Source: Gammaproteobacteria bacterium
Lineage (GTDB): Bacteria; Pseudomonadota; Gammaproteobacteria; GCA-001735895
Direction of reading: 5' to 3'
DNA length: 64,000 nucleotides
Assembly (NCBI GenBank): GCA_029862005.1
Contig: JAOTYD010000010.1
Span: 1-64,000 of the forward strand
Within the stretch, counting starts at the first letter, position 1, and every line of letters starts with the position of its first letter. The notes beneath the pieces are model-generated. The model did no database searches. It worked only from the letters and a program-made list of their open reading frames with translations, and was not told where the DNA came from. Shown in pieces: positions 1 to 64,000 of this stretch. Position numbers and translations under genes: made by a program.

Positions 1-2
1 CT

Positions 3-584
3 TACCGGATTGAACAAAAGCATAGATTTCCCGAATACCGCTGTTTGCCGGTTTCAGCATTTGGCGATCCCAGTGCGCAGCTGCTGATAGTCGGTCTCGC
101 GCCGGGATTACACGGGGCTAACGCGACCGGGAGGCCTTTCACGGGTGATGCATCCGGTGATCTGCTGTTTGCAACCCTGCACAAGTTCGGCTTTGCCAGC
201 AGCCCGGTTTCGCACAGCTGCGACGACGAAATGCAGCTAATCGATTGTCGAATTACCAATGCGGTCAAATGTGTCCCACCCGGAAACCGGCCAAGCGGAA
301 CTGAGATTGATCGCTGCTCCGGTTATCTCCGATCTGAAATTTCGGCCCTGGCACCCGGTTCCATTTTACTGGCACTCGGCACGATTGCACACCGCGCATC
401 ACTGAAAGCACTGAAACTGACCCAGGCACGCTATCGGTTTTACCAGCAGGCCGAATATGATTTACCGGATGGCCTGAAGCTGATTGACTCGATTCATCCC
501 AGCAAATACAACCAGAATACCCGAAGGATCACTGCGCACATGTTTGAAGCGACCTTCGATCGAATCAGGCTGATACTGCAATGA
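3..584 (+). CDS. Family 5 (UDGb-type) uracil-DNA glycosylase, 5' end outside window
   Basis: The reading frame is open from base 3, so the true start lies upstream of the window; the first internal start-like codon (TTG at 45) falls inside the conserved fold. Visible motifs are GFGDP-like AFGDPSAQ, the glycosylase motif VGLAPGLHGANATGR (roughly residues 25-40 of the visible part), FTGDASGD and, near the C-terminus, a DSIHPSKYNQN segment matching the HPSxxN motif of uracil-DNA glycosylases. Family 5 enzymes remove uracil, and often hypoxanthine or other deaminated bases, from DNA and carry a 4Fe-4S cluster; cysteines such as those in VKCVPPGNRP and RCSGYL fit this. The stop overlaps the uvrC start by ATGA, so the two repair genes are probably translated together. 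Confidence 0.85.
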   Translation, partial: YRIEQKHRFPEYRCLPVSAFGDPSAQLLIVGLAPGLHGANATGRPFTGDASGDLLFATLHKFGFASSPVSHSCDDEMQLIDCRITNAVKCVPPGNRPSGTEIDRCSGYLRSEISALAPGSILLALGTIAHRASLKALKLTQARYRFYQQAEYDLPDGLKLIDSIHPSKYNQNTRRITAHMFEATFDRIRLILQ

Positions 585-2410
585 ACCAGCGGCAGCATTT
601 CGATCATAAAGGTTTTCTGGCCACGGTCAGCAGTAAACCCGGTGTCTACCGCATGATCGACCGAAACGACAAGGTGATCTATGTCGGTAAAGCCAAGAAC
701 CTGAAAAAGCGGCTCTCCAGTTATTTTCGCAAAACCGGTTTATCAACCCGCATCATCTCACTGGTTAATAACATCGGTTCAATCGAAGTCATCAACACGC
801 GCACCGAAAGCGAAGCACTGCTGCTGGAAAACGATTTAATCAAGAACCTCAATCCGCGCTACAACATCCTGTTTCGTGATGATAAAAGCTATCCTTACAT
901 CTGCCTCAGTAACCATGACTTTCCACGCCTGACCGTTTTCAGGGGCAAACCCGATAAACGCAAGGGGACATTTTATGGCCCGTTCCCGAGCGCCGGGTCG
1001 ATTCGATATACCATCAACCATGTGCAGCGCATGTTCCAGCTGCGTAATTGCGAAGATTCTGCACTGTCGAATCGCACCCGCGCGTGCTTACAGTATCAAA
1101 TCAAGCGTTGTACCGGTCCCTGCGTCGGACACACGGACAAGGAAAGTTATCGTTCGCAGATCGAACAGGCGCAGATGTTTCTCGAAGGTAAAAGCGACGA
1201 GCTCATCGACCAACAGATCGAACTCATGGAAAAATACTCGTCCGAACTCGATTTCGAACAGGCGGCACAGGTTCGCGACCGCATCGAAACCTTGCGGCGG
1301 GTTACCGAAAAACAGTTTGTCACCGATTTCAATGGAGACATTGACATCATCGCCTGCGAATTGCGCCAGGATTTCAGCTGTATCCAGTTGTTCATGATTC
1401 GCAATGGTACGTCGCTCGGCAACAAAGCCTTTTTTAATCGTGCCAAACTTGATACCGATGCGCCGAGTCTGCTTGAAACCTTCATCATGCAACATTATTC
1501 CAATCACCCGGCCCCGGGAGAGATTATCGTCAGCCATGATCTCGAAAACGTCGAATTGCTTGCCGACTCTTTACATCTGCTCAGTCATTCGCGGGTCAGG
1601 ATAACGCACCGGGTTCGCGGTAAACGCCAGCGCGCACTGGAGAGTGCAATCAACAACGCGAAACAGGCACTGGAAAGCTACCTGCTTTCAGCGAGCTTGC
1701 TCAGCAAGCGATTTCAGAACCTGGTCGAAATTTTACATCTCGAAGCGCCTCCCGAGCGTATCGAATGCTTCGATATCAGCCATACCATGGGTGAATCGAC
1801 CAAGGCGTCCTGCGTCGTGTATGGCAGGGAGGGCCCCATAAAAAGCGAATATCGACGTTACAATATTAAAGATATCACGCCGGGTGACGATTACGGCGCG
1901 ATGCGCCAGGTACTGGAACGCCGATACAGCAAGCGCCAGAATTCTCCCGAACAACTACCTGACCTGATTTTAATCGATGGCGGAAAAGGCCAACTCGGCA
2001 TAGCACTGGACGTGCTGGAGTCGATGAATATACCGAACATCAAGGAAAATCTAAGGGTTTTCGGAATCGCCAAAGGTGTCGAGCGACGCGCCGGTTACGA
2101 AGACATCATCGACGAAGAGATGTCATCCCTAAATTTTTCGATGGATTCGCCGGCACTGCTGCTGATTCAGCAGATTCGTGATGAGGCGCATCGATTTGCG
2201 ATTACAGGACATCGCCAGGCCCGCGCAAAAACGCGGCGCAAATCCAGGCTCGAGGAAATTCCGGGTATCGGCGTAAGAAAAAGGCAGCTGTTACTGAATA
2301 CCTTTGGTGGATTACAAGGCGTGCAGGCTGCCGGGGTCGAGGAACTGATGCAAATCAAGGGCATTAACCGGGAGACCGCTCAGGCGATTTATGATAGGTT
2401 CCACGGTTAG
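581..2410 (+). CDS. uvrC: Excinuclease ABC subunit C (UvrC)
   Basis: The 609-residue protein has normal UvrC length and domain order. A GIY-YIG nuclease domain occupies about residues 15-95 (KPGVYRM near 19, VIYVGKAKN near 32), followed by a UVR domain near 200-235 (a stretch rich in ELDFEQAAQVRDRI-type residues), an RNase H-like second nuclease domain near 390-540 (ECFDISHTMG, LILIDGGKGQL) and C-terminal helix-hairpin-helix repeats (IPGIGVRKRQLL, IKGINRETA). UvrC makes both incisions in nucleotide excision repair after UvrA/UvrB damage recognition. ATG at 581 overlaps the upstream glycosylase stop. The gene is followed by pgsA and a tRNA cluster, the arrangement known from Escherichia coli and relatives. 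Confidence 0.98.
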   Translation: MNQRQHFDHKGFLATVSSKPGVYRMIDRNDKVIYVGKAKNLKKRLSSYFRKTGLSTRIISLVNNIGSIEVINTRTESEALLLENDLIKNLNPRYNILFRDDKSYPYICLSNHDFPRLTVFRGKPDKRKGTFYGPFPSAGSIRYTINHVQRMFQLRNCEDSALSNRTRACLQYQIKRCTGPCVGHTDKESYRSQIEQAQMFLEGKSDELIDQQIELMEKYSSELDFEQAAQVRDRIETLRRVTEKQFVTDFNGDIDIIACELRQDFSCIQLFMIRNGTSLGNKAFFNRAKLDTDAPSLLETFIMQHYSNHPAPGEIIVSHDLENVELLADSLHLLSHSRVRITHRVRGKRQRALESAINNAKQALESYLLSASLLSKRFQNLVEILHLEAPPERIECFDISHTMGESTKASCVVYGREGPIKSEYRRYNIKDITPGDDYGAMRQVLERRYSKRQNSPEQLPDLILIDGGKGQLGIALDVLESMNIPNIKENLRVFGIAKGVERRAGYEDIIDEEMSSLNFSMDSPALLLIQQIRDEAHRFAITGHRQARAKTRRKSRLEEIPGIGVRKRQLLLNTFGGLQGVQAAGVEELMQIKGINRETAQAIYDRFHG

Positions 2411-2428
2411 ACCGTTGACTGGCGAGCC

Positions 2429-2989
2429 ATGAAAATAACCTTGCCCACCGCGATTACGCTGTTTCGAATTGTCCTGATTCCGCTTTTCGTCATTGTGTTT
2501 TATTTACCTTTTGGCTGGGCTAATGTCGCCGCAACTTTGATTTTTGCAATTGCCGGTATAAGCGATTGGGTGGATGGATTCCTGGCCCGTTCAATGCAGC
2601 AGGAATCGTCGTTTGGTGCTTTCCTTGATCCGGTAGCTGACAAATTGATGGTTGTCGTGATTATCGTTGTGCTGGTGGAGGCTCACCCGAGTATTTACAT
2701 GGTCTTACCATCGGTTATCATTGTCGCCCGGGAGATATCAATTTCTGCTTTGCGTGAATGGATGGCACAACTGGGCAGCAGTACTACGGTACAGGTATCG
2801 TTCATTGGCAAATCCAAGACGGTTGCACAGATGCTGGCACTCGGTTTCATGATATTTTCTGAGCCGTTCATGGATTTACCTATCTTTGAAATAGGCCTCT
2901 GGATTTACTATGTCGCGGCATTGTTGACCATTGTTTCGATGATGATTTACCTGCGCGCGGCCTGGCCTGTGATAAGCCGACATGGATGA
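2429..2989 (+). CDS. pgsA: CDP-diacylglycerol-glycerol-3-phosphate 3-phosphatidyltransferase
   Basis: This 186-residue integral membrane protein carries the complete CDP-alcohol phosphotransferase signature: D46, D49, G50, A53, R54, G63, D67 and D71, spaced as D-x2-DG-x2-AR-x8-G-x3-D-x3-D. Several hydrophobic segments flank it (about 8-40, 72-85, 125-140 and 155-175). PgsA forms phosphatidylglycerophosphate from CDP-diacylglycerol and glycerol-3-phosphate, the committed step to phosphatidylglycerol and cardiolipin in the inner membrane. It starts 18 bases after uvrC and precedes tRNA-Gly; this uvrC-pgsA-tRNA order is conserved in gammaproteobacteria. Confidence 0.96.
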   Translation: MKITLPTAITLFRIVLIPLFVIVFYLPFGWANVAATLIFAIAGISDWVDGFLARSMQQESSFGAFLDPVADKLMVVVIIVVLVEAHPSIYMVLPSVIIVAREISISALREWMAQLGSSTTVQVSFIGKSKTVAQMLALGFMIFSEPFMDLPIFEIGLWIYYVAALLTIVSMMIYLRAAWPVISRHG

Positions 2990-3010
2990 CAGGACCCGCA
3001 GGGAGCTGGC

Positions 3011-3038
3011 TTGACAGCTAAGGGTGAATCTATAGAAT
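3011..3038 (+). promoter_or_regulatory. Sigma-70 type promoter of the tRNA genes
   Basis: A perfect -35 hexamer TTGACA (3011-3016) and a -10-like TAGAAT (3033-3038) are separated by 16 bases, and the tRNA-Gly gene starts 12 bases after the -10 element. The bases just downstream of the -10 (AACGGC) are moderately GC-rich, as is common at stable-RNA promoters. No experimental support; the assignment is by consensus match only. Confidence 0.6.
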
Positions 3039-3050
3039 AACGGCTCTTTT

Positions 3051-3126
3051 GCGGGAATAGCTCAGCTGGTAGAGCACAACCTTGCCAAGGTTGGGGTCGC
3101 GAGTTCGAATCTCGTTTCCCGCTCCA
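3051..3126 (+). tRNA. tRNA-Gly (GCC)
   Basis: A 76-base cloverleaf with acceptor stem GCGGGAA pairing with TTCCCGC, an anticodon arm with loop TTGCCAA (anticodon GCC at 3084-3086), T-loop GTTCGAATC and an encoded CCA at 3124-3126. It is the first of three tRNAs downstream of pgsA, matching the glyW-cysT-leuZ order of E. coli. Confidence 0.98.
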
Positions 3127-3134
3127 GTTTTCAT

Positions 3135-3160
3135 GCCTCGATTCGATCGGGGCTTTTTTT
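3135..3160 (+). terminator. Intrinsic terminator after tRNA-Gly
   Basis: An 8-bp stem (GCCTCGAT at 3135-3142 with ATCGGGGC at 3146-3153, one G-T pair) closes a 3-base loop and is followed directly by seven T residues (3154-3160). This is a textbook Rho-independent terminator lying between tRNA-Gly and tRNA-Cys. It implies that the last two tRNAs are transcribed by partial read-through or from their own promoter. Confidence 0.8.
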
Positions 3161-3225
3161 GGCCATCGCTATTCAGTAAAGTAGCATGTCCGGGGCTCTT
3201 CGTTAGGCGGAAAAGCCTTTTCATT

Positions 3226-3299
3226 GGCTGGGTGGCAGAGTGGTTATGCAGCGGCCTGCAAAGCCGTGTACGGCGGTTCGATTCCGCCCTCAGCCTCCA
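3226..3299 (+). tRNA. tRNA-Cys (GCA)
   Basis: A 74-base cloverleaf with acceptor GGCTGGG pairing with CTCAGCC (one G-T pair), D-arm GGCAGAGTGGTTATGC, anticodon GCA at 3258-3260 within the GCGGCCTGCAAAGCCGT arm, T-loop GTTCGATTC, discriminator T and encoded CCA at 3297-3299. Confidence 0.98.
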
Positions 3300-3306
3300 T
3301 TCATTT

Positions 3307-3394
3307 GCCCGGATGGCGAAATTGGTAGACGCAAGGGACTTAAAATCCCTCGACCTTAACGGTCGTGCCGGTTCGACTCCGGCTCCGGGCACCA
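3307..3394 (+). tRNA. tRNA-Leu (UAA)
   Basis: An 88-base class II tRNA with acceptor GCCCGGA pairing with TCCGGGC, anticodon loop CTTAAAA (anticodon TAA at 3341-3343) between AGGGA and TCCCT, a long variable arm (around CGACCTTAACGGTCG), T-loop GTTCGACTC and encoded CCA at 3392-3394. It starts 7 bases after tRNA-Cys, so the two are probably cotranscribed. No terminator is evident downstream. Confidence 0.98.
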
Positions 3395-3521
3395 CCTACA
3401 AAACCAATATTAACAAGCACTTATTTCTTAAACCTCATGTAACATTTAGATTGGATTTGTTTCCAATATTTTTATTTAAATCCAGTACTACCCAATACCG
3501 CGGATCGTAAAAAGGCTGAAA

Positions 3522-5174
3522 TTGATAACATTGGTCAACAGTTTGTATTCGGGTTTTGTTGAATTCCCAAAATACTTGCGCGAGTTTCGTGCGAGTATCG
3601 TGGTATGTCTGTTTCTGGCGATAATGGGACATTCACGGGCACAAGATTGTAGTCCTCCTGACAAAAGACTAGAAGGATTGCCCATCCTCGAGGTCACAAT
3701 CGACAACAATGACATCTTCGATCTAGAGCAAGAAGATCAGAATTTATGGATTCACAAATGGGCTAACAAACTTCATATTAATACGCGGAAAAAAACAATC
3801 GAGGAACAGCTGTTGTTCGATCCTCAGGACGGCTATAACCAGCAACTGATAAATGAGACCGAGCGCCTGTTACGTAACCGGAATTATATCCACGACGCAG
3901 AAATCACCGCGGAGGAAGTTTGCGGAAAAGGTGTGAAACTGACGGTCGCAACCACTGACAACTGGACTTTAACGCCAAGCATCACAGTCAGTCGGTCTGG
4001 CGGGGAGACACGTACGGCTTTCGAAATCGAAGAGTCAAATCTGCTAGGACTGGGAACCGAAATTAAGATCCTGTCGGAGTCCGATGAGGAGAGGGACTCA
4101 GATGCTTTCGTCTACAGGGACATCAACTGGTTAGGGAATCTCAAGACCTTGAAACTGGAGCTTGCAGACAATAGCGATGGCCACGTTTACGAGGTGGACC
4201 TGGCGCGCCCATTTATAAAACAGGATTCAAAATACGCCTGGTCGATATGGCCCTCTTCGATTGAAAGAGAGAACCCGATTTACGAACAGGGTGACGAGGT
4301 GGCAAAAGTGGGGGAGATGAACGATTCGCTGCTGTTGAGTTATGGATGGTCTGACGGTCTGGTCGGTGATTCGGTTTCAAGGTATCGCCTGGGGTGGTTT
4401 GCCAACAGGCTGAGGTATAACACGGTTGATGATCCGAATATAGAACTACCGGAAGATGTAGACAAGAGTTATCCCTTTATCGAGTATGAGCATTTGAATG
4501 TTAAATATGTAGAGAGAATTAATTTCCGGGTGATGGGCATAACCGAGGATATCAAGTTGGGCACCAGTATGAGAACCAGAATCGGGTGGAAGGACGCGGC
4601 CTACGAATCGACACAGGAAGGTTATGTACTGGAGTTCGATTATAGTTTAGGCAACTTTATTTCAACGCATACCCTGGGACTTTTTGATCTGAGGTTGAGC
4701 CATGAATCTAACAAAACGATCGACGACACCGGCCGAATTGTGATGCGAGGGCAGCTATACAATTTTCGGGGTGTAAATGACAGTTACGTGTTTAGCAGCA
4801 GGCTGGAAGCGGCGCAAAATCCCGAACTATTTGAACGGATTGAGGTCGGTGGTGATTCCGGGTTGAAGGGATATCCGGTTCGGTTTCAGAATGGGGAGCG
4901 AGCATTCACGCTTTCCGCGGAACGGCGGGTATACTTCAACGTGTATCTCTGGCAACTGTTTAAATTTGGATTTGCAGTATTTGCGGAAGCCGGCTCGGCC
5001 TGGGACAACGGGGAAAATCCGATCTGGCTTAGTGATGTTGGAACCGGTCTACGCCTGGTATCGACCCGTCAATCCAACTCCAAGGTTCTGCATATCGATA
5101 TCGCCTTCCCGCTTAGTGAGAAAGAGGACATTGATGATTACCAGCTTTTCGTCAGGGCAAGAACCGAATTTTAG
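3522..5174 (+). CDS. Omp85/BamA-TamA superfamily outer-membrane beta-barrel protein
   Basis: The 550-residue protein has a hydrophobic signal-type segment near residues 26-38 ending before AQD, one POTRA-like module at about 50-135 (LPILEVTIDNNDIFDL onward), and a long beta-rich C-terminal part ending in Phe. The segment GDSGLKGYPV near residue 447 matches the (L)RGY-type loop motif of Omp85 barrels. Family members insert or transport proteins or lipids at the outer membrane; with a single POTRA this is not BamA itself and is shorter than TamA. The assigned start is a TTG and later TTG or GTG codons (for example near 3600) would fit the signal peptide better, so the N-terminus is uncertain. 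It stands alone between tRNA-Leu and a dioxygenase gene; no partner such as tamB is adjacent. Confidence 0.75.
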   Translation: MITLVNSLYSGFVEFPKYLREFRASIVVCLFLAIMGHSRAQDCSPPDKRLEGLPILEVTIDNNDIFDLEQEDQNLWIHKWANKLHINTRKKTIEEQLLFDPQDGYNQQLINETERLLRNRNYIHDAEITAEEVCGKGVKLTVATTDNWTLTPSITVSRSGGETRTAFEIEESNLLGLGTEIKILSESDEERDSDAFVYRDINWLGNLKTLKLELADNSDGHVYEVDLARPFIKQDSKYAWSIWPSSIERENPIYEQGDEVAKVGEMNDSLLLSYGWSDGLVGDSVSRYRLGWFANRLRYNTVDDPNIELPEDVDKSYPFIEYEHLNVKYVERINFRVMGITEDIKLGTSMRTRIGWKDAAYESTQEGYVLEFDYSLGNFISTHTLGLFDLRLSHESNKTIDDTGRIVMRGQLYNFRGVNDSYVFSSRLEAAQNPELFERIEVGGDSGLKGYPVRFQNGERAFTLSAERRVYFNVYLWQLFKFGFAVFAEAGSAWDNGENPIWLSDVGTGLRLVSTRQSNSKVLHIDIAFPLSEKEDIDDYQLFVRARTEF

Positions 5175-5530
5175 CAGCGACGCTATTGCAGATCGACCAA
5201 ATCAGTCAGGTTCTCGATTTCGATCGTAGGCTCGATTCTCCAGAGATCTAACACCGCGTTGGTCGCTTTAAATCGACTGGGATCATATCGCCGATGGTAT
5301 GCCAAGGGCAGAATTCCCGACTCAGTCTTCGAAGTAAAGCTGGATACATCTCCATGTTAATTCGCCAAAGCCGCTGTTTTTTTATAAGGTATGAGGTCCG
5401 CTTTCAGTTGCGGTTTCAACCGGTCGATAGCTGACCCTCATCTGTAAAATTCGAGTGTCTGCTCTTTGATTGTCCAGAAGGAATTACATGCCAGACAGAG
5501 ATTAACTTTTCAGTTAAACTTACTTTACCT
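5175..5530. other. Intergenic stretch with a possible decayed gene end
   Basis: These 356 bases hold no intact gene I can support. On the minus strand, 5356 down to 5183 is a stop-to-stop open stretch of about 57 codons that ends in an acidic/hydrophobic tail (TIEIENLTDLVDLQ) reminiscent of HAD-type phosphatase C-termini. It has no start codon context or upstream part. The rest, 5357-5530, is AT-rich and probably contains the promoter of the downstream dioxygenase, but no confident hexamers were found. Confidence 0.4.
5183..5356 (-). pseudogene. Possible 3' remnant of a minus-strand gene
   Basis: Read leftward, this stretch encodes SSFTSKTESGILPLAYHRR and then a helix-like region ending in NLTDLVDLQ and a TAG stop at 5185-5183. 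It is preceded by an in-frame TAA. The tail pattern (Pro-x-Ile-x-Ile then Leu-x-x-Leu-hydrophobic) resembles the last strand and helix of HAD-family hydrolases, but no catalytic motif is present. It could equally be chance open sequence. Confidence 0.2.
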
Positions 5531-6736
5531 TTGGGCGATTCGATAATTCTACGGTTGAATTCATCCCCCAACACTGACCATTCCACAAGAAAGCCTCTTT
5601 CGATTGAGAAGATTGAAAGACATAAGCGCTGCATAACAATTATCTGGCAAGATGGGCGGCAAAGTGAATTTCACCACCTGTGGTTGCGTGACAATTGTAC
5701 CTGCCCGCAATGTGGTGACCGCAGTGGTGGCCACCGCTACCTGGAACTCGGAAATATTGACCCGGAAATTACGCCCGACGAAGTTAGGCTAAGTGCGACT
5801 GGATCCCTTCAGATCCACTGGAAGGGTGACGGTCATATCACCACTTACTCACCCGCCTGGTTACGCGAAAATTGTTATTCGTGCGAGGCCATCGCTGAGC
5901 GACGAGGCCAATCGAAGCTGTGGTACTCGGCACTTAACGGCCATATCCCCGAATGGAATTACAACGAGGTTGTCGCCGATGAATCGATTCGTCTGCAAAT
6001 GTTTCAGCGTATTGATGATTATGGTTTTGTTATCCTCAATGCGGTTCCGACACACCAGGACGAGATCGAACGGCTGGCGGCAGTGTTCGGATTTATTCGT
6101 CAGACCCATTATGGGCGAGTATTTGACCTGATTTCGACACTGCAACAGCGTATCCTGGCGCAAACCTCACATGCTATCCGTCCTCACAACGACGAGTTGT
6201 TTCGCAATCCAATTCCGGGTCTGTTCATGATGCATTGCCTGCAGGCCAGCGAATGCGGAGGCGGTGCGTCGATCCTGGTCGACGGATTCAACGCGGCTCA
6301 CAAGTTGCGAACCCATAATAAGAATCTATTTGACCTGTTATGCGAGGTCCCTATACCGCATCGAAGATTTCTCTTAGACGACGTGGACGATGTAGCCCTG
6401 GCGGCGAACTGGCGTACCATCGAATTGAATCGACATGGTGATATCGAAGCGGTTCACATCAATGAACGAACCATGGCACCCCTGGATACGACGGCAGAAC
6501 TGATCGAACCGGTTTACCGGGCGCTACGGGAAATGCTGTCACTGGTTTACGACGCAAAAGCCTTCGTGCAATATCGACTGGAGCCAGGGCAGGCCGTCGT
6601 CATGGATAATCATCGCGTTTTGCATGCCCGCACGACATTCAACGGTAATCGGCACATCCGGCAGTGCCACGTGGATCGGGACGAGTTTTTTAGCCGGCTG
6701 CGTGCGTTACGCCGTCGCAGGGATAACGAGGTTTAA
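5531..6736 (+). CDS. Gamma-butyrobetaine hydroxylase-like Fe(II)/2-oxoglutarate dioxygenase
   Basis: The 401-residue protein has the two-domain architecture of gamma-butyrobetaine dioxygenase. The N-terminal GBBH-like (DUF971) domain carries a zinc-type cluster WLRDNCTCPQC with C56, C58 and C61. The C-terminal TauD/TfdA domain carries the iron triad: H219-x-D221 in RPHNDE and distal H365 with R367 in RVLHAR. Known relatives hydroxylate gamma-butyrobetaine to L-carnitine or oxidise similar trimethylammonium compounds; the substrate here is not proven. No carnitine genes adjoin it, but an MttB/flavoprotein module for N-methyl compounds lies 45 kb away. The start is a TTG at 5531; another TTG at 5555 is possible, and neither has a clear ribosome-binding site. 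Confidence 0.85.
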   Translation: MGDSIILRLNSSPNTDHSTRKPLSIEKIERHKRCITIIWQDGRQSEFHHLWLRDNCTCPQCGDRSGGHRYLELGNIDPEITPDEVRLSATGSLQIHWKGDGHITTYSPAWLRENCYSCEAIAERRGQSKLWYSALNGHIPEWNYNEVVADESIRLQMFQRIDDYGFVILNAVPTHQDEIERLAAVFGFIRQTHYGRVFDLISTLQQRILAQTSHAIRPHNDELFRNPIPGLFMMHCLQASECGGGASILVDGFNAAHKLRTHNKNLFDLLCEVPIPHRRFLLDDVDDVALAANWRTIELNRHGDIEAVHINERTMAPLDTTAELIEPVYRALREMLSLVYDAKAFVQYRLEPGQAVVMDNHRVLHARTTFNGNRHIRQCHVDRDEFFSRLRALRRRRDNEV

Positions 6737-6797
6737 TCTCGATATTAAAACCTGCTGGAGATCCACGATCGTTAGGTGAGGCCAATAACGACAGATA

Positions 6798-7112
6798 TTA
6801 CTGGGTCGTAGCGTCTTCGCGGATCGTTTCGACGCAAGTCCAGCCCCAGGAACCCAGCTTTTCAATGAATTCGTTGGCTTTTGCGTCACAGTAGGAACCA
6901 TCGTTTTGTGCATTCCAAAGAATCTGGTCTTCGACGCCTTCGGTCAATTTCTTGTAAACGACCTGGCAGGGGGCCGGCGACGGTCCCAATCTCTCTACGT
7001 GCACTTCCCGAACGTCGTTGCCAAAACGGCAGCTCCAGGAATCTGCATATGCACTCAGTGGCGTTAGCAATGTGATTAAAAGTAGCAGTTTATTTCGATC
7101 GAGAAGTGTCAT
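6798..7112 (-). CDS. Small secreted protein of unknown function
   Basis: A 104-residue product with a clear signal peptide (charged start, hydrophobic LLLLITLLTPLSAYA, likely cleavage after ADS or AYA). The mature part is about 80 residues with four cysteines (WSCRFG, PCQVVY, SYCDAK, WTCVET), suggesting two disulfides in the periplasm. A purine-rich GGAGGATG lies just upstream of the ATG. It stands between the convergent dioxygenase gene and the CsrA/Sel1 pair. I do not recognise the family. Confidence 0.65.
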   Translation of the reverse strand: MTLLDRNKLLLLITLLTPLSAYADSWSCRFGNDVREVHVERLGPSPAPCQVVYKKLTEGVEDQILWNAQNDGSYCDAKANEFIEKLGSWGWTCVETIREDATTQ

Positions 7113-7280
7113 CTCACATCCTCCAGTATAGATTCACTATTTTATGCGCCCGCTCTACCGCGGACAACGTTCAGGACAGGCTAATTTAACTTAGCTCATA
7201 ATTGAGAAAATTTCATTAGAGAATAATATTCCGGGCGATTGTAATCTATTTCGGTTTCGAATATCGAGTCAGCTCGAAAA

Positions 7281-7712
7281 TCAATGTGACTTACTGCGTT
7301 TTGCCATCCATGCCCGTGCCAGTTTTTGTGCTTCAGCTACCTGATTCGGGCTCATTATCCGGGTTAACTTTTCAAGCTGAATCCTGGCCTTGTGATGCCC
7401 TTGTGCCGAGGCAACATTCAACCACAAATGCGCCCGGCAATAATCCTGTAAAACGCCCGTGCCTTTGATATGCATTAAACCCAGGTAGTACTGGCTGACA
7501 GCACAACCCCCGCCGGCCAGCTTGACAAAGTCCTTGTATGCGCGGTGATAAGATCCCGCAATGAAGGACTCGAAGGCATGATTGAATCTTTTCCTGCTGC
7601 TGTCCTCGATGCCTGTCGCACCCATGACCTCGTACCAGTCGCCGGCAGTTGCGGAGGGTATCTGCAGTAATTGGCCCACTTCTTTGTCTACGCTGTGGTG
7701 ATTGGCAGCCAT
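7281..7712 (-). CDS. Sel1-repeat-like protein coupled to the CsrA paralogue
   Basis: The 143-residue protein contains one clear Sel1/TPR-like repeat pair: AVSQYYLGLMHIKGTGVLQDY followed by RAHLWLNVASAQGHHKAR (about residues 70-115), with an N-terminal part that has no obvious motif. No signal peptide is visible, so it is probably cytoplasmic. Sel1 repeats mediate protein-protein contact. Its ATG overlaps the csrA-like stop in a TGATG arrangement (7710-7714), which indicates translational coupling and a shared function or dosage. Confidence 0.7.
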   Translation of the reverse strand: MAANHHSVDKEVGQLLQIPSATAGDWYEVMGATGIEDSSRKRFNHAFESFIAGSYHRAYKDFVKLAGGGCAVSQYYLGLMHIKGTGVLQDYCRAHLWLNVASAQGHHKARIQLEKLTRIMSPNQVAEAQKLARAWMAKRSKSH

Positions 7713-7900
7713 CAGATTTCCGTATGTTGTAATAGATCAGTTTGCCGATGTGGGGAATGCGTATCTTCGCCGCGAATTTGAATACCTTCGGGAACATCGA
7801 TCCCAAGCACCACCTGGCCCTGTTTGTTGTTGATAACAGTTACCCTGATAACTTCATCGATGATGACAGATTGATGATTTGTACAGCCTAGCACCAGCAT
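7712..7900 (-). CDS. Divergent CsrA/RsmA-family paralogue
   Basis: A 62-residue protein that aligns without gaps over the CsrA core: MLVL start, VIID-E, VTV, QVVLGIDVPEGIQI and then RGED. CsrA dimers bind GGA motifs in mRNA leaders using Leu4, Arg6 and Arg44. Leu4 is kept, but positions 6-7 are Cys-Thr instead of Arg-Arg, and position 44 is Gly with an Arg moved to 43. RNA recognition is therefore likely altered or lost. The C-terminus (SPHRQTDLLQHTEI) is unlike standard CsrA. A good ribosome-binding site (GAGGAG) precedes the ATG. The overlapping downstream gene encodes a Sel1-repeat protein. A canonical csrA is presumably elsewhere in the genome. Confidence 0.8.
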   Translation of the reverse strand: MLVLGCTNHQSVIIDEVIRVTVINNKQGQVVLGIDVPEGIQIRGEDTHSPHRQTDLLQHTEI

Positions 7901-8023
7901 AGTGCTCCTCGCTTCCGGAAACCCTCCGAGAGAATATATCGCTTATAGCCGCGGCAAGTATGTGACCGGCTTCTCGTTAATATCGAACTGCGTTATGAAA
8001 GCTACCAACCAATATGGAACAGT

Positions 8024-8584
8024 CTAATCACGGTTATCGGCCTGGTAGAGTTCCGGCCATTGCAGCTTCACCACGGGACTGTCTGCGGCGTAGGTATGGC
8101 AGGTGTTGAGAAACCCGTTCGAACCAGCTTTCGCTTTACCTTCACCGCGCTTCATTTTTGCACTGACGATAGTCTGGATCGCGGTCGTTGCGATCGGCCC
8201 AAGTAGTTCAGTCAAGTGGGTGCAGCCTTTGTTGCTCCCCATGGCCCGTTTCGATTTGTCGGTCCATCCCGGGGCAATCTTGAGACCAACCAGATTTTTG
8301 GCAAGGGTTATGACTGATTTACAGTAGTTGTAAGGTGATGCGTCGATCACGGCGTCGACCTCGAGCACTTCAAGTTCGAGATTAACGGTCAGGCGAATCG
8401 ACATGTCATGCAAGGCCTCATCCGCCTCAATCCAGCCACCCCGATCCCTGTTTTTGAAACGATATGGCTTGGTGTCGACGATGCGTCCCTCGATGTCCCA
8501 CAACTCATCCTCACGTTGATAGCCATGACAGGTAACGACACGGGTATGTGTCAATTTGCGTTTTGCAGGGCTGGTTAATGGCAC
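8024..8584 (-). CDS. DUF2889 family protein
   Basis: This 186-residue soluble protein matches the remembered pattern of DUF2889: an N-terminal RxYRRE-like HGYQREDELWDIEGRIVDTKPY, a central strand-rich part with LELEVLEVDAVIDASPY, and C-terminal GCTHLTELLGPIATTA followed by a short NTCHTYAADSP. The conserved GCTHL Cys-His and NTCHTY Cys-His could form a metal site (inference). The function of the family is unknown. It is a single gene, divergent from the permease gene at 8627, with 42 bases between the starts. Confidence 0.8.
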   Translation of the reverse strand: MPLTSPAKRKLTHTRVVTCHGYQREDELWDIEGRIVDTKPYRFKNRDRGGWIEADEALHDMSIRLTVNLELEVLEVDAVIDASPYNYCKSVITLAKNLVGLKIAPGWTDKSKRAMGSNKGCTHLTELLGPIATTAIQTIVSAKMKRGEGKAKAGSNGFLNTCHTYAADSPVVKLQWPELYQADNRD

Positions 8585-8626
8585 GGCATTTCTCCAGACG
8601 TCGAATTTTACTGATTAAAAAACACC

Positions 8627-9556
8627 ATGACATTATCATGCAGTATTAAATTGGGACACCCATCAATGCATAATTCTCACCATATTGTGAAAATGAGCGA
8701 TCGCGGTAAAGGCATCCTGATGTCGCTGGGTGGCGTGTTCGTATTAAGTCCGGACAGTCTTTTGATTCGGTTGGCGGCACTGGATGATTTCACGCTGATA
8801 TTCTACCGGGGGCTGTTTCCAGTATTTGCGATCAGCCTGATTCTCTGGATTTACTATCGCGACCGATTCGTGCCGGTGCTACTGGCGATCGGTTGGGCCG
8901 GCATCCTCAACGCTATCCTGTTTGCATCCGTAAACATCACCTTTATTACCGCAATTCAAAAAACCTCCGTTGCAAATACCCTGCTGTTTCTGTCCTCGGC
9001 GCCAATTTTTGCCGCGATCCTGTCACTCGTGGTATTGCACGAGAATCAGCGTCTTACGACCTGGCTGATTATCGCCTTGTCATTGCTCAGCATCTTTATT
9101 ATCGGTTGGGGCAGCTATGGAAATGCCAGCCTGGTCGGTGATTTTTTTGCCCTGGGTTGTGCCGTTTTTACTGCCTGCAGTGCGGTCCTGGTGCGTTACC
9201 GGAAAGACATCGACCTGGTGCCTTCGGTCATCATTGGCAGCTTTTTCACGACCTGCTATGCATTCGCCCAGTCACCGGACCTGGCAATCTCCTCCATGCA
9301 ACTGGTTTACCTGGGTATCATCGGCTTTATTCTTGTGCCTTTTGCTTTCATCGTTCTGACCATCGCGCCACGTTACGCCAATTCGGCAGAAGTCCAGCTG
9401 GTTTATCTGCTGGAAAGCATACTGGGCCCACTTTGGGTATGGTTGGTGATCAAGGAGACACCCTCGCTCAACACTATTGTTGGCGGCAGTATGCTGTTGA
9501 TTTCGGTCGCATGGTTTGCGCACCACACCATCAGGGAAGAAACGCGGCTGGTGTAA
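8627..9556 (+). CDS. DMT superfamily (EamA-type) permease
   Basis: A 309-residue membrane protein with about ten hydrophobic segments in two EamA-like halves (approximately residues 28-160 and 175-300). Typical features are an early charged FYRGLFP segment, NITFITAIQKTSVANTLLFLSSAPIFAAIL at the end of the first half, and LVYLLESILGPLWVWLVIKE in the second. DMT exporters move amino acids, nucleosides or other metabolites across the inner membrane; the substrate cannot be told. An internal ATG at 8666 is an alternative start that removes a 13-residue hydrophilic leader. Confidence 0.85.
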   Translation: MTLSCSIKLGHPSMHNSHHIVKMSDRGKGILMSLGGVFVLSPDSLLIRLAALDDFTLIFYRGLFPVFAISLILWIYYRDRFVPVLLAIGWAGILNAILFASVNITFITAIQKTSVANTLLFLSSAPIFAAILSLVVLHENQRLTTWLIIALSLLSIFIIGWGSYGNASLVGDFFALGCAVFTACSAVLVRYRKDIDLVPSVIIGSFFTTCYAFAQSPDLAISSMQLVYLGIIGFILVPFAFIVLTIAPRYANSAEVQLVYLLESILGPLWVWLVIKETPSLNTIVGGSMLLISVAWFAHHTIREETRLV

Positions 9557-9564
9557 CGACGAAT

Positions 9565-10515
9565 TTATTTCTGGCAGGCGACCAGATTCACCATTTCAAA
9601 CGCGATTGTCGCGGCCGCGAGCGACGTTATCTCCGCATGATCATAAGCGGGAGCCACTTCAACCACGTCGGCAGCCACCAGGTTCAAGCCCTGCAGGCCG
9701 CGAATAATACCGACCAGTTCACGACTCGTAATACCGGCAATCTCGGGCGTTCCGGTACCCGGCGCGTGCGCGGGATCCAGTACATCGATATCAATTGACA
9801 GGTATAACGGCAGATCTCCAACCCGTTTCCTGATGCGTTTGACCACGTGCTCGACACCATGCGCCTCCAGTTCATCGCAATGCACGATCTTGAATCCAAG
9901 CTCCTTGTCTTTTGCGAGGTCATCGGGGCTGTATAGCGGACCACGAATCCCGACATGCATCGACGCATCATCGTTAAACAAACCTTCCTCGGCGGCGCGC
10001 CTGAAAGGGGTACCGTGCGTGTAGGGCGCGCCGAAATAGGTATCCCAGGTATCGAGGTGTGCATCAAAATGTACCAGTGCAACCTGGCCGGCCACCTTGT
10101 TTACCGAGCGCAGCAGGGGCACCGCGATGGTGTGATCTCCTCCCAGGCTTACGATAACAGGCGCTTTATCGTAAAGCGCATCGGCGGCGGCCTCGATTTG
10201 CGCGATCGCCTCGTCGATATTGTAGGGATTGCAGGCTACATCCCCGGCATCGGCAACCTGAATCGTCTTGAAGGGCTCAGTATCATAGGCCGGATGGAAA
10301 TTGGTACGTAAATGGCGTGACGCCTGCCGAATGGCCTGGGGGCCAAACCGGGCTCCCGGTCGATAGCTGGTACCCGAGTCGAACGGGACACCGAGTATCG
10401 CAACATCGCAATAGGGAACGTCGCGCAGCTCCGGCAACCGGCAAAAAGTCGATGGGCCCGCGTAGCGAGGGACAACGGTTCCGCTAACGGGTTCTATCGG
10501 GGGTAATTTCGCCAT
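9565..10515 (-). CDS. speB: Agmatinase/guanidinobutyrase-type ureohydrolase
   Basis: The 316-residue protein has all manganese-binding motifs of the arginase/agmatinase family: GGDHT (about 125), HFDAHLDT (about 147-154) and [19 protein letters not shown] (about 225-243). The spacing and the N-terminal [19 protein letters not shown] motif fit the agmatinase branch, which makes putrescine and urea from agmatine; 4-guanidinobutyrate or 3-guanidinopropionate hydrolases look very similar, so the substrate is not fixed by sequence. It lies alone, convergent with the permease gene and divergent from the deformylase gene. Confidence 0.85.
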
Positions 10516-10598
10516 CTATTTTCCGGCCTGGATCAGCGGATTTGTTATATCACTGATATCTGGCACAATCAATCAGACTCAAACCAAAGGTTAACCGG

Positions 10599-11150
10599 GT
10601 GGCGATCAGAAGCATTTTAAAAATGGGGGACCCGCATCTGCTAGAAGTATCGGCGGAGCTCGATCCAATAGACCCTGCAATCCTGGAACCGCTATTGCAG
10701 GATATGTGGGAGACAATGTCCGATGCAAACGGAGCGGGGCTAGCAGCACCTCAAATCGGGGTTATGCAACGTATCGTGATTTTCGGGTACCAGACCAATC
10801 CTCGTTACCCTGACGCTCCACCAATCCCGGAGACTGTACTGATAAATCCGGTCATCACACCAATTGGCGAAGTTCAGGAGGAAGGCTGGGAAGGGTGCCT
10901 CAGTGTGCCTGGAATGCGCGGTATCGTGCCGCGTTATCGTGACATTCGATACCAGGGCTACGATCAATATGGCAGCAGGATCGATCGGGAGGCATCAGGC
11001 TTTCATGCGCGCGTGGTACAACACGAATGCGATCATCTCGATGGCATACTTTATCCATTTCGAATCACGGATCTGCGCCACTTTGGATATATCGACACCT
11101 TGACGGAAAAAGGTCTATTGGAGCTTCAACCCTGCGACGATGAGCCCTGA
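10599..11150 (+). CDS. def: Peptide deformylase
   Basis: All three deformylase motifs are present in this 183-residue protein: [10 protein letters not shown] (about 45-54), EGCLSVPG with metal ligand C100, and HECDH with H142, E143 and H146. It removes the N-formyl group from nascent polypeptides. The start is a GTG at 10599. The next gene, with a formyltransferase fold, overlaps its end by 11 bases. The usual def-fmt neighbours (rsmB, dprA, trkA) are absent, so this may be an additional deformylase rather than the housekeeping copy. Confidence 0.95.
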
Positions 11151-11778
11151 AATCGATACGCCTGGTAATAATCGCTTTGCGTTACTCGCCAGCGGGGCCA
11201 ATTTTTCCTGTGAAGTGCTGCAAGCGTTGCAACGGCTGCATCATCCACCGGGTTTACTGGTACTGCCGGAGTATCCCCCCGCTCATCCGGTATCTAAGCC
11301 CGTAAACGACCTGATCGCAGCTAGCCCCAACCGCCGAATCCTGGCGTTGGGGGAGGGTATCGAAACCGCCTACGCTCCCGTCGGTAAACAGGCGGAATTA
11401 AGCAGGTTAATCCGGCAAGGTACTTTCGATTTTTTACTGGTAGCCTGCTGGACTTACCTGATCGGTGACGCTTTGATCAAGAGTCCCCGCAAGGCCGCTC
11501 TCAACCTGCACCCGTCGTTGTTGCCTGAATTTCGCGGCCCGAATCCCATCGAGCAACAACTTGCCCAGCAAACCCACAGATTCGGGGTAACCCTGCATCT
11601 GCTTAACGAAACTTTCGACCAGGGAGATATTGTTGCCCAGGCGGAACTGACCGATATCGGCAGGAGTCCGGATTCCTTGCACCTCGAACATCGATGCGCG
11701 TTACTCGGTGCCGAATTATTTATCGACGCCATGAAAGAGCACCAACGGGGATGGAATCCGGTGCCGCAACGGGCTTAA
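11140..11778 (+). CDS. Formyltransferase-fold protein (methionyl-tRNA/phosphoribosylglycinamide formyltransferase-like)
   Basis: The 212-residue protein keeps the catalytic core of 10-formyltetrahydrofolate-dependent formyltransferases: [15 protein letters not shown] with the Asn and His near residues 121-123, [17 protein letters not shown] with the catalytic Asp near 165. It is only one domain long, lacking the C-terminal tRNA-binding domain of Fmt (about 315 residues). It therefore resembles PurN or standalone formyltransferases in size, although the N-terminal region differs. Overlap with the deformylase gene suggests a coupled formylation/deformylation pair. The acceptor is unknown. Confidence 0.75.
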
Positions 11779-11820
11779 GTATTCGCAGCAGACCTGGATC
11801 ATAATCTCATGCCGGTTCGA

Positions 11821-11826
11821 TATAAT
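11821..11826 (+). promoter_or_regulatory. Candidate -10 element upstream of bioA
   Basis: A perfect TATAAT at 11821-11826 lies 240 bases upstream of bioA, in the gap after the formyltransferase gene. No good -35 hexamer is present at the expected spacing. If active, transcription would begin near 11833 and run through the inverted repeat at 11854-11884. Confidence 0.35.
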
Positions 11827-11853
11827 GGCCTCTGAGGGTCACGAAGATCATTG

Positions 11854-11884
11854 CAGGTTGAATTACCGGGTACTTTTCAACCTG
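11854..11884 (+). repeat. Perfect 9-bp inverted repeat in the bioA leader region
   Basis: CAGGTTGAA (11854-11862) and TTCAACCTG (11876-11884) are exact inverted repeats 13 bases apart. The T-run after it is short (ACTTTTC), so it is a weak terminator candidate for the deformylase pair. It could alternatively be an operator for bioA; it does not match the orientation of the known BirA box. Confidence 0.45.
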
Positions 11885-12019
11885 ACTTTTCATATACTTT
11901 CGACTGCGATCGCCGGGCGCTTTCCGTTGGCATAAAAAATACTCAATATTATTATTAATCAATAACTTATGGAAACTATTTATAAACTACTCGAATTAAC
12001 TACTGACAGGTATTAGCCG

Positions 12020-12067
12020 ATGAATATGGACCTTAATTTACCTCTTCTGTCGAGAGCATCACCGTGA
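12020..12067 (+). CDS. Possible 15-codon leader peptide overlapping bioA start
   Basis: An ATG at 12020 opens a 15-codon frame ([15 protein letters not shown]) whose TGA stop at 12065-12067 overlaps the bioA GTG start (12064) in a GTGA arrangement. An AGG lies nine bases upstream of the ATG. Such short frames can couple translation to the next gene. Nothing in the peptide (no run of one amino acid) points to classical attenuation. It may be a chance frame. Confidence 0.35.
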
Positions 12068-13359
12068 CGAGTGCTTCGCTCGACGCCCAGATTGCCATCG
12101 ATCGTAAGCACATCTGGCATCCCTATAGCGCCATGCAGAGCGAGTTACCCATGTTTCATGTCGCGTCAGCCGAGGGTGTATACCTGCATCTATCAAGCGG
12201 TAAAAAACTCATTGATGGAATGTCTTCCTGGTGGTGTGCCATCCATGGCTACAATCATCCCCGACTGAACCAGGCGCTGGAACAGCAGTTGCGGCAAATG
12301 GCGCACGTGATGTTTGGCGGCCTGACCCACGAACCTGCGATTAGACTGGTTGATAAGCTGGTGCGGCTTACGCCGCAGGCTTTGCAATCAGTCTTCCTTT
12401 CTGATTCAGGATCGGTTGCAGTAGAAGTCGCACTTAAAATGGCGATCCAGTACTGGAACGCGAAGGGTGAAACCGGTAAACAACGCTTTGCGACTTTACG
12501 CAACGGCTACCACGGTGACACGATGGGCGCAATGTCGGTTTGTGATCCCGTAACCGGTATGCACAGTCTGTTTAACACGGTGCTGGCACCGCAATTCTTT
12601 GTCGATCGCCCAAACTCCAGATATGGCAGCACCTGTAATGAGAGCGATGCACGGGCGCTCGAAAATGTGTTGCAAAAAAATCATGCACAGATTGCCGCGC
12701 TGATTCTGGAACCCATCGTACAGGGAGCCGGGGGCATGTATTTCTACTCCGCGGAATACCTGCAGCGTGCACGCGAGCTTTGTGATCACTACCGGGTACT
12801 GCTGATCGCAGACGAAATCGCAACCGGGTTCGGGCGCACCGGAAAACTGTTTGCCTGCGAACACGCCGCGATTACACCCGACATCATGTGTATCGGGAAG
12901 GCCCTGACCGGGGGCTACATGAGCCTCGCTGCAACACTGACCACGACCGAAATCAGTCACGTAATTGACAACGGAGATCCCGGCGTGTTTATGCACGGGC
13001 CGACCTTCATGGCCAACCCGTTGGCATGCGCGGTTGCCGACACAAGTATCGAGTTGCTGCTGGAGTTTGACTGGCAAGCGCGTATTGCTCAGATCGAATC
13101 AAAATTGGCGACACTGCTCGCACCTTGCCAGGACCTGACCCAGGTAGCCGAGGTTCGGTGCCTGGGCGCAATAGCTGTCATTGAGATGAAACAGCCCGTG
13201 GATATGGCTGCAATGGTACCCCGTTTCGTCGAGGCCGGTATCTGGGTGCGACCTTTCGGCAAGCTGGTATACCTGATGCCGTCTTACATCATTTCGGATG
13301 ATGAACTACAAGAACTCTGCGAATCGTTGGTCAGTATTGTTGCAGAACAGGCCGGTTAA
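12064..13359 (+). CDS. bioA: Adenosylmethionine-8-amino-7-oxononanoate aminotransferase
   Basis: The 431-residue PLP-dependent class III aminotransferase has BioA hallmarks: HIWHPYSAM near residue 17 (Trp-His-Pro-Tyr for substrate binding), [15 protein letters not shown] (about 52), [11 protein letters not shown], the PLP aspartate in [14 protein letters not shown], and the Schiff-base lysine K279 in [13 protein letters not shown]. It makes 7,8-diaminopelargonic acid from KAPA using S-adenosylmethionine in biotin synthesis. The start is GTG at 12064 with GAGAG upstream. No bioB, F, C or D is adjacent, so the biotin genes are split in this genome. Confidence 0.95.
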
Positions 13360-13401
13360 GGTATTGATAAACTGGTCGATACAGTCAAAGCGGAGGTAGC
13401 A

Positions 13402-13731
13402 ATGAAGAATTCCCTGTTCCTGACCCTGTTGTTAACGAGTTTGCTGTTGTCCGGTTGCGCCGAACCACCACTGGTGATCGGACAACCTGTTGCGGGCACC
13501 CACAGCCAGCAAGTCACTATTTACTATATCGATCGACCCGACTGTAATTTCGAGACGCTGGCTCATATTCGCGTAACCGGCGGTTACTTTTCACTCAAAT
13601 CGATGCTTGCAAAAATGCAAAAACAGGCTGCCGGAGTCGGCGCCGATGGATTGTACGTGCTGCAAACACAGCAGCTGGGTGTGAAGGAGTACCTGGGAAC
13701 TGCAAAGGCTATCCGTTGCCTGCCTGCCTAG
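13402..13731 (+). CDS. Small lipoprotein of unknown function
   Basis: The 109-residue product has a lipoprotein signal with lipobox LLSGC (acylated Cys at residue 19) and Ala-Glu after the Cys, suggesting outer-membrane sorting. The mature part has two further cysteines (RPDCNFE and IRCLPA), one near each end, likely forming a disulfide, and a GADGLYVLQT segment. The layout resembles the DUF4156 lipoprotein at 19089 but the sequence is different. GGAGG precedes the ATG. It is 42 bases after bioA and may be cotranscribed. Confidence 0.75.
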   Translation: MKNSLFLTLLLTSLLLSGCAEPPLVIGQPVAGTHSQQVTIYYIDRPDCNFETLAHIRVTGGYFSLKSMLAKMQKQAAGVGADGLYVLQTQQLGVKEYLGTAKAIRCLPA

Positions 13732-13744
13732 CAGCCAGATTTAT

Positions 13745-13852
13745 CTAGCTTTCTTCTTCATCGTCGTCCTGTTGTTCGCCCTCCTGGGCTTCGTCTTGCA
13801 GAACCTTGTCTTTTTCCTCGGGGGTTAGCACTACTGTATCTTCGTTGCCCAT
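13745..13852 (-). CDS. 35-residue very acidic small protein
   Basis: A minus-strand frame starting with ATG at 13852-13850 encodes MGNEDTVVLTPEEKDKVLQD and a tail of Glu/Asp/Gln ending EEES, with a TAG stop. A good ribosome-binding site (GAGGAG) stands seven bases before the ATG. The composition (more than a third Asp and Glu, no Cys, no hydrophobic segment) suggests a soluble, partly disordered protein. It is convergent with the lipoprotein gene, 13 bases away. The family is not recognised. Confidence 0.5.
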   Translation of the reverse strand: MGNEDTVVLTPEEKDKVLQDEAQEGEQQDDDEEES

Positions 13853-14041
13853 CGTAATCTCCTCGGCAGGATAGGATATGGCCTGGTAAGCCGTTAAATA
13901 TTAGCAAATTATAGTTCAGTTCAAGCGTTTTTGTAGTACTGCATGGTATAAACTCGAGACGGGAGTATCTTCCGCCCCAGACGCATAAATACACAACCCA
14001 AGTGTTACAATCAGGCTAATTTCAGGTATTAGTAACACCAC

Positions 14042-15427
14042 ATGAGCAAAAAGAAAATCAAGGTCACCGATAGCATGGGCTCGGTAGAGATTCCCGCCGA
14101 CGCGCTCTACCGGGCCCAAACCCAACGCGCCCTGAACAATTTCAGGATTAGCAGCCTGAAGTTGCCGCCATCGATGACACGGGCCCTGGCGCTGCTCAAG
14201 AAAGCCTGTGCCGAAACCAACCTCGACCTGGAAAAGATCGGTCAGCCGCTCGCCGAGGCGATTAAACAGGCTGCGGACCTGGTTATCTCCGGTCAACACG
14301 ATGATCAGTTTTCGGTCGACGTTTTTCAGACCGGCTCCGGAACCAGTAGCAATATGAACGTGAACGAGGTTATTGCAACACTCGCCTCGACCCGGGCCTT
14401 GAAGGTACATCCAAATGACCATGTCAATATGGGACAGAGTTCCAATGACGTATTTCCATCGGCGATTCATGTTGCCGCTGCCATACAAATCCATGAACAA
14501 CTGCTGCCATCTATACAAATGCTCGAAACCGCGCTCAACGAACGCCTGCAGCAGCACCAGAAAACAATCAAGACCGGGCGCACCCACCTGATGGACGCGA
14601 TGCCGATAACCGTGGCACAGGAAATTTCAGGCTGGGCATCGCAGATAAAGAATGACCGCTACCGCATTCAAACCGCGCTGGGCAGGCTACAGCAGCTTGC
14701 AATCGGCGGAACGGCGGTCGGCACAGGAATTAATACGACCGCTGATTTCGGTCAACGCGTGTGCGCAAAACTCCACGCGAGTACCGGTATTCGATTCATC
14801 CAAATGGAGAACCTCTTCGAGGGCCTGAGCGCCCAGAACACGACGTTGGAAGTCAGCGGTCAACTGCGCGTACTGGCGACTTCACTGACCAAGATCTGCA
14901 ATGACTTGCGCTGGATGAACTCCGGCCCATTAACCGGACTGGGAGAAATCCAGTTGCAGCCTTTGCAACCGGGCAGTTCAATTATGCCGGCCAAGGTCAA
15001 TCCGGTGATTCCCGAAGCCGTGCTAATGGCGGCTGCTCATATCATCGGCAACGACTGCACCATTGCACTGGCAGCACAGTCCGGAAATTTCCAACTGAAT
15101 GTCATGCTGCCGGTGATCGCTTACAACCTGCTGCAAAGTATCGAGATCCTCGGCAACGCGATGCAACACCTGTCAAAAGCGATTGAAACCATGTCGATTA
15201 ATGATGAAATCATGGCGCAAAACCTGTCTTTCAACCCGATTCTGGTAACCGCTTTAAACCCGATTATCGGATATCAGAAATCGGCCGAGATCGCAAAAGC
15301 CGCGCTTGACCAGAATCGACCTATACTTGAAGTAGCCATAGAAATGACCGATATCGACGAAGCCAGCCTGAGACAATTACTCGATCCGGCAAACCTGGTT
15401 AAAAATCACCAGGAAGACACCGATTGA
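14042..15427 (+). CDS. fumC: Class II fumarate hydratase
   Basis: The 461-residue protein has the fumarase/aspartase superfamily signature GSSIMPAKVN at residues 311-320 containing the catalytic serine loop. It also has TGSGTSSNMNVNEV (about 99-112), GQSSNDVFPSA and the fumarase-type GRTHLMDAMPITVAQE (about 180-195). It interconverts fumarate and malate in the TCA cycle. Aspartase is less likely because of the HLMDAMP segment. It stands alone, with 189 bases upstream and 64 bases before slt. Confidence 0.93.
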   Translation: MSKKKIKVTDSMGSVEIPADALYRAQTQRALNNFRISSLKLPPSMTRALALLKKACAETNLDLEKIGQPLAEAIKQAADLVISGQHDDQFSVDVFQTGSGTSSNMNVNEVIATLASTRALKVHPNDHVNMGQSSNDVFPSAIHVAAAIQIHEQLLPSIQMLETALNERLQQHQKTIKTGRTHLMDAMPITVAQEISGWASQIKNDRYRIQTALGRLQQLAIGGTAVGTGINTTADFGQRVCAKLHASTGIRFIQMENLFEGLSAQNTTLEVSGQLRVLATSLTKICNDLRWMNSGPLTGLGEIQLQPLQPGSSIMPAKVNPVIPEAVLMAAAHIIGNDCTIALAAQSGNFQLNVMLPVIAYNLLQSIEILGNAMQHLSKAIETMSINDEIMAQNLSFNPILVTALNPIIGYQKSAEIAKAALDQNRPILEVAIEMTDIDEASLRQLLDPANLVKNHQEDTD

Positions 15428-15491
15428 ATTGCTTGCTTAATTGATATTTTACTTTTAAAATTTCATCTAAATAAATGAATTTTAAGGATTT

Positions 15492-17456
15492 ATGATGCCA
15501 ATGGCATTTGTAAATATCGGAATTGTCAGCAGGGCCGCAAGCGTTGGAATATTCTTTTTTCTGATTGCTGTTGTGATCAGTCCCCAACTGCATGCGAGCG
15601 CCAGTATCGAGCAGCAGCGAAAGCTGTTTCGCGAGGCTTCGGCTGCGCTGGAACGCAATCAAATTAATCGGTTCAACCGGCTGCTGAAACAACTGGGTGA
15701 GTACCCGGCTGCACCTTACCTGAAATACGATGCTTTCAGGCGCAATGCAAGTCGCATAAAACCAGCGCAAGCCGAGAAATTTTTCCAGCACTACAGCGAA
15801 TTCCCGTTTGTTTACCACGCGCGTGCAAAATGGCTTAACGTGCTTGCTAAAAGACGGGATTGGGATAACTACCTGAATTTTTTTGACAACCGGGAAAATA
15901 CCGAGCTGCGATGTCTCGCGTTCCAGGCGCGACTTGACCTCGGTCAGCTTGATGGACTCCTCGATGAAATTTCCGAGGTCTGGTTGCGTGGTTATTCGCA
16001 GCCCTCGCAATGCGACCCGGCATTTGCCTACTTTCTCAAAAACCATGATCAGGTAGAGCAGATGGTCTGGTTACGTATCGAAAAGGCATTCAAGGCTCGC
16101 CGACCAAAGCTGGCGCAATACCTCAGTAAACAACTGGACCAGCAGGGCAGGGCCACGGTCGAAACCTGGTATCGGGCCCATCGACGTCCGGAACAATCTC
16201 TTAAAAAACTGGCCGATGCTGAAGACACGGACCGCAACCGGAGCATTATCACTCATGCGATTGACCGTCTCGCGCGTAAAGATAGCCTTAAGGCACTCGA
16301 ACTCTGGAACCTGATTCGCGATGATTTTGCATTTGACGAGGAGCAAAGGAATCAAAGCCAGTTGAGAATTGCGCTATCCGCGGCTTACCAGCATGAGCCA
16401 GAAGCACGCATATTGCTTTCCGGGCTCGATCCCAAGACCATGAATGAACAGGCTTATCTCTGGCTGGCGCGTATCCAGTTACGCAATCGTGACTGGTCGG
16501 GTTTACTCGACACGATCAACCGGATGCCAGCGCATTTACAGCTCGAAAACGAATGGCAATACTGGTTGTCTCGCTCGATGGAGGCTGAGGGTCAACTCGT
16601 GCAATCACTCTCTCTGCTCGAGCAATTATCGGACAAGAGCAGTTACTACGGTTTCCTGGCCGCCGACAAGCTGAAGCGCGAATACCGCATTGAGCAGGAA
16701 AATGCCGCTAACGCCGAGATTGACGAGGATGAGATGCTGGCAGTGAATCCACACATGTTGCGCGCGCGGGAGCTTTTTTATCTTGATCGCCTCGTTGATG
16801 CCAAGCGCGAGTGGTTTCAGGCGTTGCGCTACCTCGACCAGGATCAGATAAAACAGGCGGCTACCCTGGCCTCGAGATGGCAGTGGCACGACAGCGCGAT
16901 TCGTACGGTTGCCAAAACCCCGCACCGTAATGACTTCAGCCTGCGATTCCCGACGCCTTACAAACAGCAGGTGTTTGAACATGCACAGGCCCGCGATCTT
17001 GATCCATCCCTAATTTACGGCGTCATGCGCCGTGAAAGCCTGTTTGATCCGTTGGCCAGGTCGAGGGTCGGTGCGCTGGGATTGATGCAGCTAATGCCGA
17101 GCACCGCACGCCGGGTTGCCCGGTCTCTCGGGATGAAACGTCCACGCAAATCGGACATCTTGCATGTCGAAAATAATATCCGCCTCGGTACTCACTACCT
17201 CAGAACGGTCATGAATCGATTTGATAATAATGTCGCTCTGGCCGCGGCAGCATACAATGCGGGACCAAAAAACGTGAAACGTTGGCTGCCGAGGAATTCG
17301 GTCATGTCAGCGGATTTATGGATCGAAACGGTTCCATTCAAGGAAACCCGGAATTACGTACAGGCGGTGTTGGCCTACTCGACGGTGTTCGATAAATCCC
17401 TGGGTAAAAACACCTTGATGTCCAGTCGCATGAATGATATCAAAACCGAGTATTAA
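15492..17456 (+). CDS. slt: Soluble lytic murein transglycosylase
   Basis: This 654-residue protein has an N-terminal signal segment (about residues 12-36, ending HASA), a long alpha-helical U-shaped superhelix (about 40-440) and a C-terminal lysozyme-like catalytic domain. The catalytic glutamate is E515 in MRRESLFDP, followed by GALGLMQLMPSTA and AAAYNAGPKNVKRWL. It cleaves peptidoglycan glycan strands in the periplasm, forming 1,6-anhydromuropeptides. Length and order match Slt70. Two ATG codons occur in tandem at 15492 after AAGGA. It is followed 17 bases later by a GST gene. Confidence 0.95.
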   Translation: MMPMAFVNIGIVSRAASVGIFFFLIAVVISPQLHASASIEQQRKLFREASAALERNQINRFNRLLKQLGEYPAAPYLKYDAFRRNASRIKPAQAEKFFQHYSEFPFVYHARAKWLNVLAKRRDWDNYLNFFDNRENTELRCLAFQARLDLGQLDGLLDEISEVWLRGYSQPSQCDPAFAYFLKNHDQVEQMVWLRIEKAFKARRPKLAQYLSKQLDQQGRATVETWYRAHRRPEQSLKKLADAEDTDRNRSIITHAIDRLARKDSLKALELWNLIRDDFAFDEEQRNQSQLRIALSAAYQHEPEARILLSGLDPKTMNEQAYLWLARIQLRNRDWSGLLDTINRMPAHLQLENEWQYWLSRSMEAEGQLVQSLSLLEQLSDKSSYYGFLAADKLKREYRIEQENAANAEIDEDEMLAVNPHMLRARELFYLDRLVDAKREWFQALRYLDQDQIKQAATLASRWQWHDSAIRTVAKTPHRNDFSLRFPTPYKQQVFEHAQARDLDPSLIYGVMRRESLFDPLARSRVGALGLMQLMPSTARRVARSLGMKRPRKSDILHVENNIRLGTHYLRTVMNRFDNNVALAAAAYNAGPKNVKRWLPRNSVMSADLWIETVPFKETRNYVQAVLAYSTVFDKSLGKNTLMSSRMNDIKTEY

Positions 17457-17473
17457 TCCAGATACTCGACTCG

Positions 17474-18073
17474 ATGACGATATACGGCGATACCTATTCC
17501 GGAAATTGCTACAAACTAAAACTTATCTGCGCACTGCTCGCGATCGAGCATGAATGGATTTCTGTGGACATCCTGAAAGGTGAAACTCGCACCGAATATT
17601 TTCTTGCCCTGAATCCCAGTGGCCAGATTCCGGTCTGCATCACCTCGACCGGAGACGTTTTAACGGAATCCAACGCGATACTTTATTATCTCGCGCGTGA
17701 TAGCCACTACTGGCCGCAGGACAGGCTTGCACAAACACGCGTCCTCGAGTGGCAGTTTTTCGAACAATACAGTCACGAACCGACGATCGCAGTTGCCCGG
17801 TTTATCAAGTTTTACCAGGACATGCCGGAAAATAGAAAAGCAGAATACCAGGCCAAGCTGAAGGCAGGCTATCGTGCGCTCGATATCATGGAAAAACGGC
17901 TTGAAAAGAACGACTACCTGGTCGGCGATAATTGCAGTACTGCCGACATCTCGTTATTTGCCTATACCCACGTGGCTCCGGAGGGTGGATTTGAGCTATC
18001 GAAATTTCCCGCTATCACAGCCTGGATCGGGCGAATCGAGGGACTCGACGGCTTTGTTTCGATGAGTGGCTGA
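17474..18073 (+). CDS. Glutathione S-transferase family protein
   Basis: A 199-residue two-domain GST. The thioredoxin-like N-terminal half has YGDTYSGNCYKLKL, the cis-proline segment NPSGQIPVCI and the glutathione-binding ESNAILYYLA (about 64-73). The helical C-terminal half carries the N-capping segment CSTADISLFAYTH. The substrate is unknown. Spacing of 17 bases from slt suggests cotranscription. Confidence 0.9.
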   Translation: MTIYGDTYSGNCYKLKLICALLAIEHEWISVDILKGETRTEYFLALNPSGQIPVCITSTGDVLTESNAILYYLARDSHYWPQDRLAQTRVLEWQFFEQYSHEPTIAVARFIKFYQDMPENRKAEYQAKLKAGYRALDIMEKRLEKNDYLVGDNCSTADISLFAYTHVAPEGGFELSKFPAITAWIGRIEGLDGFVSMSG

Positions 18074-18168
18074 CCTAAGTCAATTGTATTAAAAAATCAC
18101 TGTGTTTATACTTCCGCGCTATTGGTAAAACGTGTTTTTATCCACCCAACCCGGAATAAATCTAAGCC

Positions 18169-19062
18169 GTGAGAAATTTCAAACAACAACTCGATAAAAT
18201 CAAGAACGAACCCGGATTCATCGCAGCGCTGGACCAAAGCGGCGGCAGTACGCCGAAGGCTCTGGCAAATTACGGTGTCGGGGCCGATGCCTACAACAAT
18301 GACGATGAAATGTTTGCCGTTGTCCACCAAATGCGCAGCAGAATCATAACCAGCCCTGCATTTAACGGGGACCGGATCATGGGAGCCATCCTCTTCGAGA
18401 ATACCATGGACCGCGAAATTGAGGGACAGGCAACGGCCGATTACCTGTGGAACGTGAAGCGGGTGGTGCCGTTTCTCAAGGTCGACAAGGGACTGGCTGA
18501 CGAGCAGGACGGTGCCCAGATCATGAAGCCAATGCCAGCGTTGGACGAGTTACTGGATAAGGCGACACAGAAGAATATATTCGGCACCAAGATGCGCTCG
18601 GTTATAAAAACCGATAATGCGACCGGTGCAAACGCGGTGGTAGAACAACAATTCGAAATAGGGCGCCAGATACTCGCCGCCGGATTAGTACCCATTATCG
18701 AGCCGGAAATTGATATAAACAGCCCGCAGAAAAGAGAGGCCGAGGATTTGCTTAAGACGGCCCTGCTAAAACAGCTTGACCAGCTCGAGGTCGATCAGCA
18801 GGTGATGCTCAAGTTGACGTTGCCAGAACAGGATAATTTTTATGCAACCTGCATCGATCATCCGAACGTGCTGAAGGTTGTCGCGCTCTCCGGCGGCTAT
18901 TCCCGCGAAGAAGCAAATCAGCGCCTTGCCAGGCAAAACGGAATGGTAGCGAGCTTTTCACGCGCGCTCAGCGAAGGTTTAAGCGCACAGCAAAGTGACG
19001 GCGAGTTTAATAGTGTTCTGGATGCTTCGATTGAAAGCATATTCCAGGCATCCAATACCTGA
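18169..19062 (+). CDS. fda: Fructose-bisphosphate aldolase class I
   Basis: The 297-residue protein matches the short class I aldolase family, with [13 protein letters not shown] (about 19-31), [19 protein letters not shown] (Lys near 102), [12 protein letters not shown] (about 174-185) and MLKLTLPE whose Lys (about 208) is the expected Schiff-base residue. It reversibly cleaves fructose 1,6-bisphosphate. It starts with GTG at 18169. No other glycolytic gene is adjacent, although ppsA lies nearby at 24975. Confidence 0.9.
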
Positions 19063-19088
19063 TCCTAGACCAGAGAAGATAACCAGAG

Positions 19089-19409
19089 ATGAAAATAAAA
19101 CTATCGATCATTGCCGCGACAATTCTACTCAGTGCCTGTTCCTCGCTGAAGCTGACAACAGGGGGGCAGAAAGTACGCGTCCTCGATCCGGCTGAAGTTG
19201 GAAGCTGCCGTGAAATGGGCCGAACAAATAATTCGGTAACCGCGAAAGTTATTGTAGAGAGGAAGGAAGAGGCGGTCGCAAAAGAGTTACGCATACTCGC
19301 TCGCAATAGCGCGGCTCGCATGGGTGGTGACACGATTGTGCCGCTGACAGTCATCGAGGCGGGCCAGCAGACTTTCATGGTTTACAAGTGCGTCAATCCT
19401 GACGGTTAG
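19089..19409 (+). CDS. DUF4156-type lipoprotein
   Basis: A 106-residue lipoprotein with lipobox LLSAC (acylated Cys at residue 17) followed by Ser-Ser. The mature part has GSCREMGRTNNSV and a closing VYKCVNPDG, two cysteines that probably pair, and ARMGGDTIVPL in between. This order (Cys, RNxAAxxGGDT, Cys) is that of DUF4156, distantly like the RcsF fold. Envelope localisation is expected; the role is unknown. It is 26 bases after the aldolase gene. Confidence 0.8.
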   Translation: MKIKLSIIAATILLSACSSLKLTTGGQKVRVLDPAEVGSCREMGRTNNSVTAKVIVERKEEAVAKELRILARNSAARMGGDTIVPLTVIEAGQQTFMVYKCVNPDG

Positions 19410-19480
19410 CGACCACACTTACTAATCCCAGATTTTTTATCCTTAGCTGGAACGGAAGCGGGGGACGCTGTCTCCCGGCT

Positions 19481-20701
19481 TCATTGATTCTGCACCATGA
19501 CGCGTGTCGCCAGAGTATGCGATATTTCAGCATGCGTCTTGGTAACCTCATCGCCCGGGGTAAAATAAATCAATTCGTCACACATGGCTTCAAACCGCTG
19601 CTGGCTGGGCCCCTTGACTGGTTGATCCGAGGTTACCCCGTAGATAAATTTGCCACGCGCCCGGGCAAAGCCGCATTCGAAACCCGTCCAGGCCTCGGCC
19701 TCGACACCCTCCAGGATCACAATCACGATATCCGCCCGGTCGAGTTCGTTCTCGTAACAGGCCTGTATTTCCCGCTGCGACATATTCTCGATATCAATAT
19801 CCAGATCGTGTTGGGGAATTAATACCTCCATGTAAGGATTATCCTCGGTGATCATATCGCGCAACTCGAGGTTCCATACCCGGGCCGCCTGTGAGCTGTT
19901 GTAGGCGGCAAGATACGCCCTGACGCCATGATGGATACCCATATTGACGTTGTGTGTAATCGATTCGGGCTCGAGATTGGTTTCCTTTTCTGCGGCAATC
20001 TGCAATGCATCCCTGAGCTCGATTTCACCGGTCATCAACGCGTGGCTGACGATTGCACCATTGATATTCGGCAGGTAGCGGTGTTTCGCGATATCGTCGA
20101 GTGTTCTAACGGTACCACTGGCATAAACCGGGATCGAAACATCGTGGCTGAGTTGTTCCGTCAATGCCAGAACCTCGTCAAACTCGGAATCTAGCCGCTC
20201 GGTGCCCTTGTGGATAACCCCGGCGATCCCGGTCATCTGCAGATCACGTATCAAATCCTGCGGTTGGAATGCAGTTTGCGTCTTCCAGCCGTCGATCATG
20301 ACGTAACCACCACGCGTGGCCAGGTGCACGATGATTCCACCTGGATGACGACTCGCTGCCTCAACTACCAGCGGGGAGTCGGTAATCGCGATGGTCCCGA
20401 GAACAACGCGAGCTGCGCCCGCTTCGAACCAATCATTGATCTGGGCCAGGGTTCTAATGCCGCCCGCGATCTGGATCGGAATGTCGGTTTCGTTCAGCAG
20501 CTCTTTGATCAGCTTGTAGTTGTTTTCAGGTTTCGATCTGGCGGCGTCGATATCGACTATTTGCAGCATCTGGGCGCCCTCAGCGACAAACTTCTGAACC
20601 GCCTGGCGCGGCGAGATATCGTGGACGATGTCGTCACCCTCGATAGCAGCACGGGTGATTACCTTTCCATCCTGAATCTGAATCTCTGGTATTATTATCA
20701 T
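19481..20701 (-). CDS. HisA-like TIM barrel fused to a nucleoside 2-deoxyribosyltransferase-like domain
   Basis: The 406-residue protein has two halves. Residues 1-240 are HisA/HisF-like: IIIPEIQIQDGKV start, phosphate-binding IAGGIRT (78-84), HLATRGGYVMIDGW (126-139) and a second phosphate loop ASGTVRT (194-200). The two catalytic aspartates of HisA are missing: the first is Q8 and the second is A128, so ProFAR isomerase activity is unlikely. Residues 258-400 resemble nucleoside 2-deoxyribosyltransferases: RAYLAAYNS, VLIPQHD, DRADIVIVILEG and TGFECGFARARGK with the candidate nucleophile E342. No other his gene is near. The protein may act on a ribosyl or phosphoribosyl compound (inference). 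The gene is divergent from a tyrosine phosphatase gene. Confidence 0.75.
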   Translation of the reverse strand: MIIIPEIQIQDGKVITRAAIEGDDIVHDISPRQAVQKFVAEGAQMLQIVDIDAARSKPENNYKLIKELLNETDIPIQIAGGIRTLAQINDWFEAGAARVVLGTIAITDSPLVVEAASRHPGGIIVHLATRGGYVMIDGWKTQTAFQPQDLIRDLQMTGIAGVIHKGTERLDSEFDEVLALTEQLSHDVSIPVYASGTVRTLDDIAKHRYLPNINGAIVSHALMTGEIELRDALQIAAEKETNLEPESITHNVNMGIHHGVRAYLAAYNSSQAARVWNLELRDMITEDNPYMEVLIPQHDLDIDIENMSQREIQACYENELDRADIVIVILEGVEAEAWTGFECGFARARGKFIYGVTSDQPVKGPSQQRFEAMCDELIYFTPGDEVTKTHAEISHTLATRVMVQNQ

Positions 20702-20798
20702 TGCGATACTTCCCGGGATACGATGCCGCGCATTATATCAAATAGTATTGCGGCAGGGATGAACATTTCATTGCATTTATTCACATTGGATCAAATAG

Positions 20799-21287
20799 AT
20801 GTCGTTACGAAAACCGCTAAAAGTACTATTCGTTTGCATGGGCAATATCTGCCGTTCGCCAACCGCGCACGGCGTGTTCCAGTCCAGAGTCGATGCCGAG
20901 GGGCTGGGTAAATCGATCCTGGTGGATTCAGCTGGCACCCACAGTTATCACATCGGCAGTCCCCCGGACCTGCGGTCACAGGCAGTTGCGAAGGCGCGAG
21001 GCATAGACCTCGGTGGCCTCAGCGCTCGCCGATTCAGGGCAGAGGATTTTGTCGAGTTCGATTACCTGGTTGGCATGGACCATTCAAACCTGGCCGACAT
21101 GCTCGCGGTCAAACCCGAAACCGCAACCGCACAGGTGGACCTGATGCTGGCCTATTCGGATAAGTTTGAGCAACAGGAAATCCCCGATCCTTATTTCGGC
21201 AACGATGGGTTTGACCTGGTATTCGACATGATCGACGATGCTGCCTTTGGACTGCTGCGCGAAATTCGGTCGCAGCATAAATTCTAG
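20799..21287 (+). CDS. Low-molecular-weight protein-tyrosine phosphatase
   Basis: The 162-residue protein has the active-site loop VCMGNICRSP (nucleophile Cys near residue 13, Arg near 19) and the general-acid loop IPDPYFG (Asp near 130). These enzymes remove phosphate from tyrosine residues of regulatory or exopolysaccharide proteins; some relatives are arsenate reductases, but the DPYFG loop favours phosphatase. No kinase or polysaccharide gene is adjacent. Its stop overlaps the end of the convergent hflD by four bases. Confidence 0.93.
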   Translation: MSLRKPLKVLFVCMGNICRSPTAHGVFQSRVDAEGLGKSILVDSAGTHSYHIGSPPDLRSQAVAKARGIDLGGLSARRFRAEDFVEFDYLVGMDHSNLADMLAVKPETATAQVDLMLAYSDKFEQQEIPDPYFGNDGFDLVFDMIDDAAFGLLREIRSQHKF

Positions 21288-21904
21288 CTGCGTGCCAGGA
21301 AACGCCTGGCAGCTGCGAGATATTTTCTGCGCCACCAGAATAATCGCCACTTACTGCCCCCCAGCTGATGCCACAGTACTGCCGCGCGTATCCCGGCCAG
21401 CAACAAGGCTCTGATTTTTGCGGCGTTGTCGCTATTGCGCAGGTAATTTTGTTCACCCCTGACGATGATGCGCGGACTCAGCGGACTGATGCGTTCCTGG
21501 TACAGGCCGTCGATCTTGTTGATCATACTGCTACGGCTCATATCGAACTCGCTGGCATCGTTTTCAATTTTCCGTAATCCCTGCAGTAGCGCATTCGATA
21601 AATCGCGGTCGCGTAACACCTGGCTCGCAATTTTCAGAATCGATAACAGGTAGTACGCGATATTTCGGCCGGGCGATCGATTCTCTCCTCCGAGGTAGTC
21701 GCCAAGCGCTACAAAACCACGAGATAGATGGGAAATTTCGCCCAGGGCCTGCTCCGGGGTGTCAGCATCAATGGTAAACAGGCTGGATAAACAACACTCG
21801 AATGCATCCGTATCACAGTTCCCGTGCAGCGCCAGTTCGTCTACGAGGACCGCGGCCTGGAACATTCCAGCCAGCGCCAGTGTTTGATCCGCGAACCGCG
21901 TCAC
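21284..21904 (-). CDS. hflD: High frequency lysogenization protein HflD homologue
   Basis: The product (206 residues from the GTG at 21904) aligns with Hfl[21 protein letters not shown] at the start, a central SKxxSxxL-type helical part, [13 protein letters not shown] and [20 protein letters not shown] near the C-terminus. HflD is a peripheral inner-membrane protein that in E. coli acts on phage lambda CII; its cellular role is not fully known. I chose GTG 21904 because it overlaps the mnmA stop in a GTGA and gives the usual N-terminus. The mnmA-hflD order is widely conserved. Confidence 0.9.
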
Positions 21905-22998
21905 GAGTTGTAGGCCACCTCGATGGTGCCACCCCCGAGGCACTGCTCATCGTGATACAGTACCAGCGCCTGGCCTGGTGTCACGGCGCGCTGGGGTTGC
22001 GCAAACTCGATGATTGCCCTGTTTCCTTCACCCGGGATCAGGCGACACGGAGTGTCCTGTTGTCGATACCTGATCTTGGCACTGTAATCACCGGCAGGCA
22101 CACTCGAGGCTTCCGAGATCCAGTGTAAATCGGTAACGCGACAATGCGAGTGATAAAGAGCAGGATTTTCCACTCCCTGCACCGCGACCAGCTGATTTTT
22201 ATCCAACACTTTATCGACCACATACCATGGTTCCTCGCTGCCCGCCTGGATGCCACCAATACCAAGGCCCTGGCGTTGTCCAATGGTGTAGTACATCAGG
22301 CCGCTGTGCTCACCGATTGTGCGGCCATCCGCGGTTACTACTGCACCCGGTTGCGCCGGTATAAATCGCTGTAAAAAATCCCTGAACTTGCGCTCGCCAA
22401 TGAAACAGATACCGGTACTATCTTTTTTTGCGTGCACGACAAACTGTTGCTGTTTCGCAATTGCGCGCACTTCTGTCTTGTCCAGTTCACCAACGGGAAA
22501 TAGCGCATGTGCCAGCTGATGCTGATTGAGGGCGTAAAGAAAATAGGACTGATCCTTGTTGGGATCGAGACCACGCAGCAATTCGAAGCGGCCTTCATGC
22601 TGGCGCGTACGCACGTAATGCCCGGTTGCGATACGTCGTGCACCCAGGGTCCTGGCATGATCCAGGAAAGCCTTAAACTTGATTTCCCGGTTGCACATGA
22701 TGTCTGGATTCGGGGTGCGACCAACCCGATACTCATCCAGAAAATGTTCAAACACATTATCCCAGTATTCGCCCGAGAAATTAACCGTATGTAACGGGAT
22801 ACCGAGCTGATCACAGACCTGCTGTGCATCCGCCAGATCAACAGTCGCCGAGCAATATTCCTCGGTGTCGTCTTCTTCCCAGTTTTTCATGAATAGACCT
22901 TCAACCTGGTAACCCTCACGGATTAGCAGGTGCGCTGCAACCGAGGAATCGACGCCACCGGACATGCCGACAATTATTTTTTCTGTTGTGCTGCCCAT
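21901..22998 (-). CDS. mnmA: tRNA-specific 2-thiouridylase MnmA
   Basis: The product is 365 residues from ATG 22998, the usual length for MnmA. A longer frame extends 38 codons upstream, but it would run into the preceding gene and adds no conserved sequence. Motifs are the PP-loop [12 protein letters not shown] near residue 11, [10 protein letters not shown] with the first catalytic Cys (about 103), and STGICFIGE with the second (about 200). MnmA adds sulfur to U34 of tRNA for Lys, Glu and Gln. It sits 8 bases after a secreted-protein gene and overlaps hflD. Confidence 0.97.
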
Positions 22999-23006
22999 GC
23001 CAGAGT

Positions 23007-23579
23007 TCAGTTGGAGGCCAATTCCGGATTTAACGCGCTTGGAAAATCCCGTTTTCGTTTCCAGTCGTCGAGTGGTTGGATATAGGGTAACTCGCCGTTG
23101 TCGCGATACCACGAATCAACCGCGAACTTCGCGTGACTGTCAATTTCCGATATGGCCGCGGTCCAGTGGGCTATAAACCAGACGATACGGCGATACTTGC
23201 GGTCAACGCGATGCCACTTCAACAACTCGAGTTCCTCGAGCGCTAACAGATATTGCAGGGTATTGGTTGATTCATCGATACAGTCCATCTGCCCAAAAAT
23301 ATCGGATCCGGGCCAATTTCCAGCCCTGTCCAGGTGGGTGCCGGATAATTCACCGCTAATGCGTTCCATAATTGCGACGGCACGTCGGATCGCTTGTTTT
23401 TCCGAGTAGCTATCAACAATGCCTTGCGCAAAGATTGCTCTGATCTGCTTCCAGTGAGACTCGCTATAGTGTAATACCCGGGTCGTCTTGCAACCGAAAT
23501 CGTAGCACTGCACAAAGTAGGGCGCGGCCACAGCAGGCGACGTAACGACCAGTAGCAGCAAAACTCGAATCACCAGCAT
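23007..23579 (-). CDS. Secreted protein of unknown function in the nudJ-mnmA operon
   Basis: A 190-residue protein with a typical signal peptide ([18 protein letters not shown], cleavage after AVA). The mature part has three cysteines ([17 protein letters not shown]) and conserved-looking aromatic segments such as [17 protein letters not shown] and [10 protein letters not shown]. It lies between nudJ (2 bases upstream) and mnmA (8 bases downstream) on the same strand, so it is certainly cotranscribed. I do not recognise the family; a periplasmic role is inferred only from the signal. Confidence 0.75.
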
Positions 23580-23581
23580 GA

Positions 23582-24040
23582 CTAGGCAAACACCCGACTA
23601 ATAACATCCAGAGGATAACCCGGTCCATTCCGAAAATCATCGATGCACTGCATTACCATTGGGCTGCGGTGCTGTGCGCGGCAGGATAAAACCTCTTCGT
23701 AGCTCAACCATTCCGCGGCAATGATATCCCGGTCGAGTTCTCCTTCGACCCGATCGCCCACATCGCCTCGAAATAAAAAGCGGAGATAGGTTTTATCTGC
23801 TTGCGGATCCGGGCGATACCGGTAAATGCCCTGCAAGGAGCGTGGCTTGAACGGGTAACAGGTTTCTTCCATGGTTTCTCGGATCACGGCTTCGATCAGG
23901 GTTTCACCGGGATCAAGATGACCGGCAGGCTGATTATAGACGATCCGACCAGCGGCATTTTCCCTGACCAACAGGTACTTGCCATCGAGTTCACAAATCG
24001 CCGCGACGGTGGCGTGAGGCTTCCAGTCAGTTTCAACCAA
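23582..24040 (-). CDS. nudJ: NUDIX hydrolase, NudJ type
   Basis: The product (152 residues from TTG 24040) has KPHATVAAI at the start, NQPAGHLDPGETLIEAVIRETMEET-type Nudix box (about residues 35-60, with REtxEE glutamates) and ends SPLVxxxxxDFxxGxxYPLD-like. This matches E. coli NudJ, a phosphatase for nucleoside di/triphosphates and HMP-pyrophosphate. TTG 24040 was preferred over the ATG 93 bases upstream because it has GGAG 10 bases before it and gives the family length. The upstream MBL gene overlaps its start by eight bases. The nudJ-mnmA-hflD set is conserved, here with one gene inserted. Confidence 0.88.
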   Translation of the reverse strand: MVETDWKPHATVAAICELDGKYLLVRENAAGRIVYNQPAGHLDPGETLIEAVIRETMEETCYPFKPRSLQGIYRYRPDPQADKTYLRFLFRGDVGDRVEGELDRDIIAAEWLSYEEVLSCRAQHRSPMVMQCIDDFRNGPGYPLDVISRVFA

Positions 24041-24974
24041 TTTGGGTATTTCTCCACCAATAAGCAAGGCCCTGGGCGTTGAGCCTGATATCGGTTTTGA
24101 GCACACGCGCCACCTCGCTGCCCGTGGCGTCACCCCCCAGTCCGTTCACGATCATGTCGCCAAGCTCAATTTCGAAGGTCTTGTCATCTTGCGGTTCTGT
24201 CGGATTGTCCCTTTTACAGAGATCAACATAAGCATCAATCCAGCGCTTAAAACTGTCAACCTGCGCCGCGGGGTTTTCGAATTCTCCGTAATGGGTCAGG
24301 TACAGTGTATCCGGTTGGTAACTCATAATACGCGCTACGGATTCGTGTAATGCCTGCGGGTCGAACTGGGTCGGTGGCGTGGTAGGGACCAACCCCCGCT
24401 CGAGTGGTTTCATTGCGTCATAGCTGATTCCGAAAGTATCTCCACTGAAAACCCCGCTGCTGACCTGATCATATATACAAAAGTGATGGCGCGCATGACC
24501 CGGGGTGTCAAAAAATACGAGTTCGCGCTCTCCGAGTTTATATCGTGCCTGGTCCTCGGCGACGATAATGCGGTTTTCAGCAATCGGTTCGATAGTGCCA
24601 TACAGCTGCCTGAATCTTTCCTCACCGTAGACAGCGATCGTTCCTGATATCAGTTTTTGCGGGTCGATCATATGAAACGCACCCCGCGGATGAATGATCA
24701 GCCTGGCCGCGTCGAATTGCCGCATCATCTCACCGGCACCACCGGCGTGATCCAGGTGCACGTGGGTGGGGATTACATATTTAACCTGTGATTTTGCAAT
24801 TCCCAGTTCCGCCAGGGTTGCCAGCACGTTGCTGACCGAGTGATAGGTTCCGGTTTCAATAATTGCAACCTCGTCACCCTCACGGAGCAGATAAATCGAG
24901 GCTACCCGGGGTTGAACATAGAGAGCATCGATACAACAAATACCATGCTTTAACGCAGCATACTCAGCCATCAA
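24033..24974 (-). CDS. MBL-fold metallo-hydrolase
   Basis: This 313-residue protein has the metallo-beta-lactamase motif THVHLDHAGG (about residues 69-78), a second metal His in DTPGHARHH (about 160) and the Asp in FSGDTFGISYD (about 176), followed by LTHYG. The family hydrolyses thioesters, lactones, phosphodiesters and others; the substrate cannot be told. Its ATG directly abuts the ppsA stop (24975) and its end overlaps nudJ, so it belongs to the ppsA-MBL-nudJ-mnmA-hflD string. Confidence 0.88.
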   Translation of the reverse strand: MMAEYAALKHGICCIDALYVQPRVASIYLLREGDEVAIIETGTYHSVSNVLATLAELGIAKSQVKYVIPTHVHLDHAGGAGEMMRQFDAARLIIHPRGAFHMIDPQKLISGTIAVYGEERFRQLYGTIEPIAENRIIVAEDQARYKLGERELVFFDTPGHARHHFCIYDQVSSGVFSGDTFGISYDAMKPLERGLVPTTPPTQFDPQALHESVARIMSYQPDTLYLTHYGEFENPAAQVDSFKRWIDAYVDLCKRDNPTEPQDDKTFEIELGDMIVNGLGGDATGSEVARVLKTDIRLNAQGLAYWWRNTQIG

Positions 24975-27347
24975 TCAGCCAGATTTGCAGTGCTCTGCCA
25001 TGAACAACCAGGTTTCGATAACGGAATCCGGGTTGAGCGAAATGCTGGTGATTCCCTGTTCCAGCAGCCATTCCGCAAGATCGGGATGATCCGATGGGCC
25101 TTGTCCACAGATGCCGACATACTTACCCTCGGACTTACAGGCCTCAATTGCCTGCTGCAATAGTTTCATGACCGCAGGATCGCGTTCGTCGAAACCGGAG
25201 GCCACCAGGCCCGAATCCCGGTCGAGACCCAGGGTCAGCTGCGTTAGGTCATTCGATCCGATCGAAAACCCATCGAAGTATTCCAGGAACTCCCTGGCAA
25301 GGATCACGTTGGATGGAATCTCGCACATCATGATGACCTTGAAGTCATCGACGCCGCGCTCCAATCCGTTAGTACGCAATAACTCATGCACCGACCTCGC
25401 TTCGTTGAGAGTGCGCACGAACGGAATCATGATTTCCAGGTTTTTCAGATTCATGTCGTTACGGACGCGTTTGATCGCGTCACACTCGAGCTCGAAGCTC
25501 GACCTGAAATCGTCGCTGACATAACGCGAGGCACCACGAAATCCCAGCATCGGGTTTTCTTCGTGCGGCTCGAAAATTTCACCGCCGAGCAGGTGGGCGT
25601 ATTCATTCGATTTGAAATCCGACGTGCGCACAATGACGCGCTCGGGTGCGAATGCGGCCGCGAGCGTCGCGATGCCTTCACTTAACTTGTCGACGTAGTA
25701 ATCTACAGGACTGTTATACCCACCAATTCGCTCCCGGATGGCCTGTTGCAGCTCTTTGTCCATGTGATCAAATTCGAGTAACGCGCGCGGATGAATACCG
25801 ATACTGTTGCTGATAATAAACTCGAGACGAGCCAGACCGATTCCCGCGTGGGGCAATCTGGAAAAACTGAAAGCACGTTCAGGATTACCCACATTCATCG
25901 AAACTTTGACCGGGATATCCGGCATTTTCGATAACTCGTGCTGCTGATAGTCAAACTCGAGCAAGCCCGAGTAAGCGTAGCCAGTATCACCCTCCGCACA
26001 GGTGATGGTTACTTCGCTTTGATGCATAATATCCTCGGTACAGGTAGCAGTACCCACCAGCGCGGGTATGCCCAGCTCGCGCGCAATTATGGCCGCATGA
26101 CAGGTGCGCCCGCCTCGATTAGTGACGATCGCGGCAGCCTTTTTCATGATCGGTTCCCAATCGGGATCCGTCATATCGGTGACCAGAACATCGCCAGCTT
26201 CAATCTGGTCCATCTGCGACAGGTCGTTTATTACTTTTGCCTTGCCCTGGCCAATGCGGTTGCCAACCGCGCGCCCGCTGACCAGTACCTCCGATGTCTG
26301 CTTGAGCTGGTAACGTTCAATAATCTGACTCGCCCGGGATTGAACGGTTTCCGGTCGCGCCTGGACGATATAAAGTTTGCCGTTCTCACCGTCCTTGGCC
26401 CATTCAATATCCATCGGCCGGCCATAGTGCGATTCTATAGTGACGGCCATTTTTGCAAGCGCGGTAATCTCGTCGTCATTAATCGAAAACCGGCAGCGCT
26501 CTGCCTTTTCTACATCAACTGTCTGAATGGCTTCTTGCGGCGACTCGTCGCTGGCATAGATCATCTTGATCAACTTACTACCGAGCGTTTTCTGCAGAAT
26601 ACTGCGCCTGGCACTATCCAGTGTTTTTTTATAAACGTAGAATTCATCCGGATTGACCGCGCCCTGCACCACGGTCTCACCCAGGCCGTAGCTGCTGGTG
26701 ATAAATACCACGTCCTCGAAACCTGATTCCGTATCGATGCTGAACATAACTCCGCTGGCGGCCAGGTCACTGCGCACCATGCGCTGTATACCAGCCGACA
26801 GCGAGACCTCGGCATGTTCAAACCCCTGATGCACCCGGTAAGAAATTGCCCGATCATTAAAAAGGGAAGCAAACACCAGCTTGATCGCGTGCAGCACGTT
26901 GTCGATACCGCAGATATTCAAATAGGTTTCCTGCTGTCCGGCGAAAGAGGCATCGGGTAAATCTTCCGCGGTTGCCGAAGAACGTACCGCCACGGTTGCG
27001 TCTTTACCATTGATAGCCATGCCCTGGTAAGCCTGGGTAATCTCCTGCTGTAAATGAACGGGCAGGGAGGCATCGATGATCCAGCCTCTTATTTCCAGGC
27101 CGACCGCGGCAAGCTGCTTGACGTCATCGCTATCGAGCTGATCAAGCCTGGCATGTATTTTTTCACGAATATCGGCCTCGTCCAGGAAATCATTAAAGGC
27201 CCCTGCAGTAGTCGCGAAACCGCCCGGAACCTCGATTCCGAGGTTGCCCAGGTTGCTTATCATTTCCCCCAGCGAAGCGTTTTTCCCTCCGACTCGAGGG
27301 ACATCATTCATGCCCAACTCATCCAGTGGCACAATATTTTCAGACAT
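24975..27347 (-). CDS. ppsA: Phosphoenolpyruvate synthase
   Basis: The 790-residue protein has the three-domain order of PEP synthase: an ATP-grasp N-terminal domain ([12 protein letters not shown] near 20, [20 protein letters not shown] near 125), a central phosphohistidine domain with [14 protein letters not shown] (catalytic His near 420), and a C-terminal TIM barrel with [17 protein letters not shown] and the catalytic Cys in [10 protein letters not shown]. It makes PEP from pyruvate and ATP with AMP and Pi release, the first step of gluconeogenesis. The divergent ppsR product regulates it. Confidence 0.98.
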
Positions 27348-27395
27348 ATGGATACTCTATTAGTAAGACGATCGAGTTACTTGTTGAGGCCCAAG

Positions 27396-27407
27396 TATAC
27401 TAGTATA
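27396..27407. promoter_or_regulatory. 12-bp palindrome in the divergent ppsA/ppsR promoter region
   Basis: TATACTAGTATA is an exact palindrome located between the ppsA start (27347) and the ppsR start (27449). Each half reads TATACT on its own strand, close to a -10 consensus, so it could serve as overlapping divergent -10 elements or as an operator. Convincing -35 hexamers are not seen. Confidence 0.35.
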
Positions 27408-27448
27408 TCGAGTTGAAACCGAAGCCAATTGAGAGATCTTGCGGTAAT

Positions 27449-28276
27449 ATGCAATCGTCGACACGCCAGGTATTTTTTCTTTCCAATGGTACTGCCATAA
27501 CGGCTGAAACGCTGGGTCTGAGCCTGCTCGCTCAATTTCCCGACCACAAGTTTCAGACTCGCACCATTCCGTTTATCGATACCCTCGAAAAAGCGCATGC
27601 CGTGGCGGAGGAGGTCAACTGTAGTATTAACGAGGCAAACCAGTTGCCGATCGTGATCTGTACGATGGGGGACGACGACCTGATGAAGATCATCAACCAG
27701 ACCAAGGCCCTGGTGATCGACCCCTTCGGCGACATCTTGCCGCGGTTTGAAAAAGTACTTGCAGCACAGCATCACCAACCCGATCAATCGCATCGGACGG
27801 TGAATCCATCACTCTACGAATCTCGTATCGACGCCATTGATTACGCCATGCAGCACGACGACGGTGGCAGGACCCATAACTACGACGAGGCTGATATTAT
27901 CCTGGTGGGTGTGTCTCGCTCGGGCAAGACACCAAGCTGCCTTTACCTGGCGTTACAGTTTGGAATCAAGGCGGCCAACTATCCGATCACCGAAGAAGAC
28001 ATGCAATACGAAAAGCTTCCCGAACCCCTGCGTGCTTTCAAGGGACGCCTCTATGGTCTCACCACCGATCTGAATCGACTCGTTAATGTACGGCAGGAAC
28101 GTCGACCCGACAGTCGTTACTCATCTCTGGAACAGTGTCGATACGAATTGCGTGCGGTCGAGGATATGTATCGACGTCACGAAATTCCTTATATCAACAC
28201 CTCGGCGATGTCGGTGGAAGAAATATCCGCCCGTATCATCAGGGATAACGAGCTGCATCGGACTGATCTGAACTAG
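27449..28276 (+). CDS. ppsR: PEP synthetase regulatory protein (bifunctional kinase/pyrophosphorylase)
   Basis: From ATG 27449 the product has 275 residues and begins [20 protein letters not shown], matching the start of E. coli PpsR; an upstream TTG at 27413 would add 12 residues and is less likely. The P-loop GVSRSGKTP is near residue 152 and [18 protein letters not shown] follows. PpsR inactivates PEP synthase by ADP-dependent threonine phosphorylation and reactivates it by Pi-dependent dephosphorylation. It is divergent from its target ppsA and overlaps the convergent icd gene by four bases. Confidence 0.95.
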
Positions 28277-29532
28277 TCCATGTGGCTGATGACTGCGTCA
28301 CCAAACTCCGACGAGCTTAACTCGGTCGCATCAGGTTCGTTACGCGCCAGGTCATAGGTTACCTGCTTGGCCCCGATCGCTCCCTCCATGCCGGCGATCA
28401 CCCGGTCGGCCGCTTCTGCCCAACCCATGTAGCGCAACATCATTTCTGCGGAAAGGATGATAGACCCGGGATTGACCTTGTTCATACCAGTATACTTCGG
28501 CGCGGTACCATGGGTCGCCTCGAAAACACCCACGGTGTCGGCAATGTTGGCGCCCGGAGCGATACCAATCCCACCCACCTGCGCTGCCAGCGCGTCTGAA
28601 ATGTAATCGCCATTCAGATTCAGGGTTGCGATCACGTCATACTCGGTCGGACGTGTCAGGATCTGTTGTAGAAAATTGTCTGCAATAACATCTTTGACGG
28701 TAATCGTGTTTCCGGTTTTGGGATTGGTGAATTCGCACCAGGGCCCGGCCCCGATCTCCGTGGCATCGTATAGTTCGGCTGCGAGTTCATAACCCCAGTT
28801 TCTGAACGCTCCCTCGGTGAATTTCATGATATTGCCCTTGTGCACCAGGGCGACCGAACTCTTGTCGTTATCGATTGCATACTGCAGTGCCTTGCGCACC
28901 AGGCGTCGGGTGCCCTCGGACGACACCGGTTTTACGCCAATTCCCGACGTTTCCGGGAAACGAATACTGGTGACGTTCATTTCCTCAGTCAGAAAATTAA
29001 TGACCTTTTTAGCCTCCGCGCTGCCTGATTCCCACTCTATGCCGGCGTAAATATCCTCGGTATTTTCACGGAAGATGGTCATGTTGGTATCCTCGGGGCG
29101 CTTCAATGGCGTCTCGATACCGCTAAAATAACGCACCGGTCTGACGCAGGCATATAGATCGAGGCGCTGACGAATGGAAACGTTCAAGGACCGAATACCG
29201 CCGCCAATCGGGGTCGTCAGGGGGCCTTTGATCGAGACGATATACTCCTCCATTGCGGCCAGGGATTCGTCGGGTAACCATTCGTCTTCACCATAAATCG
29301 AGGTTGCTTTTTCGCCCGCGTAAATCTCCATCCACGCGATCTTTCTGTTGCCCTGGTAAGCCTTCTCGACGGCAGCATCCACGACCTTGACCATGACTGG
29401 GGAAATATCGATGCCAATACCATCGCCCTCGATGTAAGGAATAATCGGGTCATCCGGAACATTCAGGCTGAAATCTTCGTTTGCTGTGATTGCCTGGCCA
29501 TCGACGGGTATCTTGATGTGCTGATAATTCAT
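28273..29532 (-). CDS. icd: NADP-dependent isocitrate dehydrogenase
   Basis: The 419-residue length and sequence match E. coli-type Icd: [12 protein letters not shown] near residue 33, [17 protein letters not shown] (about 112-128) containing the regulatory/substrate serine, [14 protein letters not shown], and [17 protein letters not shown] near 340. It oxidises isocitrate to 2-oxoglutarate in the TCA cycle. The presence of the Ser-containing loop means control by AceK phosphorylation is possible, though aceK is not in this window. It is convergent with ppsR. Confidence 0.97.
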
Positions 29533-29600
29533 TTTATCCCCTGGATCTTTTATTTTTCTGAAACGCAGGATTATACATCAGAATAAATCAGCGGTAACAA

Positions 29601-29633
29601 ATACAGCCGGTTCCAAACAGCGACCGGCTGTAT
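29601..29633 (-). terminator. Hairpin downstream of cspD
   Basis: ATACAGCCGGT (29601-29611) and ACCGGCTGTAT (29623-29633) form a perfect 11-bp stem with an 11-base loop. Read on the minus strand it follows the cspD stop and is followed by TTGTTACC, a weak T-tract, so it most likely terminates cspD transcription before icd. Confidence 0.55.
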
Positions 29634-29704
29634 CCTGAGACTTGAAATTAAAACGGGTAATTACTGACTTTTATGGCAGCAGTCAGTGCAATAAGTTCTT
29701 TCTG

Positions 29705-29917
29705 TCAGCTGCTGATCGATCGTATATTCTGAGCTTGCAGCCCCTTGGGGCCCTCGTCGATATCGAATTCGATTTTCTGTCCCGAAGTCAGTTTCTTGTA
29801 TCCATCCATCTCGATGGCGGAGAAGTGAGCAAAAATGTCCTGATCCTCGTCCTCGTCCGTATTTACAAATCCATAACCCTTCACATTGCTAAACCACTTG
29901 ACCGTCCCGGTGGGCAT
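29705..29917 (-). CDS. cspD: Cold-shock-domain protein CspD
   Basis: A 70-residue OB-fold protein with GTVKWFSNVKGYGFV (RNP1, about residues 4-18), DIFAHFSAI (RNP2, about 28-36) and GPKGLQAQNI at the end. Divergence from clpS and the KGYGFVNTDEDEDQD segment favour CspD, which binds single-stranded nucleic acid and is linked to growth arrest in E. coli, rather than a CspA-type protein. The cspD | clpS-clpA order is conserved in gammaproteobacteria. Confidence 0.93.
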   Translation of the reverse strand: MPTGTVKWFSNVKGYGFVNTDEDEDQDIFAHFSAIEMDGYKKLTSGQKIEFDIDEGPKGLQAQNIRSISS

Positions 29918-30119
29918 GACTTTTCCTCATTTCTCGTTGCTGTCGTTAAACCGAGAAACAGGCAATTTTTACGGAAAAAATATGATGCCGGATGCGCATC
30001 TAACCGCTACTTTTAGCCATATTTCTCGCCATTCGGCACAAAATAATAATAGCCAAGCCTTGAATTTTTTCAAGCCCGACATTACCTTATAGTTTTTGCT
30101 AATGGATTAGAGTGTAATC

Positions 30120-30443
30120 ATGTCGAATCATTCGCACGATCATGACGATGACGACACATTGCTGCTCGAACGAACGCGCCCCAAGCTTAAAAAGCCGCCG
30201 CTCTACAAGGTTATTTTGCTGAACGACGACTACACGCCGATGGAGTTCGTGGTACACGTGCTGGAAGCAATTTTCGGGCACAATCGCGAAAATGCCACCC
30301 GTATCATGCTGAATGTGCATAAAACCGGTAAAGGCGTATGCGGTATTTATACCCGCGACATCGCGGAAACCAAGGTCACCGCGGTAAACAGCTATGCCCG
30401 CGAAAACAAGCATCCGCTGTTGTGCGATATGGAAGAAAGTTAG
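30120..30443 (+). CDS. clpS: ClpA adaptor ClpS
   Basis: The 107-residue protein has [21 protein letters not shown] (about 23-44), which includes the N-degron pocket residues NDD and Met, followed by the conserved [10 protein letters not shown] and [23 protein letters not shown] (about 63-85). ClpS delivers N-end-rule substrates to ClpA. It is followed by clpA after 111 bases. Confidence 0.97.
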
Positions 30444-30554
30444 CCCGCCGAATCGAAATTGAAAAACAGGTTACCGGGTTGAACATTTCGAGTACATTAA
30501 GAGTCAAATCGACTATATTACAATTTACAGACAGCGATAAACCAAGCCAGACCC

Positions 30555-32834
30555 ATGTTAAACAAAGAACTAGAACAATCTCTGAACAAGGCATTTCATG
30601 ACGCTAATGAAAAGCGCCATGAATTTATTACTGTCGAACATTTATTGTTGATGCTCACCGAGAACGATGCGGCTACTGCCGTGATCGAAGCCTGCGGTGG
30701 CGATGTCCAGTTGCTCAGAACCGAACTCGAAATTTTCGTCGACCAGAATACACCCCTGCTAATGTCGGACGAGGACCGTGATACCCAGCCAACGCTCGGG
30801 TTTCAGCGGGTGCTGCAGCGTGCCCTGTTCCACGTGCAATCCTCGGGTAACGGGGAAGTCTCGGGCGCTAATGTACTGGTTGCAATCTTTTCAGAGCAGG
30901 ACTCGCATGCGGTTTACCTGCTCAACAAACACAACATAGAACGCCTCGATATTACCAACTACCTGTCGCACGGTATTACCCGGGTCAGCGATGACGCCGA
31001 GGAAGAGTCTTTTACCCACGATGCCGAAGCACTACCCGGCGAGCAGGAAGGTGAAAACCCGCTGGAGAAATTTGCCTCCAATCTGAATGAGCTTGCTTAC
31101 TCTGGCAAGATCGATCCATTGATTGGCCGCGATCTTGAAATTGAGCGCATCATCCAAACGCTTTGCAGACGACGCAAGAACAATCCGTTGCTGGTAGGTG
31201 AGGCCGGCGTTGGTAAAACCGCAATCGCGGAAGGCCTGGCACGCAAAATTGTTGAAGAAGAAGTACCGGAAGTATTGCTCGAAAGCACGGTATATTCACT
31301 CGACCTCGGGGCACTGGTTGCCGGCACCAAGTACCGCGGTGATTTCGAGAAACGACTGAAAGCCGTCATCGGCCAGCTCAGCCGCGAAGCCGGTTCTATT
31401 CTGTTTATCGACGAAATTCATACCATTATCGGTGCCGGCTCGGCATCGGGTGGCGTTATGGATGCCTCCAACCTGATCAAGCCGGTGCTGGCAAACGGTG
31501 ATATCAAGTGTATCGGCTCTACGACCTACACAGAATTTCGCGGCATATTCGAGAAAGATCGCGCGCTGGCGCGTCGCTTCCAGAAAATCGACGTGACGGA
31601 GCCGACCATTGAAGAAACCTACCTTATTCTCAAGGGTTTGAAGTCGCGTTTCGAAGAACACCACAACGTCAAGTACACGCTACAGGCGCTGCGCAAGGCA
31701 ACCGAGCTTGCATCACGCTACATCAATGACCGCCATCTTCCCGATAAGGCAATCGACGTTATTGACGAGGCAGGTGCACAGCGTCGCCTGCAGCCAGCCA
31801 AGCAGCGCAAGAAAACAATCGGCATTCATGATATTGAAAATATTGTGGCCAAAATTGCACGTATCCCGGCGAACACGGTCAGCACGACCGATCTTGACAT
31901 GCTAAAAAATCTCGGCAAGAACCTGTCGCGGGTTGTATTCGGCCAGGACGAGGCCATCAATGCCCTGGATGCCGCAATCAAAATGTCACGTTCCGGGCTG
32001 GGTCGTGAATCCAAGCCCGTCGGTTCGTTCCTGTTTTCAGGTCCGACCGGTGTCGGTAAAACCGAGGTCTGTCGCCAGATAGCCAAGATTATGGGCATCG
32101 AACTGATACGTTTCGACATGTCGGAGTACATGGAACGCCATACTGTATCGCGCCTGATCGGTGCGCCTCCCGGTTATGTCGGTTATGATCAGGGCGGGCT
32201 CCTGACCGAAGAACTCAACAAGCATCCCTACTCTGTGGTTTTGCTGGATGAAATTGAAAAGGCACACCCCGATGTTTTTAACCTGCTGCTGCAGGTAATG
32301 GATAACGGCACGCTAACCGATAGCAATGGTCGCAAAGCAGACTTCCGCAATACCATACTGGTCATGACGACCAACGCCGGTGCAGAGCAGATGAGCCGAG
32401 CCTCGATGGGATTCACCCTGCAGGATCACACGCTCGATGCGGGTGAGGCCATCAAGAAGGTTTTCACCCCCGAGTTCAGGAACCGACTCGACGCGACCAT
32501 CCAGTTCAAGGCCCTCGACACCAATGTTATTTTGAACGTGGTCGACAAGTTCCTGATCGAACTCGAATCACAGCTCGAAGCGAAAAAGGTCAGCATGACG
32601 GTCAGCGATGCTGCTCGTCGCTGGCTTGCCGAGAAAGGCTATGACCCTAAAATGGGCGCGCGACCAATGGCCCGTGTTATTCAGGATGAGATCAAGCAGG
32701 TACTCGCGAATGAATTGCTGTTCGGCGACTTGACCAGCGGTGGCAGGATAAAAATCGATATTAAGGATGGCAGTTTGCACTGCCAGGTGATAAAAACGCA
32801 GAAACCGAAACCGAAGAAGGCTTCAGTCAGTTAA
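30555..32834 (+). CDS. clpA: ATP-dependent Clp protease ATP-binding subunit ClpA
   Basis: The 759-residue protein has the ClpN repeat domain (about 1-145), and two AAA+ modules with Walker A motifs [13 protein letters not shown] (about 215) and [13 protein letters not shown] (about 496), Walker B FIDEIHT and [11 protein letters not shown]. It unfolds substrates for ClpP. The ClpP-docking loop, normally Ile-Gly-Leu/Phe, reads M618-G619-F620. It lies downstream of clpS and converges on infA, 5 bases away. Confidence 0.98.
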
Positions 32835-32839
32835 CGCGG

Positions 32840-33058
32840 CTACCTGTCACGAAAAGTAATCCGGCCCTTGGTAAGATCATAGGGCGTCAACTCTACCGTC
32901 ACCGTATCGCCCGTTAAAATTCGAATGTAATGCTTACGCATCTTTCCAGAGATGTGGGCCGTTACCACATGTCCGTTTTCCAGCTCGACACGAAACATGG
33001 TATTCGGCAACGTATCCTTCACCACGCCTCGCATCTCTATATGATCGCCTTTTGGCAT
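32840..33058 (-). CDS. infA: Translation initiation factor IF-1
   Basis: A 72-residue S1-type OB-fold protein, nearly identical along its length to the E. coli protein: [20 protein letters not shown] in the centre and KGRITFRDR at the end. IF-1 binds the ribosomal A site during initiation. It is convergent with clpA, the conserved clpA-infA neighbourhood, and divergent from fabD with 120 bases between the starts. Confidence 0.99.
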
Positions 33059-33178
33059 ATTCGCACTCAGTGTTTAAAGCGCGCCATTATCCATTATTTA
33101 ACGGGTATATCAATAGAGCGGTTAACGCGTTGTAAAACCCTGTGATACCATCCGGTTTTTTACACTCACTCCAGTTCG

Positions 33179-34123
33179 ATGCCAAGTTTCGCTTACGTTT
33201 TTCCGGGCCAGGGTTCGCAATCAATCGGAATGATGACCGCCTGGGAGCAACATCAGTCGGCCGTGTCCGAGGTATTCGCTGAAGCCTCGGAGGTACTGGA
33301 TTACGATCTCTGGTCCGTCGTAGTCGATGGACCGGAAGAGCGTCTTAACCAGACCGAGGTTACCCAGCCAGTGATGCTCTGTGCTGGTGTCGCCAGTTGG
33401 CGAATTGCCAGCAGCCAGTCGGATATGCCTGCTGCCACGATGATGGCCGGGCACAGCCTCGGGGAGTATACGGCACTGGTCTGTGCCGGTAGCCTGGCCT
33501 TGCAAGATACTGTGAGACTGGTTGCCCGGCGCGGCCAATTAATGCAGTCGGCGGTGCGGCCCGGGGCGGGCGCGATGGCAGCAATTATTGGGCTTGGCGA
33601 TGCGGAAGTTATCGCAGCCTGTGAATCGGTTACATCTGGCATCGTCGAAGCGGTAAATTTTAACGCACCCGGACAGGTTGTTATTGCCGGGGAAACGGCA
33701 GCAGTTGATGCTGCCATGACACAAGCCGGGGAAATGGGCGCCAGGCGCGCCCTGGCTTTACCGGTCAGCGCACCGTCACATTGTTCTTTAATGCGAACCG
33801 CGGCCGATGAACTTGCGCTTGAGCTTGAAACGATCGAGATCAAAATGCCGGATATACCGGTGATACATAACCAGAATGCAGCGGTGGCAACTTCAACCGA
33901 AGAAATAATCGAACGCCTGACATTACAGCTATATCAACCCGTTAGGTGGGTTGCCAGCGTTCAGGCCATGCAGCAGCAAGGTATTAGCGGATTAATCGAA
34001 TGTGGCCCGGGAAAGGTATTGAGCGGGCTTACGCGTCGCATAGAAAAGTCATTGCAGTCCCATGCCATATTCGATGCTGCCTCGCTCGCTAACACGCAAC
34101 AGTTACTTGGAGAAACCTCATAA
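33179..34123 (+). CDS. fabD: Malonyl CoA-acyl carrier protein transacylase
   Basis: The 314-residue protein has VFPGQGSQSIGM at residues 7-18, the nucleophile S93 in AGHSLGEYTAL and the second catalytic residue His in VSAPSHCSLM (about 201). It loads malonate on ACP for fatty-acid synthesis. The ATG at 33179 opens the fab cluster; the usual upstream members rpmF, plsX and fabH are absent, and infA lies there instead. The TAA stop overlaps the fabG ATG by one base. Confidence 0.97.
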   Translation: MPSFAYVFPGQGSQSIGMMTAWEQHQSAVSEVFAEASEVLDYDLWSVVVDGPEERLNQTEVTQPVMLCAGVASWRIASSQSDMPAATMMAGHSLGEYTALVCAGSLALQDTVRLVARRGQLMQSAVRPGAGAMAAIIGLGDAEVIAACESVTSGIVEAVNFNAPGQVVIAGETAAVDAAMTQAGEMGARRALALPVSAPSHCSLMRTAADELALELETIEIKMPDIPVIHNQNAAVATSTEEIIERLTLQLYQPVRWVASVQAMQQQGISGLIECGPGKVLSGLTRRIEKSLQSHAIFDAASLANTQQLLGETS

Positions 34124-34863
34124 TGCTCACCGATAAAATTGCTCTGGTAACCGGCGCCAGTCGGGGAATCGGGGCCGCAATCGCGCTGGCGCTCGGTGCC
34201 GAAAATGCAACGGTAATCGGGACCGCAACCAGCAAGGCAGGCGCCGATAATATTTCCACGACCTTCGCAGCTAACAAAATCAAGGGCACCGGTATGGTGC
34301 TTGACGTTGGTGACCCGGATTCAGTTACAGGCTGCCTGAAGCAGATAAACGACGAGTATGGCGCCCCCGACATCCTGGTCAACAATGCCGGTATTACCCG
34401 CGACAACCTGTTAATGATGATGAAGGACGAGCAATGGAATGACATCATCAATACCAATCTCAGTTCGGTGTTCCGCATGAGCAAAGCGGTGCTGCGCCCA
34501 ATGATGAAAAAACGCAACGGCCGCATTATCAATATCTCTTCCGTGGTTGGTTCTACTGGTAACGCGGGCCAGTCAAATTATGCTGCCGCCAAGGCCGGGG
34601 TGGTCGGCTTCAGCAAATCCCTGGCGCGTGAAATCGGATCTCGCAACATTACCGTTAATACCGTTGCACCCGGATTCATCGATACGGACATGACGCGGGA
34701 ACTGGAGCCAGAGCAACGCGAAAAGCTTGCCAGCCAGATTCCACTGGGGCGTTTCGGGGCAGTCGAGGATGTCGCGGCAGTGGTGCTATTCCTGGCCTCT
34801 CCGGCCGCCGCCTATATCACCGGAGACACGATTCACGTCAATGGCGGAATGTATATGCCGTAA
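34123..34863 (+). CDS. fabG: 3-oxoacyl-[acyl-carrier-protein] reductase
   Basis: This 246-residue short-chain dehydrogenase has the NADPH motif TGASRGIG (10-17), NNAG (87-90) and the catalytic set S139/S140, Y153 and K157 in ISSVVGS and SNYAAAKAG. It reduces 3-ketoacyl-ACP. Its position between fabD and acpP is canonical. The junction with fabD (TAATG) indicates translational coupling. Confidence 0.98.
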   Translation: MLTDKIALVTGASRGIGAAIALALGAENATVIGTATSKAGADNISTTFAANKIKGTGMVLDVGDPDSVTGCLKQINDEYGAPDILVNNAGITRDNLLMMMKDEQWNDIINTNLSSVFRMSKAVLRPMMKKRNGRIINISSVVGSTGNAGQSNYAAAKAGVVGFSKSLAREIGSRNITVNTVAPGFIDTDMTRELEPEQREKLASQIPLGRFGAVEDVAAVVLFLASPAAAYITGDTIHVNGGMYMP

Positions 34864-35017
34864 CTCATGAGATTGAAACACGATCATATGTCATTGATTC
34901 ATATACGCTTTTAGATAAAAAAAATAATTTAGACATTTGTGGTAAGTAATCCGGCTTTTCAATACAATATCGCAGCTAATAAGCAGTCGATTTATTAACT
35001 CAGGAGAACCTCTCAAA

Positions 35018-35251
35018 ATGAGCTCTGTAGAAGAACGTGTAAAAAAAATTGTTGCAGAACAATTAGGCGTCAAGGAGGAGGAAGTAACAAACCAGGCGTC
35101 CTTCGTCGATGATCTGGGCGCAGACTCTCTCGATACAGTAGAGCTGGTTATGGCACTGGAAGAAGAATTTGAAACCGAAATTCCGGATGAAGAAGCCGAG
35201 AAAATCACCAGCGTCCAACTTGCGATCGATTACGTCAACGCCAACCTATAG
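35018..35251 (+). CDS. acpP: Acyl carrier protein
   Basis: The 77-residue acidic four-helix protein carries the phosphopantetheine attachment site S37 in [22 protein letters not shown] precedes the ATG. A 154-base gap upstream is AT-rich and probably has a dedicated promoter (a TACAAT at 34963-34968 is a possible -10). A terminator-like hairpin after the gene fits the usual high expression of acpP relative to fabF. Confidence 0.99.
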
Positions 35252-35271
35252 AAAGCTTCTCGAGTCGAAGG

Positions 35272-35310
35272 ATGCCGCTTATCATCTAGCATGTTAAGCG
35301 GCATTTTCAT
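35272..35310 (+). terminator. Terminator/attenuator between acpP and fabF
   Basis: ATGCCGCTT (35272-35280) pairs exactly with AAGCGGCAT (35296-35304) across a 15-base loop and is followed by TTTTCATTT. It starts 20 bases after the acpP stop and would end most acpP transcripts, with partial read-through into fabF. Confidence 0.7.
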
Positions 35311-35348
35311 TTATTGATATAGAAGCGTTAACAAAAGGGGATTTAAAC

Positions 35349-36587
35349 TTGTCAAAACGTCGTGTCGTAGTAACCGGGCTCGGATTGTTGACTCCGGTAG
35401 GCAACACTGTCGAAGAGTCCTGGAAAAATATTGTTGCCGGAAAAAGCGGTATCGCACCGATCACCGCTTTTGATGCAAGTGATTTCACAACACGAATTTC
35501 GGGTTCGGTAAAAAACTTCGATGCCACCGAGTATCTTTCGGTCAAGGACATCAAGAAAATGGATATCTTCATTCATTTCGGTATTGCCGCAGGAGTTCAG
35601 GCACTTAATGATTCCGGGCTGGAAGTCACAGACGAAAATGCCGAGCGTATCGGTGTTGCTATCGGTTCCGGTATCGGCGGTTTACCAACCATTGAAAAAA
35701 ACAGGGATGCCTATGTCGCCGGTGGCCCACGCAAAATTTCCCCATTCTTTGTGCCCAGTTCAATTATCAACATGGTTTCTGGCAACTTGTCGATCATGTA
35801 TGGCTTGAAAGGCCCCAATATCTCGATCGTCAGTGCCTGTACCACCGGTGCACATAATATTGGCGATGCTGCGCGAATAATCTCTTACGGCGATGCCGAC
35901 ATCATGGTTGCCGGGGGTTCTGAAATGGCAACTTCGGCGCTGGGGGTTGGCGGTTTTGCCGCAGCCAGGGCCTTGTCCACTCGCAACGACGATCCGGAAG
36001 CAGCCAGCAGACCATGGGATCGCGATCGTGATGGATTTGTGCTCGGCGACGGTGCCGGAGTCGTGGTACTCGAAGAGTACGAAATGGCTAAAAAACGCGG
36101 TGCCGAGATATATTGCGAACTGGTTGGTTATGGCATGAGCGGAGACGCTTACCATATGACATCGCCGTCAGAAGGCGGGGAGGGTGCTGCCCGGTGCATG
36201 ATTAATGCAATGCAGGATGCTGGCCTGAATTCCGAGGATATCGACTACATTAATGCCCACGGCACTTCGACGCCTGCCGGAGACGTGGCCGAGGCCAAGG
36301 CCGTTAAACTGGCCCTGGGTAATCACGCTTACAAAATGGTAGTTAGTTCTACCAAGTCCATGACCGGTCATTTGCTGGGAGCTGCCGGTGGAATTGAAGC
36401 CATATTTTCGATCCTGGCCTTACGCGACCAGGTGGTCCCGCCAACCATTAATCTTGACAACCAGGATCCGGAATGTGATCTGGACTTCGTCGCCAACACG
36501 GCCCGGGATATGAAACTTTCCGTGTCGATGTCGAATTCATTTGGCTTTGGCGGCACCAATGGTACCTGTATATTCAAGTTGATATAG
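35349..36587 (+). CDS. fabF: 3-oxoacyl-[acyl-carrier-protein] synthase 2
   Basis: The 412-residue condensing enzyme has nucleophile C164 in [10 protein letters not shown] and the two catalytic histidines in [11 protein letters not shown] (about 303) and [10 protein letters not shown] (about 341). FabF elongates acyl-ACP. The start is a TTG at 35349 preceded by AAAAGGGGAT, giving the conserved [12 protein letters not shown]. The next cluster gene in E. coli, pabC, is missing, and a 293-base gap precedes mltG. Confidence 0.97.
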
Positions 36588-36832
36588 GCTTTTCGACACC
36601 TTGTGACAACTTGCCGAGAACCCGCAGTAGTTGCTGACCTGAGCGATGTCACGACAAAAAACAGGAACGCCCTGGTAACCGGTGGCGTCAAATTCCTGCG
36701 AGAATTAAAATTCCCGCTATCCTTCGTTTAGAATGCGCCTCCGGAGAGTGGAAGAAACGGATGACATCGATTGCAGTCAGATGCCGTGGATTTCTCGATA
36801 AATGACCTGTTTTTCATATCTACAATTACGTC

Positions 36833-36851
36833 ATCGCCCACACGGGGCGAT
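36833..36851 (+). repeat. Inverted repeat in the mltG leader
   Basis: ATCGCCC (36833-36839) and GGGCGAT (36845-36851) form a 7-bp stem with a 5-base loop, 30 bases before the mltG start. No T-tract follows. The rest of the 36588-36880 gap holds no gene I can support. Confidence 0.35.
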
Positions 36852-36880
36852 AGCGCCTGACTGAATCAAACGCCTGATCC

Positions 36881-37909
36881 GTGAATATGGCCAAGTTTAT
36901 CAAGAGGGCATTTGGATGGAGTCTGCTGGCCGTTTTGCTGGCGATTGCGATTCTGGTGTTTCAATTGTTGCGATTTCAATACGGCAACATCATCCTGCCC
37001 CAGCAACAGACTGTCTTTCTGATCAAGTCCGGTAGCAATATCAAGTCGATTGCGCAGGAACTCAGCCTGCAGAAGATTATTAATGATCCCTGGCTTTTTA
37101 TCCTGTTGGCAAAGCTGAAAGGGGTCGAAACCCGGGTGCGGGCAGGAGAGTACCAAATCGAATCGGGCCAGACTGCTGACGAGCTGCTTGAATTGTTTAC
37201 CCGAGGTAACTCGATCCAGTACAGTTTCACGGTCATCGAGGGTTGGTCGTTCCGTCAGTTAATGGCAGCAATCGCCGAAGACCCAATCATCGAGCATACC
37301 CTGATGGGCAAGACAGACCCGGAAATAATGAATTTACTGGGTTACCCGGACCAGCATCCTGAAGGCCTGTTTTTTCCGGATACCTATCGTTTTCCCAAGG
37401 GGACCCGAGACATAGATTTTCTGAAGCGTTCCTACGAAGTGATGCAGAATCACCTGATGCGGGAATGGGAGCAGCGCGCTCCCGATTTACCATTGAAGTC
37501 GAGTTATGAAGCATTGATTCTGGCCTCGATAATCGAAAAGGAAACCGGGGCAGCTTTCGAACGCCCATTGATCAGCGCCGTGTTTACCGAACGCCTGAAT
37601 AGAAAAATGCGCTTGCAAACGGATCCAACAATAATCTACGGCCTCGGTGAGAAATTTGACGGCAACATTCGTTTTCGGGATTTAAAAAAGGACACGCCTT
37701 ATAATACCTACCTGCACTCAGGGCTGACGCCGACACCCATCGCACTGCCCGGACTCGAAGCAATTCGGTCGGCACTGCACCCGGCTGAGTCGGACGCATT
37801 GTATTTTGTGTCCAAGGGTGACGGCACGCACCATTTTTCAGCGACCCTGGATGAGCACAATGCGGCGGTGCAGAAATATCAGCTGCAGGGACAAGATAGA
37901 AGTAATTAG
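36881..37909 (+). CDS. mltG: Endolytic murein transglycosylase MltG
   Basis: A 342-residue single-pass inner-membrane protein: the transmembrane segment is at about residues 11-29, followed by a LysM-like part and the YceG catalytic domain with catalytic E219 in ASIIEKET. It also has LQTDPTIIYGLG and TPTPIALPGLEAI. It cleaves nascent glycan strands. GTG at 36881 or the ATG at 36887 may be the start. It abuts tmk directly. Confidence 0.96.
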   Translation: MNMAKFIKRAFGWSLLAVLLAIAILVFQLLRFQYGNIILPQQQTVFLIKSGSNIKSIAQELSLQKIINDPWLFILLAKLKGVETRVRAGEYQIESGQTADELLELFTRGNSIQYSFTVIEGWSFRQLMAAIAEDPIIEHTLMGKTDPEIMNLLGYPDQHPEGLFFPDTYRFPKGTRDIDFLKRSYEVMQNHLMREWEQRAPDLPLKSSYEALILASIIEKETGAAFERPLISAVFTERLNRKMRLQTDPTIIYGLGEKFDGNIRFRDLKKDTPYNTYLHSGLTPTPIALPGLEAIRSALHPAESDALYFVSKGDGTHHFSATLDEHNAAVQKYQLQGQDRSN

Positions 37910-38593
37910 GTGCAAACACAGAACGTGAATACGAAATCCAGTCAGAATCGCATGATAGTCATCGACGGTGTCGACGGCTCAGGCAAGGGCGTGCAGACCC
38001 GGAGGTTACTAGAGGCGTTTGTAGAGGCCGGGGAACCGGCAATCCTGACACGCGAACCGGGAGGCTCACCAGCAGCCGAGGATATTCGTGAACTGCTGGT
38101 CAAGGGCGAGCCTGAAAAATGGGACAGCATGACCGAGCTGTTATTGATGTACGCTGCACGACGGTCACACCTGCGCGATACCGTATGGCCCTCGCTCGAA
38201 GCAGGGAGATGGGTGATCAGCGATCGCTTTGCGGATTCGAGCCGCGCCTTTCAGGGTATTGCCGGCAACCTCGGGCTCGATACGGTCGAGAATATACACC
38301 AAGTCGTAGTTGGAGATTTCAAACCGGCGCTGGTCCTGATCCTTGATATCCCCGAATCGTTGGCGCTTGCAAGGGCCAGGGAACGGGGCGACAAAGAGGA
38401 TCGCTTCGAGAAAAAAGGCGCCGAGTACCATGCCAGGGTTCGCGATGCATTTCTTGAAATTGCGGCGAGCGATACGCAGCAATACGTGACCGTCAACGCC
38501 GACCAGAACATCGATCGGGTCAACCAGGATATTATCGAAATCATTAACACGCGCTTTTCACTGAATCTGAAAGCCACGGGTAGTGACCGCTAG
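37910..38593 (+). CDS. tmk: Thymidylate kinase
   Basis: The 227-residue kinase has P-loop DGVDGSGKGVQT near residue 21, the DR/E motif LTREPGGSPAAEDIRELL (about 45) and SDRFADSSRAFQG (about 104). It makes dTDP from dTMP. The P-loop tail Gly-Val-Gln-Thr replaces the more common Thr-Thr-Gln. GTG 37910 is immediately after the mltG stop; the first 14 residues are poorly conserved and a later start near 37943 is possible. The stop overlaps holB. Confidence 0.95.
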   Translation: MQTQNVNTKSSQNRMIVIDGVDGSGKGVQTRRLLEAFVEAGEPAILTREPGGSPAAEDIRELLVKGEPEKWDSMTELLLMYAARRSHLRDTVWPSLEAGRWVISDRFADSSRAFQGIAGNLGLDTVENIHQVVVGDFKPALVLILDIPESLALARARERGDKEDRFEKKGAEYHARVRDAFLEIAASDTQQYVTVNADQNIDRVNQDIIEIINTRFSLNLKATGSDR

Positions 38594-39588
38594 TGGAACA
38601 GGTCGATACGCAATATCTGCCCTGGCAGGCTGATATTCTGAAGCGAGCGCTCGAGCTCAAACATCAGCAACATCTGCCGCACGCGGTACTGATAGATACC
38701 ACCAGTGAACAGGATATCAGCAGTTTCGCGCGTTACTTGTCAACGTTACTGCTGTGCGACAAACCCGACGACCTGCGCACCTGTGGTAGCTGCCAGGCTT
38801 GCCGAATGATGCAAGCTGGTACCTACGCGGATTTCAACCTGGTGACGCTGGAACAAAACGAAAAAACTAAAAAAACTAATAAAAACATAAATATAGAGCA
38901 AATACGTAATCTAATACATGAGGTTTCTTTAACCCGAAATTATGAACGTCTGAAGATTGCGGCAATCTATCCGGCCGAAAGCATGAACAAATCGAGTGCA
39001 AATGCGCTGTTGAAAACCCTGGAAGAGCCAGCACCGCAGGTGCTGTTAATACTGCTGACCCACAACCGTGGGCGTATCCCGGTTACCTTGCGCAGTCGCT
39101 GCCAATACTGGTCGCTGAATCCACCGACCCGCGTCGAGGCGCTCGAATGGCTCGATAAACAGGGTATCGAGGCCGAAACAGCTTTGAGTTATCTGCAATT
39201 TGCCGATGGCGACCCGGTGCTTGCACTGCACCTGAAGCAGCAGGATTACGCATCGCTGGTTGCACAATTTAAAGCCCGATTCGCCCAGTTCCTGCGAGGT
39301 GAGCTCAGCGTGACTGACCTGTGCCGTGGATTATTGGCTTCTGAAGCATCGATAATACGCAGGCTTATCAACATGACGCTGATGGCTTACTGCTACCGGG
39401 CAAGCGGGGTAAGTGCTGACGCCAGCCCGGTACCCGGTGCCGACAGGCGCAGTGCCCAGGCGTTAACGGATTTACAGCTGAAAGCGCAACGACAACTGCA
39501 AATCGAAGAAAATAACCTTGATCTCCAACTTCAGCTCGAAGACGTGCTAATATCATTAAAACAAATACTTACACGGAGATTGATCTAA
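38593..39588 (+). CDS. holB: DNA polymerase III subunit delta'
   Basis: The 331-residue protein has the zinc-module cysteines C55, C64, C67 and C70 (LLCDKPDD then TCGSCQAC), the SRC-like segment and KSSANALLKTLEEP (about 133-147). It lacks a canonical Walker A, as delta' does. It is part of the clamp loader. The GTG start at 38593 overlaps the tmk TAG. The short AT-rich run near 38860-38940 is still coding. Confidence 0.95.
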   Translation: MEQVDTQYLPWQADILKRALELKHQQHLPHAVLIDTTSEQDISSFARYLSTLLLCDKPDDLRTCGSCQACRMMQAGTYADFNLVTLEQNEKTKKTNKNINIEQIRNLIHEVSLTRNYERLKIAAIYPAESMNKSSANALLKTLEEPAPQVLLILLTHNRGRIPVTLRSRCQYWSLNPPTRVEALEWLDKQGIEAETALSYLQFADGDPVLALHLKQQDYASLVAQFKARFAQFLRGELSVTDLCRGLLASEASIIRRLINMTLMAYCYRASGVSADASPVPGADRRSAQALTDLQLKAQRQLQIEENNLDLQLQLEDVLISLKQILTRRLI

Positions 39589-39935
39589 TGGGAGCTCCCG
39601 GCAGTCAAGGCATACTTTCATTAAACATCAAGGACAAGAGCGCGTTATATGCCGCTTACATGCCCTACGTTAAGAACGGCGGATTATTCATTCCGACCAA
39701 TAAGCAGTATTCCCTCGGCGACGAGGTTTTCATGCTGTTGAGCCTGATGGATGACAAGGAGCGCCTGCCGGTGGCGGGTAAGATAATATGGGTTACCCCG
39801 CAGGGTGCACAGAGCAATAAAGCCGCCGGAATCGGCGTTCAGTTCAGTACCCAGGATAATGGCACCACACGTAATAAAATCGAGGGCTTTCTGGCCGGAG
39901 CATTGCAGGCGGATCGGCCTACCCACACGATGTAG
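39588..39935 (+). CDS. pilZ: PilZ domain protein
   Basis: A 115-residue PilZ-fold protein with LSLNIKDKSALYAAYMPYVKNGGLFIPT at the start and a conserved GKIIWVTPQG segment. The c-di-GMP-binding RxxxR motif is not visible at the N-terminus, as in the type IV pilus protein PilZ, which acts in pilus assembly without binding the nucleotide. The holB-pilZ overlap (TAATG) and following tatD are as in Pseudomonas. Confidence 0.9.
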   Translation: MGAPGSQGILSLNIKDKSALYAAYMPYVKNGGLFIPTNKQYSLGDEVFMLLSLMDDKERLPVAGKIIWVTPQGAQSNKAAGIGVQFSTQDNGTTRNKIEGFLAGALQADRPTHTM

Positions 39936-39974
39936 TTCATCTGTTCTTACAGGGATGCTGAAAACCTGATCACG

Positions 39975-40000
39975 ACCGGGGCGTCCCGGTGACTCTTTTT
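39975..40000 (+). terminator. Possible terminator after pilZ
   Basis: ACCGGG (39975-39980) and CCCGGT (39985-39990) close a GCGT tetraloop, followed after GACTC by five T residues. It lies in the 134-base gap between pilZ and tatD, so it would end the fabD-to-pilZ transcript. Confidence 0.45.
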
Positions 40001-40069
40001 AAATCACGCTTGATATTTTACCGCCGCGATGCGAGTGTTTCGTATTGTCTAAAACCCCGGTAAGTAAAC

Positions 40070-40843
40070 GTGTTTTTTGATTCACACTGCCACCTTGATC
40101 GCATCGACCTGGCTGACTTCGATAGCGATTTTGATCGACTGCTAATCACCATCCAACAGGAGGCAGTTACCCGCATGCTTTGCATCGGGGTAGACCTTGA
40201 ATCTTTTGATACGATGTACCAGCGTATTAGTGCTTACGAGCACATATTCTGTACCGCCGGCGTTCACCCCGACTTCGAAGATGTGCAGGAACCCGGTGTC
40301 GACCAGCTTTGCGAACTCGCGCAACGCGACAAGGTTGTCGCTATCGGTGAAACCGGGCTGGACTACTTTCACCAGTCGGGTGCGCCTGACTGGCAAAGGA
40401 ATCGTTTCATAACCCACATCGAGGCCGCCCGCGAATGCGGTTTGCCGCTGGTAGTCCACACCCGGGATGCACGCGAGGATACGCTCGGTTTATTACGCAA
40501 GCACCGGGCCCAGGATGTCGGTGGCGTATTGCACTGCTTTACCGAGGATTGGCCGATGGCCCGGGCTGCCATTGAGCTCGGATTTTATATCTCCATATCC
40601 GGCATCGTCACCTTTCAGCAGGCGCAAAACGTACGCGATATGGCAAGGCAGATTCCGCTTGAGCGCTTGCTGATTGAAACCGATGCGCCGTGGTTGTCTC
40701 CCGCACCGTTTCGCGGCAAAACCAACCATCCCGGCAGGGTCAGGCTGGTCGCGGAAAAACTGGCCGAAATTCGCGGTGAATCGGTCGAAGAGCTTGCCCG
40801 GGAAACCTTCAGAAATGCCAATAATCTGTTCGGCTTAAACTAG
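40070..40843 (+). CDS. tatD: TatD family metal-dependent hydrolase
   Basis: The 257-residue TIM-barrel protein has metal ligands H6 and H8 in DSHCHLD, GETGLDYF (about 91), HTRDARED (about 128) and ETDAPWLSP (about 203). TatD-type proteins (here the YcfH branch, judging by its position after holB/pilZ) are metal-dependent deoxyribonucleases or D-aminoacyl-tRNA deacylase-like hydrolases; the exact substrate is not settled. It starts with GTG at 40070. Confidence 0.92.
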   Translation: MFFDSHCHLDRIDLADFDSDFDRLLITIQQEAVTRMLCIGVDLESFDTMYQRISAYEHIFCTAGVHPDFEDVQEPGVDQLCELAQRDKVVAIGETGLDYFHQSGAPDWQRNRFITHIEAARECGLPLVVHTRDAREDTLGLLRKHRAQDVGGVLHCFTEDWPMARAAIELGFYISISGIVTFQQAQNVRDMARQIPLERLLIETDAPWLSPAPFRGKTNHPGRVRLVAEKLAEIRGESVEELARETFRNANNLFGLN

Positions 40844-40898
40844 CACTTAAAACTGGGGCCGGTTATTCTTCGGTATCGCTTTACTCAAGAACCGGATA

Positions 40899-41888
40899 AT
40901 GCCTGATTCAGAAGTCAATGTTCTGCGAGATCATATCCTGGTGCTGCGGGAATATATGAACTCGCTGATTCTCGGTCAGCAGCGGTTGGTCTCGAGAATG
41001 CTGGTGACTTTACTGGCCGATGGGCACATATTGGTCGAGGGTCCACCCGGGCTCGCCAAAACCAGGGCGGTAAAGACCCTGGCCAGTGGCCTCGAGGGCG
41101 ATTTTCAGCGAATTCAGTTTACCCCCGACCTGTTGCCCTCGGACCTCACCGGAACCGATGTCTACCGACCGCATGACAGCAGTTTTGTGTTCCAGCCAGG
41201 TCCCCTGTTCCATCACGTTATCGTCGCCGATGAAATCAACCGTGCTCCTGCAAAAGTTCAATCGGCACTGCTGGAGTCGATGGAAGAACGCCAGATTACC
41301 GTCGGCAAGATGACCTATCCCCTGGACGGATTGTATTTTGTCATGGCAACCCAGAATCCGATCGAACAGGAAGGAACTTACCCGTTACCAGAATCACAAC
41401 TAGACCGTTTTCTACTCAAGGTAATCATCGACTATCCCGAGGTTGATTCCGAGATCCGGATCATGCAGCAGGTACGACACGAAGCGCAACAGGGCGAACA
41501 AGATATCGTCCTGCCGCAAGGCCTGCCGATATCACAGCAAACGATATTCGATGCACGTCAGCAAATCCTTGATCTGTATATGTCCGATCCGGTGGAGCAG
41601 TATATCGCCCAGTTGGTCGATGCTACCCGAAATCCGGAATCCTATTCGAGCACCCTTGATAGCTGGATTCAATATGGCGCAAGCCCGCGGGCAAGCCTGG
41701 CATTTGATCGCTGCTGCCGCGCATTGGCCTGGCTTGAGGCGCGTGATTATGTCTCCCCGGAAGATGTGCAACAGTTGGCACACGAGGTGCTACGCCACCG
41801 TATCCTGCTGACCTACCAGGCCGAAGCCGACGGTGTGTCCGTCAATGACGTCATCAACGAACTGGTGGCAAAAGTACCCGTAAGCTGA
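40899..41888 (+). CDS. MoxR-type AAA+ ATPase
   Basis: The 329-residue protein has Walker A EGPPGLAKT (about 46-54), Walker B VIVADEINRAP (about 108), sensor ATQNPIEQEGTYPLPEAQ-type segment (about 150) and the C-terminal lid. MoxR ATPases act with VWA proteins as chaperones, presumed to assemble or activate membrane or metalloprotein complexes. It opens a six-gene operon; DUF58 starts one base after its stop. Confidence 0.95.
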   Translation: MPDSEVNVLRDHILVLREYMNSLILGQQRLVSRMLVTLLADGHILVEGPPGLAKTRAVKTLASGLEGDFQRIQFTPDLLPSDLTGTDVYRPHDSSFVFQPGPLFHHVIVADEINRAPAKVQSALLESMEERQITVGKMTYPLDGLYFVMATQNPIEQEGTYPLPESQLDRFLLKVIIDYPEVDSEIRIMQQVRHEAQQGEQDIVLPQGLPISQQTIFDARQQILDLYMSDPVEQYIAQLVDATRNPESYSSTLDSWIQYGASPRASLAFDRCCRALAWLEARDYVSPEDVQQLAHEVLRHRILLTYQAEADGVSVNDVINELVAKVPVS

Positions 41889-41889
41889 G

Positions 41890-42810
41890 ATGGATAACCG
41901 CAGCAACCATGTTCCCGGGATCAACATCGAGGTTGATGACCTGGTCAGAATTCGCGGGCAATTGTCAGGCTTGCGCCTGGCCAACAGTCAGCGCCGCGCC
42001 AGTTACCGCTCCGGTGCACGTGAGGTGCGGGTCCGCGGACGCGGGATGGAGTACGAAGAATCCCGTGCCTACGTTTCCGGTGACGATGTCCGGACCATGG
42101 ACTGGCGCGTGATGGCGCGAACCGGTGAAGCACATACCAAGGTATTTGCCGAGGAAAAGGAACGACGCTTTCTGATCGCGGTGGATTTATCGGCATCCAT
42201 GTTCTTCGGCACCCGTTTCAGTTTCAAATCCTGGTCAGCTGCGCAGGTCGCTGCCCACGTCGGCTGGTTGTCCAGCTTCGCTGGCGATCGAATCGGCGGA
42301 TTGATCGTGTCTCCCGGGATGCACCATGAAGTCAGACCTGGAAAGACCCGCTCCGGTTTACTGAGTGTTTTTCATTGCCTGGCGCAAGCGAGCGACATCG
42401 AACTACCGCCGGACCCGTCGCACAACCGGTTCAATTTTTTATTACGTGAGCTGGATCGCGTGGTGAAACCAGGTTCAATCATTGCCTTGATCTCCGACTT
42501 TATCGGGCTCGACGACCGATCGGTTGAGATTCTGTCGACGCTCGTCAAGCACAACGATGTTAACGCTTACTGGATTCACGATGATACCGAGATTAATTCC
42601 TGGCCGGGGGGGCATTACCAGGTATTGGTCGACCATCGCAGGGTCGGCTTTGATCTGGTTGGAGCAGCGCATGATAGCTGGTTGAGGCAGTGGCAACAGG
42701 CGCATCGTGCGAGAATCGAGGCACTGACATCGAGGTTTAATATTCCGCTGCTTCCCGTGTCCTGCAATTACCCGGTCAGCGCGCAGATCCTGCAAAACCT
42801 GGTTCTCTGA
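41890..42810 (+). CDS. DUF58 domain protein
   Basis: A 306-residue soluble protein with the DUF58 core GDDVRTMDWRVMART (about 58-72) and a vWA-like fold with FLIAVDLSASMFFGT (metal-site DxSxS, about 97) and LISDFIG. It is a standard partner of MoxR; the function is not established beyond that link. Start ATG at 41890, two bases from the next gene at the far end. Confidence 0.93.
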   Translation: MDNRSNHVPGINIEVDDLVRIRGQLSGLRLANSQRRASYRSGAREVRVRGRGMEYEESRAYVSGDDVRTMDWRVMARTGEAHTKVFAEEKERRFLIAVDLSASMFFGTRFSFKSWSAAQVAAHVGWLSSFAGDRIGGLIVSPGMHHEVRPGKTRSGLLSVFHCLAQASDIELPPDPSHNRFNFLLRELDRVVKPGSIIALISDFIGLDDRSVEILSTLVKHNDVNAYWIHDDTEINSWPGGHYQVLVDHRRVGFDLVGAAHDSWLRQWQQAHRARIEALTSRFNIPLLPVSCNYPVSAQILQNLVL

Positions 42811-42812
42811 TA

Positions 42813-43310
42813 ATGACAGTCGAACAGCTGCTGCAACAATTAAAAGACATTCAGGCACCACCTGAACCCGTCTGGTGGCTGATCGCTCCGGCCCACGGAA
42901 TCGCAATTGGCTTCGTCGTCGTTGTCGTGGCTTGTACCTGGCTGATTCTGCGGCATCGCAGGGCGAACCGACTGGCCAGTCTAGCCGAGCTGGCACTTGC
43001 GGACATCAGATCTTGTTACGGACGAGACCAGGATTCGCAGCGGCTTGCACTGGAATTGTCAAAATGGCTGCGCCAAGTTTCATTGCTGGCATTTCCCGAA
43101 CGACAGGTCGAAAGCCTATGCGGTGAAGGCTGGCTGCAGTTTCTTGACGAGAGTCTCGGTGCTGATACCTTCTCCAGCGGCCGCGGCCGGGCCTTTGGAA
43201 ATCTTGTTTATGCAAGACAGGCAAAGCTCGAGGCTGCACAGCTGATATCCTTATGTGAGCAATGGCTGACTGCGATCAAACCTCGACTCCGACAGCGGGG
43301 CAGGGACTGA
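42813..43310 (+). CDS. DUF4381 domain protein
   Basis: The 165-residue protein has a short N-terminal PPEPVWWLIAPAHG segment, one transmembrane helix (about 28-48) and a cytosolic helical domain with LSKWLRQVSLLAFP and ARQAKLEA near the end. This is the DUF4381 pattern found only in MoxR/Bat operons. Its stop overlaps the next ATG (TGATG at 43308-43312). Confidence 0.9.
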   Translation: MTVEQLLQQLKDIQAPPEPVWWLIAPAHGIAIGFVVVVVACTWLILRHRRANRLASLAELALADIRSCYGRDQDSQRLALELSKWLRQVSLLAFPERQVESLCGEGWLQFLDESLGADTFSSGRGRAFGNLVYARQAKLEAAQLISLCEQWLTAIKPRLRQRGRD

Positions 43311-44305
43311 TGCTCGGTTTTGACTGGTGGTGGGCACTGCTGCTGTTGCCGGCACCGTTGCTGGTCAGAAAATTGCTGCCGGCGACACCGAGTGTCGACA
43401 TAGCGCTCGCGGTACCGCTTTTGAATGATTACCGGTTTGACGCTGCATCGGTCGGCAAATCGACCCGACCCGTAGCCAGGATCTGCCTGTGGGCGCTCTG
43501 GTTATGCCTGGTTGTCGCAGCGAGCAAGCCCTTTTGGCTGGGTGAGCCGCTGTCGCGCACGGTCAGTGGCCGTGACCTGATGCTGGCAGTGGACATATCA
43601 GGTAGCATGAGTGAAACCGACATGACGATTAACTCGAAAGCTGCAAGCCGAATTGAAGTTTTGAAGGTTGTAGTGGACAAGTTCATCAAGCGTCGTGAAG
43701 GTGATCGCCTGGGTTTGATTCTGTTCGGAACCAACGCCTATAGCTACGTTCCCCTGACCTTCGATCTGGATACCTTATCCCGGCTGCTTGCTGATATCAG
43801 CACCGGATTAGCCGGTCGCCATACTGCAATCGGTGACGCAATCGGACTTGCCGTCAAGACCATGCGCAAACAGGAAGCCGAGCACAAGGTGTTAGTGCTG
43901 GTTACCGATGGATCCAATACATCCGGTTTCGAAAACCCGATCATAGCCGCCCAGGCCGCCCATCAGCAGGGACTGACAATCTATACCATCGGCGTTGGGA
44001 CCGACGCTCAGACCCTGAGTCGTACCTATGGCCTGAGCAATATTCCAACCGGGATTGCCCTCAATGAACGGGTGCTCGACAGAATCGCTAACGTCACCGG
44101 GGGAGAGTATTTTCGTGCAACCAACACCGCGGCCCTGGAAAAAATATACCTGGCGCTCGATAAACTCGAACCTGTCGAGTATCAATACCAGTCGCATCGG
44201 CCGCGAGACGAGTTGTTTGCGTTGCCTCTGACCGCGGGAATTATCATTATGGTATTTTTCACCGCCTGGTCGATCCGGCATTCACAATCATCGAGCGTCT
44301 TGTGA
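43310..44305 (+). CDS. batA: BatA-type VWA membrane protein
   Basis: From ATG 43310 (overlapping the previous stop) the product has 331 residues; an upstream frame with 16 more residues would overlap DUF4381 and is unlikely. It has an N-terminal membrane segment WWWALLLLPAPLLV, a second one near 60-75, a vWA domain with intact metal site DISGS (about 95), the Thr in LFGTNAYSYVPLTF and TDGSN, and a C-terminal membrane helix (about 300-320). BatA is implicated in aerotolerance in Bacteroides. GTGA overlap with the next gene. Confidence 0.9.
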   Translation: MLGFDWWWALLLLPAPLLVRKLLPATPSVDIALAVPLLNDYRFDAASVGKSTRPVARICLWALWLCLVVAASKPFWLGEPLSRTVSGRDLMLAVDISGSMSETDMTINSKAASRIEVLKVVVDKFIKRREGDRLGLILFGTNAYSYVPLTFDLDTLSRLLADISTGLAGRHTAIGDAIGLAVKTMRKQEAEHKVLVLVTDGSNTSGFENPIIAAQAAHQQGLTIYTIGVGTDAQTLSRTYGLSNIPTGIALNERVLDRIANVTGGEYFRATNTAALEKIYLALDKLEPVEYQYQSHRPRDELFALPLTAGIIIMVFFTAWSIRHSQSSSVL

Positions 44306-46050
44306 GCGAATCCGTCGCATTCCAGTTTCTTAATCCGGGCTGGCTGTTGCTGTTAGCACCAGCCTGGTGGCTGGTCTGGATCTTTTCAAAGCATGCGGGT
44401 CGCCAATCCATGTGGAGCAGGGTGTGCGATCCCAGGCTGCTGGATAAAATGATAGCCGGTGGTCGAACCTGGAACAGCACCCGGATGCTGACCTGGATCC
44501 TGGGCCTGGTCCTGACCCTGTCCATTATCGCGGCGGCCGGTCCGAGCTGGCGCAAGCAATCCCATCCCATCCTGGAATCAACCAGTGCCCGGGTCGTGGC
44601 CCTGGATCTATCTCGCTCGATGCTGGTAAAAGACGTCGAGCCAACGCGCTTCGATAACGCGATTGCCGCCGCCCGGGAAATTATCGGCACGGAATTTGAC
44701 GGTGAAACCGGGTTGGTAGTATTCGCGGGTCGTGCCTTCGTGGTGTCACCATTGTCGCGAGATGCCAAAACACTACTGGCCTTCCTGGAAGCTCTCGATC
44801 CCAGCACCATGCCGGAGGATGGCACGCGCATAGATCTGGCGATTGGCGCTGCGCAGGATTTGCTCACGGCCTCTTTCGCCGGCGTCGGCCAGATTCTGAT
44901 TATCACGGCAGGCGCGAGCAATGACAGCACCGCGACGATACAGGCGGCACGCGTCGCTGCCGGCCAGGGCCATCGCATTTCCGTACTCGCGATCGGGACT
45001 GCGCAGGGCGGACCGTTAGCGGATCCCGGGGGCCAGTTGCTGCGTGACAACAACGGGAAAGTGGTACTGGCCAGGACTAACTTCAAGTTGCTGGAACGGA
45101 TTACCGATATTGGCAACGGAACCAGCATTGCATTGAATAGAAACAGTGGTAATAGCGGGCTTCTGATTTCACGCCTTGGCGCCAGCGCGTTAATCGAATC
45201 GGAGAGGAACGCCGACAGTTCACAACGCGCAGCCGCCAACGACGGTGCCTGGATAGTCTGGTTGGTGCTGCCGTTTGCACTGGTTTTGTTCCGTAAAAAC
45301 CTGATCTGGATGATCCTGCTAAGCGTTCTGATCCCGGGCGAGCGTGAACTCTATGCAAAGGAGTGGGACTCGTTCTGGCAGCATCGGGAAAAACTCGCCT
45401 ACCAGTACTATTTGCGAGGTGACTACCAGTCGTCCCTGGCACTCTCCAGTGATCCCCGTTTACAGGGCGCTGCTTATTACCGTGACGGGCAGTACCAGCA
45501 AGCCCTGGAATATTTCGATGTTGGCGATTCCGCAGGCTCGCTATACAACCTCGGCAACACGCTGGCACATCAAAACAGGTTTTCCGAAGCCATCATCGCC
45601 TATCAAAAAGCACTCGACCTGGAACCTGCTCTTGAACCTGCCAGATATAACAAGCGTCTTCTAGAACTCTATCTGGAGCAGCAAGCCGACTCTGGCGGAG
45701 AGCAATACGACGGCTCTGCCGGTGATGAGTCCTCGGCCGAGTTCTCGAACTCGACCGAAACCGAAACCCGCATTGGTGTTGCGGAATCAATGACGAATCC
45801 CGCCGATGATCCCCAGATAGGCCCGGGTCTCGGCGCCTCGTTGCAACCGGGACAGGTTGATCCTTTCGAGCGTTTTGATGGTCGGGAAGAAGCATTGCAG
45901 CGATTTGTCCTCAGAGCCCAGCAAGGTGAACAGTCTGCGGATCCGGAATTTATGGAACGCTGGATCAGGAGCTTACCCGAAACTTCGACCGACCTGTTTC
46001 GGCGCATTTTTTTAAGGGATGCCCAGCGACAGGAGCGTCAGCCAAAATAG
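44302..46050 (+). CDS. batB: BatB/BatC-type fusion: VWA domain plus TPR
   Basis: The 582-residue protein starts with two membrane segments (about 15-30 and 60-78), then a vWA domain with DLSRS (about 99) and VFAGRAFVVSPLS, a central helix (about 320-345) and a C-terminal TPR part (LYNLGNTLAHQNRFSEAIIAYQKALDL-type repeats near 415-450) with an acidic, low-complexity tail. It thus combines BatB and BatC. The usual TDG of the metal site reads TAGAS, so one ligand is lost. It starts with GTG at 44302. Confidence 0.9.
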   Translation: MSESVAFQFLNPGWLLLLAPAWWLVWIFSKHAGRQSMWSRVCDPRLLDKMIAGGRTWNSTRMLTWILGLVLTLSIIAAAGPSWRKQSHPILESTSARVVALDLSRSMLVKDVEPTRFDNAIAAAREIIGTEFDGETGLVVFAGRAFVVSPLSRDAKTLLAFLEALDPSTMPEDGTRIDLAIGAAQDLLTASFAGVGQILIITAGASNDSTATIQAARVAAGQGHRISVLAIGTAQGGPLADPGGQLLRDNNGKVVLARTNFKLLERITDIGNGTSIALNRNSGNSGLLISRLGASALIESERNADSSQRAAANDGAWIVWLVLPFALVLFRKNLIWMILLSVLIPGERELYAKEWDSFWQHREKLAYQYYLRGDYQSSLALSSDPRLQGAAYYRDGQYQQALEYFDVGDSAGSLYNLGNTLAHQNRFSEAIIAYQKALDLEPALEPARYNKRLLELYLEQQADSGGEQYDGSAGDESSAEFSNSTETETRIGVAESMTNPADDPQIGPGLGASLQPGQVDPFERFDGREEALQRFVLRAQQGEQSADPEFMERWIRSLPETSTDLFRRIFLRDAQRQERQPK

Positions 46051-46055
46051 TCATC

Positions 46056-47729
46056 ATGTTGCGCTTAATTTTAGTTATAGCTGTCTTCTCCATTACCCAG
46101 TTTCCAGTGGTAAGCCATGCACAAACAGCTCACCTGCAGTCAAACCGGATATTTGTCGACGATATTGCAGAATTGATTATCGAGTTCGATAACAAAATTC
46201 CATCGCTTTACGCACTGGATACCTCGGTCCTCGAAGCCGATTTTGAAGTCCTGGACGTCAAGCCCAGCATTTCCCGCATATTTGAATCAGACGAGGCATT
46301 TCATCGTATGCGCTGGCGCATCGATATTCTTCCACTGCGCACCGGCATTCTCGAGGTTCCGTCTTTGCAGGTTGGAGAAAGCCTGACACCGGCACTGGGG
46401 CTTGAAGTAATACCGCAATCACCTGAATTCAATTCGGCCGCCAATGTCCGCGTTGAACTCGAGGCCGAGCCTGAAAATCCTTACGTCGGACAGCAGGTAA
46501 AAATTACCATACGGGTCATTCACAATGTTCCGCTGTTTGAAGGCAGCCTGGTAGAGCCTGATGTTGGCAGTTCCGATACCTATCGACCTGGCCTGGAATC
46601 CAGATATACCATATTTCAAAATGACACCGAACTCGGGGTACTGGAGCGTAACCTTTCGATCATTATTCTTGAGCCGGGTGAAACCAGGATTCCACCCGCC
46701 AGCTATCGCGGGCGGATCAGGACCGGTACGGACCTTGCGACCACGGAAACCGGGGCGCTATCGAGACGTATAAATCGGGCGAGTGCTGCCCGGTACCTGG
46801 AGGTAAGACGGCCTCCCGCCGAGTTTAGCGGCCGCCACTGGCTGCCTGCCCGACAACTCACACTGGGCCTTCAATGGGACCAGGTTAACGATAACCTTTC
46901 CGTAGGCGATTCGCTTGGATTAACCTTAAGCATCGAGGCACATGGCCTGGCTGCAGAAATGCTACCCCCGAATTTACTGTCAATGGATACGGATAGTTTC
47001 AAGATTTATAACGACCAGGAAACTCGATCAAATCGCTTCGATGGTCAGGAGTTGATCGGTCGCCTGGAGCAACGTTTTGTAATCATTGTCACGGAGCCGG
47101 GCGAGATTCATTTTCCCGCGCTTGTTCTCAAATGGTGGGACGTCGATCGGGAATCCGAACAGGTAGCCACGATCGACGGCAGAAACTGGATCGTTTCCGG
47201 GCCCGCGACTGGCCAGGCCAACCACGGAGTGAACACGGTATCTCCAGGTCTCGATGACAGGCTGGCGCGCGGACTGGTATTCGCTTCGATACCCGGTGGC
47301 TGGCCGTGGTACGCCGGGATCGGCACATCGTTGCTGATCATTGGCCTGCTGGTATACATCAAGCCAGTCCGTCATTACCTGCTTGGCCAGGTTAAATACA
47401 ACCTGGATCGCCTTCGAAACCGTAGCGCGTTAAAACAGGCATGTCGCACCAATAATCCGACGCTTACCCGGCGGGCATTAATCAAATGGGGCAGGGCGCG
47501 CTGGCCGCTCGATAACATCAACGGTTTACATCAAATTGAATCCAGAATAAATTCGACCGGGTTGGCCCGGGAACTGCGACAGCTCAGCACGGCTTTATAT
47601 TCAGATCGGAGCCCGGGCTGGCAGGGTCGGCAACTGTGGCAACTGCTTACCGACGAGGAGCGCAACCTTCCGGGCGTTCGCCAGGCACGGGAGCGATCCC
47701 TGCCTGCGCTTTATCCGCGGCGCTCCTGA
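46056..47729 (+). CDS. batD: BatD-type protein
   Basis: The 557-residue protein has a signal peptide (LILVIAVFSITQFPVVSHAQ), beta-rich periplasmic domains with repeated immunoglobulin-like stretches (ENPYVGQQVKITIRVIHN, VGDSLGLTLSIEAHG), a transmembrane helix near 427-445 (WPWYAGIGTSLLIIGLLVY) and a cytosolic tail. BatD is the oxygen-tolerance protein family member of Bat operons. It ends the six-gene operon and converges on the fatty-acid oxidation gene 13 bases away. Confidence 0.9.
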   Translation: MLRLILVIAVFSITQFPVVSHAQTAHLQSNRIFVDDIAELIIEFDNKIPSLYALDTSVLEADFEVLDVKPSISRIFESDEAFHRMRWRIDILPLRTGILEVPSLQVGESLTPALGLEVIPQSPEFNSAANVRVELEAEPENPYVGQQVKITIRVIHNVPLFEGSLVEPDVGSSDTYRPGLESRYTIFQNDTELGVLERNLSIIILEPGETRIPPASYRGRIRTGTDLATTETGALSRRINRASAARYLEVRRPPAEFSGRHWLPARQLTLGLQWDQVNDNLSVGDSLGLTLSIEAHGLAAEMLPPNLLSMDTDSFKIYNDQETRSNRFDGQELIGRLEQRFVIIVTEPGEIHFPALVLKWWDVDRESEQVATIDGRNWIVSGPATGQANHGVNTVSPGLDDRLARGLVFASIPGGWPWYAGIGTSLLIIGLLVYIKPVRHYLLGQVKYNLDRLRNRSALKQACRTNNPTLTRRALIKWGRARWPLDNINGLHQIESRINSTGLARELRQLSTALYSDRSPGWQGRQLWQLLTDEERNLPGVRQARERSLPALYPRRS

Positions 47730-47742
47730 TCCGGGCGAAGCG

Positions 47743-49773
47743 TTACCCGGTAACCAACGACCAACCCTCGGCGGGGTGAAACCGTTCACCGAATTTCGAC
47801 TCGTAATCCGCCATCGCGGCATTCAGCGACTCCGTTCCTTCCTGCAGGCTGTGCTGCATCGGGCCACCACGGAAAGGTGCAAACCCGGTACCGAAAATGA
47901 TACCGGCGTCCAGCAGATCCTTATCAGCCACGATCTCTTCCTGCAGGCAGGCCGCTGCCTCGTTCAGGAGGCGGAAAACAAGCCTATTCTGGATCACTTT
48001 CTGGTCCCCGAGACCGGCATTTTTATCCCTGACGGGTTTGCCTTTCTTGTAGTGGTAAAAGCCACGCCCGGATTTTTTACCGAGTTGCTTCGAGTCGACA
48101 AACTTATTCAGACCCGCGGGCACATCGATGCCGTAAGCGGCGGATAGATTCTGCGCCACCGATTGACAGATATCGAGACCCACGGTATCGGCGAGTTCAA
48201 CCGGTCCCATCGGCATACCGAAATCGGTGGCCGCCTTATCGATTGCCTCGGGTGCGATTCCCTCGTCGTAGAGCGTGAATGCCTCGACCAGGTATGGCAT
48301 CAGGATGCGATTCACGAGAAAGCCCGGAGAACTCTTGACCGGTAGCGGTAATTTGCCGATGTGCTGCGTGAATGCAATGGCGTTTTGCACTGTTTCCTCG
48401 GAAGACGAGGCAGTCCGGACAATCTCTACCAGCGGCATCATCGCCACCGGGTTGAAAAAATGAATACCGACCAGGCGATTGGGTTCTTTCAAAACCGTCG
48501 CCAGTGTTTCCAGCGGGATACTCGAGGTGTTGGTTGCCAGCACTGCACCGGGTTTCATCCGCGGTTCGATGTCCTTATATATCGCTTGCTTGGCATCGAT
48601 ATCCTCGAATATAGCCTCGATCACCACATCGGCCCTGGTTATGCCATCTCCATTGATGTCCGGGATCATGCTATCCAGTGCGGCATTACGATCCTGCGTG
48701 GTTTTCAGGCGCTTGCCAAATAACTGGTGGGCACGCTTAAAGGCATTGCTCAGGTACTTTGCCTCCCGATCCTGCAGCGTCACGGTGAAACCGCGCAACG
48801 CACACCAGGCCGCGATATCCCCGCCCATGGTGCCGGCACCGATGACATGCACGTGCTGCGGATTGAATGATTTCTTATCACCCAGCCCCTTCAAGCGCGT
48901 TTGCAGGAAGAATACCCGAATCAGGTTACGCACCTTGTCACCCTGGATCAATCGTGCAACCGAATTGGCTTCCTCTTCCATCATGCGCTTGTTGTCGCCG
49001 CAGTAACCGGCCCAGACGTCGAGAATCGCGTAAGGGGCAGGGTAATGCAGTCGCGGTGCTTTTTTCTCAACCTGCTTTTTCATGTATCCGGCCAGCAGGT
49101 TTCGAATTCCGGGCAAGGATAAGATTTTGCCGATCAGTGGCATGCTTTGCCGAGGAGGATGACTCAATGCGATCTCACGCGCTGCACGCTCGATCTGCCG
49201 CTTAGGTTGAGCGACATCAACCAGCCCGATTGCACGCGCGGCTCGCGCCGTCAATGCCCGGCCAGAGAGCATAATTTCCAGAGAATTCAAAGGGTTAATC
49301 ATCGAAGTCGCACGTACCACACCACCGTAGGCCGGGTGAATGCCCAGTTTTACCTCGGGCAGGCCGATGCGAGTTCCGGTATCGTCCAGAGCAACACGAT
49401 AATCACAGGCGAGTGCGAGCTCGGTACCGCCACCCATGCAAAAGCCCTCGATCAGCGCCACGGTCGGGCAGGGCAGCGCCTCGATACGACTAAACAGGGT
49501 CTGCCCGCGTTTGATCATGATCAGGGCTTCCTGCGTGGACGTTACCTCGAGAAACTCGTTGACGTCAGCACCCGCGATAAATCCCTTCGCCTTACCCGAA
49601 CGAAAAATGATCGCCTTGGGTGGATTACTGCCGAGCTCGTCCAACAGGCTATCTAGTTGCTCCAGCACCGAGACCGAAAGTACATTGGTATCGGTATCTT
49701 GTTTATCGAGGATGAGCCACAGGATTCCGTCGTCATCGCAGTGGCTTTGCCAATCGGCTATGGTTGCACTCAT
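47743..49773 (-). CDS. fadJ: Multifunctional fatty-acid oxidation alpha subunit (enoyl-CoA hydratase/3-hydroxyacyl-CoA dehydrogenase)
   Basis: The 676-residue protein fuses a crotonase domain (about 1-200, with both catalytic glutamates in GGGTELALA and GLPEVKLGIHP) to a 3-hydroxyacyl-CoA dehydrogenase (about 305-660, with HVIGAGTMGGDIA and the catalytic His in GIHFFNPV). It converts enoyl-CoA to 3-ketoacyl-CoA in beta-oxidation. FadB and FadJ both have this architecture; FadJ is preferred because the thiolase partner is upstream and overlapping (ATGA). At 676 residues it is somewhat shorter than E. coli FadB or FadJ. Confidence 0.9.
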   Translation of the reverse strand: MSATIADWQSHCDDDGILWLILDKQDTDTNVLSVSVLEQLDSLLDELGSNPPKAIIFRSGKAKGFIAGADVNEFLEVTSTQEALIMIKRGQTLFSRIEALPCPTVALIEGFCMGGGTELALACDYRVALDDTGTRIGLPEVKLGIHPAYGGVVRATSMINPLNSLEIMLSGRALTARAARAIGLVDVAQPKRQIERAAREIALSHPPRQSMPLIGKILSLPGIRNLLAGYMKKQVEKKAPRLHYPAPYAILDVWAGYCGDNKRMMEEEANSVARLIQGDKVRNLIRVFFLQTRLKGLGDKKSFNPQHVHVIGAGTMGGDIAAWCALRGFTVTLQDREAKYLSNAFKRAHQLFGKRLKTTQDRNAALDSMIPDINGDGITRADVVIEAIFEDIDAKQAIYKDIEPRMKPGAVLATNTSSIPLETLATVLKEPNRLVGIHFFNPVAMMPLVEIVRTASSSEETVQNAIAFTQHIGKLPLPVKSSPGFLVNRILMPYLVEAFTLYDEGIAPEAIDKAATDFGMPMGPVELADTVGLDICQSVAQNLSAAYGIDVPAGLNKFVDSKQLGKKSGRGFYHYKKGKPVRDKNAGLGDQKVIQNRLVFRLLNEAAACLQEEIVADKDLLDAGIIFGTGFAPFRGGPMQHSLQEGTESLNAAMADYESKFGERFHPAEGWSLVTG

Positions 49774-51077
49774 GACGCACTCCTTTCGATCAACATCGCG
49801 CCACCCTGGCCACCGCCAATACAGAGTGATGCGATCCCGGTAGCAGCATTTTTTTGCTCCAGTACCTTTGCCAGGTGTAACACGATACGGGCACCACTGG
49901 CACCCACCGGATGTCCGAGGCTGACGCCACCGCCGTGAATATTGAGGCGCTCAAGCGGTATTTGACCGACCGCCGAGCGCAAGCCCAGCTGCTGTTTGCA
50001 GTAATCCTTGTCATTTAGTGCGGCTAGTACTGCAAGCACCTGGGCCGCAAACGCCTCGTTGATTTCCCAGTAATCAATATCATCGATCTTGAGCCGCTGT
50101 GACTTCAGCAAGGGCGCAATTGCGTGTGCTGGTCCCAGACCCATTTCTGCAGGATTGAGCGCCGCCCACTGGGTTGATACGATTCGAGCGAGTATCGGTA
50201 AATCGTATTTTTTAACGGCGGCCGCGCTCGCCATAACCAGCGCGGCTGCGCCGTCAGTGATCTGTGCGCTATTACCCGGGGTTACCAGACCGTAGGGTTT
50301 GTCGAAAGCAGGACGTAATTTGGCGAGTTTTTCCAGCGTGGAATCGGGCCTCACGCCGTCATCCAGGTCGTAAACCTGGCCGCGGGCGTCATATAAAGGC
50401 ACCACTTCCGATAATTCGTGATCTTGCTGGGCCTGGTACAGTTTCTGGTGGCTCTCGAGTGCAAATTGATCCATTTGAGTGCGCGTGATACCGAACCGGT
50501 AGGCAATCTGCTCCGCGGTTTGTCCCATGTTTAATCCGACAACAGGGTCGGTCAGTCCTTTCAGCAACGCAATTACCGGCGCCATAAAGCGTGGGTTGAA
50601 TCTACCCAGCACTTTCAATTTCTGCCCGATCGATTTTGCTCCCCACCAGTCTGCCAGCCAGTTAACCATTTTCGGATGCAATAGCAGTGGCGCATGGCTC
50701 ATCGATTCGATACCGCCGGCCAGGACCAGGTCTGAGCGTCCCGTGACAATGGACATTGCCGCATTATCGAGCGCCTGCATGCCGGAGGCACAATTACGAT
50801 GTACCGTGTAAGCCGGTACGCGATCACCACAACCGAGCCGTAACGCAACGACGCGTGCAATGTTCGCTTCGTCCGGACCAGGCATGGTGGATCCGAAAAT
50901 GACTTCGTCAAACTCGGTTGCTTCAAATGGCATTCGCGCCAGTAAGGTCCTGGCGGCATAAATGCCGAGGTCGGCATGTTTGAATGGACCGGGTTTGCCG
51001 CGAGCTTTCAGGAAGGGTGTGCGATTGCCATCAACCAGGTAAACGGGCTTGGCATATTTTTTATTGGTAGTTGCCAT
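49770..51077 (-). CDS. fadI: Acetyl-CoA acyltransferase (thiolase)
   Basis: A 435-residue thiolase with nucleophile Cys in HRNCASGMQALDNA (about 95), the His in NIHGGGVSLGHPVGASGAR (about 390) and the second Cys in CIGGGQGGAM (about 420). The FadI-type length and the N-terminal KARGKPGPF segment suggest the 3-ketoacyl-CoA thiolase of beta-oxidation. It overlaps the alpha-subunit gene by four bases, so the two form an operon. The start ATG at 51077 is upstream of VYLVDGNRTPF. Confidence 0.92.
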   Translation of the reverse strand: MATTNKKYAKPVYLVDGNRTPFLKARGKPGPFKHADLGIYAARTLLARMPFEATEFDEVIFGSTMPGPDEANIARVVALRLGCGDRVPAYTVHRNCASGMQALDNAAMSIVTGRSDLVLAGGIESMSHAPLLLHPKMVNWLADWWGAKSIGQKLKVLGRFNPRFMAPVIALLKGLTDPVVGLNMGQTAEQIAYRFGITRTQMDQFALESHQKLYQAQQDHELSEVVPLYDARGQVYDLDDGVRPDSTLEKLAKLRPAFDKPYGLVTPGNSAQITDGAAALVMASAAAVKKYDLPILARIVSTQWAALNPAEMGLGPAHAIAPLLKSQRLKIDDIDYWEINEAFAAQVLAVLAALNDKDYCKQQLGLRSAVGQIPLERLNIHGGGVSLGHPVGASGARIVLHLAKVLEQKNAATGIASLCIGGGQGGAMLIERSAS

Positions 51078-51222
51078 TTCGGATCTCGGCTTGGCGAAAG
51101 TTAAGTCTGTATCCCAAGACGCGAATCATAAACCATCCCTCAGCGTTGTAAATTGAAACTACGCGTTTGGACAGTGGCTGATAGTACTGTCTGAGTGATG
51201 TGTGCTTGGACCTATTACTGCG

Positions 51223-51238
51223 CATAATGTATATTATG
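51223..51238. promoter_or_regulatory. Inverted repeat upstream of the thiolase gene
   Basis: CATAAT (51223-51228) and ATTATG (51233-51238) are exact inverted repeats separated by GTAT, about 145 bases upstream of the thiolase start. It is a possible operator for a fatty-acid regulator, but does not match FadR or PsrA consensus sequences I remember. Confidence 0.35.
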
Positions 51239-51293
51239 TAAAGTTGAATAAATTTCAGCATTAGATAATGGAGTTTAAAGGCCAATTGGTGAC

Positions 51294-51330
51294 CTACCCG
51301 CGCAGGTATACGCTTTTGGGATCAATCCAG
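51294..51330 (-). pseudogene. Decayed 3' end of a DMGDH-like gene
   Basis: Read leftward, this stretch ends in IDPKSVYLRG and a TAG stop at 51296-51294, matching the FDPKNEYLRG end of the flavoprotein gene at 51500. The bases around the stop share an exact 12-base match (CTACCCGCGCAG on the plus strand) and about 25 of 31 positions overall. It is best explained as the last remnant of a tandem paralogue after deletion. Upstream codons no longer resemble the gene. Confidence 0.65.
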
Positions 51331-51499
51331 TAAGAAATTGTCTGGGTTTTTGTTATGACTCTGGAATTGCTGAATAACACCAAGCTTTGCCGTAAAGATA
51401 TACATGAATTCAATAACTTATGATAACTATCTCATAATATTGATTAATACCTTTTACGATCGAATCGGTCCTGTAAACGCTTGCAGCGCTACATTACGT

Positions 51500-53917
51500 C
51501 TACCCGCGCAGATACTCGTTTTTAGGATCGAATAAAGGTTCGAAGTACAGTTTCGCGGGAATCATTTCACCCAGTATCTCGATTTCGACTTCGCGACCTT
51601 CTTCCACCAGGTTTACGGGCAGAAAACCAAAAGCGATACTTTTTTGGGCGTGGTGTGAATATCCACCCGATGTTACGTAGCCAACAACGTCACCGTCATA
51701 CCAGATTGGTTCCCAGGCTACAGGATCCGCATCTTTAGCGTCGACCACGAAAGTACACAGTTTGCGCGTTGCGCCCTTTTCCCTTTCCGCCAATACTGCC
51801 GCTTTGCCAATAAAATCAGCTTCCTTGTCGTAATCAACGAAACGATCCAGCCCGGTTTCCAGCGGCGTATAGTCGGGTTTGAACTCGCGCATCCACGAAC
51901 CGAATGATTTGTCGAGGCGCAGGCTCATCATCGCGCGCATACCGAAGGGTCGTAATCCGAGATCTGCACCCGCTTGCGCCAGAACCTCGTAGAGTGCCAC
52001 CTGCTGATGCCAGGGAACGTAGAGTTCGTAACCACGATCTCCGGTATAACTGACACGTTGCACAATTGCCTGGCACGGGCCGACGTCAATCTCGCGAATT
52101 GACAAGAATGGCAAGGCCGCGGTCGAGACATCGCTTCGGGTCACTCTGCCGAGTAGCTCCTGTGCCTCTGGACCCGCAATCTGGAAGCCGATACGCTGTT
52201 TCGAGATATTCCTCAACTGAACACCTTGTTGCGGTAAATGTTGCTCGAACCAGCGCATATGATAGGCCTGGGCCCCGAAAGACGCGGTCACCTGGAACAC
52301 ATCATCCTTTAATCGACCGACCGTGAAATCACCGATGATCCTGCCCCCGGGACTCAGCATCGGGTTCAGGCTGATGCGTCCAACGGACGGAATCCTGCCC
52401 GCCATGATGGTATCCAGAAAACCAAAAGCCCCGGACCCGTTGAACTCGTATTTGCCAAAATTGTGAACCTCGTTGATACCGACCCGCTCACGCACCGCAC
52501 GACACTCCTCGCCGACTGTATCGAACGCGTTAGACCGACGAAAGCTTGGGATTTCGTAGGGTTCCTCCCCTGCCGGCGCAAAATAATTGACGTGTTCCAT
52601 ACCGTAAGCCGCGCCGAACACTGCATTTTGTTGCTGCCAGATACCGTAGGCGGGCGTCGTGTCGAGCGGCCTTGCCGCTGGCAGCTCCTCGTTTGGATAA
52701 GACACGGTAAAGCGACGCTGATAATTCTCAGTCACCTTTAGGCGGGTGTACGACGGATTACAGTAATCGCCAAACCGTGCAACATCCATCGCGAACACGT
52801 CTCTCGAGGGCTCACCCTCGATCATCCATTCGGCCAAGGTCAAACCGACACCTCCACCCTGGCTGAATCCGGCCATGACCGCGCAAGCTGACCAGTAGTT
52901 GCGCAAACCCGGCACCGGTCCCACCAGCGGGTTACCATCCGGTGCAAATGTAAAGGGGCCGTTAATTATCGTCTTGATGCCGGCCTCGGCCAATACGGGG
53001 TAACGCTTGAAGGCAAATTCCATCGAGTCGCCGATGCGATCGAGATTTTCAGTCAGTAACTCGTGACCGAAATCCCAGCGCGTGCCATCGACCGCCCATG
53101 GAACGCAATTCTGTTCATAAAAGCCGATCACCAGCCCCTGCCCCTCCTGGCGCAGGTAGCTCTCCCCTTCCGGGTCCATAACGTGCGGCAGCTCGGCATC
53201 GCGCTCAAACACTTCAGGAATGTTATCGGTTGCAAAATACTGGTGCTCCATCGGATGTAGCGGCAGGTAAACGCCGGCCATGGCGCCTACTTCCCGCGCC
53301 CACAGGCCGGCGGCATTGACCAGCTGCTCGGCAACAATGGTGCCCTGTTCGGTTACCACTTCCCAGCACCCGTCAGCGCGCGCATTGGTTTCGAGTACCG
53401 GATTGCGCAGCATGATTTCGGCACCCTGCATCTGCGCCGCCTTCGCGTATGCATGGGTGGTTCCCGACGGATCGAGATGCCCGTCGAGCGGGTCGTAAAG
53501 TGCCCCGAGTACGCCGTCAGTGTTGGTAATGGGACTAAGCTTGCGAATCTCGTCGGGTGTTACCAGCTCGGTATCGAGACCCATGTGCCGATGCATTGCC
53601 CGCGCCGATTTCAGAAAGTCGAGACGCTCCGGGGATTCCGCGAGCGTCAGGCCGCCGACGTGATGCAAACTGCAGGATTGACCGGTAATCTCCTCGAGCT
53701 CGCGGTACAGGCGGATCGTGTAGCCCTGCAACGCGGCCATGTTGGTATCGGCATTCAGCGTATGAAATCCACCCGCCGCATGCCAGGTCGAACCCGACGT
53801 CAGCTCGGAACGCTCGATCAGTACAACATCTTTCCAGCCCAACCTGGTCAGGTGATAAATAACACTGCAGCCGACCACGCCGCCACCGATGACAACAACC
53901 CGAGCCTGTGAACGCAT
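51500..53917 (-). CDS. Dimethylglycine/sarcosine-dehydrogenase-like flavoprotein with C-terminal GcvT domain
   Basis: The 805-residue protein has an FAD-binding oxidoreductase half (about 1-380): VVIGGGVVGCSV, and GSTWHAAGGF with a His at the position that is covalently flavinylated in DMGDH/SDH. A linker (FAO_M, about 380-435) and GcvT plus GcvT-C domains (about 440-800), including YTGDRGYELY, follow. Known relatives demethylate dimethylglycine or sarcosine, passing the one-carbon unit to tetrahydrofolate. The substrate here is unproven. It is 5 bases downstream of the sarcosine-oxidase-like gene. Confidence 0.88.
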   Translation of the reverse strand: MRSQARVVVIGGGVVGCSVIYHLTRLGWKDVVLIERSELTSGSTWHAAGGFHTLNADTNMAALQGYTIRLYRELEEITGQSCSLHHVGGLTLAESPERLDFLKSARAMHRHMGLDTELVTPDEIRKLSPITNTDGVLGALYDPLDGHLDPSGTTHAYAKAAQMQGAEIMLRNPVLETNARADGCWEVVTEQGTIVAEQLVNAAGLWAREVGAMAGVYLPLHPMEHQYFATDNIPEVFERDAELPHVMDPEGESYLRQEGQGLVIGFYEQNCVPWAVDGTRWDFGHELLTENLDRIGDSMEFAFKRYPVLAEAGIKTIINGPFTFAPDGNPLVGPVPGLRNYWSACAVMAGFSQGGGVGLTLAEWMIEGEPSRDVFAMDVARFGDYCNPSYTRLKVTENYQRRFTVSYPNEELPAARPLDTTPAYGIWQQQNAVFGAAYGMEHVNYFAPAGEEPYEIPSFRRSNAFDTVGEECRAVRERVGINEVHNFGKYEFNGSGAFGFLDTIMAGRIPSVGRISLNPMLSPGGRIIGDFTVGRLKDDVFQVTASFGAQAYHMRWFEQHLPQQGVQLRNISKQRIGFQIAGPEAQELLGRVTRSDVSTAALPFLSIREIDVGPCQAIVQRVSYTGDRGYELYVPWHQQVALYEVLAQAGADLGLRPFGMRAMMSLRLDKSFGSWMREFKPDYTPLETGLDRFVDYDKEADFIGKAAVLAEREKGATRKLCTFVVDAKDADPVAWEPIWYDGDVVGYVTSGGYSHHAQKSIAFGFLPVNLVEEGREVEIEILGEMIPAKLYFEPLFDPKNEYLRG

Positions 53918-53922
53918 CGCTA

Positions 53923-55230
53923 CTACCCCAACACCGAAAAACTGCTGTCCTGGTTAACTTCGCGCAGGCGCGAATAAAACTCGCTGCTAACCGTACGATC
54001 GATATGCTTCAGGTGAAAATCGATCGGGTTACTGTCCTGGTCGTTTCCATTTTGCGTGGCCTCGATGATGTCCGCCATCATTTCACCGGCAATCGGCGCA
54101 TTCTTGAACTGGTTGCCGCTGGTGCCGATCGCGAGGTAAAACCCGGGCAGATCCGAATGGTCATATATCGGAATCCAGTCGTCGGTGACATCGTAAAGAT
54201 CCACTACGCCGCGCATCTGGTTTGGTACCCCGAGGTTCGGAATGCGCTGGCAGACGCGCAGCACCTGCACCCGCCACTGCTCGGTAAAGTCGTGATTGTA
54301 ATTGTCGGGATCCACCCACTCGTGTTTATCGACCGGTGGGTCCTCGCTGCCAATCAGTAGCGCGTCACCCTGTTCTGGCCGGGTGTAGATCCCGATATCG
54401 CTGTCCGAGGTCACACAGGCGGTTTCACGAACATAGCCTTCCGGCAACGGCACATGCGCGACTTCCTGGCGCAGCGCGCGGGTCTTCACCTTCATATGCT
54501 TTTCGATATCAGCCATCTGGTTGATCCTGGATGAATGCGGTCCGGCCGCATTGAGCACTGCCGGTGCATTGAATATCTCGCCATTCGTAAGCATGACGCC
54601 ATCAACCTTGCCATCCTGCTTCAGAATCTCGCAGACCTCGGCGTTGTAAATGAAGCTCCCTCCCGCCTGCTCGGCCGCGCGCATGATGTTATGCGTCGCC
54701 AGCTGTGGGTCGGAAATATAACCCGCCGCATGAAACAGCACGGCACCGGGCAGCGGTTCGTCATTGGCGATGCCGAATGCCGGATCGTCCGGCAGTTTGA
54801 CCGGGTAAAAAGATTCCGTGTTTAATACCGGTAACTTTTTCTTCAGCGCCTCGGGCGTGTATTCACTGTAAGGCGAATCGAGTTCATCCATGAGTGCCAT
54901 GGTAGGCCGCAAATAGTCATTGGCTTCGGTTTTCATGACCATCGAACCGACGTTGTGGTATTCGATCAGGCCACGCTCATCGACATCGTCACCACCGAGA
55001 TATTCCGCCCAGTTCTTCCAGTAGTAATGCGATTCGTAGGCCATCGCCGAGCCATCCAGGGTCGAATAGTAAGGCCGAATTATTGCGCAGGAACCCGAAG
55101 TCGAGCCGTAGCCTGCGGCCGGCAGTCGGTCCAGGTTGAGCACTTTCCAGCCCTTGCGTCCCAGTGCCAGCGAAGTGGCGCAGCCGATAATGCCGGCACC
55201 GACAATGATTGCATCGTATGATTTTGACAT
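53923..55230 (-). CDS. FAD-dependent oxidoreductase, sarcosine oxidase beta-like
   Basis: A 435-residue DAO-family flavoprotein with IIVGAGIIGCATSLALGRKG (about 8-27), GYGSTSGSCAIIRPYYS, VLNAAGPHSS and a C-terminal GFYLAIGTSGNQFKNAPIAGE (about 375-395) that closes the FAD site. It most resembles the SoxB subunit or monomeric amine oxidases but has no SoxA, SoxD or SoxG beside it. A role in oxidising an N-methylated amine is inferred from the neighbours. It is in one operon with the MttB-like gene upstream. Confidence 0.85.
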   Translation of the reverse strand: MSKSYDAIIVGAGIIGCATSLALGRKGWKVLNLDRLPAAGYGSTSGSCAIIRPYYSTLDGSAMAYESHYYWKNWAEYLGGDDVDERGLIEYHNVGSMVMKTEANDYLRPTMALMDELDSPYSEYTPEALKKKLPVLNTESFYPVKLPDDPAFGIANDEPLPGAVLFHAAGYISDPQLATHNIMRAAEQAGGSFIYNAEVCEILKQDGKVDGVMLTNGEIFNAPAVLNAAGPHSSRINQMADIEKHMKVKTRALRQEVAHVPLPEGYVRETACVTSDSDIGIYTRPEQGDALLIGSEDPPVDKHEWVDPDNYNHDFTEQWRVQVLRVCQRIPNLGVPNQMRGVVDLYDVTDDWIPIYDHSDLPGFYLAIGTSGNQFKNAPIAGEMMADIIEATQNGNDQDSNPIDFHLKHIDRTVSSEFYSRLREVNQDSSFSVLG

Positions 55231-55272
55231 GGCGTTAAACCTTTACTGGATGACGAGATTGACCCCTGGTTT

Positions 55273-56793
55273 TCACCGCGTAAGCTCGATTTCACGTCGC
55301 CGCTCGTTCACGTACTGCTCCAGCGACGCGCGTACCTCACCATCTATTCCAGGCTCCTCGTAGTCCTTGAGCGTTTGCCGATAAATCTTGTTGGCGCGTT
55401 GAAAAGCCGTTTGTTCGCCGTTTTCTGCCCAGGTCTCGAAGTTACTCCAGTCCGAGACGATCGGCTCGTAAAAGGCGGTGGTGTAGTTTGCAATGGTATG
55501 GGCGGTCCCGAAAAAATGACCGCCATGCCCGGCTTCGACGATTGCTTCGAGCGCCAGACTCGATTCGTCCACGGTGAGTGGATTCAGGGTCTCGGCCATC
55601 ATCTGCAGCATGTCGACATCGATAATAAATTTCTCGAACGAGGCGCACAGCCCGCCTTCGAGCCAGCCAGCGGCATGCTTGATAATCTGGGCATGTCCCA
55701 TAACCGCGCCCCATAGTGACATCTGTGATTCCCAGGCTGCCTGCGCGTCGACACAGTTCGATGCATTGGTATTGGACGAGCGAAATGGCAGCTTGTAGCG
55801 ACGTGCGAGCTGACCACTGGCCCAGGCAGCACGGGTATATTCAGGCGTGCCGAAAGCAGGTGCACCACTGCGCATATCGGCATTCGACGTAAAACCACCG
55901 TAGACCATTGGCGCGCCCGGATTGACGATTTGTGACAGCGCGATGACGCCAAGCGCTTCCGCGTTTTGTTGCGCCAGCGCACCCGCGAGCGTGATCGGAC
56001 ACATGGCTCCGGATAGCGTAAACGGGGTCACGATGGTCGGTTGCCCGTTTTCGGCCATTTCAATCAGGCCATCGAGCATGGGACCATCCACACGCAATGG
56101 AGAATTGGTATTCACCACGGTGGTGATACTGGGTTGTTTCTTTATCGTTTCCCGGTCGACGCCACGCGCAATGGCAGTCATCTCGATGCCGTCGTTAACG
56201 CGCCCTCCCCCCAGGCAATACAGTGAGAACGAACGATCGGTCAGAGTCAGTGCCGCCAGCGTCGCGTCGAGATGGCGGGTTTCTGGATGGATATCGATCG
56301 GTTCAACCGGGTAACCGCTGAAGAAGTCGATCACATCGTAATGATGCCCGAGGCGCAGGAAATTACAGTAATCTTCGAAGTTTCCGGTGCGCCGTCCTCC
56401 TTCCAGGTCGGAACTATTGGGCGCACTGGCAACGGTGGTAAAGTTCACCGCGTTTCTGCCCACGAGACGATTGCGCTCGGGATTGGGCGCATGCAGCGTA
56501 AACTCGGCAGGCACCGTGGCAAGGCGTTGCATCAGGCGGTCACGGTCCAGATAAACCCGCTGCAAATCCCAGTCGACACTGGCGCCATCCTGTTCGTAGA
56601 GCCCAAGTGCGGTTTCGTTCAAAATTTCGAGCCCGATATCTTCGAGAATGCGCATCGACCCGTCATGGATGAGGTCCAGGGCTTCGCTATCGATCGCCTC
56701 GATTGGCGGGTAGGGATTAAACAACTGCTCGGCTTTTGGTTTGACCAGCTGCTCCGGTGTAGCGCTGCGTTTACGGGCTCTTCTGCGGGTCAT
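55273..56793 (-). CDS. Trimethylamine methyltransferase (MttB) family protein, no pyrrolysine
   Basis: From ATG 56793 the product has 506 residues; that ATG has GGAG eight bases upstream, while an ATG 60 bases earlier does not. The MttB-family pattern is clear: HDGSMRILEDIGLEIL near the start, a TIM barrel with HYDVIDFFSGYPVEP, TVVNTNSPLRVD, PFTLSGAMCPITLAGALAQQNAEAL and EAGHGGHFFGTAHT. The frame has no in-frame amber codon, so it is a non-pyrrolysine member; characterised examples demethylate glycine betaine or other quaternary amines to a corrinoid protein. No corrinoid protein or activase of the RamA type is adjacent. Confidence 0.88.
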   Translation of the reverse strand: MTRRRARKRSATPEQLVKPKAEQLFNPYPPIEAIDSEALDLIHDGSMRILEDIGLEILNETALGLYEQDGASVDWDLQRVYLDRDRLMQRLATVPAEFTLHAPNPERNRLVGRNAVNFTTVASAPNSSDLEGGRRTGNFEDYCNFLRLGHHYDVIDFFSGYPVEPIDIHPETRHLDATLAALTLTDRSFSLYCLGGGRVNDGIEMTAIARGVDRETIKKQPSITTVVNTNSPLRVDGPMLDGLIEMAENGQPTIVTPFTLSGAMCPITLAGALAQQNAEALGVIALSQIVNPGAPMVYGGFTSNADMRSGAPAFGTPEYTRAAWASGQLARRYKLPFRSSNTNASNCVDAQAAWESQMSLWGAVMGHAQIIKHAAGWLEGGLCASFEKFIIDVDMLQMMAETLNPLTVDESSLALEAIVEAGHGGHFFGTAHTIANYTTAFYEPIVSDWSNFETWAENGEQTAFQRANKIYRQTLKDYEEPGIDGEVRASLEQYVNERRREIELTR

Positions 56794-56961
56794 TGCGGGC
56801 TCCAGTGATGCAACCGTCGATAGTATTTGAGAAATACGGAGCCGTCTAGCCATGACGCACAGGTTATTATTGAATGCCCCTGGTCAGCACTTCAGCTGTC
56901 TATTCAGGCTACCACCTAAACTTACCGGCTGAGACAGGTAGCGACTTCGGTTCAGGAATTT

Positions 56962-57762
56962 CTATACCAGCAGAGGATACCCTGACTCAACGGCGTGGTT
57001 CTCGATATCGACGATACCCTGATAGTCGCCAAGCGCCACGGGCTCGAAACTGAGCAGGTGGAGCCTCTCACGCACGGTAGCTGGTGCCAGCGCCAGTGCT
57101 CGATTCAGGTTGTCGATCAGCTTTTCGGTATCGGTGCTATCTGAACCTGGAATCACCAAAGGCAATCCGCAAGTTTTGATGCTAAACCCGATGCTGCGCA
57201 CCTGATCCACTAAATCTGGCCGGCAATCCTCGATCAGTTGGTAACTGACACAATCGATGGCGGCGATATCAGCTTGCTGGCTTACCACCGCTTCGAGACT
57301 GTGAAGATGACTGCCAGTGGTAATTACCCTGGAAAAAAACTGTCCCGCCGGATTAAGATTGGAGATCGCGTACCGGAGTACATTCATACCGCTGTTAGAA
57401 TCCGGCGCGTTGATCGCGGCGACTTTATCCCTGCAGTTGTCGAGTAATGCAATGCCTGAATTCGCACCCACGATGAACCGGCTCGAATAAAGTTTGCCCT
57501 CGGTACCGGGCACATCAAATATCGGTGCGCAAAACGGGCTCAACCGGTTTTTCAAATGGATCATCAATGGATAGCCACAGGTATGGCCAAAGAACAAGGC
57601 CGGGTCGCACAGTAGCGATTGATCCGAATCGAAGCGTAGTGATATTTCCCGATCGCTGCCGGCATCGAGCAGCTCTATCAATATATTGAACAGCTGTTGC
57701 CAGGCCAGTTTCAGCTCATCGGTAAATGAATACATTCCGCAGGTAATGATGCGTTCGACCAT
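56962..57762 (-). CDS. PhnD-like substrate-binding domain protein without transporter partners
   Basis: The product (266 residues from ATG 57762) has the pattern of phosphate/phosphonate-type binding proteins: DPALFFGHTCGYPLMI (about residues 52-67), APDSNSGMNVLRYAI, TGSHLHSLEAVVSQQADIAAIDCVSY and a closing DYQGIVDIENHAVESGYP. No signal peptide is evident, and no ABC permease or ATPase gene is near, so it may be a cytosolic or orphan sensor protein. A TTG at 57789 would add nine hydrophobic residues. Substrate unknown. Confidence 0.75.
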   Translation of the reverse strand: MVERIITCGMYSFTDELKLAWQQLFNILIELLDAGSDREISLRFDSDQSLLCDPALFFGHTCGYPLMIHLKNRLSPFCAPIFDVPGTEGKLYSSRFIVGANSGIALLDNCRDKVAAINAPDSNSGMNVLRYAISNLNPAGQFFSRVITTGSHLHSLEAVVSQQADIAAIDCVSYQLIEDCRPDLVDQVRSIGFSIKTCGLPLVIPGSDSTDTEKLIDNLNRALALAPATVRERLHLLSFEPVALGDYQGIVDIENHAVESGYPLLV

Positions 57763-57883
57763 AAAACACAAAATACTCGCCAACAGCAATAAACACCAGC
57801 CGATTCTGGTGCCCTGTCTAACGTAAATTTAAGTGAATCAGGTAACGCAGGGATAGTTTATATCACCCCTGTTTCGAGTCACC

Positions 57884-58507
57884 CTAGGAAATAGGCGAAA
57901 GATAATTCATCCAGGCCGACATACGCAGCAGGGTTTTACGCACCAGTGCCAGTTGTTGGAACTCCTCGCCGTAAACGGCAGCCTGTGCGTAAGATCTGCC
58001 CGGAATCCGGGTTGCATAATTTTCGTAACGGGGATCGGAAATACTGATTACCACCGGAATTCGGATCTCGCCTGCCGCGACGACAGGATCGATGTTTTGG
58101 TCCCGGGTCAAGGCTTGATTCTCGCCTTGCATCGGTAGCAGCATTTGCACTTCACCCGAGAAAACCTTGCCAGGAATACTATCGAAGGTCACCTCAGCTG
58201 CCCTGCCCTGATTTAGATGCAGCAAACTGTTACGGTGAAACCATGCGATCAGTTTTGGTTCAGCACTCGATTGCGATGTATCCATGACACGCTCGTTGAA
58301 ATCGGGCGTAACCGGCACTGTCGTCAAGTGCTGCTGGCTTAATCCGGTGTAAGGATGGTAGTAGTTCAATACCTGGATTAAGGCGAAAACCAGGACGATG
58401 CCACCAATCGAAGTGGCAGGCACGGTAAACTGGTTGAGGGGGATTCTCAAAGCGGCAAAAATTGCTATGCAGATTGCCGCGCAGGTCGATACTAATAATA
58501 GTTCCAT
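57884..58507 (-). CDS. YibH/EmrA-like membrane-fusion protein lacking the hairpin region
   Basis: The 207-residue protein aligns with both ends of E. coli YibH/YiaV (about 380 residues). The start LRIPLNQFTVPATSIGGIVL through NYYHPYTGLSQ (two membrane segments, about 5-52) and the end FHRNSLLHLNQGRAAEVTF through RKTLLRMSAWMNYL (about 90-205) are retained. The lipoyl and coiled-coil hairpin in between (some 170 residues) is gone, leaving a 25-residue linker (PVTPDFNERVMDTSQ). The frame is clean, so this is a deletion and not a frameshift. It follows a yibI-like gene by 21 bases. Confidence 0.75.
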   Translation of the reverse strand: MELLLVSTCAAICIAIFAALRIPLNQFTVPATSIGGIVLVFALIQVLNYYHPYTGLSQQHLTTVPVTPDFNERVMDTSQSSAEPKLIAWFHRNSLLHLNQGRAAEVTFDSIPGKVFSGEVQMLLPMQGENQALTRDQNIDPVVAAGEIRIPVVISISDPRYENYATRIPGRSYAQAAVYGEEFQQLALVRKTLLRMSAWMNYLSPIS

Positions 58508-58528
58508 AATTTGTCTCGCCGTCAGCGA

Positions 58529-58948
58529 TTATGCCGCGTTGCTTGCCGCCATGATTGCATTTTCGATGCGCTCGATCCTGTCATCGAGTACTTCGAACTT
58601 GTGGCCCAGTAAAGAAACTGAATCGGTAATGTCTGCATCCAGCTGTCCGATATCGGCATCGATATCGCTCTCTTCCGTAGCCGCCTTGTCGTTGATCGCG
58701 GTGTCTTCATTGATCTGGCTTAGTCTTGGACTCAGGTCTCCGCGGTAAGCCGCGGCCCAGATCCACAACAGCGGCCAGATTGCGTGCAGTGTAAACAGGC
58801 TAACCCATCCCGCATGATGGATTGCATCCTGGTGGGGATGATTACGGTCAACAGCTATCTTATAGGGGATATTGAGTATCGCGATGGCGCCAAACAGCAA
58901 GCTGGTCGCGGTAAAAATCAGAATCCCAAGCGCAATGTAATCGAGCAT
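58529..58948 (-). CDS. DUF3302 inner-membrane protein (YibI/YiaW-like)
   Basis: The 139-residue product from ATG 58948 begins MLDYIALGILIF and continues with IPYKIAVDRNHPHQDAIHHAGWVSLFTLHAIWPLLWIWA, the YiaW/YibI signature (two membrane segments). The C-terminal 60 residues are an added acidic coiled-coil-like tail absent from the E. coli protein. An ATG at 58969 would add seven residues. The partner gene for the YibH-like protein follows immediately, as in E. coli. Confidence 0.85.
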   Translation of the reverse strand: MLDYIALGILIFTATSLLFGAIAILNIPYKIAVDRNHPHQDAIHHAGWVSLFTLHAIWPLLWIWAAAYRGDLSPRLSQINEDTAINDKAATEESDIDADIGQLDADITDSVSLLGHKFEVLDDRIERIENAIMAASNAA

Positions 58949-59126
58949 ATCGTATCGCCAATCTAACATCGTAGCTTAGATTGTAGTCCAGGAATCGGCC
59001 TGTACTTTTGTGACCTAGTTCTCGTTTGTACCGTGATTTACCCCGGTTTGATGCGCTCCAGACAGGATAAACCTGCATCGTGGGAATAAGATCAAAGTGG
59101 ACAGGAATTCGTGTAGAGTGCCATTC

Positions 59127-59540
59127 ATGACAGCCGCGCACAGATACTATCTTCTGGCTCTTAACCTGGTATTGCATGGATTACACCTGGTTCTCATCCT
59201 GTTTAGCCTGGTGGGGTGGATGTTCTGCGAGACCCGGCTACTGAACCTGATCGCACTGCTGCTGATCCTGTTTTCGTGGTATGGGCTGGGACCGCTGCTA
59301 GGGAAGGGTAACGCCTGGGGTTACTGCGTTATCACCGATATCCAGTGGCGGATTCGCAGAGAACTGGGTCTGGAAAGCCGCAGCGGGGGCTACGTCAAAT
59401 ACCTGGCTGACAACCTGCTTGGCGGAGATTTCGATGAAACGCAGCTTGATATAATAAGTGTCGCGATCATTTTTTCCTGTTTTTTCGCCTCGGTAGCCAC
59501 TAACTTGTTGTACGGAAGTTGTCCGGTTGTTGCCGGTTAA
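59127..59540 (+). CDS. Small membrane protein, DUF2784-like
   Basis: The product (137 residues from ATG 59127) has four hydrophobic segments (about 8-35, 42-62, 105-125 and a shorter one) with a conserved-looking GNAWGYCVITDIQWRIRRELG loop (about 70-90), which recalls the CPLTDxxWxxR loop of DUF2784. The family has no known function. A GTG at 59097 would add ten residues. It is divergent from the DUF3302 gene and alone. Confidence 0.65.
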   Translation: MTAAHRYYLLALNLVLHGLHLVLILFSLVGWMFCETRLLNLIALLLILFSWYGLGPLLGKGNAWGYCVITDIQWRIRRELGLESRSGGYVKYLADNLLGGDFDETQLDIISVAIIFSCFFASVATNLLYGSCPVVAG

Positions 59541-59742
59541 AGAAATTAACAGGTTTCCAGGGGGAAAATTTTAGACCTGATCCTTCATGCTGATATCCTG
59601 GTAAGGCCGGTACACGCCACCAGATAAAGTCTCAAGCTAATAAAAATCAGGATCTTGCTAATATCCCTGCGCATGATCTGTATCAATGTCTCGAAAGCTG
59701 TTTCCTAGAAAGTTGCAATTAGAAATTCTTTGATACCAGGTT

Positions 59743-62700
59743 ATGTTCAAGGACATCATAAATCGCAGCCCCGGGGAGTCTGCTACTGCAGACAGTTCTC
59801 TGGCTTCGATAACCACGATTTATATCGATGCAGGTACCAGGCACATCCGGCTCCAGGTATGTGCAGCTGACGGTTCCGTTCGACAGGATACGGTGGTTCC
59901 CAGCAATAGCGACCTGGGCGAAGTGCTGTCGTCGACGGGACCGCTCAAGGCAGGTGCGGCCGATTCGGATTTGTCCAGGTTGGTAATCACCGGAAAATTG
60001 GCAGACGCTGTCCGGGAGAGGCTTGGAGATGGCAAGCAGATTCTACCGACGGCGGCTTTCTGGATGGCGGCACAGGACTTGATCGGGCTGCCTGAGAATG
60101 CAGCCGTCGAGATGCTCGCAATCATCGATCTGTCGGCCTCCGGTTACCTGATTATCGGTGTCGATCGCAGCGGTGAGCTTAAGGACGACCTGCTGTTGAC
60201 GAATCCGCGCTGTGGTGCAGGTTCCGGGATCAACCTCGATCGTGTACTGCAAAAACTTGATCTCGCGCACGAGCAGGTCGACGAGCTGCTCGAGGCTTAC
60301 CTGGGTAAGGCCGGTCGGGCCCGGCGCGCGGCCACTGCCGTGCGTGTCGACCGCTGCGGCGTGTTTAGCACCTCGGCGACGATTTCCGATAAAAACCAGG
60401 GGATTCCGCTCGATGTTGCCCTCGCCACGACGTTGAAGTCCGAGGTCGAAAAAACGGTTAAGAAACTGCCACCCGGTTTCGACAAAGTCTACCTGACAGG
60501 TCGTATTTTCCGCTGGCAGTATGCCCGTGACTGCGCAGAGGATTTGTTATACAAGCAAGGCGTCGCGGAAGTTGCCTACGATCCAGAAAACACGCAGATC
60601 CTCAAATCACTGCAGAATATGGTCACGAAGATCGGCTTCGAAAACCTGGCACAACCCGATTCCCGCCTGGTCAAGCAGAGCAAGCCTGAAACCTTTCCGT
60701 CCTTTGTCGAACTGCGCAGGCATTACGAGGCGAGTGGACAATACCGAAGACTGAAGGATGAACCACCCGGCACCTGCTCGGCACAGGATCTTGCGCAACG
60801 CACGCTGATCCTGGCCCTGGATGTCGGCTCCACCATGGCCAAGGCGATAGTGGCCGATGCCGAAACGGGTGAAGTCCTGTTTCTCGACGCTTACAGCAAT
60901 GCTGGCGATACGATAGAGACGGTCAAGAAGGTTTTCGTCGACCTGCAGCGGCAGGGTATCGAGCGATTGCCATTGCAAAGCGTCGGTATTACCGGATCCG
61001 CCCGCTACCAGGTGCAGCAGGCGCTTGCGAGTATCTACCCCGACCTGTCGGAACGCATCCAGGTGCTGGTGGAAAACTATGCGCATGCGCGAGGCTCGAT
61101 CGACCATGCCCGGCAACACGTTAAATGGCTGCTGCAACTGGGCTACGAGGACGTCAACCAGGATCTCTGTATCCTGGTTGATATCGGCGGTGAAGACACC
61201 AAGATTTCCACCATCGCGCTGAACCAGGCCGAGCTATTCGACAACGCCATGAATACCAAGTGTTCCGCGGGAACCGGCAGTCTGATGGATACGCTCAGCG
61301 CCATGTTCGGCCTGCAATCGGTGGCCGACGCGCAGGCGCATGCTTACGGCGCTCCGCAATCTTTCAGTATCAATGCAACCTGCGCCGTGTTCCTGATGGA
61401 AAACGCGAGCAAGTTACAGGCACAGGGTGTTCCGCGGGACGAAATCCTCGCCTCTGCGAACTGGGCCATCGTCGAAAACATGGCACGTACCCTGTGGAGC
61501 CAGCTCGATCTGCCCGCCAACGCTGTGGTGTTATTACATGGTCAGACTATGTTGTCGGACCCGTTGCCGCTGGCGGTTATCCACCGTCTGCGCTCCTACA
61601 TCGGTGCCGACATTCATGCCCTGTTGCCGCCGCACCCCGGGCATCGGGCCTGTATCGGTCTCGTTCGCAGCTTGCAGCAGGCAGCAGTGCCCGGCGTCGT
61701 TAATATTAACCCTGGTGATTTGCTCGAGGCCAATTTCGTAAAGCGCCTGATTCAGTGCAAGGGCAAGGTTTGCGGCGATCCACAGGCCCGTTGCAACCGC
61801 TGTGCGCTGCGCTGGCAAGGTGACGATGGTCGCAAGGTCGCCTTCACGGTGGGTGGATGCACCGCTATAAATGAGCTCATCTCGCACAAGGGGCAGAAGA
61901 AAGAGAACCGTCCGCGTGATTCATACAAGGAAATATGGGACTTTATCGATAACCATCACCCGCACAGTGATGACCCGCGGCGCCTGGTTATCCCGCGCAG
62001 TTTTACCGTCTCCGAATGGGCCTATTTCCTGTCCCGTATATTTGCTCCACTGGGTATTCCGGTGCACGTCGATAACGTGCGCGACAGTGACCTGGCCGAC
62101 GCGCAACCCCAGTTCAACGTCGATTGCTGCGCTCCCCAGATGGGCGCGGTAGGTCAGTTCCAGCGGCTCGCCACGGAACCACATGGCATGATCCTGGCTC
62201 CGCAGATAGAGACCTTGCCAACGGATGGAGCGAGTCGGGGACTCACCTGCAGTAGCAACCAAGGTGGCGTCGCAGTGGCCAGTAATCTGGCCATGGATGT
62301 GCACCCAGATGCCCGTTTTCACCTGTTTCACTTCGCCATCGATGAGCTCGATGCGGGTCTTTTAAGCGACCAGTTTCAGATTGGGCTGGAACCGGTGTTT
62401 CGCTACTACGGGATTGCCCCAGATGCAAAAACCCTGGAAAGTATCGTTACCAGGGCAATCGCGGATCATTTGCAGTTGCGTCAGGCGGCGGCGGATTTCG
62501 CTGCGGAACTTACCGAAAACGCACTTGCCGAGGGGCACCAGGTGGCATTGGTCGTGGGGCGTGAATATGTTCTGAACCCCGGCATCTACGACAGCCATAT
62601 CCGCCGTCTGTTACGTGATCGCCAGATGGCGGTGATTCCCTCCTACGTGCTGGATATGGATCTCGACCCGGAGTACGCCCATGTGTACTGGCGTAATCCC

Positions 62701-64000
62701 CATTTTATCCTGACAGCGCTGAAGGCGGTTGCGCATCGCAACCTGCATACCCGGCTACGGCATCCGCGTCTGCAGTCCCTGTTTCGTCGCATCGAGGAGG
62801 ATTCCTCGGGCGCGATGCTGCCAGTGGTCCAGGTTTCGACCTTCAGCTGCGGACCCGACAGTATCATCACGCACTACGTTGTCGAGATTATGAAGCAGCG
62901 GCCGTTCCTGTTAATTCAATCCGACGCCGTGCTCAAGGAACTTGCGCATCTCGAAAATCGCGTAAATACCTACGTCATGCAACTCGAGCAGGGATTGCAC
63001 GACAAGCTGGGACTGGATAGCAAGCAACCGTTCGAGATCACGACCCTCGACGAGCTGATTTCACATGAACCACTGAATCGCGATACCGACGTTATTTGCC
63101 TTCCGACCCTGGGTGATAATCGAGCCTTGACCGCAGTATTTCGCGGGGCTGGCTATACCTGCCTCGAAAACTATTCCGATCAAACTTATGATTTACAGGC
63201 GCTGGTAAAAACCGGACGCAAGGCGGCGGGCCAGGCGGTGTGTACCCCGCTCGCGGCGCTCTACTCAGACCTGAGAAACGGAGTAGATGAATTCGCGCGC
63301 CGCAAGCAGGCGCGTGATCCCGAATTCGCCAACAAGCGGCGCCTGGTGTTAATCGATTCCCAGGGTTCCGGACCCTGCAGGCAAGGTCAGTATCCCAGTT
63401 TGCACCGGCTCTTATTCAAGAAATCGGCGCCAGCCGAAAGACTCGACCGCAGTTGCAACAGTATGCCGGGCGGCACGCTGTTTGAGTTCATGCTGTTAGA
63501 GGAGAACGAAGGTTACCGGGGCGGTTTCCCGGACTGGTTAATGCTGCGAATGTACCAGGGAATCATATTGAAAGGCGTTCTGCAGGGTATCCTGTTCAGT
63601 GCCGGTGCGAGCTGCCGCGATTACGCCGAGTACCGGCGTTTCATCGCTGATTTCCGCGCGCTGGAGCATGAAATCTACACGCTGCTGGAGGGTTTTAACG
63701 GTCCGGGTCGTTTCAGCCAGTGGCTGTTAACGTTGCTGGGCAGGAACAGCATACCGAGCATTCCGGTCATGTATTTCGCCTACCGCGCGCATGGTCGGGA
63801 GTTTATCAAGCCGCTGAAGCGCTTTATAGCTAAATGGAAAGCCCCAGAACCTCGTCCGGGACACAGGTTGAATATCCTGATTACCGGTGAGGGCTACATG
63901 CGTCTCGCGCAGGCCGAGGAAATCTTCTTTATCCTGCTGAGGGAAATGGGTTTTCGACGATTCGATTTGCATGTATCGCCAGCGATGTCCTACATGGAAG
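59743..64000 (+). CDS. Fused acyl-CoA dehydratase activase-type protein (two ASKHA domains plus CoA-activase C-terminal domains), 3' end outside window
   Basis: The frame from ATG 59743 is open to the window end (1,419 codons visible). The first ASKHA ATPase domain (about 20-330) has a degenerate phosphate motif at D29, but keeps two cysteines that match the cluster ligands of activases (C157 in CGAGSG and C205 in DRCGVF). The second (about 345-660) is canonical: DVGSTMAK at D360, GGEDTK 482-487, C507 in KCSAGTG and C547. A Cys4 motif follows (C672, C677, C684, C687). The rest matches DUF2229/HgdB-like CoA-activase parts, with CCAPQMG at C795-C796 and FSCGPDS. Such activases hydrolyse ATP to drive low-potential electron transfer. 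The partner here is unknown. Confidence 0.8.
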   Translation, partial: MFKDIINRSPGESATADSSLASITTIYIDAGTRHIRLQVCAADGSVRQDTVVPSNSDLGEVLSSTGPLKAGAADSDLSRLVITGKLADAVRERLGDGKQILPTAAFWMAAQDLIGLPENAAVEMLAIIDLSASGYLIIGVDRSGELKDDLLLTNPRCGAGSGINLDRVLQKLDLAHEQVDELLEAYLGKAGRARRAATAVRVDRCGVFSTSATISDKNQGIPLDVALATTLKSEVEKTVKKLPPGFDKVYLTGRIFRWQYARDCAEDLLYKQGVAEVAYDPENTQILKSLQNMVTKIGFENLAQPDSRLVKQSKPETFPSFVELRRHYEASGQYRRLKDEPPGTCSAQDLAQRTLILALDVGSTMAKAIVADAETGEVLFLDAYSNAGDTIETVKKVFVDLQRQGIERLPLQSVGITGSARYQVQQALASIYPDLSERIQVLVENYAHARGSIDHARQHVKWLLQLGYEDVNQDLCILVDIGGEDTKISTIALNQAELFDNAMNTKCSAGTGSLMDTLSAMFGLQSVADAQAHAYGAPQSFSINATCAVFLMENASKLQAQGVPRDEILASANWAIVENMARTLWSQLDLPANAVVLLHGQTMLSDPLPLAVIHRLRSYIGADIHALLPPHPGHRACIGLVRSLQQAAVPGVVNINPGDLLEANFVKRLIQCKGKVCGDPQARCNRCALRWQGDDGRKVAFTVGGCTAINELISHKGQKKENRPRDSYKEIWDFIDNHHPHSDDPRRLVIPRSFTVSEWAYFLSRIFAPLGIPVHVDNVRDSDLADAQPQFNVDCCAPQMGAVGQFQRLATEPHGMILAPQIETLPTDGASRGLTCSSNQGGVAVASNLAMDVHPDARFHLFHFAIDELDAGLLSDQFQIGLEPVFRYYGIAPDAKTLESIVTRAIADHLQLRQAAADFAAELTENALAEGHQVALVVGREYVLNPGIYDSHIRRLLRDRQMAVIPSYVLDMDLDPEYAHVYWRNPHFILTALKAVAHRNLHTRLRHPRLQSLFRRIEEDSSGAMLPVVQVSTFSCGPDSIITHYVVEIMKQRPFLLIQSDAVLKELAHLENRVNTYVMQLEQGLHDKLGLDSKQPFEITTLDELISHEPLNRDTDVICLPTLGDNRALTAVFRGAGYTCLENYSDQTYDLQALVKTGRKAAGQAVCTPLAALYSDLRNGVDEFARRKQARDPEFANKRRLVLIDSQGSGPCRQGQYPSLHRLLFKKSAPAERLDRSCNSMPGGTLFEFMLLEENEGYRGGFPDWLMLRMYQGIILKGVLQGILFSAGASCRDYAEYRRFIADFRALEHEIYTLLEGFNGPGRFSQWLLTLLGRNSIPSIPVMYFAYRAHGREFIKPLKRFIAKWKAPEPRPGHRLNILITGEGYMRLAQAEEIFFILLREMGFRRFDLHVSPAMSYME

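Follow-up and report, generated by a model that had tools for sequence, protein, structure and literature searches.

What does a protein do that joins a HisA-like barrel to a domain resembling nucleoside 2-deoxyribosyltransferases (NDTs), when the barrel has lost the aspartates on which HisA catalysis depends? An earlier note had proposed such a fusion in the window analyzed here, a 64,000-nucleotide stretch of gammaproteobacterial DNA. The gene occupies the complement of 19481-20701, with its ATG at 20701 and its stop codon ending at 19481, and encodes 406 aa. Pfam places both halves above cut-off in a single protein, as the note had it: His_biosynth (PF00977) covers residues 3-227 with 147 bits (cut-off 23.6), and Nuc_deoxyrib_tr (PF05014) covers residues 263-361 with 38.8 bits (gathering cut-off 28.8). 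The NCBIfam HisA model TIGR00007 scores the window protein at 148 bits, under its cut-off of 228.95. The protein is laid out as follows.

19481..20701, minus strand: whole gene for the 406-aa fusion protein; same start Met in orthologues, dN/dS well below 1
20021..20695, minus strand: HisA-type (beta/alpha)8 barrel, residues 3-227; PF00977 at 147 bits, PriA/HisA fold match
19925..19996, minus strand: interdomain linker, residues 236-259; modeled with little confidence, pLDDT <50 at 241-257
19619..19915, minus strand: NDT-type domain, Pfam residues 263-361; PF05014 at 38.8 bits, model, fold matches

Structures predicted for the two halves agree with this division, the barrel matching PriA/HisA and the C-terminal model matching NDTs, DNPH1, and MilB. 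The full-length AlphaFold2 model has a mean pLDDT of 76.7 and a pTM of 0.56, at which the mutual placement of the two domains is unreliable and their geometry not interpretable; residues 256-406, modeled by themselves, reach a pLDDT of 88.8.

The homologue search recovered the same fusion in the window's genus and in two more gammaproteobacterial lineages. Of 31 genomes of the genus, 24 carry the fusion at full or nearly full length, with 60-91% identity. A scan of named genomes gave 28 fusion loci, that of the Olavius algarvensis Gamma 3 endosymbiont among them; four of these (L058, L060, and L062 with their near relative L059), here called group B, have ~50-52% full-length identity to the window protein. 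Among 369 class genomes scanned, the sole carrier outside the window's genus was G248, whose locus L067 constitutes group C, with ~42% full-length identity. Five genomes sampled from two other genera in the same family lacked the fusion, and the class and phylum samples yielded few relatives. Orthologues begin at the same Met as the window protein, and pairwise dN/dS in both halves is ~0.02-0.10 among members from the genus, against ~0.15-0.18 for group B. Because it recurs in 24/31 genus genomes and two other lineages with dN/dS <0.2, the fusion is an old, real gene under selection, and chance is excluded by its conservation across species at ~0.02-0.18 in both halves. That a mis-assembly joined two genes is a natural concern where the majority of genomes are metagenome assemblies, but independent assemblies refute it, with the fusion recurring in 24 genomes of one genus and in two other lineages, long contigs included; its probability is negligible.

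Several other observations concern the distribution of the gene. Three weak phylum matches (L069, L070, and L072) were rejected as members, their translations being other NDT-like proteins. In two genomes (G019, contig C61, L028; G023, contig C95, L025), the fusion gene is split into two overlapping frames, either by sequencing error or by recent decay, and in G027 the aldolase and DUF4156 neighbors are present, with no fusion match in the remainder of the 8 kb examined. A mobile, phage, or defense origin was also rejected: plasmid records all fall short of 80% coverage of the window protein, the matches listed pairing HisA with the barrel half only, and its matches in PHROGs and PADLOC are weak and partial. 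A promoter and terminator scan at the gene gave a signal not above shuffles.

The catalytic and phosphate-binding elements of the barrel were located by alignment of 11 HisA sequences with the fusion family, including 17 fusions of the window type, and by superposition of the model.

20678..20680, minus strand: Q8, at the place of a HisA catalytic Asp (D7 in S. enterica, D11 in M. tuberculosis PriA); superposition and alignment
20318..20320, minus strand: A128, where HisA has its second Asp (D127 as numbered in T. maritima); alignment
20450..20473, minus strand: N-half phosphate loop QIAGGIRT, residues 77-84, intact; G80, G81, and R83 as in HisA
20387..20398, minus strand: second element of the N-half phosphate site, GTIA, residues 102-105, intact; alignment
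20111..20119, minus strand: C-half phosphate loop SGT (SGG in HisA), residues 195-197, altered family-wide; alignment
20036..20059, minus strand: strand 8 element GAIVSHAL (GVIIGRAL in HisA), residues 215-222; alignment

Both catalytic aspartates had been described as lost, which holds for the window protein but not for the whole family. Position 8 is Asp in 11/11 HisA and Gln in 16/17 window-type fusions (His in the remaining one); position 128 is Asp in 11/11 HisA and Ala, Val, Thr, or Ser in the window type. The model barrel matches PRFAR-bound PriA (3zs4) with a Z of 32.2 and an rmsd of 1.5 over 227 residues. With residues 1..238 on M. tuberculosis PriA 4..245, Q8 falls on D11, and with 2..238 on S. 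enterica HisA 1..244, it falls on D7, a pairing taken from the starts of the superposed ranges and the ungapped sequence alignment; titles of structure entries carry the variants D11N, D7N, and D127V, consistent with these being catalytic positions. A shift of the aspartates, as opposed to their loss, was rejected, since the superposition shows no shift in strand 1 and the alignment agrees. Other HisA-invariant positions are also replaced (R16 by Thr; D170 by Leu, Met, or Phe), and groups A and B have no acid at positions 8, 128, or 170. The group C barrel, however, has E8, D128, and N16 where the window type has Q8, A128, and T16. Because this deepest relative has E8 and D128, the fusion appears to predate the loss of the aspartates; by parsimony, and with group C represented by a single sequence, D128 would have been present at the origin of the fusion and lost in the ancestor of groups A and B. 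The family has also fixed residues that are not fixed in HisA, namely T129, D137, Q142, T143, H164, and F/Y145.

Of the two phosphate-binding loops that the earlier note considered kept, the N-half site is (G80, G81, R83, G102, T103, and A105, as aligned with the 11 HisA), but the C-half site is not: G197 is replaced by Thr in the whole family, and G219 by Ser and R220 by His in the window type only.

In the phylogenetic tree, groups A, B, and C form one clade (100/100) on the HisA side, with L067 outermost, on a long branch outside HisA and apart from the methyltransferase fusion described below; midpoint rooting and long branches limit any deeper statement. The tree thus points to common descent of the fusion barrel and HisA. 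As had been noted, no histidine genes are nearby: contig C5 of the same genome carries the regular hisA and hisF as a pair, and because of this true pair the barrel has been free to diverge. We find it highly improbable that the barrel is still a HisA-type isomerase working with substitute residues, that is, a second HisA. The shared fold and the D128 and acid at position 8 of L067 speak for it, but the genome has a separate hisA, the TIGR00007 score is under cut-off (148 against 229 bits), the window type retains none of D8, D128, D170, R16, and G197, and the clade sits on its long 100/100 branch outside HisA; we rejected a role in histidine synthesis on these grounds.

The same genome encodes, on contig C25 (L003:691-2205, minus strand), a 504-aa fusion of a HisA-like barrel with a SAM methyltransferase, with relatives (L085, L086, L088, L089, and L090) in many genomes of the genus. 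A functional pairing of the two fusions was rejected, as there are genomes with just one of the two.

The residues of interest in the C-terminal domain are the following.

19913..19915, minus strand: Y263, equivalent to LlNDT Tyr7 and DNPH1 Tyr24, invariant; alignment
19811..19813, minus strand: Q297, part of the NDT motif IPQ, invariant; alignment
19730..19732, minus strand: D324, equivalent to LlNDT Asp72 and DNPH1 Asp80, invariant; alignment
19688..19690, minus strand: W338, an invariant Trp where NDTs have a glycine, four positions ahead of the nucleophile; alignment
19676..19678, minus strand: E342, candidate nucleophile, equivalent to LlNDT Glu98 and DNPH1 Glu104, invariant; alignment

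The C-terminal model has the flavodoxin-like fold of NDTs and matches 7m5h and 7o62 (Z 16.0 and 15.9), DNPH1 (14.6), and MilB (~12.7). LlNDT uses D92 for contact with the 5'-OH, D72 for the base, and Y7 for the nucleophile E98 (PMC11647913); the DNPH1 triad is Y24, D80, and E104, and the phosphate is held there by S98 and S128' (PMC10603095). Across three lineages, Y263, Q297, D324, and E342 are invariant in 21/21 aligned members, which bears out E342 as the candidate nucleophile. The NDT pattern, thought complete, is so in this core but not beyond it: position 336, the equivalent of LlNDT Asp92 and DNPH1 Ser98, varies among Glu, Asp, Thr, Lys, and Gln (mostly Glu, with Ser absent), and the motif glycine is Trp338. 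The alignment therefore suggests a retained core of the chemistry and a pocket with a new substrate end, because position 336 is unconserved and the glycine has become an invariant Trp. By analogy with DNPH1, where the water-activating E55 lies in a similar place, Q297 might favor transfer over hydrolysis. Another 402-aa two-domain protein with an NDT-type domain at its end was seen in the same class (L079:664-1872); its N-terminal half looks carbohydrate-kinase-like by eye.

In the window and most relatives, the fusion gene lies inside a syntenic block of housekeeping genes; in the window's genus it stands alone between DUF4156/fructose-bisphosphate aldolase genes and divergent low-molecular-weight phosphatase genes, and the upstream neighbors vary in several members. 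The window's phosphatase gene, at 20799-21287, is of the low-molecular-weight tyrosine type and lies ~97 bases from the fusion gene, and the divergent phosphatase gene is retained in 14 of the compared loci. In group B (L058, L060, and L062), 16-17 bases separate dctM of a complete DctP-DctQ-DctM TRAP operon from the start of the fusion gene. Downstream come genes for an LLM monooxygenase or nitroreductase and for a TPP-dependent enzyme, and upstream, in L060 and L062, are kynureninase-like and 3-hydroxyisobutyrate dehydrogenase-like genes. The salvage or repair role that had been suggested finds no support in either context: the gene is alone among housekeeping genes in the genus, and in the other lineage its place behind a TRAP operon hints, weakly, at use of an imported compound instead. 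In these three loci the operon appears to end with the fusion gene (L058 3660-8507, L060 3834-8507, and L062 3540-8507), the TRAP binding protein of L058 being encoded at 3660-4766. The large permease has 515-516 aa, more than the 405 positions of the DctM model, and two separate stretches of it match that model.

From these observations we infer the reaction, the substrate, and the role of the barrel. The reading we prefer, with a probability of about 0.4, is that of a fusion enzyme carrying out E342-dependent N-glycosidase or glycosyl transfer chemistry, the substrate probably being phosphorylated and the barrel, no longer an isomerase, serving for binding or specificity. The C-terminal NDT-fold domain would cleave an N-glycosidic bond or transfer a sugar by way of a glycosyl group bound covalently to E342; D324 would donate a proton to the leaving group and Y263 would position E342, like their counterparts in LlNDT and DNPH1. 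The barrel, a putative HisA descendant that would no longer isomerize ProFAR, retains one phosphate-binding half-site and the family residues T129, D137, Q142, T143, and H164, and would most likely bind a phosphorylated substrate, product, or regulator, thereby setting specificity or channeling a sugar phosphate. A phosphoribosyl or nucleotide substrate, as the earlier note envisaged, is plausible because one barrel phosphate site is intact and the C-terminal fold is common to NDT, DNPH1, and MilB. In favor of the preferred reading are the invariance of Y263/Q297/D324/E342, the NDT/DNPH1 and PriA superpositions, purifying selection on both halves, and the changes D8Q, R16T, D128A, and D170L while G80/G81/G102/T103/A105 are kept; against it, the pocket as aligned differs from a standard NDT or DNPH1 (336 unconserved, W338), and pathway neighbors are absent around the gene in the window's genus. 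Whether this amounts to a new bifunctional family, whose barrel lost its isomerase residues after the fusion and became a phosphate-sugar binding or channeling module for an N-glycosylase with a new substrate or reaction, is a more tentative matter, and we lean slightly against it.

The roles of the two halves could instead be reversed, with the C-terminal domain as a ligand sensor or regulator and the barrel performing new, non-HisA chemistry on a phosphorylated substrate with H164, D137, Q142, and T143. The residues fixed in the fusion family and not in HisA (T129, D137, Q142, T143, H164, and F/Y145) and the changed NDT substrate-contact positions would fit such chemistry, and as the outgroup L067 retains E8 and D128, barrel catalysis may have outlived the fusion event; we nevertheless judge this somewhat unlikely, given an NDT triad invariant in every lineage, beyond the needs of a mere binding domain, and groups A and B without acid at 8, 128, and 170. 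The TRAP context of L058, L060, and L062, 16-17 bases behind dctM, and the downstream LLM monooxygenase or nitroreductase and TPP-dependent enzyme of group B would suit a bifunctional enzyme that breaks down an imported compound, phosphorylated or glycosylated, its C-terminal domain freeing a sugar (phosphate) that the barrel processes. That enzyme is unlikely: TRAP substrates are organic acids as a rule, the neighbors point to carboxylate or amino-acid catabolism and not to nucleosides, and such a context is missing in the window's genus. Finally, a barrel without catalytic aspartates beside an NDT domain without conserved substrate contacts could be a structural or regulatory scaffold with both domains catalytically dead, which we consider quite unlikely for a protein with a Y/D/E triad invariant down to ~42% overall identity and dN/dS of 0.02-0.18, typical of enzymes.

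A literature search on the domain pairing, which took in passages of a review of his-gene fusions (PMC1963479), returned no published description. As far as these tools can tell the pairing is undescribed, and the statement that no described enzyme has it still stands, as no known family with an assigned function was found for the fusion. If the preferred reading is true, the family joins two well-studied enzyme folds in a way not reported before and documents how a HisA barrel gave up its catalysis step by step once fused, from E8/D128 to Q8/A128. It would also put forward a specific protein for an unknown nucleotide- or sugar-phosphate reaction of gammaproteobacteria, the Olavius algarvensis symbiont included, and a single, moderately sized protein would be enough to test it.

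Compared with known systems, the fusion shares with HisA/PriA (PF00977, TIGR00007) the (beta/alpha)8 barrel and the N-half phosphate site, at ~28-36% identity, but differs in Q8, A128, T16, L170, the altered C-half phosphate site, the extra C-terminal domain, and its location away from his genes. The L003 methyltransferase fusion is a parallel in that a HisA-derived barrel has been recruited beside a second catalytic domain; its partner is different, however, and it keeps D128 and D170, has His for D8, and forms its own clade. With NDTs (LlNDT, 7o62, and 7m5h; PF05014) the fusion has in common the fold (Z 16) and the Tyr-Gln-Asp-Glu core with the nucleophile Glu, at only 16-22% identity to the best structures, whereas its Asp92 equivalent is unconserved, Trp replaces the glycine of DxGxxxE, and a barrel stands in front. 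With DNPH1 (RCL) and the nucleotide N-glycosidases MilB/BcmB it shares the fold (Z 12.6-14.6) and the Tyr/Asp/Glu triad, but the phosphate-binding Ser98 position, six residues before the nucleophile, is variable and never Ser, and Q297, not an acid, probably occupies the place of the water-activating Glu.
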